Assembly: GCA_022497155.1 (NCBI GenBank)
Contig: MU385722.1
Coordinates: 868,001-932,000 of the forward strand
Reading direction: 5' to 3'
DNA length: 64,000 bases
Origin: Whalleya microplaca
Lineage: Eukaryota; Ascomycota; Sordariomycetes; Xylariales; Xylariaceae
Each line of letters opens with the position of its first letter. The stretch's first letter is position 1. The notes under the pieces are model-generated. The model did no database searches. It was not told where the DNA came from and worked only from the letters and a program-made list of their open reading frames with translations. A program made the translations under genes and the position numbers. Positions 1 through 64,000 of the stretch are shown piece after piece.

Positions 1-3000
1 GGGGGCATCGGATTTCAGAACAAGAGCGTAAAATAAGAAGCCTAGTCAGGGCCGGTAGCAGCACTGTAGGGAAAGCTCCCGCGTAGGCCGCGATATCAAA
101 GTAGCCTATGGTGCATCGGTTATATGGTCTGGATCAAGCGTGCGTGACGTTGGGTATGACTGGCACTGGCTCTATCAAAGCATCATATGTTGAGAGTAGA
201 GGGAGGTGTCTAATATCTAGTTGTCAATGTAGTAGTAGGCTACATGCTGCTTGCGGGCTTGGACGAATTATCTAGTCACATGTGTTTTTTTTAAGCATGT
301 GGCAGATATATGTGGCATCGGCTGGTTTGATGTTGTCACCATTAGCAATTGGAAGCCTTTATCAGACGTTGGTCGCGTGGGCTGGTTCCCGTCGCCGGTC
401 GTGTGAGGATAGACTCATCAGGCAATGTCGGTTTCACAGAGGACGGCTTTAGTCTTATACCTACTGGGAAGTGAATCGGCCCTCGCAAAACACTGTGATT
501 ATACGTTGGCAACTTTTCTTGTGTGCTGAGAGTTCGCTGGATCTATTACGAAGTTTATTGAGAGTATATACCTGGACCTAGTACTGTCCTATCAGTCCGA
601 ATTGCGGCGCCGAGCCGAAGCTTCTATAATTATACAGGGCCTATGCCTCCTTGATGTGCGCCTTTCCCATTTAATTGCCATCGATATTTACCTACCAGAG
701 CTAGAAGCTGCCATGCCGAATATTGAAAGTGTTATCTTCTCCATGAAGACGTAGAAATCAAGTCGCCTGTGTGGGCTGAAGTACAAGACGCCAGTACGCA
801 AAGCGAGCAAAAGTACCGCACCATATGGGTAACTTCTGGTTTAATTGCTTGAATACTAATGAACAGTACATATGTCTCAAAATCAGATGGATGGTTTATC
901 TTGGACGATAATGTACGGTCTTATATGTACGTCATAACTCCCATCAGTACCTAACAAGCATGATGATTATCTATTGTCGTGGGAAGCTAGAATCGGGCGT
1001 CGGGACGTGTCCTCTGGGCAAGGTGACATATGATATATCCCAAAAGGGGGAGTATCGGTGAGTAGCTAGGCTGCTAGGCTCAAGTGAAACAGGAGCGATC
1101 CGCCCGATCATTGGTGGGTTCACGAGTGATTCGACGCATTAGGAAATCTATGTGGCCGTTGACGGATGACCTCAGGGTTGGAAATTACAGATACATGTAT
1201 GCATCTACTTTGAAGTAGGCGATGAAGTCATAGTTGACAGAGTGAGCACTACATGTTGTTTAAGCAACAAGCACAACCCTTATTAGACTAAGTTATCTGT
1301 CAGGCAGCTAGCTACCTAGGGCAGGGAATCGAATAAATTTCAAGTGCGAAAAAGGCCTCAAGGCCGTAAATATGATGGAGCGAAAAGACCGAGCCGGAAG
1401 ATATATTCCATCTTTCATATTTGAGGTATGACCGTCGTTATCAGCCACACTCAGTGTTGTTTGTTCGCGCCGCTGCAGGTACCGACGGGTCAAGCTAGCG
1501 ATGATGCCGATTACCATCCTATTGGAACCGGACCCTTGTTCGCTGGGATGCTATGTATTAACATGGGTGTCCGTGATATGTTGGTAGACGCACATGACGA
1601 CAAGTTGTGCTATGTGCCGTGTCGATCCCGAAACATTTTCTCAATCGACTATTTGATCGACGCTTCGCGGCGTTGGTGTTGCTGCTCCGATACTACATAT
1701 TACATATGTAGATGCTTTAATCCGCCGGAAGCTGAACTCCGGTTGTCCTACGCAAACTTCTCAGTAGTTGCCGAAAAGGCGGTAAAGTCATATGTCTTCC
1801 AACGCCTTATAGTCGACACAATAAAAACCGTACGGCGAAAGATGATTTCCGGCGCTCACCACATCATCACTAGCATGATGAGGGATTTGGTCTCATTATT
1901 GCGCCAGTATTTGCGAATCATCAGCAGGGCCCCAACTTTCACATTTGTGAGGATGTGATAACAGAGACCTAAAAGATGATCGCACGGCTGACGATGACGG
2001 AAAGTTTGAATGATGAGCTTACACCAAACAACATAATTTCGTCACCATTTGCTAATCTGTTTGTGCAACACTCGACGACTTCTCCAACTCTCAGACTGTA
2101 GCCACACTTGTCGTTGACAATTGACTGCATCTACATGGTATCTTGAAATAATAGGACTAGCAACTCACTACCTACTTGTGGTTAGATAAAGTACCAATAT
2201 TAGCAATGAAATACATACATAAAACGTTAGTTTTCTGACGTGGCCGTGGCTGCATGGTAAGTTGGGGCGGGTGGCTTCGCTCCTGAACATGCCTTTCGCG
2301 TACGTGCGAAATATGTAGGACTATTCAAGCCACAAGTACACAAGTTAGAGACTGAATACCTACATCCATGCATACATATACATACTTAGGTATACCTGTA
2401 TGGTTGGGGAAAAAGTGCATACCTGTCACCACAAACCTATTCAAGTAGGTAACTGTGCCGTGCTTACCAGGTGATTCTCGAGAAAGGTAAAAGAGAAATA
2501 ACAACAGTAGGTAGTAATGCCGACCTGTCCCCGTCATCGTTATCTACACGTATGCGTACCAATCTATCTCCTACATATACGGATTACCATCCATTGATAT
2601 ATGTAAATCAAACTGGATTTGAGATGGTCGAGACGCAACTCCGGACTAGCCCTCGTCGTCTCATTGATTGGCTGCCAACTTTCTAAGCCCTGACACATAC
2701 TTAACAGGCTCAACTCTGTGGAGTATACTCCTGACTCCCCACACCTTCTCCAGAGATACCAACATGCATACATATATCGAGGGGATAGCTTAGCTATTGT
2801 GCAGCTGCAACAGCGAAATATTTACCCGACGATAGAGCAACACTAACACCACGCCATCATCACCTGTTGTCGGCTTTGATTCGCGGCCAGGCGGGATCGC
2901 ATTTCCTATATCTACCTAGGTAGGTTAGTTACATTCCCATATCTACATATAGCTCACCAGAGGAAGACGCCATCCACCATCCCACGACGATAACCATAAT

Positions 3001-3029
3001 TAATAAGTCAAGCAGCGTCACATCAACCG
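1..3029. other. Gene-poor intergenic DNA
   Basis: I recognise no gene here. Reading frames are short on both strands. The longest open stretch (1428-1958, plus strand) has a composition with no family motif and ends in the same AT-rich, stop-dense DNA as its surroundings. Short palindromes around GTAC and CCTAGG are frequent, for example near 2914. No tRNA or rRNA was noticed. Confidence 0.5.
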
Positions 3030-4060
3030 CCTCCCACGACGGAAGTGTATCACATATTGAAACTAAAAGCATCGGCGCTACACACATCATTAGCTCTTAA
3101 GAACCAAGCCAGCCTCCGGCGGGTCTCGACCGTGTGGACTTCAATAATTACCTGCAAGCACTTCGGCAATTTCCCTGCTTTGCCAAGGGCAAGTCTAACA
3201 AGAGTAGCGGGAACGAAGAGGCTTTCGAATTAGCTATCCATCTAGAGCCGAGCTCTCAAATCCCTTCCCCCCTTCTACAACACCTTATTGCTTTATTATA
3301 TCACCTATCTGCCAACGGCGCTGGCAGCTTCTTCGATAGTGCTTTAATTTTCTTACTGCATATTACTACGCCCTGGACTTCTTTGCACTTGGCCATCCCA
3401 TCTTCGTCGGCACATTACTAGCTGTATTGCCTATATTACTGTGTCGGCCTTCTCAACCCGACACCACCACATCGTCCAATTCTCTAAGCATCCGTAATCA
3501 AGCGAGTCAGTTGGTCGCTCTCGAATCTTATCGAGGTGCCTCCGGAACTACACCACCTAGGGTCTTATTACTTACTCGTGCAAGGCGCATGGGCAGCTTC
3601 CTACCAGATACCTATACGTTTATTAAGCGCCACGTCGCCGAAGTTAAATCCATTCGCTATATGTTTGACGGCGCCAACCTTCCTACGTTGACGTGAATAG
3701 CTGCGTACTTCGCACCCCTTCTTTGAGTTTGTACGCGCCATTCTATCTGCACCGAACAAAAGTCAAAAGTTTCCAGACAATTTTGGGAGAAATCACAGGG
3801 TCTTGATTATTCACGACCGCGAAGACGGAATCTTGGGCTGTCGTGATTAGTACATGCACCAGGTCGCTTATCGCCAGCATCTGGACCTACTTTGTCTATT
3901 TTATCTCGAAACAATTCCTTCTACATACCTTATCTCATTTACCCCGTGCTGCGTATCTCAGATTCATCTCCGGAGCGTTGTATTCAGTAATTTATTCCAC
4001 ACAACGTTCTCGTCGGCCAAATAAGCAATTAACCTACTTCCATCTATAAATCCGGAACCG
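3030..4060 (+). other. Unrecognised cluster of short open frames, possible decayed or multi-exon gene
   Basis: Several plus-strand frames follow each other closely (about 3045-3233, 3134-3421, 3345-3696 and 3843-4049). Two of them encode hydrophobic stretches, including one around 3360-3435 that could be a membrane segment. I could not join them through convincing splice sites and recognise no family. They could be exons of a poorly conserved gene, the 5' region of the next gene, or a relic. A transcript map would decide. Confidence 0.2.
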
Positions 4061-4298
4061 ACGTTGCAATTGTGATCGTCAGATCGACAGGACAAGTGGG
4101 CTTTATAACACGCCCCCCCAAAACACCCAAAAAGCGCACCCACCCAGCCCACTTACACCGACACCAAGCCAAGCAGCCCGCGATCGATCGGGTTTGGAAC
4201 AGCCCCAGTTCCTTCGAACCCCTTCTCGTCTTGACAGTCCGATGCGCTCGCCGTTAGCAATACACCACCGCGTTCACACGTTCTGTGTCCCAACGACG

Positions 4299-4826
4299 AT
4301 GAATTACGCAGACGAGCTCATGGGGACCAGCCCCGACTCGCCTACGGGCCACAATATCGATTTCGCATTGCAGAAGTATCTACTGCTACAGAACCAACAT
4401 GAGGAGCTTCGACGCTACATGCAGGACCTCTGCCCTGCTTATACCGCATCGTCGACCGCCGTCACCTCTCCCTCGGTCTCGCCAACCCGGTCGTATACCA
4501 GCCTCTCCTCGCCCAAACTTTCGCCCTCGCCATCACGGAACCACCGAAGATCGTCCCACGGCTATACGACGACGAACTCGGGCTTCCGCTGTCCGCACAG
4601 CCAGCTCGAGCCGGTGCTGGACGAGTCGCTGATCGAGGAGATGGCGGTCGGCGAGCAGAAGCTCTCGGACGTGAATGAGGGCATCAAGCGAGCGCTGACG
4701 GAGCTGCTCAACTGCGAGACGGTGCGCAAGGACCGGACGATGAGGACATGGGTGCAGATGCGGTTGATGGACACGGAAAAAGAGCTCCGTAGCGGGCGGA
4801 GACGGCGAAGCCACACCAGCGACTAA
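4299..4826 (+). CDS. Small conserved fungal protein of unknown function
   Basis: This is a single-exon gene for a 175-residue protein. I chose the ATG at 4299 because the protein there begins with a compact, well-formed segment (MNYADEL, then a helix-prone FALQKYLLLQNQHEELRRY stretch). An in-frame ATG at 4242 would add 19 residues. The middle (about residues 45-90) is a Ser/Thr/Pro-rich low-complexity linker with many SP and TP sites, suggesting a phosphorylated, disordered region. The C-terminal third is again helical and charged and ends in a run of arginines (SGRRRRSH). No catalytic motif or signal peptide is visible. The layout resembles small Sordariomycete proteins annotated only as hypothetical; no function is proposed. 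Confidence 0.7.
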   Translation: MNYADELMGTSPDSPTGHNIDFALQKYLLLQNQHEELRRYMQDLCPAYTASSTAVTSPSVSPTRSYTSLSSPKLSPSPSRNHRRSSHGYTTTNSGFRCPHSQLEPVLDESLIEEMAVGEQKLSDVNEGIKRALTELLNCETVRKDRTMRTWVQMRLMDTEKELRSGRRRRSHTSD

Positions 4827-6169
4827 GCTGAAGATTGAATACCGAGGAGAATGCTGTTTGAGTCTTGTTCGGCCAGGAGGAGGGGGGAGAGGGAGAAGGA
4901 AAAGCATTAGATGGGGGGAGACGCCGGTGTCCTGGCTCGGTTTTGGGAATTACTATTCTGGGTCGTTGGGCTTGGGATCACACTTGATACCTATTTGATT
5001 TAACGGCGTTGGAGGTTATCTGGATGATTGCTATCTGTCCCATCCATTCGTATTGGTCAATGCCGAGCGAGGATGGCAGGGAAAGCAGCAAAGAAACTAA
5101 TTTGGTTGTCGTTGGACTGACAGCAAGCAAGGATACTTATTCATAATAGCCGCTCATCCATGAGGAAGGACGAGGAAGAGGGCGAGGAAGAGGGCCGGGA
5201 TGAGGCCGCGGCGAGTCGAGCCTCGAAGAAGCTCTTTCGTTTGTATATGCTTACATGAGGTTGAGCGAGTACTATCTGTGTATACGTACATACCTTCGTA
5301 CCATGAGTCTGACTAGGTAAATAATACACATTGAACACGATATATCTCTAGGTATTGTGCAGTTGTATAATGATCGTTGATACGGATACCTGAACATTGT
5401 TCCTGCCAGGGGAACCTTACATGTATTAAACATAAACATTTAACATGCCTTACATATTAGAAGCATGTGCTTCCTGTGCATTTGAACTGTATGCGTTATG
5501 TATGTACCTTATGATGGAACAGTAAGGGAGGTGACCTAGCGCTGCTGGCGGACATGTATGTACATACATAGACTTCAAGGGCATTAAAAAATTGAAGCGA
5601 TGAGCGCCAACATACGATGATGCAATTGAGAGATTTCAGGTCTCATCCACCGCGGACAACATGGGCCGGTTTGGTCGGTCACCAGTCTGTTTGTACATGT
5701 ACATATATCTACGTAATATTACCTAGGTACATATATAGCAATGTTCGCGATTTAAAGGTAGTAGAAACATGTACCTTTCCTTAGGCCAGGGGACGTGGAG
5801 CTGCACCGGCTCAAGATGCTGCTTTACGGAATTGTACGGCAATTACATAATCGCATAACGGAAGATGCTCTAAAAAGATCCGCTGTGGCGTTCAACCTTA
5901 CCTAACAGTACGGAGTACTTAATGTTGTAGGTACGCATATGTACATATCGATAGTACATAAACTGATAGGTACATACATGTAGCTTCGTTACCATACGTA
6001 CATAGGCATCTGAATCAAATCTCATCATCTTCCAACTACCAACGTACATAGTTACGGAGGTCGCCGACTCACCTCAGCCTCGTAGTGTGATTCGTATTCT
6101 CATCTCTCATTCTCAGACCAATGCGACTCGAGGTTCCTACGGCGGATATCTCTCTTACTGTAGAAAAGA
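4827..6169. other. Intergenic region
   Basis: This stretch holds the 3' flank of the small conserved gene and the promoter of the cyclophilin gene. It is AT-rich with many GTACAT/ATGTAC palindromes and a CCTAGG palindrome near 5723. I see no supported gene. Confidence 0.6.
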
Positions 6170-7722
6170 ATGTCGGTGCTGCTTGAGACCAGCGCAGGCG
6201 ACCTCGTGATCGATCTGCTTGTCGACTACGCGCCCAAGGAATGCGAGAAGTAAGAACCCCGTTATTTTATTGATAGACGACAGTCCTCGGGTAGTTTGTC
6301 TTCCGTGCCGATTTCTAACACCGTGACAGCTTCCTTAAGCTCTGCAAGACCAAATACTACAACTTCTCCCCCGTCCATTCTATCCAGCAGAACTTCTCCT
6401 TCCAGACCGGCGATCCCCTGGGCCCGACCTCCGCTGCCTCAGATGGCGGCTCCTCCATATGGGGTCTCATCTCCGGCCCCTCCAAGAAGACCTTTCCCGC
6501 TACCTTTCATCCCAAGCTGAGGCATGTCGAGAGAGGTACCGTGTCCATGGCCACCGCGCCACACCCTTCCGACCCTGATGTGCGCGTCGCCGGCAGCCAG
6601 TTCATTGTCACGTTGGGCGACAACACGGACTACCTGGATGGCAAGGCCGCCATATTCGGCAGGATTGTGGAAGGCTTTGATGCGCTGGAGAAGATCAACA
6701 CTGCCATTACCGACAAAGACGGCAATCCGCTTGTCGATATTCGGATCAAGCATACCATCATCATTGACGACCCCTATCCCGATACCCCCGGCCTGCGCGA
6801 GCCCAGCCAGTCGCCCCAGCCCTCGAAGGCTCAGCTCGCTACCGTGCGAATCGCAGACGATGCTACCTTGGCCGAAGAGGTGGACGAGGAGGCCGCCGAG
6901 AGGGTACGGCGCGAGAGGGAGGCCCGCGCCCAGGCCTTGACGCTGGAGATGATGGGCGACCTGCCCTTCGCCGAGGTCAGGCCCCCGGAGAACGTACTCT
7001 TTGTGTGCAAGCTCAATCCCGTAACCACGGACGCCGACCTCGAACTTATCTTCAGCCGCTTCGGTACTATTCTGTCCTGCGAAGTGATACGGGATAAGAA
7101 GACGGGAGACAGTCTACAGTATGCCTTCATCGAATTTGAAGATAAGAGCGCGTGCGAGGCTGCATATTTCAAGATGCAGGGCGTCCTCATCGACGACCGG
7201 AGAATACATGTCGATTTTAGCCAGAGTGTCAGCAAGCTGGCCGAAGTCTGGAGAGGCGGGGAGAACGCGAAGCGGAAACGAAAGCACGAAGGCGGTGGAT
7301 GGGGTGGTGTCAGGGGGCTAGAGAAGTGGAGGAAATACAAAGAGGACGTCCGCGACGACACGGATGACCACTACAGCATGGTCTACGGGGACGAGGAAAT
7401 GCGTGGCCGGCACGAGAGACAAGGGGTGGCCAGAGATTCGGATGATAGACGAGGCCGAGATCCAGATCGTGGGGGTCACGGGGGTCGCGGTGCTGGAGAT
7501 CGAGACCGGCGGAGGGATGGCCCCGGCCGTGATTGGGATAGAGCATCAAGTCCCCGAAGCCGAAGCCCGAGAAGAGACAAGCACCGCGACAGAGATCGGT
7601 ACGATGACAGCCGTAGAGCCGGTCGTGCGAGTGGCCGGCAGGATGATCAGCATCGAAGGGATCGAGATAGAGATAGGGATCGCAACCGGGATAGGGGCTA
7701 CGGAGACTACCGACGAAGATAG
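6170..7722 (+). CDS. cyp6: Peptidyl-prolyl cis-trans isomerase-like 4 (cyclophilin-RRM protein)
   Basis: The protein has 490 residues from two exons (6170-6249 and 6330-7722) joined across an 80-nt GT-AG intron with matching phase. Residues 1 to about 175 form a cyclophilin domain of the PPIL4 class, opening with [16 protein letters not shown] and carrying the usual FQTGDP and [11 protein letters not shown] segments. Residues 249-326 form an RNA-recognition motif with RNP2 (LFVCKL) and RNP1 (QYAFIEFE). The tail is rich in Arg, Asp and Ser, as in RNA-processing factors. Family knowledge places PPIL4/Cyp6 in the nucleus with the spliceosome or RNA polymerase II machinery. PPIL4 cyclophilins often lack canonical active-site residues, so isomerase activity is uncertain. 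Length and domain order fit the family and the gene looks intact. Confidence 0.93.
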
Positions 7723-10700
7723 TCCACGTTTAAAGATATCTGAATCGAAACGAATTATGACGATACCCAAAAATTCCGATGAATGACTATTCGAGATAAC
7801 TCGATGGTAATTGCTTATCATATATGGTACGTTTCGGTGTCTACATTCATCCAGGGACCCCATGCCCGTCATAGGGTTGGGTTTCGGGACAAGTTGTCTA
7901 TTCAGCTTGCTCCTGAGCTAAAAGTAATGCATGTCGTCTTCTAATGCCGATGACGCGTGCGATTATAACCCTTGTCAGGGCATTTTCGAATGCCCTTGTC
8001 ATATTAGTCTACGATTGCACGATATCTAGGGCATTGCTGGTTTAGCAGACCACATATGGCACCGAACGCTCAAGGGAATGCGTCGAGTTTGGGGCACTGT
8101 GAATAATCTTGCATGTGCAGAGGCTTTTCGGTCATTTGAGTACGCCCTCCTATCTATGCCTTCAAACCTTAAGGCTTAGCTAGCCTTCGAAGTCTGCAGC
8201 TGCATCTTACGGGTGTCACCCCTACGAACTTTTGTCCCTTGCGTGTATACCATGGATATTCTATAACCCATCCAGGGGTATGGGGCTTAACGTGGGGGGC
8301 GGTGACATGTCAAATTGGCAGATTGGACGAGGCTGTGGATGCATCGCGGGATGCATGGGATGAGGTACAGAAGTTCTCAAGATCAACGCCACGTGCAGAT
8401 ACCTACATGTACCGTACGGGGTGCTGCAGGGTGAAGCCAGCTTTAGCCTTCCAGAACTCGTCTACGTACTACGTACATATGAAGCATGACTGGACAATAG
8501 CTTTTGGCAGTAGTGCATGAACGGTCTGCTACTTTGCCGATTGGTACACCTGCATGATCGCGTGTTATGGTCCCGACTTTTGGATGTGCCTGTCGGCGAA
8601 TCATGTCGAGAGAGGGTTCCAGAGACGGAGGAGAGGAAAATGTTGAGACACGACCAAGAACGATTAGGCGAGACACGAAAATACCTGCAGATTTGACATG
8701 CCTGACCGTCGGTTGGCCAGCCCCTTACCACGAGGCTATTTATTCCAGTGGAGATACTTCCTATGATGCCAGAACAGCCCTTATGCTTTAGAGCTTTCCA
8801 AGGGTAGGTTTTATCCAACAACGCAAACTAGACATTACCAGAGTGCAACCCCTTGCGTGTGCGTGGCGGGCCTCATAACCCGGCTGTAGTAACCATCTGC
8901 CGACTGGGAATGGATACAACGCTGGCTGGACTCTCAAGCGAGTAGTCGTGTTACGACAATATATACCCATCCAAGTAGGAACGTTGACCACCAGAATGCC
9001 CCGAGGGGAGCTATATGGTTAGAACATATAAGCACGTGGTGACTAATGCTGCGGTCTATTCGACGGTATTTAACTTGACCTTATCATGTATTATGTCCCC
9101 CAACGTAGCAGGGACATGTTTGATGAAGGCAGCCCACGAAACATCGAGAGCACTGCCTTCTGGGTGTCTCGGCTCGGTGACCTTTCTCTTAGGTGCTCAA
9201 GAAAGCTGATCACATATCGTGACGCCCGTCTACTAGGATACCTGCCCTGCGGAAGACTTGGACGGGAACGCAGACGTTGGCACTAAAGACAATCATAGTG
9301 ATAATGGATAAGTCATGGTTACAAACTTCACAAACCACCACCGTCACCTTCATTGAAATGATCCGCGCTCCCATCCTCGGCTCCCAGGTCGACATCATCT
9401 ACATACTGTGCGTGTTATCCGTACATCCGCCGCAACATCTGCCGCGAAGTTTTACGTAATACGAACGTAGCCATCTTCACCCTGCTCCCATGACGCCAAG
9501 GTGGATACGTAGGTATTGAAGCGCAGAAGCGGAAGCGTCTGGGACCGTGTACCCGGCGCTCGCCGCTGCGTAGCTTCTCTCTTCCCCCTTATGTGCCAGG
9601 TCGGTGTATCGGCGCCTGGGCCCGGATCCGCTACGGGGCCATCGAACTTGCGGTACTGATTTAACTGTTCTTCGGGCAGCGAGATGGCGTATCATGAGCT
9701 ACTTGCCTCCGGTCGCGCATGCGCAAAGAAACCGTGAGGGTAGAAGGCTGGTCGAGGAATATGCCCGCGGGCTCACTACGTGTACAAGCTTGTTGAAAAG
9801 CCAGGGGCTGGTCGCTCGGCACATTGTTAGATGTAGTGGAGGGCTGAGGGTGTAAGTCGGGCTTTGGAGCCGAAGAGCTTTGGGAGCTTTCAAGATTCTA
9901 TGTGACGACGTGGTCATCTGTTTTTAAACCATACACCAGATTTTCAAAGTGCCACCTGCATATCCTGACTAGGTAAATAGTTAAGCTAGTTGGGGTGCTG
10001 ACAGCTGGTCCACCAGTCATGTGGCCAGGAAGAATGCTCATCTAGGAAGGTCGAGGTCAAGGTTATAGAATAAAGAGAGACGGGGAGACTTAATCGAGGC
10101 TATTATATCATGTCAGCTCTAATGTATGCTAGTAAGAGAGTGTTTCGGGGATGGGATCCTTTAGAAGGGAGTCTGTATTCGGGTTCTTAGATCGTAACTG
10201 TTGCGCATAGAGGCGTACTTTGGCAACAAAGGCTTCTAGCGTGGCATACTCGGACTTTAGCTTGGAGATTATGCACGCTCACACATGCAAATGTTCCGGT
10301 TGAGCAGATTTATGACTTTAATCACTACTTTATAATGTTCCATTCACTGTCTATATCGGTCTAGAAATCTGGCTTGCAGGCGGCCGCTGATTTCACCACA
10401 GGGTATCTCGTACTAATTCCGAGAGAGAAAGCACCCGCTAGGGTTCAGAGACTAGTTCTGGATCGCTAATCACAGACTGTCTCTGTTTAACGTGTGACAT
10501 CTTGCGATATCCATGTACGGGTGCCACTGGTGTTGGTATAAGCCGACGGTTTCATACTCTAATAAAAGAGGGGTTTAAAGGGCCCTTGAGATAAACAGGA
10601 GGCTCGAAGGCTGCTGGGTACAACTGACACCTTTCCCATGGTGATTTCTGTGAGCATAAAATGGAAAGTGGCCTAAGAAGGCTTAGGGATCGTATGTGTG

Positions 10701-12118
10701 GCACAGACATATATGTAGCGACAGGAATGATTAAGACGATATGAGATATATACCAAGATCAACCCAGCCACATTGGATCTGATCCATTGCTCTCCGGTTC
10801 TTTCCCTAGCCTACGGAGTACGTATATGTATATCGTAGGGCAGGCGGGAAAAAAAAACGCTCTGAGTGTTTTCATCTTCTTCAATTGACATGTGTCAACA
10901 CCTCCGCGACACCTCGGCGTAGCGTCGTATTCAGCCTACGGTGCGTGCTTGCTTGGGTTATTACTATGCCAGTCTTCGATTATCCGCACACTAGAAGCCA
11001 AATGGAACAATAGAAGGAGCATTAACGCTGCAAGGGGCTCGTGGGTTCCGGCGTGGGTTCCGGCCGCCTGCCGACGTGCAGACCTTGACACCCGGATGCT
11101 TCCCCGACCACATTCCATTTCTCACTAGCAGATCGTAGACATCAGATGATCTGTCGTCTTACACGTTGACCTTGAGGCTTGTGGATGGGGGACACATCCG
11201 AGTGTCCAAAGGTTTAGAGCGGAACCAGGAGGGAGACCCTTCGGCTAACGTCGCTGTCCAGTTAGCCATCTATCCATCCATCTATCTAGATCTCTACTCT
11301 ACCCCGGTCACCTAATAATTATACCTAGGTAAGGAAGCAACACGCGGCTATAGTTGACAGTCTGTTTTGCATTCACAGACATCGTGGGCGCTTGCATAAC
11401 GACAGTATGGAATCTTAACCAACGATGCTGTTGCTGCAAGCATAAATCCGCAACAAAATGTCTCTCCCGATGTGGGGGGCAGACTGCTATAATGTGAGAC
11501 TTGCGAGCCAAACCCCTGTAGGTCTTCCCGTTATTAGACGTTCCTAACCTAGATTCCCATCCAAGCAGAAAGCCTCGAAAGCCACTTGACGCTAAGACCC
11601 AGGGGCTCATGACGACCGAAACGACGACGACCCTTCATCCACTACTGGTAAGGTTAGGCGTTCATGTACCGATTCAGCCTCCAGGGCTCTCGCTCTCCTT
11701 TATTACCTACGTCTAATGCCATTCGATCGTTGGACCGTTAATCTGCAAGGTCCCCGCCTGTGCGACTTCACCTCAGTTTTTCTTATATGTCTAGCTCAGA
11801 CCGACGAAGTTTCCCTCACTCAACTTCAACAACATGTCTCGCCCTCCTGTCTTGGTCGGATCTTGTTAGCCTACAGCTCTCATAGGGTGCCGCCGTTACA
11901 GCTGTATAGGCGTATAAGGCCAACCAAGAGTTTTCGAACTTTTCGAGCCGATGTACCTTCCCGTCTCATCAATATGAGACTACCTATATCTGTCGGAACT
12001 CCGACTATGCCATACTAAATACAATGGTGGACTTCGCAAAGAGGACGCGGGATGTCGCACAAAGTGAGAGAGACCACTTAACAGCAACAACACCAGCAGC
12101 GACAGTGACAACGGCGGT

Positions 12119-12120
<2 letters not shown>

Positions 12121-12164
<44 letters not shown>
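12121..12164 (+). repeat. (CAG)n microsatellite
   Basis: This is an uninterrupted run of about 14-15 CAG units, preceded by a looser CAA/CAG-rich sequence from about 12080. It lies inside the gene desert; the poly-Leu and poly-Ala frames it creates on the minus strand are artefacts of the repeat. Confidence 0.95.
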
Positions 12165-12165
<1 letters not shown>

Positions 12166-13140
12166 TAGCAGCGTACATCAAAGTGCGCTGATCTAAGTTG
12201 CCGAAAGCCAGATGCTCAGTGCTTGGGGCAAACCCTGTGCAACTGCACCTCATCATTCAGCAGCAGTCTTCAATATTGCTTCATGAATGTACTACTGTGA
12301 CAAGTTTTGCTAGCATCTGTTGGAAATAGATATGGTCAAGGAGGGTTACCTACAGCTACAGGCCGATCGATCATTTGGTTGGTACATATAAGGGCCAGCA
12401 AAACACAATATGCAATTCTGAATAGGTCCGAGCAATTAAGTAGGTGCAATTTCGTATAATAGGAAGCCCCCAATAGCACATGTTGGTCTCAATCAGCTGC
12501 TGCGCTGGTCTTAGCTGCTCCCTCCATGTCTCTGATTTTCTGATTGAGAAGCGCTGGGCATTGACGCTTCCTCTCCTGACCACGACCGTTGACAGGCCCA
12601 TGGCAATCTGACCCCCAATCTCTAGCAGACTGACCATCAAGTCCTAGCCAATGGTGTAGCGGCTAGTCGTACGAAGGTTCGGATACCTGCAGGCTCCTAT
12701 AGATGACTGACAGCGGGGCATGCAGCTACCCGCATTGCTTGTGGGAAAAATTTTCCGTTCAATTCTGGCATCTCTTACGGAGCATGTGCCTTGCCAGTGG
12801 TGAGCGTGTCTGCGCTTCTGTAGCGCCCGGGAGCGCGATGAGAGACAGTACTTGGCTGGACCTAGTATAGTCGGGATGGATGATTGCCATTAAGAACCAC
12901 TGCGTATAATGCCGTGCCGCCGTAGGCAGGGTTAAAGAAGGGTCAATAGTCGAGTCCACTCGATACGGGTTGCCCTCGCTGGGAGATGGCCCAGACTTCT
13001 CTTTCCACACCTTCCCCCCGGGATCAGGCGCTGGCCACATTCGTTCTAGGTATACAGATAAGAAGAAATTACTTGCCCACCACCTCCTAGTTAAGCGATT
13101 TTAGGGAGGCGTATCGACTGGCACGGCCTTCACAGCGATA

Positions 13141-13189
13141 ATGGTGATGGTGATGGTGATGGTGATGATGATGATGACGACGATGATGG
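13141..13189 (+). repeat. GGTGAT/GATGAT microsatellite
   Basis: Four GGTGAT units pass into GAT and GAC triplets. The run is imperfect at its 3' end and no gene is associated with it. Confidence 0.9.
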
Positions 13190-16097
13190 TGAGGATACTG
13201 ATGAATACGATGTCTTGAGTCCCTTGCGATTACCGCGGGTGACAGAATGTCTGGTTAGACCTAGCAGGTTATGGCACATTCTCTAGTACGCGCATCTGGA
13301 GAAATCTAGGTAGTCGTGGAGTTCGAATACATTATCCGGCACTTTGACACGGGCCGACGCAAGATTGTTATCTGGTGTCGTCTGGCGTGGCCATATTAAT
13401 GAGATGGCCTCAGTGTCAACTAACATCGATCGGCGTTGCGTACGTATCGTATCTATAATCTACGAACCACATCCCGCAGGCTGGCGTCCTCTTGGTTGCA
13501 GGTGTTCCATTTATCTACCTGGGTGCTTCTGCAAGACATTATCCCTGCACGTGGTAGTGTGTAATTCAAACGGACGAAGACTCGCCGGGGCTGTCAAATC
13601 GGATCCTTGATCAGTATCATCCAGCTGCCAGCCTACCGATCTGGCCTACAAACTTTGCTCGTTAACGCGATTCAATAAATGACAGGTCACCGACAGGTCT
13701 TGTTAGAGATTGACGAAGCCGGTGGCCGCGTGCTGTGGTCACGTCTTAAAATTCTCTAGCAACGTTTAGTAGCGTCTCCTGGCCTTCTTCTGCTTCCCGA
13801 GGGTCGATTCTATAATTATCTTCCAGGGGTCAAGTGACTCAGGTTCACCTAAGAGCTCGCTGTCTCTCAGCGTGAGAACAGAGACACCAGCATTGATTTC
13901 ATCAAAGTAACTAGTTGGGGGTCAAGTGGGCAGGTTGCAAACTCCCAATAGCTGATAGCCACAGAGCGGAATTTCACCACGAAGGGACTCGTGTAACAAG
14001 TATTCGGGTTCGTGATATTCTGTATTCACCTTCGTTTGTGTTGCGCTGGGTCTATACGAATGAAGCTCCGCGCATTGGATCTTCCAGCAGTTACGGGACA
14101 AACATGAGAACGTCTGCGTTCAATGTATGTTGAGTTTGCTCCCATTCTGCCAGTAACAGTCATGTAGATACTTACTCGAGAGGGCGGATGAGCGAGCGCT
14201 GTCACATTCTATAAGTGAATGCACCCCACAAACCCTACCTATGCCTTACGAGGTCCAGTGGCTGTGGTTTCATATAGGCTGGGCGTGGAAGCTCTCCCAT
14301 AGACAATGATCATCGTCATTTTTCGTTTGGAACCTTTCGTCACATTTTACCCCGCTGAAAATGATGAAGATACCAGAGTATGCAGGACTCAGAGCCCAGA
14401 CGGGCCTAGGGCTCACTTTCCCCCCCTTGACTTGCTTGACGCCTCTCCTATCTTCCGCAACGTCGCACGGAAGTACCGACGCACACATGCAGTGAGTGAC
14501 GAATACCTGCGTCACCTAGGTAGGCACTTATGCTCAGTTATGTATTGACATTGAGCGTTTCTGAAAGCTACGAGGAGCCAGGTCATGTCATTGTCTCACT
14601 CTCCGTTTGTATGCTCAGTAGGACGAGAGCCGTTGGCCAAAGTAACCTCATTGTGTTTGCTTTCGGCGACTCTTCCGCGAATCTCCAGCAATTGACTAGG
14701 TATTCGTCGTTACCTGTCAGTTTACTTTCTGCACAGGCAATCTGTTGCTCGATGAAAGTGGTATTGTAGACGACTCTAGTGTAATCACACGACATCGACA
14801 GCCTCTAGGAAGGCATAGTCGTGTTGGGGACCGACGCTGTTGGGCAGTTAATTGCTAGCACGATGTTGGCTGGTGTCGTCTACGTTCCTCGTGTCTGCCC
14901 ATCTTCCAACACAGGTCATGTCACCCACTGCCTTCGTCTAGCGTTGAAAATACCTACTGTAGGGGGGGATGAGGATGGTCAGAAACAAGTCCAATTCGTC
15001 TGCAACCCTCAACGACGACCCCACAGCCCTCGAATGGTGAGTAACCAAGCATCTGGGACTCAAATCTGAGAGAGTGGCGTGGGTTGATGCGAATGAGAGA
15101 TGCTGGTGTCTCAGTCCGTCCAGATGGGCCCACCTGGTGGTTCTTTACATCATCTGGAGATTAAATCGAGATTGGTTGCTCACCATTAGATCGTCTTCTG
15201 GGATGAGCAAGACCCCTGCGTTGTTGTAGGCTGACTGTTTGTGTGGGCTTTCGTCTCTCTCAGAGTGAAACGGAACACCTTGGATAACCAATTCAATCAA
15301 ATCACACATGGCCTACTTTTTGCTCTCCTCATGCAGCAGCATGCATGGAACCGCTATCCTTGAGCTTGTGTAACCTGGCCAAGTTAAGTCGACATCTCTA
15401 CCATCGACGTGACACCTGCTGTGCTATCAACAGAGCAGCAGAATGACAAGCCCTCAACAGATACCTACCTTGAAGGCTTGTTACCGTAGCTGCAAACAAC
15501 GGCCTTGGAACGTTGAGGCTGGTCTGTGGAGAGTCGTACGGGGTATAACAGTGACGGGACTTGCAGCCTCCCATTCCTTTCCATATTTTACCAAGCAACG
15601 GATATCTTCCTTTCGCCTCTGCAAACTGCCAAGTTTGATCAGCTCTTTGAAACATCTGCGTTAGACAACACGAGAGACCTGGTGAAGCTCGATCTCACCC
15701 AGCTGAAGTTCCGGGGCTGAAGAAGGGGACAAGACAAAAAAAAAAAGGGAAGAGGGAGAGAGAGAGCCAATTGTCGGACAGCGTGCCCCCTGTTACTCCT
15801 TTACAGAAACGCTTCATTGTCCCTCTTCTTCATCAATCTCTGGCCTGCAGTCGCAGAGCGAGACCAGGCCCCTTTTCAGTGGATATTATTCCGATAGGGC
15901 GCGGCTGACTCAATATCGTCCTTTGTCTCTCACGCAGCTGACCGAGAAGTCGAGGGGTGGCAAAAACAATGGTGACTCCAGCCAACTACCATCCTTCCAG
16001 CGAAGCCGGCAGACGATATAGCCGTGCTTGCCCGCCATACCCCATCCCCTATTCAGATCGCCGTTTTCTCTCATCGCACGACGCTCGAACGACCACG

Positions 16098-17512
16098 ATG
16101 ACTGAACGAGAAGTGGATTCCGAATCGTCGCAGCCTCGTAAGCGGATCGCAGTAGCGGTAAGTCAAGATCACGATCCCCTTTCAACCGGCTGCACCGGGA
16201 AAAGGTGGAGAATCACGGACGCTGACTTGAAGCACAATGAAGTGCGGCCGATGCCGCAAGCGTAAGATTCGATGCAGTGGCGACCCGGGTAACGGGCTGC
16301 CGTGTTCGAACTGCAAGAACGCGGGCTACGAACCTTGTCTCTTCCTACGGGTAACGCCCCGCCTTAGCTCTCCACGAGGAAAAACAAGCTCAGGGCCATC
16401 TCTCTAACATTTTTTTGCTCCTTCAGGTGTCTTCAACAGAGACTCAGCTGAGAAACGAGGGCGGCGACTTTGGATACAACCTTGAAGCGGCCCGGCCCTA
16501 CAGCAACCAGACTCGCATGACCGTATCTCCACTGACCTCCATGTCGCAGTATCCCGCCGACATGACAGGGGGGGATGTGATGGCTTCGTATCGTCAGAAC
16601 CAGTATCCATACGGGAGCAAAGGCTACTATTCCACCATTTCAGGATGGTCAGGGACTTACCCAGACGATGGTGTAGACTACAGCCTCAACTACACTTATC
16701 CGATGCTGAACCAAGACCCTGCTCATATGGTGCATAACTATGGGCGGTATGGTTCTGGCAAGTCAGTCTACGTCGAACCCGAGACTTCCTCTTACTCTTA
16801 TGGGAATCTTGTACATCGTCCGGCGGTGAGCAGTGATTCTCCTACTGGATTTACCATGTCCGGCATGGCCGCCTCTCTACCTAATGCTCCCGACCGTGTT
16901 GTTCCTTCGGATCGTCTCCTTCCTCAAGTCAATCGGACCTTGACGGGTTCTTCCAGTTACCGTTCCGATGGCTTGCCGAGCCACTACTCCGGCACAAAAG
17001 CCTCTCCGACAAGCACAATGTCTGAAGTTGGATACAGCAGCCTAAACTCCAGCTTTGAATCGCCATATTCAACCACCAGCACACTTCCCTCTAATATCTC
17101 GCATCGTTCTGCGAGCCACCACGACAATAGTACTTACCAGTCCGGCGCGAGCTCTGCCTCCGAAGCAATTTACGCCCCCGGCGAACAGTCCCTCCGTTCT
17201 GCCGAAGACTCCAGCTCCAGCCTCAGCTATATCTACAGCGACAGCAAACCATTCAGCTCACGACGAGATTCCCAGTCGAGCGGTGGAGCCAGTACCGGGT
17301 CAGTTCTTCCCAACGGCCACGTCTATGTTCCGGAATCCCATCATCCTCATACCTCATCGCAAAACTATGTAGTGTCTGGAGTGGCCGCTTCACAAGGGAG
17401 CGGAGTGGATGGAGCTACTGCGCCGGCAAGTCGAGGAAGTGGCGGTAGCGGATCCTCGCATGTGCATGCGGACGGCCACCGACGATCGGCGGGAAACCTC
17501 CGTGGGGGATAA
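16098..17512 (+). CDS. Zn2Cys6 (GAL4-type) transcription factor
   Basis: The protein has 417 residues from three exons (16098-16157, 16243-16350 and 16427-17512), all joined in phase 0 by introns of 85 and 76 nt. The first exon ends in a basic segment (RKRIAVA). The second exon is exactly the zinc cluster, residues 21-52, with Cys21, Cys24, Cys31, Cys41, Cys44 and Cys52 (C-x2-C-x6-C-x9-C-x2-C-x7-C). The remaining 365 residues are rich in Ser, Tyr, Gly and Thr with no fungal-TF middle homology domain visible, suggesting a disordered activation region. It should bind DNA, usually CGG-type sites, in the nucleus. An in-frame ATG at 15969 upstream could extend the N terminus. It lies more than 20 kb from the metabolite genes, so it is probably not their cluster regulator. 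Confidence 0.85.
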
Positions 17513-19318
17513 TCTACCGCCCTATATTCCCGTATCCCGGTTGGCTGAACATCTGGGCGGTGGTGATATGCCGTGTGACGTGTCTTGGAGGGTGGCGGGG
17601 TCAGTCAGTCAGTCAGTATGTACGCATGCCTTGGACGACAAACATCTGCTGTCAGGTACAGAGAGAACTCTTGGCAGTTTGTCTTTCTTGTTTTTCTCCT
17701 CTCTTTCTGGACCAAGACAAGACAGAGCTGCCTGCGTACGAATCGCACTCCTTGTGGTCTCTCTCGTTATGGGGGGCTTTTTCTTTTTCCTGGTTTCCAC
17801 CCGCCTTTCCCCTTTCCCTAAAATCCCGATCATGACCTCTATCCTACCCTACATACCTTTGGATGCCTTGATGGTAATGGCGCCGCTGCTAGCCCCTGTT
17901 AGCCACAGGGTTTCATCAATACCTAACCCTTCTTACCTCAACCGAACACCAAAGCCATATACAATTCCTTCCTCAAGTCCCGGCCATCCGGAGATTCAAC
18001 TATTCAACATGGGTAAACTAGAATTTTGACAGTGCAGGGGCCGGGTTATGTAAGGCGCTTCGTATTGCCGGCCGGGATTGTGCGAGGATGCATGGACGGT
18101 TTTGCAGCCGTTTGGGCATCATTCCCGATCCCTTCTATGCATGGCGTGTCGGTTACGTTCCACCTATACCTCGCCGATCCCCATCCGCGCACTAGAGCCA
18201 ATGCTGTGTCTCTCACCTGCCTTGCCTGGCACAGCCTCGTCATCAAAGGCTGATTCCGAGGAACCGGGGGGTGAAACTACTAATTGCTTGTACACAATTG
18301 TCGGTTACTTGGTGGTGTGTGCATGTATGTGTGTATGTCTGCCTATCCGTTTTTCTGCAGTCGACTTGTTTTCCGACTTCATTTTGCTTCTCATATCCGG
18401 AACTGCGTTCTAGAAGTTCCAACTTTACAACATCGAATCCAGCACGGAAGCCGTACTTTTTCCGGTCAGATCTCGAGATATCTATCATCAACCCAGGCAG
18501 CATAAAACATGGACAGAGCATTCCGGCGGCGAGGAAATTGGATTGGGGAAAGACAAAAAAAGATTAGCAACTTGTTATTATCATTACTGTTGCATCGGCA
18601 TTTACGCTAGCCGATGTGAGGACTTGGCATTATGGAATGCTCAGTTTTGGGAGGTACTTCTAGTGTGTAATCCTTGGTTGCTTTGCCCTTGTTTACGAGA
18701 GAATGCCAAATGGTATCTAGTGGTCTCATGGCAGTGCCGGCTATCTTCTCAAAAACATACTCATCATCACAAGGATGTGCACGGTTCAACCTCCTCATTC
18801 TTACAAGAAATCGTCATAGGTCACCCTAGCTTTTCGAAACTACATAGGACTGGGCTGTGGTTGCAATACCCCTTATACTCAGCGTAAGATGGATAGTTCA
18901 TGACAGATTAGATCCGATAGAGCATCTTCAGAACATACTATTATACCGTCTCAGAGACTATTGAATCAGGGATCCTGAAGCTTTTGCCATCATTCCTAAC
19001 TACCAAGTATATCACCGATAGACCATCCCAGATATAGAGACATCTGGTAGTATAGCAAATAGGTGTTTCGGTGTTCTTGACAGACACTCGTTTAGCCTGA
19101 AAGTCGCGCGAAGCTTGCGTCTCTTATTGATACCCAAGAACAAGAGCATTTGTACGTGAGGATCGGAAACGAGCCGTTTAGCTACCCTTGCAACTAGTTG
19201 CTCTCGAACGGCCTCATCGATACCAACAACAGACAACTACGGATTACATAGCGAGTTATCAACAATAGACAGCTCTGCATCGTGCTCACGAAATTGACAG
19301 GTATCGGTGAAATCAAGT
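17513..19318. other. Intergenic region between convergent genes
   Basis: This stretch separates the 3' ends of the transcription factor and of the dehydrogenase. A TGTATG-rich tract lies near 18310-18345. A frame that overlaps the transcription factor end and runs to 18029 has no recognisable domain. I see no supported gene. Confidence 0.5.
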
Positions 19319-20269
19319 CTACACTACTAGCCTTACTTTCAATTTGTCTCCTCCCACAATCTCGGCTTCACGCCCAAGCAGCTCGTTCATGTCCCATGTA
19401 GAGCTCAGATACCTCCCAGCTAGCCATTCACGACGTTCGCTTGTGAGCCAAGTAACCGTGTCGGCGGCCAGATTAACGTCGTCATTGAGACTGGGTAACG
19501 TTTCTGGCGGCATACCCTTCTCAGCCAATTGAGTTAGCACGGCACCAGGGTGCACAGAGTACGCCACTAGCCCCTTGTTTCCAGCCTCAACCATCAGGAA
19601 TTCTGTCAATTTCAGCACCGCTAGTTTCGAGGTCCCGTATGCAGAAGCCATCGGCCGAAGATTGTGTGCTGCAACGCTAGAGGTGTTTACCATCGTGCTC
19701 GGACCGTCGGGGCTAGAGAGCAGTAGTGGAAGGAAGTATTTGCTCACGAGGTAGACTCCCCTGAGGTTGACTTCCATCGTCTTCCACCAGGAAGTAGTGT
19801 CCGAGTCAGTCACAGCACGAGCTGGGGTCATAAACCCAGCATTGTTGACGAGAACGTCCAGTTTGCCCTTCAGCTCTTTTTCGATGATTAGGGCACATTT
19901 GCGGACGCTTTCCTCGTCCGTAACGTCTAGCTTAGTGAGGACAATCTGCGGAGCATCATGGCCTTTTTCATTAGCCGCCGCAATCATATCGCTAGCTAAC
20001 CGACCAAAATCTTCAGAGATGTCTCCCACAGCGATGGCTCTGGCTCCTGCCCTGGCGAAAGACACAGCAGTGGCCCTTCCGATGCCTCTGGTGCCGCCTG
20101 TAATCAGGATGTGGTGGCCTACATGGCTAGACGTCGCAATAAGCGGATACGAAGATTGGTGTATAGTGGAAGTGAATGTTGCACCTGCAATTGATCAGGA
20201 GACTGATCCGCTCAGAAGGACGATCGGATACTGACCATTTTCGGGTGGAACTGGGGGGTAAGATGCCAT
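19319..20269 (-). CDS. Short-chain dehydrogenase/reductase
   Basis: The protein has 299 residues from two exons (20236-20269 and 19319-20184) separated by a 51-nt intron. The start MASYPPVPPENGATF is the typical N terminus of this fungal classical SDR group. The cofactor motif TGGTRGIG is at residues 40-47, the NNAG motif at 125-128, the catalytic Ser at about 181 (NTSS), and Tyr194 and Lys198 form YGTSK. A Rossmann-fold NAD(P)-dependent oxidoreductase acting on an alcohol or carbonyl is therefore well supported. The substrate cannot be inferred. No signal peptide is visible, so it is probably cytosolic. Its neighbours (transcription factor, S28 peptidase) do not suggest a pathway. Confidence 0.9.
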
Positions 20270-20666
20270 GATAAGAATTTATACCTATTTCAAAAAGATA
20301 ATTCAAGATCCGCAAATGGTATAATTCTTAGGATAGTGATTGCAGTGGTCTGCTCAATTATTTGTCGTTGCTATTCTGTATGAACTTCATGAGAGTTGTT
20401 AATGTAGATACGACAATTGGAGTTATCATAATGTCCGATGGCGTTAAGATATACATGCGTACCTATTAATAATGTATATGCCTTCCGTCAGGAGTGTGGA
20501 TTATCAGAGGGGGTAAGTCCAATTGGAGTTAGCCTGATACATGTAATAAGTTAAAGAGGTACGCAGGTATGACGACGTCAGGATCCTGTTCATCGATCTC
20601 AGTTTAAACATCGACACCCCCATGCATTCTACCATTCAAATATAGGATCCATGAGATTTGGAATTG

Positions 20667-20711
20667 AGGTTCGGTTTAGCTATCTAAAGTGGCAGGTGGC
20701 CTGATATATAT
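20667..20711 (+). repeat. Dispersed repeat, copy a
   Basis: This copy has the shape GGTTTAGCTATCTAAAGTGGC followed by a GGTGGCCTG segment and a TA-rich run. It resembles the copies at 21390, 24795 (opposite strand) and 26647. Confidence 0.65.
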
Positions 20712-21389
20712 AATCAACCCCGACGAAATAGTTTTTAACCACAGGTACTAGTCTCTGACTCTCAAATGAATACTTACACGGCTTGTGAATGGTAATAGTT
20801 GCAAGAGACTTTTGTTGAGCTACCGATCATATATATAATGTACCTATCTCGATCGTCTCTTAGGTATTCTTTCGAGTGTAAGTTTCTAACCTACTATGGC
20901 TAGATTGTGGTAAATGGAAGAATAACTATAAGACTAATTGGTTAAAGCTCTAGAATTGGTAGTTCCATTGGTTTTTTGGTTTTTTTTTCTTCTCTCTTCT
21001 TTGAGAGCTAGACCGCTGACACCAGTCCTATAAGTCGCAAGCGTGCCGTTGACACATTCATACGTGATGAAGCAATGAAAAAATCGACCGAAGCTTTCCG
21101 AATTAGCATTACTGGGGTGCGATGCTTACGCTGCCCCGCCTTGTCGTACCAGAAAAAAAAATTCATAACGTGGCTATTCTCATAAGTTCACAATCAGCGC
21201 AGCAACTTCTCTCACAAGGGCGAGTCCAAGGTTGGATCTGCCGATCGCAAAAAACTGCAGACTAAACTACTCACCGAGGCGCTAGAATGCAATGAGTATC
21301 CCGTTTCGTGCAGGTTGATCCATCACTTGAGCGCATGCCGTGTCCTAGGCCAACCGAGTGTTCAAATACAGGTTTAACAAGACTCGATT

Positions 21390-21439
21390 GGCTTAGGTTT
21401 AGCTACTCTAGAGTGGCGGATAGCCTTGCTATATACACG
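21390..21439 (+). repeat. Dispersed repeat, copy b
   Basis: The core GTTTAGCTACTCTAGAGTGG is followed by a GGATAGCCTTGCTATATAC segment. It is in the same orientation as the copies at 20667 and 26647. Confidence 0.65.
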
Positions 21440-21821
21440 CAAGGCTAACGGGTGCCCTGAACTTCACCTAGTCTTTAATCCATAGCTTAACACTAGGTAT
21501 ATGTAGGTTTACAGTATGTCACAGACGGCAGAATCACATATAAGCAGTCCTCCCCCATTCGCACACCCTGTAGGCAAAGATTTGATAATCTAAAGCATCG
21601 AAGTCTTGGCCTGTACTTGTGATAGTGTGACGGACGGTGGGCTCAAAATATACGCTGCTATCTGTTTATGGGCCTTGTCGATTGGTATTCTAAAGTTCTA
21701 GTGCCTAGAACTAGGTAATTATAATAGTACCTTATCTCATGAAAGTAACGGACTCGAGAATAATACCTGGCCATAACACTAATTCTAGTCCATGTTGCTG
21801 CATACTCTCATGCGCCAGGCT

Positions 21822-23801
21822 CTATATGGCTACTCTTACACACCTAGGCGACGGGATATCCTGGGGACAGTTGGCAGGATCATAAAAGTCCAGCGTCCAG
21901 CTCTTCATGTGCGCCACAATGTGGTTGATAGCGGTGGCCACATTCTTGTTGACTGAATTACTAATAAGGAGGTCGTTGCAGTGCCGCGAGCCGGGTATGA
22001 CGATGTGCGGCACCGCTGGGGTTGACGGCAGTGGGCCGCCGGGGCGAAATTTGCTAGCCACGGATGCAGAGCGCCAGGGGTCAAATTCCCCATTTACGAA
22101 GAGCAGTCGTGACTCGACGTCCAGTGATTCGGGTAAGTGCCAACCCTTGGTGTGCGCGTTGATGTCGGCAGCCGTCTTGCCGAGGGCACTGGCGAAGGTA
22201 TACTCGCCCTCCTGCGGGAAGTACAACTTGCATTGACGTTGATAGTACCTGGCAGTGGCAAGTCGGGTGAAAATGGTTGGTCGACTTACAGGTGCGCCAC
22301 TGCATTCCTGTCAGAATGTGCAGTTGTATGTACGGCGGACCCAAGAGTGTGCTCTTACGTTTGATAATAGAAAAAGGGATCATTGCAAGTCATCCAGACC
22401 CAGGGCCGGTCCCCGGTATTCGCCGCTGTATGATCTGTGAAAAGGGGGCTCGTGGCGTTGTAGGTATCAAAGCATGCAACGCTGTTTCGATGTTCCCACT
22501 CCTTATACCCGTACCCAGCACAGTCTAGCCCTCGTTAGTTTGGGATTGGATGATAAGAGCATGGAATACTTGCACCCTGGCAGATACGCGGCTTTAAACC
22601 ATTTTGCAAAGTTAGGAAGAGCCTTCTTCAAGCCTACTCCATCTGAGTTGGTAAGATGAGCTGTTGAATTTGACAAGGCTCCTTCGATCGCATCACACCT
22701 GTAGGTACCGCAGTCAGCTTATACTTCCCGTTGAACCACGTCCAAAGTACGAGACGCCCCGAAAACGCCGATATGCCCAGTCAACAGGCCAATGAAAGCA
22801 GACGCAGATCGCGCCGTCCCCGAGGCGAGTCACCTACATCTGGTAGAAGACGGGGTACCCGGAAGTCAACTGAATACTCTGCCAGGCCCAGATGGGAGAG
22901 CAGATGGCCCTAATGCGTCCAGTTATGAGTTAGCGAAGCAAGGACCGAAGAACAACAGGTGATTTACGCACGAAGCAGCGTCATCCAAGTGCTGGACATC
23001 CTGGAGCCCAAATAACTGCTTTAGATCGGCCTTCTCCTTATGTGACCCGTGGGTGAATACCTTGTCAACGTAATCGACAATGGCACTATAGTCCTTGGAA
23101 CAGTTCTTGGGCATTCCGTCCTGAATAGCATAGAAATACTGCCAGTACTCGTATATTGCCTCTACTGGACCACTGCTGGCGTGGGTGGCCCAAAAGGTGC
23201 CAGGCGCCAAGCTCTCAATCCATGCACCCAACGCTCCTGAATAAGATCCTCCGACCCAAACATACGGAACTTTTGGCGCATTCGATGAGCCGTTCTTGTC
23301 GAACGGAAGCTCAGCAGCTCGAGCAAAGCGAACGAAATCGGCCACAGCTTGATCAAGATTCAGGAACTGGAGGTTCTTCGTCGACTGGGTCTTATAGGGT
23401 GTGCTGTTGCCCCAATAACGATGCTCGACCATGACAACCGCACCACCTACTTCTTTCGCAATCAAACCCGTTAAAGCCTGATCACCCAGGTAAGAGATGA
23501 ATTCTGAAGCCGCGGACTCCCCAGGCGTGAATAATATGATCGGTGAACCTGGGCCTTGCCAGAACGTCGTGTTATACCAAAATGTCTGCTTGAACGTGCC
23601 TAATCCCGGCCTGCTGTGATCAATGTATTGTTTGAAATAAGAAATGCCACTGGTTGGGTCTCTGGGATCTGCAAGAGCGGCTAGTACGTCGTCACTAACT
23701 TTCTCGGCCACTGGGAGGGGCCGAGGCGGAGCGATGGTACCAGCGGTACGCAAGTAGATTGCCGAAAAGAACAATACATTCTGCAACACGAAGCTCCTCA
23801 T
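21822..23801 (-). CDS. Secreted serine peptidase of family S28 (prolyl carboxypeptidase-like)
   Basis: The protein has 556 residues from five exons: 22972-23801, 22838-22909, 22574-22698, 22359-22524 and 21822-22299. Phases match throughout, with introns of 62, 139, 49 and 59 nt. Residues 1-22 form a signal peptide. The catalytic triad is Ser186 in GGSYSGAL, Asp471 in NGEFDPW and His504 in SRHCND. A YLPGYC segment and a YYQRQC segment typical of the family are also present. S28 enzymes cleave after proline and are usually secreted or vacuolar. The third intron begins with GC (GT|GCAAGT) and ends with TAG; only this donor keeps the frame and yields the YLPGYC motif. The start at 23801 was chosen because it begins the signal peptide; the open frame extends further upstream without a signal-like start. 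Confidence 0.92.
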
Positions 23802-25318
23802 CTTGGCTATTATACCCCAGAATTGGCATAGGGAAATGAAGTGTAGTAGCGCTAACAAACTTCTAGAGTGGCCAGAGGATGGCTCACGTGGTAAATAACC
23901 ACAACGGGGAGGGTGAGTAGTTGGAAGGGGAGCGAGGAACGGGTATTTAGTACTGGTATAATATTCCCCTTCCTTTACATGAACAGTCCTGACGGGATCT
24001 TGCAGGAAGATTTGCAAGGGGAAATGGGTTAAGCACTTCATATACAGATGAGTGCGTGGTGGTACATGGACCGGCTAGCCACAAATGTAGCTGCCCACGC
24101 TTTTTGGTCTAATTTCTGGTAAGATGCACTGATTAGGATGGAAACAAGCTAGGATGGGAACAGGCACGGCTGAGTGGCCAGGCTGCGGGGCGGGTTGCCG
24201 TGCCCGAGCGTGGCAGATTTTGTCACGGAGACACGACAGAAGTTCTATGACGATACCGGATGGATCATGGTTACTGGATGAAAACGAAGCTTGTGAAGTC
24301 CCCAGCTCCAGACGTTGACTAGTCACATTGGACTATGCATCAATGAGAACTCGAGCCACGATGTGAATAGAGTCCAAGGTCAGAAACTGCTCCGTCAATC
24401 TAGAAGGTCGGGTCGGGCCTTGGTGGCAAGCGTCCGAAGCAGTGGGGGAACAGCGCGCAAATGCTGTCTAGGACTATGTCACCCAAAAGTTCCACGGGTG
24501 TATCGTATGGATGTGAAGCTTGACAAGATCAAGTTGCAAACTTATATGCACCTGTGACTTGTATGACAAGGTTGTTTGTGTATGTGACACCGGTTATCTA
24601 GCAAGTGTCCTAAGTGTCCTCAGCTTGGCGTGTAGGTGTGTCTAGGCTCCTGGATTTCTAGCCTACCAGATGTACTGTTGATTGGAAGTTACGCAGGCTT
24701 GTGGAGTGAAGTAAAGATGCCAATTGTGTGTTGATTTGAGGGTCAAGGACTCGTACAGTGTAAGACATCTCGTGGGTATTTTTATATATATATATATATA
24801 TAGAAGGCCATCTGCCACATTAGGTAGCTGAACCTCGAGTCAATTAAGCCTTATTAGCCCTGTCTCATAATAAGAAGAGCATACTAGATTAGGAAGAGAT
24901 AGTCACCTGATCCCGTAAGTCAGACAGTACTGCGATAGAGTGTGGGCTTTATACTTAGAGATATAGCCGCACGCACCCTTATGCAAAGTTCGGTTTCGAT
25001 TTTTCCTTTCACTTTTCGGAACTTCGGGCTTTCCAGACTTACACGCAGTCTAGTTGCGTTCATTTTGATCAATGTGACTTAGATTGAGTGACCATTACTT
25101 AGCTGCTGAATTCCATACGCCGTGTGAGTTGTAGAATCATTTTCTTGTGGCATAGAAATACACCGCTCGGTGTGTTGGTGTCATGGTGAAGAAACGGCTG
25201 CACGAATATATAATATGCACATTGGCATTCCGTCGATCGTTGTCGTAATGCGACTTGGGCGATAGATAATATGTACAGTGCCCCTTTCCCGCTATCAGAC
25301 AGAACCATGGCTGAGTCC
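23802..25318. other. Intergenic region
   Basis: This stretch holds the promoter side of the peptidase gene and the 3' flank of NDUFB7. It contains a TA dinucleotide run (24784-24802) followed by an inverted copy of the dispersed repeat (24795-24836). No gene is supported. Confidence 0.55.
24795..24836 (-). repeat. Dispersed repeat, copy c (inverted)
   Basis: Read on the minus strand it gives GAGGTTCAGCTACC, then a GTGGCAGATGGCC segment and a TA-rich tail, matching the copies at 20667, 21390 and 26647. Its TA-rich tail merges with the TA microsatellite at 24784. Confidence 0.65.
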
Positions 25319-25784
25319 TCAGTTACTCCGCGCGCCGTCCTTAGATGCCCGAAGCTCGTCCATCTTGGCTACCCGCTTCTTGAACTCGACATACTGGCAT
25401 TTCTCGTAGCTGTGTCGCTCATCCTGAAGGCAAGATGTGCCATGTCAGTGTATGCGCACAGGTGCCAGAAGGGTAGAGAAGAGAAGAAAAGGAGGCTGGG
25501 CTGGAGATTCACGTACAGTGCACTTCCAGGGCAAGTAGTATGTGTCGACGCGGCATCGATTGAGGGGGATGAGGAGGTTCGCGCAACTGTCGCGGTAGGC
25601 CAGAGGAAGCTTGGCGTCTCGCATCTCCTCCCGCGTAGCTTCTGCTGTACTGTCAGCCGCCTCTCTCTCTCTTTCTCCCCCTCTTCCTATATATCTTTGC
25701 TGGTTTCTATGGGGCCATTGAAGATGGAAGACATCATTACGTACTTGCGGGAGCGTCGGATGAGCTCGACGGGAGACCCATCAT
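25319..25784 (-). CDS. NADH-ubiquinone oxidoreductase B18 subunit (NDUFB7)
   Basis: The protein has 93 residues from three small exons (25741-25784, 25517-25649 and 25319-25423) joined across introns of 91 and 93 nt with matching phases. The core reads EMRDAKLPLAYRDSCANLL and then PLNRCR, YYLPWKC and SYEKCQYVEF. This gives the paired CX9C cysteine pattern of the B18 family; the last intron falls directly after the WKCT segment. Family knowledge: NDUFB7 is an accessory subunit of mitochondrial complex I on the intermembrane-space side, imported through the Mia40 disulfide relay and needing no cleaved presequence, consistent with the short N terminus here. Two adjacent ATGs (25784 and 25781) could both start translation. 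A 193-codon frame on the opposite strand is a shadow of this gene. Confidence 0.9.
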
Positions 25785-26646
25785 GGAATATATGGTGGTT
25801 GCGACACTCAATTCGTAGTATGGGTGACTGTGAGGGAAGTCGAAATTGGTAGTTCTGATGGTGTTCACTAATGGCGCCGATTGTACTGGGATTGGAGTGA
25901 GGTCGCGCTCGGAATGCTGATTACCTGCAAAGTACTCCGTACCTGAGGTACATAAGGACATAAGTGGCGCTCACAAGCCCCAGAGGCTCGATATCCATCT
26001 CTGTGGCTGCTTCTGTGGCTGGAGCTGTGGAGGCACGGTTCACCTCATAGGTACAGATGGCTTTCGCGCCGACAAGTACATATACCTGTAACATGCCTAC
26101 CAAGGTACCTACAGATTACCTACCTTAAGTACTTACATGCATTACCTTAATGTCAACTGGCATTCGATGGCTTCAATGTCATCTTCCCTATCATCAACGG
26201 GTCGAGTCCAACACTTCTCTCGTCATAATATTTCATTCTTTAGCTCCTGAGGTATTTCTATACTCTTTCATAACAATAACGAAAGCCCGTACCCTTGATC
26301 TTGATCTACCGGTAGATATATTGCGCTTCTAGGTATACTTTGTTGGCAATAGTTTCCGAAACTCTTCGTACCTGTGTAAGTAATCTGAGTGAGACTGTAA
26401 TTGGCCTATATACGCCGACTACAATCGCTTAACAAGCGAGATGAATGATACCTAACCGTCCCAGCCGATATCGACTAGCCTTGTGCGTCTGGCCGGGTGA
26501 ACTTCGCCCTGGGAACACTCTCAGCGGTGTCGCATACACACGCTGGCGTGGGTTGTTTGTCTAGGACGAACTTCCTGGTTGGCGCCTGATCTCGTCTTGT
26601 CGAACTATCGCCATGCTGAAGTACAGGGCTAATGAGGCTCGATAGT

Positions 26647-26694
26647 CTTGAGGTTCAGCTATCTAGAGTGGCAGATGGCCTGCTACATATACGG
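26647..26694 (+). repeat. Dispersed repeat, copy d
   Basis: This copy has the core AGGTTCAGCTATCTAGAGTG followed by a GGCAGATGGCCTG segment. It directly abuts the left inverted repeat of the element at 26684-27036. Confidence 0.7.
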
Positions 26695-27036
26695 AGGTGC
26701 CTTTCAAAAGTCTGGGCCATACTATAACCCTTGCTAGCTGTCAGCCACCTGCAAGCTCCTTGTTGCAGCTGTTCATGTCAAGTGCGAATAAAACATTAGA
26801 TACGGATTTTACACCTTACTGTTATAGCGATCGACCGCTAGAATATAGTAATTAATGTACTATACTTGCAGATATTTAGCGAATAGTAGCGATTATTGGG
26901 TACAGTCACCCTATATGGTCCATACTGTGCTTGGCATTTTTGATGACAGCTGGTGCCGCAAGATTCTCAGATGGCTGACAGCTAGCAGGGGTTGCTGTAT
27001 GGCCCAGACTTTTGAAAGGCACCTCCGTATATATGT
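26684..27036. mobile_element. MITE-like element with long terminal inverted repeats
   Basis: A left arm of about 67 bp (26684-26750) is repeated in inverted orientation at 26969-27036, with only a few mismatches. The identical cores are ACGGAGGTGCCTTTCAAAAG and TCTGGGCCATAC. Weaker inverted similarity continues inward for a further 30 bp or so. The interior of about 220 bp has no coding potential. Both ends are TA-rich, so a TA target duplication is possible but not demonstrable. Size and structure fit a non-autonomous DNA transposon; the superfamily is unknown. Confidence 0.75.
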
Positions 27037-27499
27037 ATATATAATGCCCGCGAGATATCTTGCACTATATCAGTCTTTCACCCTCAAATCGATATTGCTT
27101 ACCGGTTGATACATTGTTATGTAGTAGCGTGACGCACAGTAGCACGTTAGACCTCAGAGTCTGCAAGTCGCTTCAAGGTAGATGTCGCAGGTCTAAACAA
27201 GGCCGAAAAGAACCGTCGGAAATCTGAAGTCTTAACACCAGCTCCCTACGCCGATGGGAAAGTTTTTCGTTTCTTCCGTCAGAAATTCTCTATAGAAAAC
27301 GGACCGCGATGCCTTTCGAGTTATGTTAGTTGACAAAAGGATGGTGTGGTCGCGAAATTACTGGACGGTAGAACGCACTCTACCATTTATTGAACTAAGC
27401 ATCTATCTGTTTTGCGAACACCTGATACATTCTCTATCAGAGCAGGCAAGGCATCGACCACAAGCCGCAGACTAGCCCACACCCAGCGCTCCTACTAAA

Positions 27500-30400
27500 C
27501 TAGAACCTCGCGCTGGTCTTCCTCCGGGACTTTCCCACTGCCTGACTCCAGCTAGAGGTCGAAGTAGATGTAGACGGCGACAGGGATTGGCTCTGAGAGG
27601 CCGAAAGAAACCGTCGCTTCTTCGGTGGCTGAGATCCTATTGGCCCCGTCGAGCGTCTCGTAATGTGACGTGTACTATCTATCTTCTTGTCCACCCATCC
27701 ACCGCCCCTCGGTATGCTACTTGACTTGGGTGAATAATTCTCATCAACCTCGTCGTCCGCATAGCTCTCGCTATAGACTGGTTCCGAATCCGAGGATAAT
27801 TCAACAACCTGGCTTCCGGGTGGAATTGAGAACTGCGACGATCGCGGCTTGGGCAACCTCCGTTTTCGAATCGGAGGGGGGGAGATCCTGACCCCGGTCG
27901 ATGGGTGTGGACTGGTTGAAGACTCTTTGATGAAGACATTCTCATCGTCTTCCAGAATTCCATCAAGGCTCCTCTGGGCCTTTGTTTTGAACGTATCCGT
28001 GACCCTGGATGAACTATCGCGATCGTCTGAGAAATCTTCCAATTTTCGCATCGCCTCCTCATACTCTGTGTCCTTCCGAGCTTGAGACTTTCCTGGTCTG
28101 TTTACAGACTCGGATTGGGATTGCGACTTGGACGGGCTTTGGGTCTTAAGTGACGTGCGTGCTGTGCACCAAATAGTGTTAAGCGAGCATAACGAGCCAG
28201 GTGTAGATGGAGCTGGCGATGATGCTGCACCTGGCCTACCTCTCGTTTCCCCCTGCTGAACATTCATGTCTGTCTGGCGAGCGGGCGTAGTTGTAGGAGT
28301 TGGCATGTCCTCATCAGATTCTCGGTCTTCTTGCTTTTCGGTACCAAGAATCACAGAAACACCATCGAAGACATCATCATCCGTGGTCTTGAGTGACTCT
28401 GGGTCTCCAACGTTCATGTCTAATCCTGAATAATCCATCTGACGCCCACTGCGGGCACTGCTTGCTGAAGACGGAACTGTCTTTGTAGGTTTTACAGCTC
28501 TGGGAGTACCGGAGATGACTTCGTCACCATTGCTGAAAACTGGGTCTGATGACTGGTTGACACGAACATCCTGCGAATTTGTGACCATAGAGTCGAGGTT
28601 ATTAGGTTCACCTTCCCAATCATCTCTTGGGGCAAAGCGCTCTTGTGCAAAGGGCCCTTGAGATAATGCACCTGTAGCCTGACTAGTATCTTGGTGAAGT
28701 TGTCGGGATGGGCTGCTGACTCCTGATAAATCAGACATTGACAGCTCAGTTGCTTGCCGACCTTGGCCTGGTTGGTGATGTCCAGAACTGCCCGCAGCAT
28801 CAGCCATGACTCCCCTGTTAAAATCTTCCGTTGATTCCTTCATTGGCTCCTCAGTGACTATAGGTGACCCTTTTCCCAAGAGATCGGTTCCCGTGGGTAG
28901 CGCTGATTGTTCCTGAACTTCTCTCTCGGGAGAAGAAAGCCGTGACTCGTCTCTACCGCAGTTGTTGGTTTGTGCGTCCTCGGGTTCGTCAGGGGGCAGT
29001 GGCTGTTGAAGCACTCTAGGTTGTTGCATTTCAGCAAACCCAATTGTCCGATATCCCTCATCATCTTCTTCATCACCGTCTTCCTCACCAAGGTCCGGGG
29101 CCTCAAATCTGTCGTAGATTCGCTGACCGGTATGTTCATCATATCTCTTTGGGTTTCCATCTAGGTACCGATCCCGCTTTGCGAGACACACTTCCAAGCC
29201 GGTAGCATCGTCGTCAATCCTGACCACGACGCCTGTCACATCAGAAAGCTGTGGTTGCCAATTGGTTGCTGAAGAGCAAGACCACTTCTGCCAAGTAATT
29301 ACCATTCCAACTTGAGCTTCCCCAGGACGAAGAGCTGGAAGGGTCGACAGGTCTGATGGCAAAGATGGAAGATCATCCAGATCTGTAAATTGGCTGGTTT
29401 CATTGGTAGGCTCGTTAACTGCGCCATCGTCGCCATCGTCGCCGTCGTCGTCGTAATTGAGCTGGATATCGGTGTCATGCATACTATCATCGATGCCGTT
29501 GAATGTATCATTGTATCCACTATATCTCTCCTCCCAGCTCACGGACTCGTCGTACTTCCTCTTGGTACCGGCATAAGTATCCTGGTAATAATGGGCTTGG
29601 TTCCGTTGAGCTTTCTTGCCTTGACCACCGCGCTTGTGTTTCTTCTGGAACGAGGGGCCTTGCTGTTGAGGATCCCACCGTTGAACGAATGGGAATGGTG
29701 GTTCACTGAGTTCTACCCCTTCATAGCAACATTCTACAGCTCGATACTTGATTTTCTCTCTCCATGCATCAGGATCATTAGTCGGTCGTTCGCCATCTCC
29801 CTCTGTCTGCTTTGTATTCTCATCATCTTGCTTAAGTCGCGCATTTGCTATCGGCCGAACGCCGCTCATAAGCTTTGCTCGGAGTGCATCTTCATCTTCT
29901 TTGGTCTTCGGATTGCGAAGGCCGAGTGCACCAAATAGCAGTCTACGACCTGCGCCCAGGTCTATCCGACGTCTTTTCCCAGTGGATACAGACGACTGGG
30001 CATCCTGGTCTAAACTTGTCTCGTTGGGAGTCTCTTCTGGCGCATTCGGATTTCTGGGTTCATATAGTTGATCGTGCTTTCGTTTCGTCCCGGTTGATGT
30101 GTTGGATGTGTCGCAGGGCTGCTCGAGCTGACTCGAAGGGCCTACTTCCACCCCACCATTAGCAATCGCATCTAGCAAAGCTTGACGCTTAGCCTCGAAA
30201 AGAGCTTTCTCGCTAGTGACAGTAGAAGCAGAGAGCTGATCTCTCGCGCTCATGGCGGACGTGTCGTCCGCATGACCGCCTTGCTGTGCCAGCTTCTTAG
30301 CATGCTTGGCCGCCCTCCGGCGAGCATTCCGACTCTTCGTGTTCTGTTTACCAGCTCCAGGTGGGACTGGCTGAGGTTGACTGACTGCCTTTAGTGGCAT

Positions 30401-32412
30401 TGCGAGTGAACGTGCCTGCGGCGCTTGCTCTGCTGATGAGCCTTGCACCGCCTGTGACTTGGATAGTATTTTGCGACTCGACGACGATTTCACCTCTATG
30501 TCATCACTTTCTGACTCTGAGCTAGACGCAGCTTCACTGCTCTCGTCCTCGGAGCTACTCTCAGAGCTATCTTCAGAAGATGATGTAGTATCACTATCGG
30601 AAGGACCTTCGCTGTGGTCATTCTCATTCAAGTCGTCTTGCTTAGTAGAGCCCTTACTCTGGACGCTCGGTCGCGAGCTTCCAAGCTTTTGCGGCCTGGT
30701 AGACGATTCTTCTGGACCGCTATCGCTATCCTCACTGCTATCATCACTCGAACTATCTGAGTCCCCAGCTACGTGGCGCCGCGATTGAGAAAAGTCGTTA
30801 CTCTCCGAGTCATTATCATCGTCGCTAGTGCTGTCGTCCAAAGACTCGCCCCCAATAGACGATCCATCATCATCACTCTCAGATGTTTCATCCTCCGAAC
30901 TAGAGCTCGTGCCACTGCTCGAGGTCGTGTCGGCTTTGTCGGCTTCCTTGCTAAGGCTGGCCTTGCTACCTTTCACGGTCATAGAAGCGGCCTCACTCTT
31001 GCCGCCAATTTTACTGCTCGTAAAGGAACCAGATATGGCAGCCATCTGCGCGAGCCCCTTACCCGAAGTAATGGACCCAGGAGGAAGACCACGGTAATCG
31101 AATTGTCGCACGAGGTCCGGCACCTCTTCCTGATATTCGCCGTCGGACTCTTCCTCGTTAGGTCCTTCGATGTGGGGATCATCGTCTGCGGGCTTAGCCG
31201 GAGCTGTATCGTTCGCTGGAGGCCTACTTCGAAGAGCCTTAGATTTTGTCGAGACAGAGCTACTCAAGTTAGGCCAGGCCAACAGTTCAGACTCGGAGAG
31301 ACTTGGCGGAAAGCCTTCGGCCAAGCGTCGGTATGATGTCTTCAGATCACCCGCGGAGTTTGACAGGACTTTCTCACACACAACGGCGGGCGTCTTGGGA
31401 AAGGCAGCCTGCAAAGCGGATGACTTGTCGAGGTCGTTCAAATTTGGAGCAGGTGCATCGAACAAAGGTGCCGAGGGTTCAGCTCCACCACCTGAAGGCT
31501 TTGTGTCGTCTTGTTCATTTTCAACTTCTAGTTCCCGAACATGTGGTTCAAAGTCTCCGCCACTGCCTAGACGCCTGCCGTTCTCCCCAAGCAATGCTGC
31601 GTTTTCTTCTTCCTCCTCTTCCAGGTCCCGAAGTTCCTGTGCGATGTCTTCATCATCTTGCATCTCCAGGTCTTCTTCAGCGTACTCGTCTGATTCAGAG
31701 TCAGCGTCGAAATTGGCCGGCTCGGCTTCCTCGCCGTAATTGTTGTCTTCCACATCGGCATCCTCAAAGCCATCTCCTATCCCGATGCTTGAAGAATCCG
31801 CACCATCTCGGGAACTCTCGCCGCTGGTGAGGAGCAACATAGGTGCGTCTTCTGCACCGTCTTCGGGCTGGTTCTGCCATCCCGTCTCATCTTGGTCGTA
31901 CGCAAGTCTACGTCGCTTCTGGGGAGGGACGCGAATGGGAGGTCGGCTCGTGGGCGGTTTGAGAAGCGGACGTCCCCAAGGAAGGCCATCGATGAGCCGT
32001 TTACCTTCGGAGGAGATCTGGTACCGGCCACTCAGCCGTCTCCGTCTGTTGTCGTCTTTGTCAAGCGTTCGAATGCTGTAGAGGAAGTAGAGAGTTAGCA
32101 AGTAGGCAAACGAGTCGGCTGAAAAAGCAAGAAAGTAGATGAGGCCTACTATAGTCGGTCATCTGTTTTGAGCACGCTCCGTACCGGCTGGTAGTGGAGG
32201 CACTCGAAACTGGTGCCGTCGTCGTCACGCAGCTCGACGGCGTAGTCCTCTAGGCCGGTCTGGCCAATCTCTAGAGGTATGACCTCGTTCACTTTCTCGA
32301 GCAGCTTCGCGACTGTCGGGTCGTTTTCAAGCATGACATTCCATAAGAGCCGGACTTCGGGGAGGCCCTCGCGGCGCACCACCAAGCGCAGCCGCATGTC
32401 CTTGTCGGCCAT
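27500..32412 (-). CDS. Large coilin-like nuclear protein
   Basis: The protein has 1,612 residues from two exons (32150-32412 and 27500-32075) joined across a 74-nt intron in phase 2. Residues 1 to about 100 form a compact ubiquitin-like domain (MRLRLVVRREGLPEVRLLW onward, ending DDRLYIRTL), as at the N terminus of coilin. Residues about 100-780 are acidic and Ser-rich with basic patches (KKRR-type localisation signals). A conserved segment lies at about 785-900 (RRRIDLGAGRRLLFGALGLR). A Tudor-like segment is at about 1005-1085, around VGMVITWQKW and TGVVVRIDDD. The C terminus is again low-complexity. Domain order suggests a Cajal-body or RNP-assembly scaffold; this is inference from architecture. 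The ATG at 32412 was preferred over one at 32475 that lies in a TACATG-like repeat. Confidence 0.8.
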
Positions 32413-33435
32413 GGTCACGAGATAAGCGCTCGAGAGTCGGGATCGATGCGCGTGTACATGTACGTGTTCGTGCATGTGTACGTGTACGTGTATATGTATA
32501 TGTACGGTGGTGTTCCCTTCGTGGATTCGATAGGCTAGCCAGTTGAGGGGACTAGTCTAGAGAACTATGTATACGAGACCCAATTGGGTGCTTCATGTGA
32601 GTATGTTGTTTAGTATAGGTATTTCTATTAATTGCACGTTTGGGACGACGCGACGGAGCATGGAAAAGAACCTGGAAAGTATGGCGTAAGGTACAAGGCA
32701 CCTTCTTATCGATAGGGATGTCTGGCGACTCGGTATGTACATATAATATAGGTATATACATGCATGTATGGGGTCGCGGCATGTGGCAGCAGTCGCGGGC
32801 ACTAGAAATTAAATCCCCATTACCTAATCGGTACCGACTGACATGAATTATGTAAACTTACATGCTACTTACATGTACTGCATGGACCTTAGTAAGGTAT
32901 ATTTCAAAACAAGACATCTTCCTCCCAGCCGCAGCAGCAAGGTCTATTGGCCGAGTGGTAGCTTGGCTTGCGATAGATAAAACTAGACTTCAAGTCTGGA
33001 TTTTCGGGGGCCTCTGTAGGCATATAGAGCCTACCTAAGCATAGTAGAGTATTGGTAATGCGTAGATGAGTTATCGTCAAAGACGCTATTGCGCTACGTT
33101 GCTTATTTTGTACACATTGTTACCGGAGACCGCATACTGGCTCCTCCGGACCAGACAGGTTCGTATAGCTTCGCAGGCCAGTATTGTTATACAAGCTCGA
33201 CTTTACGACTGATAACTAATATATGTACGTTTGACACGTTGAATCGCAACAATAGGTTGCCAACTCTACCTCTTCATAACGAAACTATGTATGTCCAATC
33301 GTTCCAAGATTCGTGCTTTTGTGTTGTAATAAGTTGACAGTTGAATTTCACACGCCACCTTTCATGCTCTGTGCAAGTATCCGAAACGCCTTTCTAGAGC
33401 GACCTAGAATATCCCATGTCTCAATGCTTGCGTAT
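32413..33435. other. Intergenic region
   Basis: This stretch holds the coilin-like gene promoter and the 3' flank of GTP cyclohydrolase II. It contains an alternating TACGTG/TACATG tract (32452-32507) and no supported gene. Confidence 0.6.
32452..32507 (+). repeat. Alternating purine-pyrimidine tract (TACGTG/TACATG)
   Basis: This simple-sequence tract of GTACATGT, GTACGTGT and GTATATGT units lies immediately upstream of the coilin-like start codon, in its presumed 5' UTR or promoter. Confidence 0.85.
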
Positions 33436-34769
33436 TTATGATGGTAGACTGCTCATCTCCAGCATGTGTCCCATCTTCTCTATCTGTGTAGCGCCTGTTG
33501 TCAGTCATATCGCACTTCCCATCGTGATAAAGTCGCCCACACCTATGCAGGCAACAATCTAGGGATCTGGGGCTCTCGGGTTTTAGGGATCGGTCAACCT
33601 ACCTTCGTCTTCATGTAGTCCTTCACCTCTTGACTCTTGAACCCGCCCTTGCCCTTCCAACTCAACGGCACCATCGCCACGCGCTCCGTCACTCTGATCT
33701 CCCGATTGGGCCCCTCGACCGCCCTGATCTTGTCGGGGTTGTTCGTCAGCAGCCTGATCTCCTCCTGTCCAAGGTCCCGCAGCATCGCCGTCGCCAGTCC
33801 GTAGCTCCTGGCGTCCGCCGGATGCCGTAGTAGCAGGTTCGCCTCGACCGTGTCGGACCCCAAGTCCTGCAGGTTGTACGCCTTCAGCTTCTCGCCCAGT
33901 CCGATGCCGCGACCCTCCTGTCGCAGATATATGACGATGCCCCCGTTGACGTGGGCCGGCCACGACATCAGCCGCGCCGCCTCGTCCAGCTGCTCGCCAC
34001 AGTCGCACCGCGCCGACCACGCCGTCTCGCCCGTATAGCACTCCGAGTGTATCCTGACCAGAGGCGGCCCGTTCGGCGTGGGCACCTTGGCTTCGCCGTC
34101 GCCGGAGGTCTCGCCACTTCTCGCACCGCTCTCCGTTCTGCCCGGGTACAGGCGACCCGTGTACGCGCCCCGGACCATGCGATCCATCTCGGTCTCACCG
34201 GGCCTCGGCGCATCGAGCGACTTGCTTCGGATGTGCGGCCCGAACACGATGGCCAGGTGTTCTTTCTGGTCGACGTTGTTGGTGTACAGGTGCAGGAACA
34301 TCTCCGTGCCGATGACGGTGGGGATGCGCGCACGCACTATGCATTGTACTTCGGGCAAGGTCTCGAGGAGCTTCGGTCGCCTTGTGCCGCACCCGCCGGA
34401 GGGGATGGACGAGTCTACTGGAACGCCGCGGGGCTGATCGGACGTAGGTGTCGCGGTGCCGGGCGTAGCGGGGGGCGTGAACGCAGGGGAGAGGAGGGAC
34501 GGCGGCGGCGGCGGCGACGGCGGGGGTTGATTCGGACCTGGGTCGGCAGGGGCAGAGGCAGAGGCAGAAGCAGAGGCAGGGGCAGGGCCGGGCACGGCAG
34601 TCGACAGGCGGTCGGGCGCACCGAGAGAGAAGTCGTCGCGGCTTAGTCTTGTCGCGGGTGTGTCTTCTTCATGGTTCCGGACCGGGCGCGATCGTGGGGA
34701 ATAGAATGATGGGAGGTCGGCGGCCTCCTCGTGCCATTGTTCGTCCCGAGCCGATCGAGCGCTGTCCAT
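33436..34769 (-). CDS. RIB1: GTP cyclohydrolase II (riboflavin biosynthesis)
   Basis: The protein has 404 residues from two exons (33603-34769 and 33436-33483) joined in phase 0 across a 119-nt intron. The second exon encodes only the last 15 residues ([15 protein letters not shown]), which match the family's usual end. Zinc-binding cysteines are at 244, 255 and 257 ([16 protein letters not shown]). The catalytic segment [11 protein letters not shown] is at 281-291 and the GTP-contacting [10 protein letters not shown] at 341-350. Residues 50-130 are a Pro/Ala/Ser-rich fungal extension. The enzyme opens GTP, releasing formate and pyrophosphate, the first committed step of riboflavin synthesis, probably in the cytosol. 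The gene is GC-rich compared with its neighbours and looks intact. Confidence 0.95.
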
Positions 34770-36620
34770 GGGCGAAAGAGGGAAAGATATATAGGTTTGG
34801 CAGGTCTTGTAGGGAACGTAAGCGGACGACGTGCGCAGCGTGCGGTGTGCGGCGCAAATTGAAGAGGACTCTAAACGTATCTAGTCGAAGTCTAAAGTTG
34901 AAAGTTGACTACTTGACTATACAAGCAGACTGACACGGCGGCAGAAGAATACGAATTGAGAGAGAGCTCGGTATGTTGTAGATACCGGGTAAGCTACATA
35001 TATGGCAGGGTTGGCTTACAAAATGTTGAGGTTATATTCTCACATTATTAGTTAGATGCTTCTAGCTTGATATTTCTAGCTTGTACTAAGGATGTCGATA
35101 TAATAGTGGAACTACATACCTGACCCAGGTCGTCTCGTCGATTGATCCTATCTTTAACTAATATAAATCTACCTAGAACCTCGCAGAATTTACCGGCGTG
35201 CCGTTGTACCCTACCGGGGCTCACTGACTCGAAACACCACTTGTCATTATATATACTAAGCACTACATAGGTTACGTACATAAAGAGCTGACAGGAATTG
35301 ACGCCCCTCCGTATCGGGGCTCAGTACGTACGTAATTAGCGGGGGAACCCCGCAAGAAATGCGCCGAGGTTCAGTCTGATAGAAGTCCCTACCAAAAGTC
35401 TCCCGTGTGCCATTTGGAGTTCAAGATCAATGGACATGATGGTTCGGACAAGGTTATTATTAGTAATCAATGGGATGTAAGTACCGAAGAACACGGCGCG
35501 CTTATGTAATATATGCTTCGAATATATGGCTACTGTACCTATGATATAGTATTTCTGACAAGGACCTACTAATCATAAGACTACGATATATTTCGCGATC
35601 ACCATAACGACGGTAGCTATGGAGTCCCTAGACATGTAGCACCTAGCGGAACAGTTGTCCTAAAAGTGCCTTGTTTCATGACATCTCCCGATCAACTATA
35701 GGAGAGATCACTTGGAGCAATTCAGTATAAGCTATAAGAAGCAACTCGACGCAAGCAGCTTGGAACCGTTTCTATCCCCCAAACTACTGACACCTTACAT
35801 CTGTTTACTCCGATAGATCAAAGCACGCGAGGACATGAGGACCGCGTAATACCCGTTTCTCCATCTATGGTAAAGGTGCAGGTACCACAAGGAGCATGTG
35901 TGAATCTATATGGACAACCTGGACTATCATAGACCCAAATCGTCCATTTGCTGCTCTAGCCTCAGAAAGTGGGTGCGTTGGTTCACGGCGCTGAGTTGCA
36001 ACAGCGCTTTAAGTCGAGAGATATTCTAGCACCATAAAGTTAGGAAACCTGCGTGCTGATATTCGTTCCTAGCGAGACTTCCCGTCGAGGCGGCAAGTCG
36101 CTCTCATTCCTTACCTACACTGCCGTTAAGGGTGCATTCGCAGAACTTTTCATTGGGCTGTCACCGGAAGTCTCATCGGACAAGGATATATATATCTTCT
36201 TCTTGGATGCTTATATTCTATCTGTAAGTGCTCACAGCTCGTAACCAGCTCGGAGACGAGGCTAATATTCACCGGATGCCGAAGTTCTAGCAGTGAAACC
36301 AGAGGCAGGTTGAAAAGTTTGTTTTACCGGAATAGAAGTGATGTGTCGCGAGTTCTTCTCGAATACAAGATAATACGTCAGATTGTCCAAATCGATATTA
36401 TGTCACGAAGATAGTACATCACAAGATAGTAAAGTTAAATGATCACTTGAAGGAAAAAGTGTCAAGGAGGCCATAGTACCATTTACTTTGGGTGGTATGC
36501 TAGTAAAGGATTGATGCATAGTTCACCACCCCTAAAACAAATACATCGTGCCTTCTTGTGACTGAAAGACCATTGTGAATCATAATTGAGCGAGGTCTCA
36601 TGCTGTTCTCAGGTCAACAT
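34770..36620. other. Gene-poor intergenic region
   Basis: AT-rich DNA lies between the RIB1 promoter and the 3' end of the small nuclear-protein gene. No reading frame exceeds about 80 codons with recognisable content, and no gene, RNA or repeat is supported. Confidence 0.55.
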
Positions 36621-37096
36621 TTAGGCAGTCGCCTCATCATCATTGTCACGTTCCTCCTTCACCTCATGCTGCTCCTCCTCCTCCATATCATCGCGCTTGC
36701 GCTTTCTACCTGCCGGCGTCTGATCCTTCTTCTTGCGCGAAGCTGGGGTCTTGGGAGTAGCAGCGCTGTTGTTGCCATTGGTCTTCGCGGGAGTGGAGGG
36801 AGTAGATGCATCGCCTTCACCAGCTTTCTGGCACACCTTTCCGCCCTTGAAGGTAAAGCCGTAGGGGGAGATGATCGAGTCGATCTTGCGATTGCTATTG
36901 CTGTCAGCACCCTCGAACAAAGATGCGTTAAAGCATATCGAAAAGTGACCTACATGTTCTTCGCTGACACTTTCAAGATGGGCTCCAGCTTCTTGGGGTC
37001 GGCCTTGAACTCATCGCAGCTCATGATGACATGGCAGAGCGTGATGACATGTTGTGCATGGGCACCCTCGCTATCCATTGTAGCATTGGGAGGCAT
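36621..37096 (-). CDS. Small probable nuclear protein of unknown function
   Basis: The protein has 140 residues from two exons (36954-37096 and 36621-36900) joined across a 53-nt intron in phase 2. The first half is a compact, apparently folded region (MPPNATMDSEG start, then a Cys/His-containing helical stretch and a PYGFTFKGGKV strand). The second half is disordered. It contains Ala/Thr/Pro repeats, a bipartite basic motif (SRKKKDQTPAGRKRKRDD) that looks like a nuclear localisation signal, and an acidic tail. I recognise no named family. Composition suggests a chromatin- or nucleic-acid-associated protein, but that is inference only. The upstream frame reaching 37261 would add a leader-like extension; I preferred the ATG at 37096. 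Confidence 0.75.
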
Positions 37097-38200
37097 GATA
37101 GCAGATGATGGGTGAGGATTGCGAAAGACACGTATGATATAATGGATTGTTGGTGGTTGATGATGTGGTGGTGGTCTGCTTTGTGGTAGCGGAGTGAAGA
37201 AGGCAGGGAGTAAGATTCGTTGGAGAAGACACCGAAGCTTAGGGAAAGAGAGTAAAGGCATCAGGATACACGCTCAGCAGCGTCAAAGGGTAACAACGTT
37301 GCCTACAGAGAATTTAATTGAAGTGCTAGGTTATCACTAGCATAGTAATACAATTTACTCCCTGGCAACCAGTTACTTATATCCTAAATATCAAACTAGG
37401 AATCAGGAAGTGATATCCCCACCCTTAATATAACAATAATCGAAAAGAATTACACAATGGCCATAATTCAAACTCAGCGTGTACCTGCCATAATATCTAG
37501 ACAGGAAGAACATGGCCTTTTAAGTCCTCAACTCGGGCAAGCGCTGCTCCATCCTATCCTCTAATAAGGCGTTACCTTCCAAGCAGTAACCTAGGAGATG
37601 TGACTCGAAACTGATATCACAACCTGGCAACTAGCATAGTCCGTGGTTTCATCATTATTTCCCAATATAGAATGCAGCGGCAATCATTGGTGTAGATGAG
37701 AGAGAGAGAGAGAACGCAAGCAGTCAGTCGTGGTTGACTTCCCATACAAGCTCAGACCATATGGTGTAGATGTTGGAGATGTGTTTCCCGTGGCTGTTTA
37801 GGCAATTGCGTATGCGAACAAATGCGCCTTAGTCCAGGCATGTGAGTCGATACAGTCTGTCTCTAACCCCATGCTGTCTTTAGAAAGATCTCGATATTCA
37901 GGGGTGGATATGGAATGCTGTACATGTCAGCTTGAGTATGGAATTACGAATTATCAATGGTAAGAGTTGGATTGCGTCCTTTGTCAGGCATGGCCTAAGC
38001 CTTGTGGTCTATTATATAGGGTCTAGGTACTAACATACGCCCTATAGGGCTGAGTGGTGGCACGGGCCTACGTATGGCCGACCGCCTATACACGTATATA
38101 AGGTGACTCTGCCACCTTCCCATAGCTTCACCTTGCACTACTAATCAAGTCACTATACTCCTCATTACTTTGTCCCATATTGACAATCTAAGGCTATCGA
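37097..38200. other. Intergenic region with a long dispersed repeat
   Basis: This stretch holds the promoter of the small nuclear-protein gene, a GA dinucleotide run near 37700, and a repeat of about 115 bp (38031-38144) just beyond the desaturase stop codon. No gene is supported. Confidence 0.6.
38031..38144 (+). repeat. Long dispersed repeat, copy e
   Basis: This copy aligns almost end to end with 63890-64000 in the same orientation. Shared blocks include a CCCTATAG segment, GGCCTAYGTATGGCCG, a TATATAAGG-type segment, CTCTGCC and CCATAGCTTCAYCTTGCAC. Its 3' half also resembles the inverted form of the 20667/26647 repeat. It lies 57 nt past the end of the desaturase gene. Confidence 0.75.
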
Positions 38201-39913
38201 CTAGGAATGCATCACCGTAGCTGGACGCGGCATTCGTCCGGAGCGGTACCACAAAACTCCGGTCTCATTAGAGGCTTTGGAGCCCTTGACGTTCTCATCT
38301 GAGGCTTGTGGTGTGCTGTATAGGGTCTACGTACGTTAACAATTTCCACGTAGACTAGAATGGAGGACCGGAATCTTACCGCACTTAGCGTTTTGTCGGG
38401 ATCAGCCTCTACCCATTGACACTGGGTAAATCCAATCCAGAGAGCCCGCCAATAGGAGCCTTTATCTACATGATAATAAGGCCCAAGGAGATGCTTGATC
38501 GCGCCAGTGGCTTCCCGAGCATGGTAGTGTGGTATTCGGCTTTGTGGAATCATCAGCTTACAATCCGGTACACCCTAATCACTTTTGAGCGGGGACTAAC
38601 GGGAAGAGATGGTGAATTACGTGGAGGTCGATAATATGATGAAACATGTATTTCAAAACCGCTCCTGGATCTCGATCAACGGTCGCAAGGGCGCCGCGGA
38701 TATATCTAGAGTGCTATTAGTGCAACCATGGTTTGAGTATGGGTATTAGACAGAGATAACGGTATAGAGACATAGGGGAGATGATTTGGCTTCCCGATCT
38801 GGGAGGTCCGTCGTACACAGTAACTGATTTGGGATTTACAAGGTGCAACGATTGAAATAGTACTAGAGTCACATACGTCCAACTTTCAGGTGTATACTTG
38901 GGTAAGGATGGTGATGTATGATGGAGGTACGTGATCATGACTAGAAAATCGCAGTCAGTACGCCATCTGATTTGCTTGAAATATGGAAAAGCAGCTCACC
39001 GATCCAATGGTTAACCCACATCCAAGGAAGGACATAGACCCAAAGGACAGTTGACGTTCCGAATCTCTCCCCACCAACATAAAGGGCAAGGCAGGTAGCG
39101 ATGATACCAACATCAGAACCGACGATAGCCCAAAATTCATTAGGCCGAAATAGAGAGCTTGAAGCCATGAAATGGCTGTTGTCCCACCAGCCCCTAGATG
39201 GTTTTGGGGAACTATGTGGCCCAGCTGTGATATGTGTCAAAAGGTACCACGGCCACCCTACAATTTGCTGGGTAACAATGCGAAATAGTATAATGATGGG
39301 CGCATCTTCAACCATATGGTCCAGATCAACTTTACCACGAAACAATTCCTTATATTCTTCTTTTGTTGGAGGAACGTAATTGAGGTCAGTTGAGATATTG
39401 TTTGCAAACTGATGGTGGCGAGCGTGACTTGACCGCCATGCAAAATAAGGGGCGAGCAATGCTGAATGCAAAATGAACCCAAATATATTAGCCACGACGC
39501 TGTTAGCTGAAAAGGCACCGTGACCACATTCGTGGGCGAGTACCCACAAGCCTGTCAAAGGAAGACTGGCAAGAAAGGGGTATACTATCAGCCGAATCAA
39601 AACGCCGAACCAGTAGTTGACTCGTTTATCTAGCCAAATGAAAATAGAGAGAATAATGAAGTAGATGCACAGATCATGAATAACAAAGCTTATTGAGCGA
39701 AAGGTAGAAGGTTGAAAGCAATGAGCAGGGATCTCTTGACGAAGCATCCTGATGTCTATTTTAGTGTGCTTTCCATCGAGGCATGTCTCAAGGTGCTGTT
39801 GCGTCTTAGCAAAACCTGCCTGTCACATGCAATAATCACAGTGATTTCATATGACTTACACCTCCCTTCACACGCTCATTGTGCACGGTTTCCGTAATGT
39901 ATGGCTTCGACAT
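38201..39913 (-). CDS. FAD2-type membrane fatty acid desaturase
   Basis: The protein has 442 residues from six exons: 39860-39913, 39000-39819, 38877-38940, 38601-38705, 38380-38539 and 38201-38326. Phases agree throughout. The three histidine boxes are HECGH (114-118), HARHH (150-154) and HVIHH (341-345), with hydrophobic segments between them. The C terminus ends in the family-typical GVLWYRSGR region. This class introduces a double bond into an acyl chain (often delta-12 on oleate) in the ER using cytochrome b5. Position and substrate cannot be read from sequence. The first intron is only 40 nt (an alternative boundary gives 46 nt). It is divergent from the NRPS-like gene and may supply an unsaturated acyl group to the adjacent pathway. 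Confidence 0.9.
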
Positions 39914-41111
39914 TTCTGTGGTTGGATTCAATGGCAGCTGCAGCGGTAACTTCTTAATTATCAACGGCGCAATAATAAAGGCTCTTGCTACGCAGGTCGT
40001 AACGGGGGGATTCAAGTTTAATATAGAGCGTAAGGCGTACTAGAGTACCAAATGGTGAACAAATAACAAGGATATGCTGGCGTATCTATGGCCTTAGACG
40101 CAAATCATGGACTCCCATAAGGTTGACAGGATCAATATATATCATACTGACTTCCAAAGCTCTAGTCTATCCTCACGCACCCAACCAGATGCCTTTTCAT
40201 CATACTTCTGCCCCGATAAGTTGTTAGATCGCCATGAGACGCTAGCTTATCAAAGTTGGAATGCAGTTTTACCTGATGGATGCAATTGTTTTTTGATGTT
40301 AGTGTTTAGTGGTACTTGATCCTGTATTGGAATGTTGATCCGAAATCATATCTAGAGCCTCATTGTCCGAGTAGCAAGGGGCTTAGCTCGATTTGCTGCA
40401 TATTTACACTGGCAGTGTGACCAGCATTCATACAAATATATCAATATTGTTTGCTGTCTTATGACAGCATGATACGGGTGGTATAACTGCATTGATTGCT
40501 TGGGGTTGAGGCGATGTTGGACAGGACCCAGCGTTGTATTTACTAAACGGGCCGTTATGAACAGGGTAATATGGTGATTGTTGGTCATGTTGCTGCGAGC
40601 ACAGCATGCAGTTGGTTTCACTCATGCATTCCTACCACTACCTTTTACAACTGTCGGGAAGTGGGGTATTGAAAAACTACCTGACAAATGTGTCACAAGA
40701 ACTAATACCATAGTTCCTAGTAGGTTTAGACAGTATCAGTACACAAAATCAAAAAAATATATTATATTTCAGTTATAAATAAAATATTATAATTTACATA
40801 ATAAATTAAAGTATAATAATTTCAATTAATTTTCATTTAATTAAAATAATAAAATAATAATTATAATTTAGCATTAATATAAATTCATTAAGTTTTATTT
40901 TATTTTAATTTTTCATTACCTTCAGACACGAGGGTGTCACGCCGGGATTGGAGCTACCAGCCCTTGCTTCAAAGGAGGCAAAATAGCCATAACGAGTACA
41001 AGACTCGACCTAAGCCTGGATATAGCCTTCCTTTCATCTCTTGAGACAGTTTGCATTTAGGTTATCATTTCTTCCATTGAAGTGTAGCCCCCCCTGATCA
41101 CTCTGGTGACA
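39914..41111. promoter_or_regulatory. Divergent promoter region between desaturase and NRPS-like gene
   Basis: The two genes start 1.2 kb apart and face away from each other, so this stretch should hold both promoters. A block at 40735-40925 is almost purely A and T, unlike its flanks. No gene or clear operator is visible. Confidence 0.5.
40735..40925. other. Extreme AT-rich block
   Basis: About 190 bp is nearly devoid of G and C, with short TAAAATAATA-like runs. Its texture resembles the interior of the element inserted in the PKS gene (54880-55500). It may be a RIP-degraded transposon remnant. Confidence 0.7.
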
Positions 41112-44100
41112 ATGTTTAACACAACTGAGCAACTTATTCCTAACGTTATTAGACGGAAGCAAACTCGGTCTAGGCCGCTTGCCACCGTAGTAAGTGTTGA
41201 TGGTACACAACAACACATTACCTTCGCGAACCTTGAAAATTACTCGAATAGAGCAGCTTGGTTCTTGAATAACTATGTAGACGATGAAACTTTCTTCTAC
41301 ATGGGACCTAGCGACATTCGATACCTGATATGGGTCATCGCCGCCGTGAAGACGGGCAAATGCGTAAGTCAAGCGTTTGGTCTCTTATGTTTCTTCCTGC
41401 TCCTCGAGAATGGCCACATTCAGGTCAGCTGGTAGTATTGGTTGATAAGAACGACCGTTGAACGTTGTTGCAGGTCGTCTTCCCATCCCCAGGAAACCTT
41501 ACTTCGGCCAACCGAAGCCTTTTCGCAAAGGTAGGCGCGAAAACACTATTATATTCGCCCGAGGTGACTGAGCTGCTGTCCCCTCTATTTGAGGCAACAA
41601 AAGACATCGCGAAAATGCTTCCCGCCTTGACCTACTCAGACCTTCTAAGCAACGACCTCGTCGATATATATCCATTCACACACTCGTTTGATCAGCTGAA
41701 AGATAAGGCTTTCATGGGTCTTCATACCTCGGGGACACCCAAAACCAATATATTGGAGCCACATGGCTGCTAGCACACTGCCTTCCTTCCTCGACCCTTC
41801 ATTGCAGTCGAAGGATCCCGAAAATACAAATCTGACACGAGAGCTTTTGCACGTCCATAATGTTTTCGTGCTATTTCCAATGTTTCATGTAAGAGTTTAC
41901 ATTTTGTTGTATGATTAACATAATAACTGATGAATCCATACCTAATAGCTTGGCGGTATGGGCCTAGCCCTATGTAGTGTCTATTGTGACAATACGTTAG
42001 TTTTACCTGCTACAGGCACTCGGCCCACGCCCGAGAACGTTACTCCAATGCTTCAACACGGCGGCTGCACAGCTTGCTTCATACCTCCCTCAGTACTCGA
42101 GGCTATGCTTGACTAGCCATCGGGAATGGAAGCACTCGGTAACCTCCAGTGCGTTGCCTATACAGGCGGACCTTTGAACCCGCTGCGCGGAGAGCAACTT
42201 GCAAAACAAATTCGGCATCTCTTCCCCATTTTGGCTAGCACTGAAGGTGGACCTAGTCATCTTGCCTCGCCTGGAGATAGTTCGAGCTGGAATGCTTTCA
42301 AGTTTATCGACATCGGCCAGAGAATGGAAGAAATCGCACCCGATATTTACGAGCTTGTGATTTCTCGAACTAAACTGGTTGATCGCGGAAATGTCTACTT
42401 CCATGCATATCCTAGCATTCAGGAATACCGTACTCAAGATCTATTCTCACCAGTGAAAGGCCGACCTAATTGGTGGGTATACCGAGGAAGAGCAGGCAAC
42501 TGGGTAGTAATGTCAAATGGCTTAAAGATGGACCCAACCGACCAGGAGAATATAATCGGCTCCCACCCAAATGTCAAAGGAGTCCTAGTTGATGGATCAC
42601 ATCGCATTCGTTGTGAGTAAACTTTGGAATTACTTATCCCACGCTACGTCACTCTCATCAGAATGAATTTCCCTGGTATTTGTGCGAGTGTCCTCCGCCT
42701 AGGAGATGGTTGTAGACATCCAGACCTAGCTGAAGTATCAATTACTGACTCTTGATATCCTAGTATGCGTGCTTCTCGAGCTAAACCACGTACCAACGGA
42801 ACCAGAAGCCCGGAAGAAGGCATTGTCGGATTTATGGCCCACTATCAATAAGGCGAATCAAACAGCACCTAAGTTTGGTCAGGTGCCAATGGAACTTGTT
42901 CTATTTGCCAGCCAGGACAAGCCATTTCTACGAGCCAGCAAGGGGACGATCCAGCGAAGACTGACCATCGCTGCATACACTCAAGAAATTGATGATATGT
43001 ACGCCCGAGCCGAAGAAGGCCTCCTCACCAGCGGATTGCCGGTGCTTCAATCCACTGACCGTCAAGATCTGATACAAGTTACGAGGACTCTATGTATAGA
43101 GACATTTGGGGACGGGCAGGAGGAACTCGGAATTGACGACGATCTTCTTTCCAGTGGCCTAGACTCCCTGACATGCTTTATACTTGTGGCGCGTCTGAAA
43201 GCAGCGTTGCGATGCTACGGTGTTGAAGAGGATACGCTAAAGTTCATCAATAATAGGTTAGTGTACACTGAAGCCAGCATTGAGCGTATAGCAACAAGGC
43301 TCTCAGTTATATTATCCGGAGCTAAAAGTCCAGACACTCACGCCAGCCATGACGAAGTAGGGGAGCTAGCTGAGACCTATGACATGGAGCTACAAAGCAT
43401 CACAGGAATTAGCTAGAATCAGAATCATAGTGGAAATGTTATTGTACTTACAGGGTCGACCGGTTCTGTCGGATCATACATACTCTCTTCGCTCCTTGCT
43501 AGGACGGACGTAAGAAAGGTTTTTTGTCTCAACCGCAGCTCAGATGCAAGAGAGAAGCAACAAGCTTCATTCCAAGCCCGAGGCCTTCCATCATTACCTG
43601 AGGACGAGGAGCGCTTGGTCTTTTTTCAAAGCACCTTGGATGATCCAAAGCTGGGCTTACCCGACGACCAATACCTTTTACTTGCACGAGAGACTACAGC
43701 CATCATACACAGCGCCTATCCCGTCAACTTCCTGCTCAGCATACGCTCATTTGAGCCCCAGATTCGATCTCTAATAAATCTTCTTAGATTAGCAGCTGAT
43801 GGCGACAAGAATCCAGCGGTTCTCTTTGTATCGAGTATTACAGCTGGAGTGGCTACGACTGGAAATCCCCAGATAATCCGGGAAGCTGTCCTTTTCAAAG
43901 ATGACGCCAAGAACCTGATACAACAAGGATATGCTCAGTCAAAGTGGGTATGCGAACACTTGCTAGAAAAGTACGCTACGGGGCGCAGAGGGGTGAAAGC
44001 GGCTATTATTAGAGTGGGACAGGTGAGTCTATTCACTGCTGCAATGTCTCTTTCAGTTGGTCGAGTTTACAGCCTATTATCCTCTATGCTAATACTGAAT

Positions 44101-44702
44101 TCCATCGATTCGATCACTTTTGCTCAGCGTTTCGAGAACTTGTCGTATATACGGGAGACTGTAACAGCTAACCTACCTACTCATATCAGGTCTGCGGCCC
44201 GGTTGTAGGGTCTGGAATCTGGAATACGGCAGAGTGGCTACCTTCCCTCGTTCTAAGTTCCAAGTTTCTCCGCGTTGCACCTGATTCTTTGGGCAGTCTT
44301 CAGGTTGACTGGACTCCTGCCGAGAAGCTTGGAGATATAATATCAGAAATTGCTTCCGCAACATGTGATCCCATCAGCAAGACATTCACGGTTTATAATG
44401 TGGTGAACCCGACAACAACGCCATGGGACAAGTTGCTTCCGGTACTTAAAGGAATAGCGCCGGATACTGTACCAGTAGAAGAGTGGATCACCAGACTCCA
44501 AGCAAATGACAAGGGAACTCATATGATCAACGAAAGCCCAGGGCTTAAGCTGATCGACTTCTACAAACAGACAATGGTGTATGGAGGCACGTCAGCTAGA
44601 ATCCAGATCGAGAATCTCTTGGAGGTTAGTGAGACAGCAAGAGGACTGGCTCCTATCAGAAGTGAGGATATGGCGCGATGGATTCAGGGCTGGGGCTTGT
44701 GA
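41112..44702 (+). pseudogene. NRPS-like adenylation-thiolation-reductase gene, decayed
   Basis: The exon blocks are 41112-41363, 41474-41888, 41949-42612, 42764-44022 and 44190-44702. In order they encode an adenylation domain, a carrier domain (GLDSLTCFILVARLK near 43160) and a thioester-reductase domain with the cofactor motif TGSTGSVGSYI (near 43457) and the YAQSKWVCEHL active site (near 43935). This architecture activates an acid and releases it as an aldehyde or alcohol. Four lesions are visible. The A3 core motif near 41730 lacks three residues (HTSGTPK). A frameshift lies between about 41735 and 41770. In-frame TAG codons occur at 42114-42116 and 43414-43416. The reductase domain is otherwise open. 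Sequencing error cannot explain all four lesions, so I call it a pseudogene. Confidence 0.8.
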
Positions 44703-45879
44703 TTATGCTTTAGGGAGTTATATGATGGTAATCTCTTCCTGTTATTAAATTATACTTCAAAGTCTAATCATGGCATAATATAGCTCATATGGTGTCCTAC
44801 ATAGGGACTTCGGTGTGTTGTACTAGGTCAGCGGGTAACGACACTGGATCTATAGTATAATCACTTTCTACTTGTTTTAATCCATTACCCTCAGCTTAAC
44901 ACGAATAAGTACAAGCGACGACGAAAATAAATCCCTCCTTTGGCGTCAACGGGATTGCTGGATATAAAGAAGACCAACGCCGAGGAATCACACATTACAC
45001 ACATAGGTAGAGAAATACCCGCTATGTCTTCCGCATTGCCGCCTCAAGTATTCGCAAATACATTGACAATAATCAATCCATTACTCTATACAGGCTGCAT
45101 AAGCTGTGACTATGGCATGCTGCCTGTTGTCTTACACTTCTATGCTCTACTCTCAATGAACCTTAAGCGCCCATTATAAATAGTTAAATGAACTCCATTT
45201 TTATAAGGATTCTTTCATTATCTTTTCAGGCCGATGGCATAGCTCTGATATCTGTGCTCGAGTTAAATATGTGCTACTTCCATTATGGCCCCAAAGCCTT
45301 CTTCAAGAGGTTAGTACCAATCTCCAAGAGCATCCTTACGCCCACTTCAAACTCGACGTCAATGGCAATGCATAGAGGTGCCCTCTCTAGTTCGCCAAAT
45401 CTATTTATTGTCACCATGTGACGGCTCAAAGAAGGAGGTGGCACGTGCTGAGTAATAGGTGTGTATTACTGTAAAATAATAAGGTGAGGAGTAAAAGGTC
45501 AGCTAATTGCTGTGTGACAGCCTCATCCAAGAAAACCTCCTTATCTGATTACCTAAGCTATCTGACTAAGCATGTGGTCCAGCACGTCACGTGTGAGGGG
45601 CCTAGTGGGGTGCCCTGCAGCTACAGCTACAGGGCCTTACAGCACCCCACAGGGCCTGTGCCGTGACACACCATGTCATTCGGGAAATGGTTTAGTAGGA
45701 TCTTCAGCATTTGCGATGTTTTAGCAGGTCTTAATGTATAGCAGAGGAACGATACCGCTGGTCGGGATTTTGCAAAATTTGTGCTTTGTACTTGAGCAAC
45801 AGATGCATTGCCTCATCATGCTCCATCGCGACTTAGGTGCCCAGTCGAGCAGGGGTAAAGCTCATCAGAGCCGACAATC
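44703..45879. other. Intergenic region with a foldback sequence
   Basis: AT-rich DNA lies between the convergent 3' ends of the NRPS-like gene and the acetyltransferase. It includes a GC-rich imperfect hairpin (45581-45672). No gene is supported. Confidence 0.6.
45581..45672. repeat. GC-rich imperfect inverted repeat (foldback)
   Basis: GTGGGGTGC (45605-45613) pairs perfectly with GCACCCCAC (45642-45650). The inner CCTG/CAGG and AGCT steps and the outer GTCAC/GTGAC and GGGGCC/GGCCT segments also pair, giving a hairpin of about 90 nt in otherwise AT-rich DNA. It could be a small foldback element or a structured transcript end. Confidence 0.6.
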
Positions 45880-46683
45880 CTAACCAACCGCGTTCTTCGC
45901 TGTCCTCTTCATGTATCGTATAACGTATTTCCCCCACTTTCCACTTCCCTTCTCTCCCATGACCTCGTCACCATCGTCGCCATCTCTCGGAGCCCTTGGC
46001 GGTCTTGGCGCGTATTCGTCCAAATCGATACCCAACTCCTTGACCGTCTCGAACCCAAACTTCTTATACGCAGCGTACGCCTGGTGGCTCGAATGCACGT
46101 GTATGTCGAGGCCAAGGCCGTCCGCAAGCTTGTTCCCCCGTTGAATCAATGCACCGCCTACGCCCCGAGACTGATGGAATGGTGACACAATAAGTCCCAC
46201 GAGAAAGATACAGGGCTTACCGGCGGGAACAATATCGGTCATCCAATGTTCCATGTCGGCATTTTCGAGGGCATGAAGACGCTCGATGGGGTCGCTACCC
46301 TTCTCCTTATCCTCGCCGATATCTTTATTGTCCTCCACTCCCTCATTCATCCCGTGATTGACGCTGTCCTCTTTCTCCGCCGGCTTCGCGTCCTTGGGCC
46401 CGCTCCACGGGACCATATCTGGAGACAAGCCTCTGAATGCCCAGCCTGCATGGCCGACGATCTCTCCTGTTTCGTCGTCGACGGCCTTGCAGAACACGTA
46501 CGTCTTCTTTTCCAGGCAGCGGAGAAACTCGGAGCTGGATATCTTGTACATGTCGTAAGGTTTCCGTCCTAGGTTCTTCACGATGGTGTGCGGGTCTCGG
46601 GCAAATGCATCCGCGGTAATGCGCGAGCAGGCTGGTATGTCCGCGTAGTCCAACGATTGGATGGAGACTGAGAAGGGTACCAT
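45880..46683 (-). CDS. GNAT-family N-acetyltransferase
   Basis: This single-exon gene encodes 267 residues starting at MVPFSVSIQSL (ATG at 46683; the open frame extends upstream without a better start). The acetyl-CoA-binding motif A is clear at residues 171-178 (QSRGVGGA), preceded by the strand FLVGLIVSP. The segment HSSHQAYAAYKKFGFETV, ending in the FGF typical of motif B, follows. An acidic insertion of about 40 residues (near 100-140) separates the N-terminal and catalytic parts. The family transfers acetyl from acetyl-CoA to amines; the substrate is unknown. It sits between the NRPS-like gene and the RiPP genes, so a tailoring role is possible, but such genes are also common outside clusters. 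It looks intact. Confidence 0.85.
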   Translation of the reverse strand: MVPFSVSIQSLDYADIPACSRITADAFARDPHTIVKNLGRKPYDMYKISSSEFLRCLEKKTYVFCKAVDDETGEIVGHAGWAFRGLSPDMVPWSGPKDAKPAEKEDSVNHGMNEGVEDNKDIGEDKEKGSDPIERLHALENADMEHWMTDIVPAGKPCIFLVGLIVSPFHQSRGVGGALIQRGNKLADGLGLDIHVHSSHQAYAAYKKFGFETVKELGIDLDEYAPRPPRAPRDGDDGDEVMGEKGSGKWGKYVIRYMKRTAKNAVG

Positions 46684-47178
46684 TTTGCATGCGATGCTAA
46701 GCTGTCTGCTTGGTTCAGCCAGCCACTTGTGTAATAGAAACGAGAGAGATATCATATATGTATGATGTTGTTTCGGGTAGGTTTCTAGGCTAAGAATTAG
46801 TCACGGGAAAGAATCCATCCCCTCGGGACGGCGCCGGTTCAATCCGGTTTCCGAGCTCGGTTGGGTGCCGGCGAGCCAAAAGGGGATATGCCAGTCAGCC
46901 ATGTAATACCACTTACTTCATCAAAGACTTTGTGTATAGTATATGTATGCTGTGTGGCATGCACCCTATGCATGCGTCTTACTTGTTTAGATTAATATAT
47001 ATACCTCGTCCCTACGGGATGTACATGCGCATGGATACATCTCGCAACGGGTATTAGCGGTCTACCTATGTGTTTGTCTCACTCAAACATGAACGTAACA
47101 TGCAATTCATACGAAATAGGACTAATCTGTCTCATCTACGAAAGGTGTCACAGGAAGCTAACCCACTCAACCGTCATC
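46684..47178. other. Intergenic region
   Basis: This stretch holds the acetyltransferase promoter and the 3' flank of the first UstYa-like gene. A GC-rich island at 46820-46890 contains a T-arm-like segment but no complete tRNA fold. No gene is supported. Confidence 0.55.
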
Positions 47179-47931
47179 CTAGTCCATTACTGCCAACTCG
47201 TCAGGCGTCGGATCTCCCAGCCCAGGTGCGATACTGACAATAATCTGATCCCCCTTTTTGAACTCAGTCATGGTCTCTGCGCAGTGCTCGGCGTGTGCAA
47301 GGCCCGTTGGGAAGCCTGTATACTCAAGTCTGACTTTCCCTCGTATTTCCTTTAGTAGTGTGTAGAAGCAATGTGAGTTGTGCCAGTCAACTGTGGTCCA
47401 CACCCTTCGGTCCTGTACGTCAGGCCGGTCCGCCATGGATGCTAGCTCACCGACCGTGAAAGTCTGCGAGGAGCTATCGTTGGAGCCGTGATAATACCAC
47501 TCCCCATTAGGACCGGGTCCCGCTTTCTCGAATAGTGCTGAGACTTCGTCGTCCCGGCAGTGCGGCGGGAGCCATGATGTCGCTAGGGAGTCGAATCTAC
47601 AACCTTGCGCCTTGGCTTCTGTAATTGTGGAGCCACACTGACATGGAGGGATTGCCGCCTTGCGAAAATGAATTCTGACGGATATGACGAGTGTGATGAG
47701 ACTATGGAGAGCCAGTGCTAGAATGATGGCCTTTGTAATCCACGACAACACTCTGGTTCGAGATCGAGAGAGGAAGACGTTGGGGTCTTCTTCATCGCTC
47801 GTTCTGGCTTCCGAGTATTCGACCTTGTCGTGTTTGGGTATGAAAGGCTCAGAGGCAGACGATGATGAGCTGTATTCATAGTCAATATTGTGTCTTCAGA
47901 TAGTTGGGGGTTAGAGAACCTACGAGCTCAT
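47179..47931 (-). CDS. UstYa-like (DUF3328) oxidative maturation protein A
   Basis: The frame is open from 47893 down to the stop at 47179. It encodes a Ser- and acid-rich N terminus (DYEYSSSSS), one membrane segment (AIILALALHSLITLVISV) and a lumenal domain with both HxxHC motifs, HNSHC and HAEHC. UstYa-like proteins are membrane-anchored and cyclise or oxidise side chains in dikaritin RiPP pathways. The start is uncertain because no ATG lies in the first part of the frame. A mini-exon 47924-47931 (ATGAGCTC) plus a 30-nt intron would give exactly 240 residues in frame, but such an intron is shorter than usual. A near-cognate ATT start at 47886 or a lost start codon are alternatives. The HxxHC spacing differs from the three neighbouring paralogues. 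Confidence 0.78.
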
Positions 47932-48883
47932 TATGAAGATACATCTATCAAAAACCCGGTCAATTCAGACTTGACTTTTCGAGTGAGAGATAGAAAGTAT
48001 AAACTAGCAGGTTTGAGAGACGGACATCGATGCCACCTCGACTCATACACAGGATATCCAAACAGCCAAATCGGGATTTGTCATTACATTTCATAAGCCG
48101 TACCACGTCTGAATGATCTGCGGATTCGAGGTCAACCTATCTCTTAACGATCAGCACGATATAAGCAACACGACGCAGCCATTGACTCAGCTACCACACG
48201 TGCATATTTACTTACTGTTACCCCTCTCCATCAAGATTCCGTATAACGTCATCAGCAATACATGACCAGGTATGTAAGCCGCCAGTGGCTGGCGCTATCG
48301 GCATCTTGTATATGCAGGTAGTCTTGTCGTGACCCTTGATATCGTGTGTACGCCCGAGCTCAAGTCGGAATACTCCAAATCAAGGTTTATTCATTGGTTC
48401 ACTAGTATCAGTGAATCACATTCACCATCAGAGAGTTCGAGACACTTACCGCTACTTGAGAGTATCTCGAATAGATCGAGATCTTCCATTTTTTACATTC
48501 CAGGATGGAGATCATGTCTTGTAAGAATGCATGTGGCGATGACGCGTAAATCACGAAACAGCCGCCTCGAAGCATAGAACATAGTCGCGCCATTTGAAAG
48601 GTAGATGCTCTAAGATAGTGTGCTCTTGTGAAGCTTGTAGGAGCTATGTAGTTGATGGGCATTCTTTGATCGTCTACGTTGATTTTCTGCACGTGGCTGC
48701 AAGATCTTTTACTTGGGAAGCATGGCATACTCATGTATAGATAGGAACTGAAAGTCGTAGATGCAAACGAGGGAATTCATGTCTTCCATGAGTACTACTA
48801 CTGGAGATATCGTTCCATTGCCATTCCAACCCGCCTAATTGGCAGTAACATGTGTATGCCCCCATGAATGTAGTCTTCGAGAA
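47932..48883. other. Intergenic region
   Basis: This stretch holds the promoter of UstYa A and the 3' flank of the RiPP precursor. Short frames on both strands show no motif. No gene or repeat is supported. Confidence 0.55.
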
Positions 48884-49165
48884 TTACTCTTCGTTCACAG
48901 CCTCATACTCGGAGGCAGAACCGTATTTCGGATAATCATTTGTGCGCTTCTTGTTGTTCACGGCCTCGTATTCAGACGCCGAGCCGTACTTGGGGTAGTC
49001 GTTGGTGCGTTTCTCATTGTTCACAGCCTCATATTCGGAGGCAGAGCCGTACTTTGGATAGTCGTTGGTCCTCTTGTCCATGTTGGCGTTGGAGCCGTGG
49101 GTGGCAGGCGCGGCGACAGCAAGGCTCGCAAAGGTGAGGATCATGGCAGTAGTGAACTTGACCAT
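48884..49165 (-). CDS. Dikaritin-type RiPP precursor with three Kex2-bounded repeats
   Basis: This single exon encodes 93 residues. Residues 1-18 form a signal peptide (MVKFTTAMILTFASLAVA) with a likely cleavage before AP. A short spacer leads to three tandem 21-residue units beginning at Lys31, Lys52 and Lys73. Each opens with the dibasic Kex2 site KR followed by TNDYPKYGSASEYEAVN; only the last two residues of each unit vary. A secreted, kexin-cleaved, repeated Tyr-containing peptide next to UstYa-like genes is the hallmark of ustiloxin, phomopsin and asperipin precursors. The cross-linked residues are unknown; Tyr at unit positions 6, 9 and 15 are candidates. The peptide does not match the cores of those named products as I know them. 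The gene is intact, with no intron. Confidence 0.88.
   Translation of the reverse strand: MVKFTTAMILTFASLAVAAPATHGSNANMDKRTNDYPKYGSASEYEAVNNEKRTNDYPKYGSASEYEAVNNKKRTNDYPKYGSASEYEAVNEE
48887..49075 (-). repeat. Three tandem 63-bp coding repeats
   Basis: The units are 49013-49075, 48950-49012 and 48887-48949. The encoded 19-residue stretch from Lys-Arg through Asn is the same in all three, although the DNA differs by roughly 12 to 17 positions between units (counted by eye), nearly all at third codon positions. Confidence 0.9.
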
Positions 49166-49879
49166 TGTGTTATTTTGATACTAAAGGCTGTTAAGAAACT
49201 GTGACCGATGACTCAAGTATCAGGTAATGTACCGTTCTCAGACAAGTTGAGAGGAGTAAAAGTAAGAGTGTATGTAGGTAATGGAGTAACTTTGGTGTGT
49301 TGTTTGGATTGACTTTGGGGCGGTTTCTCTAAGCTTTTATGTGAAATGATGGTAGACAGTCTCGAGTTTTCGTAGTAGTATAGGTGGTATCTCACACCGA
49401 CTTGGAGGGAAGATATTCTATCCAAACTCGGCAAAGGGGGGATAGTCAGATTCAGGATATCAGGTCCGGCCCCGACATACGCTTCGATCTCGTGCATTAT
49501 ACACAAGACAGTAGTCGAGTCAAAAGATCTGGACCGAAACAGATCAAATCAAGAGAAGATCACCCAGCCATAGATTGCTTCTCCGCGGATTACGTACCAT
49601 ACACCGAATCTCTCCAGGCCGACATACATATGGTATGTGGGTGTGGATCGTGAGGGGGTCCGAACACGGACGTGATACTACAGGATTGCTTCGCATCCAA
49701 TGTTGCTAATCTATACTAGAAATTGGTTGCCCGAAGGCGTTGCGTCGGTTATTTCATTTATCGTGTCCTTGTGTTGTATTCTTATAACCGCCCCTATCTT
49801 CTTTTCGTTCCTCGCTTCTCTTCCCGCACACATTCGTCCTCTTATGCCCATCCCTAAAGGATTGCATATTTAAAACATC
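49166..49879. promoter_or_regulatory. Divergent promoter region of precursor and UstYa B
   Basis: The precursor (minus strand) and UstYa B (plus strand) start about 0.7 kb apart and face away from each other, a layout that allows shared control. I could not pick out a clear palindromic operator. No gene is supported. Confidence 0.45.
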
Positions 49880-51145
49880 ATGAGATCTCTGATTGAAATT
49901 AGTAAGAGTTTGTTCTGGCAACCCCAGACTTACTCGGCTATCTCACCCAAAACTCTAGAAGAATCTTCACGAACTTCAGAGGAAGATACGCTAGACGGCC
50001 AGGATTGTGACGGTCTCCTAACTGGAAATCAAGTACACCATCCTCTGTGTCATCCACGTGGCCGTTTGGGTGCTGTCACCATTGTTATCGCGATATGTAC
50101 TTTAGCCCTCACTTCAGTGGGGGCTTTCTTCATTGGGCAAGAGTGGCAGCCTGGCTTGGATGAGAAGTGTATGAGGCATACCTCAACCTACTGTTCGTCG
50201 TGAAGAAACTCTTATCGCCTAATTGACACTGACGTGGTCTAGCAACTGTGATGGATCAAGTTAGTAACGAGCTACACGACGTCCGGTTTAATGGTACGGG
50301 TCGAAGCTTTTACATTCCTATATATCAAGCTTATTATTTGAATAGGTACTCTTGGGAAAAATTCCGAGTTTTCAGGTATGTTACGAACAGCATGAGTATA
50401 TATCCGGAATCTTGGTTGACTGTCAATGGTGTAGGACACTGGGGCGATCCCAATGATGAAATGGACGCCAACTGGAATTATTGGGGCTTTGGTAGGTTTG
50501 GTTCGTGGTGCTAATGAGACCTCATCATGAATTTTCCCTCTGATGGAATTTAGTTAAATACGCCTCCTTCTCTCCTGAAGAATTTGAGGCCATGGGATTC
50601 GACTTGGAAGGCAGCGCTAGATTTAGTGAGGAAACCGATGGTAAAGGCGGTTATATCGGTTTCTTAGAAATAAGCCATCAAATGCACGTACGTTACTTAG
50701 CAGAGTCATCCTCCTTCTTTTATGTTCGACTGACAGTTAATAGTGCCTCAACGTGATTCGGCAAGCATACCATAGGGAATATTACGAACGCCCAGAGAAT
50801 AAACATTGGGCTACCTGGATGAACGACAGACCTATCACTGTCAAAGTGCATATCAGTAAGCACCTGCTTTTCTTTTGAAATCACGGAGATTTTAGTCCGC
50901 TGACGGATTTAGATCATTGTTTCGAAATGATCAGACAACTTTTCATGTGCAGAGCGGATCTCGGTGTGATCCCGCATCATTGGGTGAAAGACCTCGATTC
51001 GCCGTACGCAGACTTTAATAGAATACACCGGTGCAGAAAGCTCGACGATGTGAACGATTGGATACACGAGCATGAGGTGCCTACTCCGCCGGGCGGAGAG
51101 TTTCCCATACCAAAAGATGCGAAGATTTGGCCGAAACCACCGTAG
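49880..51145 (+). CDS. UstYa-like (DUF3328) oxidative maturation protein B
   Basis: The protein has 346 residues from five exons: 49880-50192, 50243-50491, 50554-50687, 50744-50855 and 50913-51145. Introns are 50-62 nt and all phases match. It has a cytosolic N terminus, one membrane segment at about 63-84 (LGAVTIVIAICTLALTSVG), a WNYWGFG-containing lumenal domain, HQMHC at 229-233 and HINHC at 268-272. The first motif is split by an intron between its second His and its Cys. Family members act in the secretory pathway, where the precursor passes, and catalyse Tyr-linked oxidative cyclisation. It has the longest N terminus and C terminus (about 75 residues past the last motif) of the four copies here. 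It appears intact. Confidence 0.9.
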
Positions 51146-51917
51146 ATAGCTGTCATAAAAGTAATGCCACAATTACGAGCTTGCAACTGCGTCTTGCATT
51201 CCATGATGGTAGCTATTGAACTTGAAGTTGATCATGTAATTTGTCTGATGAAGTTGGGATATGGATGGGGAGAAAAGGGGGGAAAGAGGTGATTAGGTGA
51301 TCAAAGAGCATGGAAATTGTAATCACCTTAGTTAGGACATATGTACCTACGTATTTATCTAGGTACTTTTTGTATGTGTATGCAATTGACAGAAATTCGA
51401 GATTTTTCAGACTTATTCCGTACTTGTATCAATTCTACGGATTTTCTATTGCCTGTTGTTAACCCTTATACAAAAGAGTCTTTGAACATCCTCGGCACTT
51501 TCTTGTTATGCAAGCCCTTCCAAATATTTGCAAATAAAAAAGAAACAGGTCAGAGATCGTCAAGTTATGAGGAGGTAATATTGAAAGTCTGACTGAAAAT
51601 GCATGCAACTTTCCATTATGTATGCTGTATGCATTTACGGACCTGAGGTCAATAGCTCTCTCTACTTTATGATAAACATCTACCTGTAGCATCGTGGTGG
51701 CTGAAAACTTCTGCATACCCGTCCTTGATCTTACCTGCATGACCATTAATGCAAGGGAATACCGCGGGGTATGCGGAGCTTACATTGGAACACAGATGGC
51801 ATTCACATTCGTCGGGATCTGAACTTCATTCTTGGAAATCTCACATTCTAAAGTGTACTGACTAATTACTTATCATGGAAATACTCACGGATGTAAACAA
51901 AATCATCATCACTATTA
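51146..51917. other. Intergenic region between convergent genes
   Basis: This stretch separates the 3' ends of UstYa B and UstYa C. The AT-rich sequence has a CTAGGTAC palindrome near 51360. No gene is supported. Confidence 0.55.
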
Positions 51918-52758
51918 TCATGGAAATACAGAATCATCACCGACCGCTGCCGCTTTAACCGGGACGGGCTCTGACTGCAGCACATAGTCATATAGTAAAG
52001 TAGCATTGCGACATTGATGTTCGTGTCCCATTCCGTTAATCACGTCTTCCTCCTTGCTACCGGGCCCTAGCACCTTGATTGACTTTTCTAATGAATCATC
52101 AGCTGAACAGAGAATACCCTGTGAGCTGATGTGTTAGTGTCATATCTATTCGGAGAAGATCGCTAAGTACCTGAATGAGGTAGTCGAAGCAGTGAAGCCA
52201 GTGATCGCGATCTTCTGCACTCTCACTCTCCTTCACACCATGACTCTCATCTCGGATGTGACCCATGTGCATTTCTCCTCCCAAGAGCATCGATCGGCTA
52301 TCCATGAGTAAGCTTCTAGATAGCTATTGGTTGTGGGAGACTCACATCATGCTAAGACAATGGAGCTGATGAAACATTGAAACGCCATACTTGGCTATCT
52401 CACGATTCTTCTCCTCCACTATCAGGAAACCTCCGTTCGGAGTCAGCAGCGAGTCCCACCAGTCGCTTTTCTGCGGCATCACACTCCCGTTACCGTATGC
52501 GGGATACTTCCAAGGATCCTTGACGAATTTAACAGGGGAGAGCTTCTGTGATGGCTTTGGGGTGGTACAATCCTTGACCTCTGTTTGGGAACTGCCGACG
52601 GCCAAAGCAGAAGCGCAAGATCCCATTCGCACATCGTCGACAAACGAAGTGATTATGTTATCATGACCTGGCCGGATGAGGACGAGAAGCGTTATGACGG
52701 TTATGGCCGAAGTGAAACACACGACAAGGCACGTGCGGACTGTGGCTGATCCTATCAT
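51918..52758 (-). CDS. UstYa-like (DUF3328) oxidative maturation protein C
   Basis: The protein has 246 residues from three exons (52346-52758, 52171-52297 and 51918-52118) with introns of 48 and 52 nt. It has a very short cytosolic tail and a membrane segment at about 8-28 (RTCLVVCFTSAITVITLLVL). The first motif, HQLHC, is at 130-134, followed by LSMIRSMLLGG. The second motif, HWLHC, is at 170-174, followed by FDYLIQGILC and a C-terminal GHEHQC segment at about 221-226. This is the classic UstYa layout with all histidines and cysteines present. It is divergent from UstYa D across a 386-bp shared promoter, suggesting co-expression. It is probably an oxidase or cyclase for the precursor; which step it performs cannot be read from sequence. 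Confidence 0.9.
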
Positions 52759-53144
52759 TTTGGCATGTGAAACAGACGATCGCAAGTGGTAGGGTTGTGA
52801 TAATGAAAGCGAATGGGTAAATCGATGGAAGTGGTCTCGAGGAAGTCCTCTTCGGACTTTAAACCTTTACCTATCTCACGACGAACGTCATGTCTCTACA
52901 TGCTGCTACTACTACTGGTTGTGAATAACATGCATATGAGCATGTATGAATCAGCTCACCCGACCCACCATCGTAGAATATTGTAAACCACAGAACGCCT
53001 CATACGACTGTTCTCAGCTAGCCTGCTATCGGAAGAGGTGTCGCGAGGACGATCGTCGTTTTCCAATACCCCTTGTTGCCCACTTGAACGAGAAAACTCA
53101 GTATTCTTTTAGTCTTCTTTAACCGTAATCTCACCTCGGACGTT
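52759..53144. promoter_or_regulatory. Shared divergent promoter of UstYa C and D
   Basis: This is 386 bp between two start codons that face away from each other. It contains a perfect inverted repeat, AAGTCC-TCTTC-GGACTT (52843-52859), about 85 nt upstream of UstYa C, a form expected of a dimeric Zn2Cys6 regulator site. Function is inferred from position and symmetry only. Confidence 0.5.
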
Positions 53145-54003
53145 ATGCTCGAATCAATCTCAGAGAATGAGGCCTTCTTGCCTAATGAAGAGGAAGTTCA
53201 GCATCTTGAATATCAGGGTGACCCAACGAGCAGGCCGCTATTGGCCGCCGTCGCCTTAATCAGTACATTGATTTCTATTGTAGCAACTGTGATTGTTCTC
53301 GATATTCTTCTCATATCTCCCTCAACATCCAACATAGGCCCATATCTACTTCCATCCTCGAGCATCCCACCACTGGGAAACGTCGTTCGAACCTTCGAAG
53401 GCCAATCCATCTACTACTCTCAAGATTTCAATACGAGCCGCGAGGCATGGATGTCACTATTTCCTCGTACGTCCTCGTGGCAGATTCCCCGTGGTCGATA
53501 CTGATCATGCCATATCTTAGCTGGAATGGGGTACGTGTCCATGGATAGAATCAAAAACGTGGGTGACATCCCACGCTTATTTCAAGACATGACCACGGAT
53601 GGCTCAGGACGTTTCTGCGTCGCTGCGTTCCACCAACTTCACTGCCTCGTAAGCCCAACCCTCATGTCTTTTGACGTCCATGTAGGTGCGCAAGCTAGAT
53701 AGGTTAAACATATATCAGTTCCTCATCTACGAAGACTTCCACCGCGCCATGAGCGGCGAGCTGTCGCACACGGATACGCAGTCATTGCAGAGTTCGCACT
53801 CACTGCACTGCTTTGATTATCTCCGTGAAAGCCTCATGTGTACCGCAGACAATAATTTGGAACCCTTCCTCCCCGGTACGAAAGGGAACGGCGTGGACGG
53901 ATTTGGAAGTGCGCACCAGTGCCGCGATTTTCAAGAGCTTTTCAGGTGGAGCGAGAAGTTTAGGTATACTGACGGTCACGACGCGGAACACTTTGAGGGC
54001 TGA
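53145..54003 (+). CDS. UstYa-like (DUF3328) oxidative maturation protein D
   Basis: The protein has 255 residues from three exons: 53145-53466, 53521-53648 and 53686-54003. It has an acidic cytosolic tail, a membrane segment at about 31-57 (PLLAAVALISTLISIVATVI), a PGMGYVSM segment, HQLHC at 145-149 and HSLHC at 188-192. A FDYLRESLMC stretch and a HQCRDF segment follow. All UstYa hallmarks are present. The second intron is only 37 nt, yet it is needed to keep the frame after the first HxxHC motif. UstYa C and D are more alike in motif order and C terminus than either is to A or B, suggesting a duplication. It probably acts on the Kex2-released peptide in the secretory pathway. Confidence 0.9.
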
Positions 54004-54273
54004 ATTGGGATGGGGACAAGAACATACCAGGGACGGTACCAGGCGCCAGGCTCCAATACCAATAACGGCATTGGGCTTTCACTGAATCCCCGGGTATATG
54101 ATACGACAGGCTAGGGGGTTATTAAGGAATAATAGGAGGGAGGAGGATATCTTCAAGCAGTCCTACTAATTATTATATCACTTTATGTAATAATTGCTTA
54201 TAAGCAGCACTAGCTTCCAGTATTCCATACATAGCTAATATACGGCCAATGACATTTCCGTTTCTTCTGACAC

Positions 54274-57200
54274 TTACTCCTTATTTATTTCATTTTCCAA
54301 ACTCAGATCACTCCGTAAGGCTATCAAGTCGCCAATCGCCGTCATTGTTGTGCCTCCCATGATGTCAAAGATAGCCACATTGGCTTGAAAGTCATTGCCA
54401 ATCCAGTTCCGCAATTCAACAGCCATTAGCGAGTCAACCCCGTAATCAGAGAGATATTTATCAACGTCAATATCATCCGGTGATATCGATAACGCGCGTG
54501 TTAACTTTGATACCAAGGCCTTTACGACAATATCAGCGCGCTCTTTCATTCCCGTGGCCTGTCTAAATAGTGCCCCTACATCCACGATGTCGTGCCCACC
54601 AGAACCATGTCCCCCGTTGCCAGCCGCGTTAGTAAAGCCAGAGAATAACCGCCGCTGCCCAAAAGTAGGAACAGGCTGGCCCTTCGCAAGGAGGTGTGCC
54701 GGTGTGACTACCCCAATAAGCAGCTGGCTGAGCTAGACTTGTACATGGGAGTCCCATGGGACTCCCACCAATTCCCATGGGAAATGATGGGACTCCCATG
54801 TAAGTCCCACGCTAGTAGTGGGACTCCCACGAAATTTCCCTCCCACCAAAAAGTCCCATGGGAATCCCATGGGAAATATTAATAAAAAATTCATTTTTTA
54901 ATTTTATTTGCGACCGAAAAAAAAAATTGTATTTTTAATAAAACTAAAAAAATTTTTAAAAAATAAATTTTAATTTTATATTAATATTATTAATATAAAA
55001 TCCCGGAAATATTTTTTAATTAATTTAAATTAAATAAAATAAAATAAAAAATAAAAATATTTAAATATTTAAAATTATAATTTTATATTAATTTTATAAT
55101 TTATATATTAATATTATTATATAATAAAAATGAAATAATCGCGAAATAATCGGTTATATAAAATATATATTATATTTAATTTTATAAATTATATATATAT
55201 TAATATTAAAAATTAATTTAAATATAATATAATATAAAAATTAAATATTTTATATTTATTTAATTAAATTTATAAAAAATTATTATATTATTTTTATTTT
55301 ATTTTATTTTTATTTTATTTTATAATATAAAATAAAATAACTTTTTTTAAAATTTATATTATATTATATAAAATAAAATAAAAATTTTAATAATATAATT
55401 TTATCGGTTGGTAATAAAATTAAATAAAATTAATTTTTTTAATAAAATTTCTATAAAGTTTTTTTTTTAAAAAAATAATTTTTTTAAAAATACAGTTTTA
55501 TCGGTCGGCGATGGGACTAAATGGGACTGATTTTTTTTCGTGGGAGTCCCATGGGACTCCCATGGGAAAAAAAAATTCCCATGGGAGTCCCACGGGACTA
55601 TGGGACCAACCCCGTGGGTGGGACTTGTACAGGTCTAGCTGGCTCTCTTCTGGACGAAGTATTGGTAATGTTGGATCGCAGTATAAGTCTAAGAGCGCCA
55701 TGAAGTCTTCGTCTTCTATCTGACCGATAGATGTAACGTTTTGTTGGCGTTGCTGGAATTTTTCTGTCTCGGCTATAATTCCAATAGTCCGCATCCAACC
55801 AATATCGAAGGAAACGGCTTTCTGACCATGTCTTGTTCTGTGGTAGCACAAAGAGTCCTGGAAGACACACCCAGCGGAATAATTTGACTGCGCAGCATTT
55901 CCATAAATTCCATCCAGAGATGAGAGCATGATAAAGAAGTCGAGTGTCCTCGGAAGTAGTTCGTGTAAGTTCCATGCTGTATGTGCCTTGGACCTTATCG
56001 TAAGGTCCCATTGTGCATGTGTCATATTGTGAAAAACTGCATCCTAAATGGTTGATATCATCAGTCTATAGTGTCATCTTATATCTCAGTGAGGTTAACC
56101 TACCTGAAGTACCATTGCAGCGTTAATGCAACCTCGGATAGGAGGCATTTCACTACTACAGCTATTCAGCATAGCGGATAACGAACTTGCCGAAGACACG
56201 TCACAAGCAGGAGTCACGACGGTGACGCCTTGCTCCCTAAGCTCCGAAACCAAATTAGCTGCTGCCATTGAATTGACACCCCCGGAACGCGATGGCACGA
56301 TTAGATATCGTGCCCCTTTACTCGCTAACCATCGCAGAATTGCCCTACCAATACCACCTGACCCCCCAGCAATCAAATAGGAAGCGTCTCTGTAGCACCT
56401 CCATTGGCTACAATTTAGAATCCGTTTCTGGATGAGATCAAGATATATCAGCTTCTTGCATTTGGATGACGAATGCCGCGGCTAAGAGAACCACGACTTA
56501 CCTTGACAACATCAGAATCATTAATAGTTATGATGGTTCGCCCAGAATTTTTACCGCTTTGCATGAAGCGGAACGCTCGTTCTACTTCTGAGACAGGGTA
56601 ACGATGTAGAGGACTTGGATGATCAATGTGCCCCTGAGAAACCAAGTCCATCACTTGGTGTACCATCTCGGCCTCCAGAGATCGATTGGATAGAGCCAGA
56701 TGGTAGAGATCTACCGCAAAAAAGCTCACGTTTCTGGCAAAGCCTGACATTGGTAAAGATGAATTCCCCATAATGTCGGCCTTTCCAATTTCGATAAACC
56801 TCCCGTAAGGAGCCATACATTCCCAAGATGCGCGCAAGCCGTCCCCTGATAGCGAGTTCAATACCACGTCTACGCCATAGCCGTTAGTAACCCGCATGAT
56901 CCCTCGGGCAAACGACGTATCGCGGCTATGGAATATATTTTCTTCAAGTATGCCATATTTGTCGACCAAAAGCTGCCTTTTCTCGTCGAACCCGACCGTA
57001 GCGAAAATTTCAGCGCCTACCATTTTAGCAAACTGCAATGCCATCTGGCCGGTACTTCCAGCGGCCGAGTGTATCAAGATCTTTTCTCCCTTCTGAAGTT
57101 GAGCAACCTTAATCAGGGAATAGTACGCCGTAACGCCTGGCGTAATAAAAGAAGCCGCAACTTCGAACGACATACTATCCGGGATCTTGATCACCTGATC

Positions 57201-60200
57201 TGATGTACTACTAGGGTACATACGCATACACCCAGGTGTACTTAGGAAGACGCGATCGCCTGGTTTGAAGCCAGAATCTGGCCCTGCCTTACTAACAACA
57301 CCAGAACAGTCGTTACCGAAGACTTGGCCAGGAATGCGGCCGAGGGCAACGAAAAGGTCTCGAAAATTCAGGCCCCATACTTTGGCCTCGATCTGCACAA
57401 AATCGGTTGGCTGAATAGCTTCCCCATAAGAGATATCTTCTGTAAACTCAAGCGTGTCCAGCATTCCATTTGTTCCTATTGAAAGTTTAAGGGGAGGGCC
57501 AGGTTTCCATAGCTCGGCCCTGGGTTCGGGAGTGATCAGGCCTCGCACTTTCTTATTGAGATGGACCTTTTCGCAAAGGCGCCCCGTTTGAATTTGGCCA
57601 TCGCGAAAGACATATTCCACTTCTTCAGGCGCTTGTTTGCCTTCGAATGAAGTACCGAAAATTCTCGTTATGAGATCGGAATACCAGTCAAAATAAGCGC
57701 TCTCTTCATCGATGGATAGGGTAACAAACTGCCTCTCCATATCTTCTGAACGCATACTGCGAAGAAACCCCACTGAGAGGCTACGGTGCGGAAAGCTTAA
57801 ATCTCCCCCTTCTTGGATATTGGACGCCATAACCCACAGGAGTTTACGAATTTTCCCCATCAGTACTTGAAGGGCTAGGAAGTAGCTATCTGAAATATTG
57901 TATAGGAGTACAGAATCCAATTCGATAAGTACGATAGCGACATCGCAAGGGCTCACAGCCGTTGTACTCAAGTCCGTAAGCGAGACCAGCTTAACCTCCC
58001 GGTACCGACTGGACTTGGAGAAGTGCCTGCGAAGCGAATATGCTATATTTATCTGGCGATTTGATTGACTTTCTACCACCAGGAGGAGGTTTGCGAGTGG
58101 GCCGCTATCCGCTTCGCGGCCTGAGCCTCCCTGGATTGCCGTTGAAACCATGATACCGGATAAGTGGCAGGCGTCACTTTTGAAATCTCTGAGAACGAGG
58201 TCATGCCCAGAGAAACCATTCTCTTTTAAAAGCTCATTCCACTTGTGTTCCGAGACAGCCGGTCCATGTTGTCGCCACGGTTCAACCGCTAACCACCAGC
58301 CAGGGAGAACACCAAACCCGATGTTTGACGTAACGGCGTAAGGAGCCAAAATTTCAAGGTAAACAATACGACCGCCAGGCTTCAGCAGTTTGCGGAGGTT
58401 TCGAAGGACTTTACCCAGGTCTGAAGTGGCATGAAGAACACTACCGGCAATGATTAAATCGAAATCACAAGCTTCGAAGCCTTGATCACAAGGGTCAAAC
58501 TCCAGATCGAACTTCTTGTACTGCATTCTATCGTCGAAAGCAGCAAACTTGTCCTTGGAAGCCTCGAAGAATGATGGCGAAATATCCGTGAAGATGTACT
58601 TGTGAAACTTCCTCGCTGAACTAGTCTCTTCAAACGCCTGCAATGAGTCTAAGACCTGTTGCGTCATCGTGCCAGTGCCAGCTCCGACCTCGAGTATTCG
58701 AAGATCAGGATTCTCGTGGGAAGCTAGGTCCAATAACTTTCGCAGGCGGAAGTCACAGTTGCGTTCGAATATCTCATGGTAATATCTCTCGGCTAGCCCT
58801 GTGCCGTATACGAGATCCAATGGATCAGTCTCGCCTCGTATGATTGCGTGTAGGTTAAGTCCAACCTCGGGATATAACCTGCTAGATGGACGTGTCTCTG
58901 CTAGCCTCTGTAGTAGAGCTACTAACCCATCTTCACTAATATCTGAGGGCACCCATGGAGAGTCGCACGAGGATTCGTTAGTATATCGCCTCATCCAATC
59001 AACCAATTTCAAGAGGAACTCTGGCGTCTGTTTCAAGTCATCCTCATTTAGCTTAGATAGCACTCTAGAAATAAGGATGCTTAGGCAAGCTTCCAAAGTG
59101 GGATAGTATTCAACCATGTTTGTCTCATCTTCGGGGATATTGTCTGCTTCGCACCATTCGTGTAACTGCTGCGGGCTCATTAGGCTCAGCTGCGGCTTCC
59201 AGTCAACTCCATACAAGAGCTTCAATCTTGTAGGATTCATCGACTCATTACTTGCCACTGGAAACGAAACCAAGCCTCCGACAACGCATAGTGGTGTCTG
59301 GTTGTCGCCTAGCGCCTGTATCACAGTCGTAACCCCAACATCATCATTCTGTCGCTTCCTGGCCGTCATATACTTGATAGATGACGCGTCCTGCCAGCCA
59401 TCTGCCGAAATCCAAGTGTCGTGCAATATGCGCGGTACGTACGTGTTGAGGTCTCTAGATATACCGTCGGTATACTGGGTTACTGGTAAATGAAATCCCG
59501 CGTCTAACACAGCAGGGTGTATAAAACAAGTAGTCGACTCCACGGAATCCAGACTGACGCGAGCTATAGAGGTATCAAGGCCATCCCAGCGAAGATCTTC
59601 CAACAGTTGGAATGTCTTCCCGTACTTAAATCCCACCTCTTTAGCTGTCTTATAGAAAGAATCCGTATCCACCATTTTCTGGCAAGAGGATTCGGCATCA
59701 TTAATCTGACGACAAATTTGTTCATCCGCGAGACGGCTCTCCTTGCCACAGTCCACTTGAGTAGCAGCATCTTGATACCTAATCTGGACGGTTGCGGTAA
59801 AACATGTACTCCAATGGTCATTGGCATACGAGAAAATCGTCACCTTGAACCACGTTGACTCTTTGTCATAGGAGTCCTGGATGGGTCTCAGTTGGAGCGT
59901 CGTCTCCGTTTTACCATCCTCGTTAATAACTATGGCGTTGAGGAACTCGGCTTCTTTGAAATAGTAGCCAGTGAGTTTTCGGTTTGCCACCCCGACTTGT
60001 TTGACAGCTTCAGCTGCCATAACTAACATTCCGGTTGCTGGAAGAATAATTGTGTCGTTTATCTGAAATTATACTTTAGCATTGCCATAATATGGTATAA
60101 AAGAAGCTGGAACGTACCACATGGTCTCCGAGCCAAGACAAGTTTTCTATACTCAAGAAGTTCCTCCATCGGGGCTCGAGTGGATTCCAGTCATGCGAAG

Positions 60201-63200
60201 GCACCCCTAGTATATCATTTGGTCCGTGTTCGCGCAAGCGATAATCCCGGCTAAGTCGAGATTCGATCCAGTACTTTCGGGAGTGATCAAAGGGGTACTT
60301 TGGGCAATCGACAAGGAATGGGGTTGTATTGCCACTCCGCGGCCCTTGTTGGTTAGCCTCGATGACTGAGACGGGGTACCCATAACTGAATAAATGTCCA
60401 ATAAGATTCAGGATGGACGAGATCGGGGAGCTATTTCTGTCCAGGGAAAAGGTATACCGTACCTGTTGCTTCCTCTGGACATCGCTTACAATATCTCGAA
60501 TTGGTCGGCGTAGAGCGCAGTGAGGTCCTATCTCGATGATATCGGTAACTGTCTCATTTCCCGCAACTTCCAGCTTTGAACTCCCTTGAACAAGTACGGC
60601 CACGGCATCAAGAAACCTGACGGGAGATACAAGGTTGTCAACCCAATATCTAGCTTGAGAAAGCTCCACGTGACTGATTAAGTTTCCGGTCACCGAAGAG
60701 ACCATAGTTATCATGTCGTCAGGCTGAGATGAAGAAAGCGCCCCTATACTTGCATTGTATTCATATTCTATCGCGCGCATTGCGGGCGAGTGATACGCTA
60801 TGCCTGTGTTCAACTTCTGTGCGAAGATCTGTTCATCGTCAAGCTTCTGTTTCAAATGGTCAATGGCATTTTCGTCACCCGATAGTGTGCAATTCGTGGA
60901 ACTGTTTATGCAAGCCACATGTAGAGGAACGTCTGTGTGTGACTGGATCGTCTTTATGTAGTCAATAGCTTCTTCTTCGGACATATTTACTGAGATCATG
61001 GCCCCAGGTTTCTCCACGGTGGACTTGAGCTTTCCAGCTAGCTTGCCACGGTAATAAGCGACCCTACAAGCGGACTCTAGGGTTATAGCTATTCAAGTCA
61101 GTGTTGTTCAATGCAAGCGCGACCATTTCTTCGAGTTCTCGCTTTATGGGCACTTACGCAGCAACAATTTCACCAGAGGAGTGTCCAATAACCATGTTTG
61201 GCACAACCCCCATTGATCTTAGTAGATGGACGAGCGCAATCTGAATCGCGGTGCATAGAGGCTGGCTGTACTCTGGTCGGTTGATATTTGTTTCATCTCG
61301 AATTGCGTCTGGAAATGTCAGTAGAGTCAGATTTAATGGCTTTGGATTAACCAACTCATTATTGACCAGCCAGCGCCTAGATCTTTGTAAATCCTGCCTA
61401 TGTCGTCCAAGGTTTTCGAGAAAACGGAGTAACGCAACAACTCTAAGCCCATGCCGGAATATTGCACCCCTCTATAGACAGCCTACGTCAGCAGAGCCCA
61501 TTAAACATTCTATCCAAAACGAGGGCTGGAGTACATACTGGCCGGTGAAAGCAAACGCCAGCCCTCTTTCAGTTGCTGTCCGGACTGCCTTAGTAGTTTT
61601 GATCCCCATGCGTTCCTCGGTTTTGTCACCGGTATGAAGAACTGCGTACGTCCGCCAAAGTAACTCCGATCGCCGAGCTGCCAGGGTGTAAGCCAGCCGA
61701 TCAAGCATTGCTTGGTCACCCAAGACTCGTGTTTCGTAGTAGGTCCCATAGTCCTCGACTACCCTCTTTACTGCGCCCGTATCGGCACCTGACCACACCA
61801 GCAAACGAGGATGGAAAGAGCTCATGTGTTCACTAGACCGTATGTTGTCTCTTTCATCTGGTCCTTCCTTGAATGAACTCTCGTGTTCGCCAGTTCTTGA
61901 GCGATTGGTAGCAATTTCTCCATTGGCTCCATTGATTTCGGCGTTGTCGTCGCCAGCCAATACTGTGTCAATATGTGCGTTCATGATTCCCTCGTCCATG
62001 TCGGAAGTTTGGAGATCATTAACGCACCTATCAGTCAACGCAGTAACCGTGCAGTTATGATTGCCGTCTAATTCATAGAAGTTTAGGTAATTGAAAGCAT
62101 CATCAAGAATAAGATGCGCATTGGTTGCTCCAAACCCATAGGAACTCACTGATACCCTCCGCAGCCCATTGCATGGCCATGGTATAGGCTTAGTGGGCAC
62201 CTAGGTACAGGTTAAGCACTTGATCTAATAAAACCTTCCGACTGGCTTGGTACTAACCTGAGTATGATAGAACTCGGCATCGATATCTGGGTTCATTTTG
62301 TCGAAATTTGCGTTAGGTGGGATTAGCCCCTTTTCAAGTGCCAAGATCGATTTGAGAACACCGGCCAATCCGCTGCTACCTTCGAGGTGTCCTATATTGG
62401 ATTTGATCGACCCACTAATAGGAGGCAGCACCTTTTATCAGTTAGTCATTCTTTTGTATTTCAGCCGCATGATAGCTTACACATATAGGGGGTTTTCTGC
62501 AGAGCGCGATGCCCTAAATACACGGCCCACGGCTTTGATTTCAATGGGATCGCCCACCGGTGTCCCAGTGCCTCTGCGACGAAATCAATTTATGTCATCA
62601 TGTTCGCAGTGTGCAGATACTCACCGTGTGCCTCAACTAGTCGAGTTGCTTCAAACCCAAGTTTGGCCTTTTGATAGACATGACGGATGAGTGCTTCTTG
62701 TGCCTCCGGATTAGGTTGCGTCACGCCCGGTGTACGGCCGTCCTGGTTAGATCCATGTGATCGAATTACTGCCCTGACCATGTCCCCATCACGTAGAGCA
62801 TTGGAGAGAGGTTTGAGGACCATGCCTATAACACCTTCACCCCTGGCAAATCCATTAGCTCGATGGTCGAAACTGTAACAAACACTATCCGGAGATAGGA
62901 AATTCATGTTTCCCAGGAGAATCGAGCAATCTGGGCCTAACATCAGATTGCTACCGATAACGAGAGCCTATATCATATATGGGATATTAGTAATCCCTTT
63001 GGAGATGAATTAATGAATCCAACATACCGCAGTAGCATCGCCACTCTTGAGATATTGGCACGCCATATCGAACGCTACCAAGCTACTCGAGCATGCCGTA
63101 TCTACAAGCGCACTTGGTCCCTTGAGGTTGAAATACCAACTTAATCTGTTGGGAAGCATTGACTGAACAGTCCCGATAGAGACTGTTCGCGGCGCTTGGT

Positions 63201-63715
63201 CGAGGTCCCTACTGTAGAACCTCGAATAATCATCTGCTGCCATAGCTGCCAAAACTGCTGTCTTGGACCCTTTCAGTGCTGAAAGTGGAATGCCAGCTAC
63301 ATTTACTTAGCTTGACAGTGTTAAACTTTGGCAGCGCCCCAATCTTACCATTTTCAAAGGTATGATATGCAACTTCGAGTGCCATGCGCTGTGATGGGTC
63401 CATTACAGCCGCGTCTTTGGCCATAATTGAGAAGAAAGGAGCATCGAATGCCTGAATCTGTCCTTGGAGGAAGTGGCCTCCCCGCGAATAAAGCTACCAT
63501 CTTGTTAGGAACCCTGATAATTGCTGTATATAGTATAGACATACGGTGTTAGGTTTTCTTGAACCACCATCGTGGAAGCCTTCAACGTTGACGCGATCCT
63601 TGGGCCATTCAGTCATCAAGTTTTTGCCATTGGCGAGCACCTCCCATAGACTATCCTCATCTTCAGCGCCTTGGGGTAATTTGAAAGAGAACCCAGTAAT
63701 TGCAATTGGTTCCAT
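54274..63715 (-). pseudogene. Highly reducing type I polyketide synthase, disrupted
   Basis: Thirteen exon blocks run from the ATG at 63715 to the stop at 54274, with introns of 47-74 nt. Domains in order are: KS (DTACSSSL near 63085, the [13 protein letters not shown] junction near 62600, [11 protein letters not shown] near 62395), AT (GHSSGE near 61170), DH (GDHV near 60120 then INDTIILP near 60050), C-methyltransferase (ILEVGAGTGTMT near 58690), ER (HSAAGSTGQMALQF near 57070), KR (AGGSGGIGR near 56360, NYSAG near 55880) and ACP (YGVDSLMAVEL near 54440). No releasing domain follows. A 907-bp element interrupts the KR-ACP linker. In the AT domain the intron after [10 protein letters not shown] joins phase 2 to phase 1 (61158/61088) and lacks the expected YAAG residues. 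The enzyme would make a methylated, reduced polyketide chain if intact; as it stands it is probably non-functional. Confidence 0.88.
54730..55636. mobile_element. AT-rich non-autonomous element inserted in the PKS gene
   Basis: The element is 907 bp, flanked by the 8-bp direct repeat AGCTGGCT (54722-54729 and 55637-55644). The ends share an imperfect inverted repeat (AGAC[T/C]TGTACA, offset by five bases at the left). Just inside lie arrays of self-complementary GGGAGTCCCATGGGACTCCC-like units (54746-54870 and 55540-55600). The core (about 54880-55500) is almost entirely A and T with no coding capacity. Removing the element and one target copy (915 bp) leaves the PKS exon open and in frame, which fixes the borders. 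An 8-bp duplication suggests an hAT-type origin. The extreme AT bias is compatible with RIP. Confidence 0.82.
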
Positions 63716-64000
63716 GGCGATAATTCGGCCGATCAGGTTCTAACAAGATTGTAAACTGATACCAGGCCTTTGGACAAGAGAACCTTTGTTCTTGTGGACG
63801 AACGATATATATAAGCTAGTTTTGAATTCCTTCAGACCAATGCTACACTTGGACCCACTTATCCATCTACTTCGACCATTCGGTTCTGTTAATATACACC
63901 CTATAGTGCTGAGGTACAGGCCTATGTATGGCCGCTGCCTGTACTGTACATGTATATTAAGGGGCTCTGCCGCCTCCATAGCTTCATCTTGCACAATTAA
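63716..64000. promoter_or_regulatory. PKS upstream region with a long dispersed repeat
   Basis: These 285 bp precede the PKS start codon and reach the window edge. Most of the distal half is a repeat copy (63890-64000). No gene begins here within the window. Confidence 0.6.
63890..64000 (+). repeat. Long dispersed repeat, copy f
   Basis: This direct-orientation counterpart of 38031-38144 shares CCCTATAG, GGCCTATGTATGGCCG, a GTATATTAAGG segment, CTCTGCC and CCATAGCTTCATCTTGCAC. It may continue beyond the window. Confidence 0.75.

Follow-up and report, generated by a model that had tools for sequence, protein, structure and literature searches.

A TNxYxxY repeat precursor and a divergent double-HxxHC partner at a candidate dikaritin-type RiPP locus of Whalleya microplaca

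The window analysed here is a 64,000-nucleotide stretch of contig MU385722.1 (assembly GCA_022497155.1, positions 868,001 to 932,000) of Whalleya microplaca, in which a repeat precursor and four double-HxxHC proteins are encoded within 7 kb (positions 47179-54003 of the window). The precursor of 93 aa (48887..49165, minus strand) is read from a start codon at 49165 in an ORF spanning 48884-49180, with its stop codon at 48884-48886. It sits between the double-HxxHC genes A and B, which agrees with the core observation of the original prediction. The window gave no Rfam match at gathering score.

The N-terminus of the precursor is signal-like, as judged by eye without a predictor, and is followed by three KR-preceded units, each consisting of TNDYPKYGSASEYEAVN and a two-residue tail (NE, NK and EE). 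The secretory N-terminus and the Kex2-bounded repeated core of a dikaritin precursor are thus both present, the signal peptide on this visual judgement. Tandem Repeats Finder placed a 63-base array at the precursor (2.8 copies, 79% matches), and its score of 235 was the top of the 23 rows in the window. Pairwise differences between the units amounted to 7, 7 and 13 of the 51 bases in the 17 shared codons, all at third codon positions and with zero amino-acid changes, against a silent expectation of 33 of the 153 possible single changes in one unit (22%). A scan for KR-separated repeats, covering the window and 19 further 9.9-kb stretches, returned 6 matches among 3145 six-frame ORFs: the precursor itself, four ORFs from other UstYa loci, and a low-complexity protein (window positions 27503-32158). 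The only match to this precursor family in the W. microplaca genome was the window's own. The computed linear [M+H]+ values are 900.410 for TNDYPKY, 1044.463 for TNDYPKYGS and 2150.915 for TNDYPKYGSASEYEAVNNE, with a shift of -2.016 per oxidative cross-link.

Three putative genes of the cluster belong to the UstYa/DUF3328 family, the proteins expected beside a dikaritin precursor, by PF11807 scored on their spliced products (cut-off 25 bits), with introns placed by eye. Gene B (49880..51145, plus strand) has seven exons (49880-50192, 50243-50293, 50346-50375, 50435-50491, 50554-50687, 50744-50855 and 50913-51145 with the stop), the motifs HQMHC and HINHC, and a score of 147.3 bits. Gene C (51918..52758, minus strand) has three exons (52346-52758, 52171-52315 and 51918-52118 with the stop), carries HQLHC and HWLHC, and scored 64.4 bits. 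Gene D (53145..54003, plus strand) also has three exons (53145-53466, 53521-53648 and 53686-54003, the last with in-frame alternative starts at 53695 and 53719), carries HQLHC and HSLHC, and scored 87.5 bits.

Gene A (47179..47931, minus strand; exon 1 47924-47931, exon 2 47179-47869, splice sites by eye) lies downstream of the precursor on the same strand, and its N-terminus matches that of the annotated protein P0008. Its product carries the motifs HNSHC and HAEHC, 24 residues apart, within the range of 22-54 found in UstYa ORFs of the W. microplaca genome, and such a motif pair arose in only 1 of 200000 shuffles of the gene A sequence. Against Pfam, however, no family was found at E<=1, and the PF11807 cut-off was not reached. 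Since gene A has the motif pair without a PF11807 match, the four UstYa-type genes of the original prediction stand as four by motif but as three by family model. Four such genes had also been considered as an exceptional count; this was dropped, as phomopsin has 5 in the parts of the survey available (PMC7329392), where repeat-precursor genes with DUF3328 neighbours have a mean of 1.7 and asperipin-2a has 1.

We then compared gene A with its relatives, 23 proteins including the window's own, of which 20 were aligned (P0016, P0017 and P0023 excluded). Both HxxHC motifs are present in gene A and 18 of its 19 aligned relatives, P0029 being the one without both. PF11807 gave weak scores under its cut-off on 6 of the 20 alignment members (best E 0.037). 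In a profile comparison with a UstYa alignment that excluded gene D, gene A scored 35.6 (probability 43%, E 2.5e-4), above all 100 column-shuffled controls (maximum 22.1); with the motif columns masked the score was 12.8, under the best shuffled scores, and no similarity beyond the motif was found. At the level of sequence, gene A resembles UstYa in the motif pair only. The AlphaFold model of gene A (mean pLDDT 80.1, pTM 0.67) has an N-terminal helix at 40-75 and places the motifs, at 166-170 and 195-199, within helices 163-179 and 192-204, a predicted arrangement similar to the binuclear copper site described for DUF3328 enzymes in the available part of PMC12435403. Neither a sequence search of solved structures nor Foldseek at E<=0.001 matched gene A to a solved structure; a UstYa ORF searched against solved structures gave a single weak and unrelated match (E 0.61).

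On another contig of W. microplaca (C36) we observed a paralogue of gene A, with 0 Pfam families, and a second repeat precursor, which is Tyr-free and has PPVNALVIP-like units. We tentatively suggest, at somewhat less than even odds, that gene A belongs to a second HxxHC copper-oxidase family outside Pfam DUF3328, which would pair with repeat precursors across ascomycetes, including the TNxYxxY and the C36 precursors.

Relatives of the precursor were found in Hypoxylon, Annulohypoxylon, Xylaria, Rhypophila, Trichoderma and Trichoglossum, the genomes including those of Hypoxylon sp. NC0597 and Trichoderma sp. SZMC 28011. The search scored the 7990 candidates with most shared words, so further relatives may exist. 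In all 24 of the KR-preceded units that were intact, Tyr4 and Tyr7 are invariant; position 13, by contrast, varies between Y, F and T. This count covers KR-preceded units, leaving out first units without a preceding KR, and 6 of the 30 KR-preceded pieces were excluded by eye (two leader, one terminal, one truncated and two spliced). The remainder of the unit is (E/D)(Y/F)EAxN-like in most relatives; the Trichoglossum unit keeps TNDYPGY and differs in its remainder.

Gene A was linked to 4 of the 9 other precursors, the 4 for which genomic context was visible. In Rhypophila sp. PSN 637, gene A and the precursor have adjacent locus tags (V8F33_012884 and V8F33_012885) and contigs equal in length. 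P0001 and P0021 both come from contigs of length 103531, a shared contig being deduced from equal length only. In Annulohypoxylon stygium (F5Y02DRAFT_431716) and Xylaria telfairii (F4803DRAFT_576682), single gene models join the repeats and gene A in the same order as in the window; these fused models may be annotation merges. For P0002, P0003, P0004, P0006 and P0007, no gene A relative from an equal-length contig was among the matches listed. Viewed from the other side, 4 of the 22 gene A relatives were paired with a seen precursor, and none was seen for the other 18, whose context was out of view. Taken together, these gene neighbourhoods point to gene A as a recurrent partner of the precursor in other fungi (4 of 9, those with context). 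The refuting case named in the original prediction, the precursor standing in many fungi without UstYa neighbours, is not what the 4 of 9 relatives with visible context show, as gene A was present in them.

None of the 18 PF00264 (tyrosinase) matches in the genome lies on the contig of the locus (C13), as the original prediction had stated for the window. The methyltransferase matches encountered were all inside the PKS described below, Pfam matched none of 10 further ORFs between 47 and 54 kb, and 9 of the 561 candidates in a genome search for MFS transporters were scored. In an exact-string literature search six core strings had no match, which fits the earlier claim of a core unlike known dikaritin cores; the precursor was not described among the literature matches listed, and 'ndyp' as a word start had 0 occurrences in the available text of PMC7099791, where the Trichoderma match was sought. 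The dikaritin-like interpretation of the original prediction is borne out in part: the Kex2-type repeat precursor, the four double-HxxHC proteins, the core strings without a literature match and the lack of a tyrosinase on the contig agree with it, while gene A falls outside the Pfam family. A role of all four oxidase-like proteins on this peptide, and the several cross-links that the original prediction drew from their number, are conjectural.

We propose, with a probability of about 0.7, that the locus encodes a dikaritin-type fungal RiPP pathway in which the core is new and a divergent UstYa-like protein recurs as the partner. The precursor would enter the secretory pathway, where HxxHC copper oxidases anchored in the membrane, starting with gene A and perhaps including B-D, would oxidise the still-joined repeats; Kex2 would then cleave after KR and exopeptidases would trim the products. 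Within each unit, modification would fall on the N-terminal TNxYxxY, where Tyr4 and Tyr7 are the probable positions of oxidation or cross-linking; the remainder of the unit, (E/D)(Y/F)EAxN-like in most relatives, may be the recognition part. For the first oxidation the strongest candidate is gene A, which was seen together with the precursor in other fungi; B-D would add further oxidations in W. microplaca.

Genes B-D could also serve something other than the precursor peptide. The precursor and gene A might be the entire pathway, with B, C and D belonging by chance adjacency to a neighbouring pathway, either that of a reducing PKS (~54.3-62.2 kb) or that of an NRPS-like reductase (~42-44.7 kb); we regard this as unlikely, although it deserves weight. 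Gene A is the sole partner seen with the precursor elsewhere, in a comparison that covers gene A and not B-D, gene D ends ~270 bases short of the last PKS open frame, and DUF3328 enzymes also act outside RiPPs, one example being CctR, whose hydroxylation substrate is the non-ribosomal peptide cyclochlorotine (PMC12435403, available part). However, gene B immediately adjoins the precursor opposite gene A, gene D starts at a distance of 4 kb, and DUF3328 counts peak at the position adjoining repeat-precursor genes in the available part of PMC7329392. Moreover, a multicopy AT-rich element interrupts the PKS frame between the KR and ACP parts; unless splicing removes this element, it is doubtful that the PKS works.

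The two remaining readings are each improbable in our estimate. The product might be an unmodified Kex2-processed repeat peptide (KEP), such as a secreted signal, rather than a RiPP: repeats can stay conserved for signalling, and in the survey, as far as available, 1758 of 7878 KEPs have DUF3328 among the 15 nearest genes, leaving 78% without (the complement of 22%, PMC7329392). Three PF11807 proteins and gene A inside 7 kb, the double-HxxHC protein linked in 4 of 9 precursor relatives and the constant Tyr pair all argue against a plain KEP. Alternatively, gene A might be no oxidase, its HxxHC pair being convergent and its product acting with the precursor as a membrane chaperone or in processing or immunity. 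The lack of a Pfam match, the loss of UstYa likeness on motif masking and the lack of a PDB match by sequence or fold fit such a role, whereas the retention of both motifs in 18 of 19 aligned relatives, their modelled position on separate helices as described for CctR (PMC12435403, available part), the spacing of 24 inside the UstYa range of the genome and the weak sub-threshold PF11807 scores in 6 of 20 members speak against it.

Because the precursor is kept across several genera and has an identifiable partner gene, the candidate pathway lends itself to study as a minimal system of two genes. To our knowledge, few fungal dikaritin-type pathways have a known product. Should gene A be an oxidase, mining of genomes by the DUF3328 model has overlooked a share of the fungal RiPPs, and if the second HxxHC family is real, RiPP mining keyed to DUF3328 would miss pathways that use only that family.

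Among known systems, CctR, a copper-dependent hydroxylase with two coppers per monomer that requires its HxxHC motif, has in common with the gene A model a membrane helix at the N-terminus and helices that bear HxxHC(x)nHxxHC (PMC12435403, available part). In contrast to gene A, which is below the Pfam cut-off and has profile similarity only in the motifs, CctR is a DUF3328 protein, and it acts on a non-ribosomal peptide. The locus has the general architecture of the KEPs with DUF3328 neighbours in the available part of PMC7329392, and the precursor may already stand in that survey as an unnamed type; the survey counted by a DUF3328 profile, while the present PF11807 model fails to detect gene A. 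UstYa/DUF3328 proteins are the class-defining enzymes of dikaritins, whose older five-gene definition includes a tyrosinase, methyltransferase, transporter or peptidase, and clusters without one or more of the five genes are reported in the available part of PMC12048977. With ustiloxin, phomopsin and asperipin-2a the locus shares a secreted-looking precursor, KR-bounded repeats, Tyr in the repeat and double-HxxHC proteins; its core is TNDYPKY, whereas that of phomopsin is YVIPID. Other dikaritin cores are YAIG/YVIG and FYYTGY, neither of which TNDYPKY matches. The W. microplaca locus also differs in that its contig is without a tyrosinase and in that the partner seen with its precursor in other fungi is gene A, a divergent protein that PF11807 does not match.

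The genome of Whalleya microplaca (Xylariales; 48.1 Mb, 114 contigs), in which the window is C13:868001-932000, gave a single match when searched with the candidate precursor. This 93-residue protein (window 49165-48887, minus strand) has a signal-like start followed by three repeat units, each made up of TNDYPKYGSASEYEAVN and two tail residues, with KR before each. Pairwise comparison of the units over the 17 codons they have in common gives 7, 7 and 13 differences in 51 bases, all of them silent and at third codon positions, against a computed expectation of about 22% silent single changes. This pattern indicates that the peptide is under constraint and argues against a recent DNA duplication.

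A single-sequence search returned two precursor relatives, and an alignment search recovered both of them among a total of seven; five come from Trichoderma sp. SZMC 28011, Hypoxylon sp. NC0597, Xylaria polymorpha, Rhypophila sp. PSN 637 and Trichoglossum hirsutum, and two further ones were found. When the precursors were divided at KR (30 pieces, 6 of which were excluded by eye as leader, terminal, cut-off or spliced), T1, N2, Y4 and Y7 were present in 24/24 intact units, while position 13 was Y, F or T. The Trichoglossum unit keeps TNDYPGY, and its remainder is unlike the units of the other precursors. We infer that TNxYxxY is the core and the rest of the unit a recognition part. In two relatives (P0001 and P0003), unit 1 starts with T1 directly after the signal-like segment, which suggests that T1 is the N-terminus of the unit. 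Six exact core strings did not occur in the literature searched, and the precursor may already be recorded as a nameless type of Kex2-processed repeat protein (KEP) in published supplementary tables.

The strongest functional evidence, as read from gene models and contig sizes, is the recurrent linkage of precursor and gene A (window 47179-47931, minus strand), which was apparent for four of the nine precursors other than the window's. The annotated protein F5B20DRAFT_536495 is 100% identical to gene A across the aligned 97%, and a protein search with gene A found 23 proteins, including the window's own. Gene models of Annulohypoxylon stygium and Xylaria telfairii fuse repeats and gene A in the same order as in the window; in Rhypophila, the two relatives have consecutive locus tags on contigs of equal size, and another pair is on contigs of identical size (103531 bases). 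For the other 5/9 precursors, no gene A relative is listed on an equal-sized contig, and 18/22 gene A relatives had no precursor among the listed proteins, the surroundings of both groups lying outside the data. Since these members without visible linkage were counted, we put the probability of a dikaritin-kind RiPP pathway with gene A as recurrent partner at about 0.70 (down from 0.72). In the public models P0010 and P0019, the precursor is fused to gene A starting inside the last repeat; these are probably annotation merges, and a shared transcript is possible.

The original prediction counted four UstYa-type genes. Pfam agrees for three, whose exons were joined by eye and which carry two HxxHC motifs each: gene B (49880-51145, plus; 147.3 bits), gene C (51918-52758, minus; 64.4 bits) and gene D (53145-54003, plus; 87.5 bits), at a cut-off of 25 bits. 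Gene A belongs with them by motif, with HNSHC and HAEHC separated by 24 residues, but not by Pfam, where it matched no family, PF11807 included. Such a pair arose once in 200000 shuffles of the gene A sequence, and across the window and 19 stretches in 8/1378 real ORFs versus 1/27560 shuffled ones. Ten other ORFs within 47-54 kb had no Pfam match at E<=0.01. Comparison of the gene A family profile with seven UstYa sequences from the W. microplaca genome gave a score of 35.6 (probability 43%) with both motifs in register, above all 100 column-shuffled controls (top 22.1) and the reversed control (15.0), and the score fell to 12.8 once the motif columns were masked. Sequence and fold searches found no match for gene A among solved structures. 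Gene A likely works like UstYa. The lack of a visible tyrosinase in the window extends to the whole of contig C13, where none of the 18 genome matches lies.

Genes B-D might instead belong functionally with the neighbouring PKS or NRPS-like gene. This is made less likely by a multicopy AT-rich element (54740-55560, flanked by GGGACTCCCATGGG-type palindromic repeats), which breaks the frame of the reducing PKS between its KR and ACP parts, although it might be spliced out. It is also possible that the precursor is an unmodified KEP, which would fit the recurrent partner, gene A, more poorly than the dikaritin-kind pathway does. For the AT-rich element, 113 pieces match. A minimum of 11 copies are 5.3 kb or less from a contig end, several of them at a distance near 3 kb, which suggests a subtelomeric element; others are internal or on contigs whose total extent is not given. 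No TTAGGG array was found at six contig ends examined. C13 ends about 16-22 kb away from the cluster, and two open frames just past the window's end (C13 933127-934513, minus; L039 1127-2513) look like one cytochrome P450, with a Pfam p450 match for frame 1 (L039 1127-1855).

A KR scan found KR-separated repeat precursors at 4/18 other UstYa stretches (L014, L018, L023 and L025, on C63, C23, C4 and C78), which makes the cluster in the window one among several in this genome. Their units differ from one another; that on C23 occurs as two exact copies and one variant, and at the C4 locus additional tyrosinase matches (C4:541270-541981) make up a fuller ustiloxin-like set. On C36 (L012, G000:C36:384500-394400), a gene A paralogue, 40% identical over part of the protein, has two HxxHC motifs and no Pfam match. 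About 2.1 kb away lies a divergently placed, secreted-looking repeat protein (the pair occupies 1877-2278, minus, and 4424-5188, plus) with seven Tyr-free PPVNALVIP-like units, recognised by eye; with two KR sites only, it was unflagged by the scan. A TauD-family dioxygenase (5786-6994) is nearby. The arrangement is suggestive only of a second pairing of a gene A-type protein with a repeat precursor.

A repeat precursor with DUF3328 neighbours is a known kind, such neighbours accompanying 1758 of 7878 KEPs according to PMC7329392. The AlphaFold model of gene A (mean pLDDT 80.1) shows one helix per motif and a long helix at the N-terminus. PMC12435403 describes an N-terminal helix and motifs on separate helices in the copper enzyme CctR, and the predicted gene A model shares this layout.
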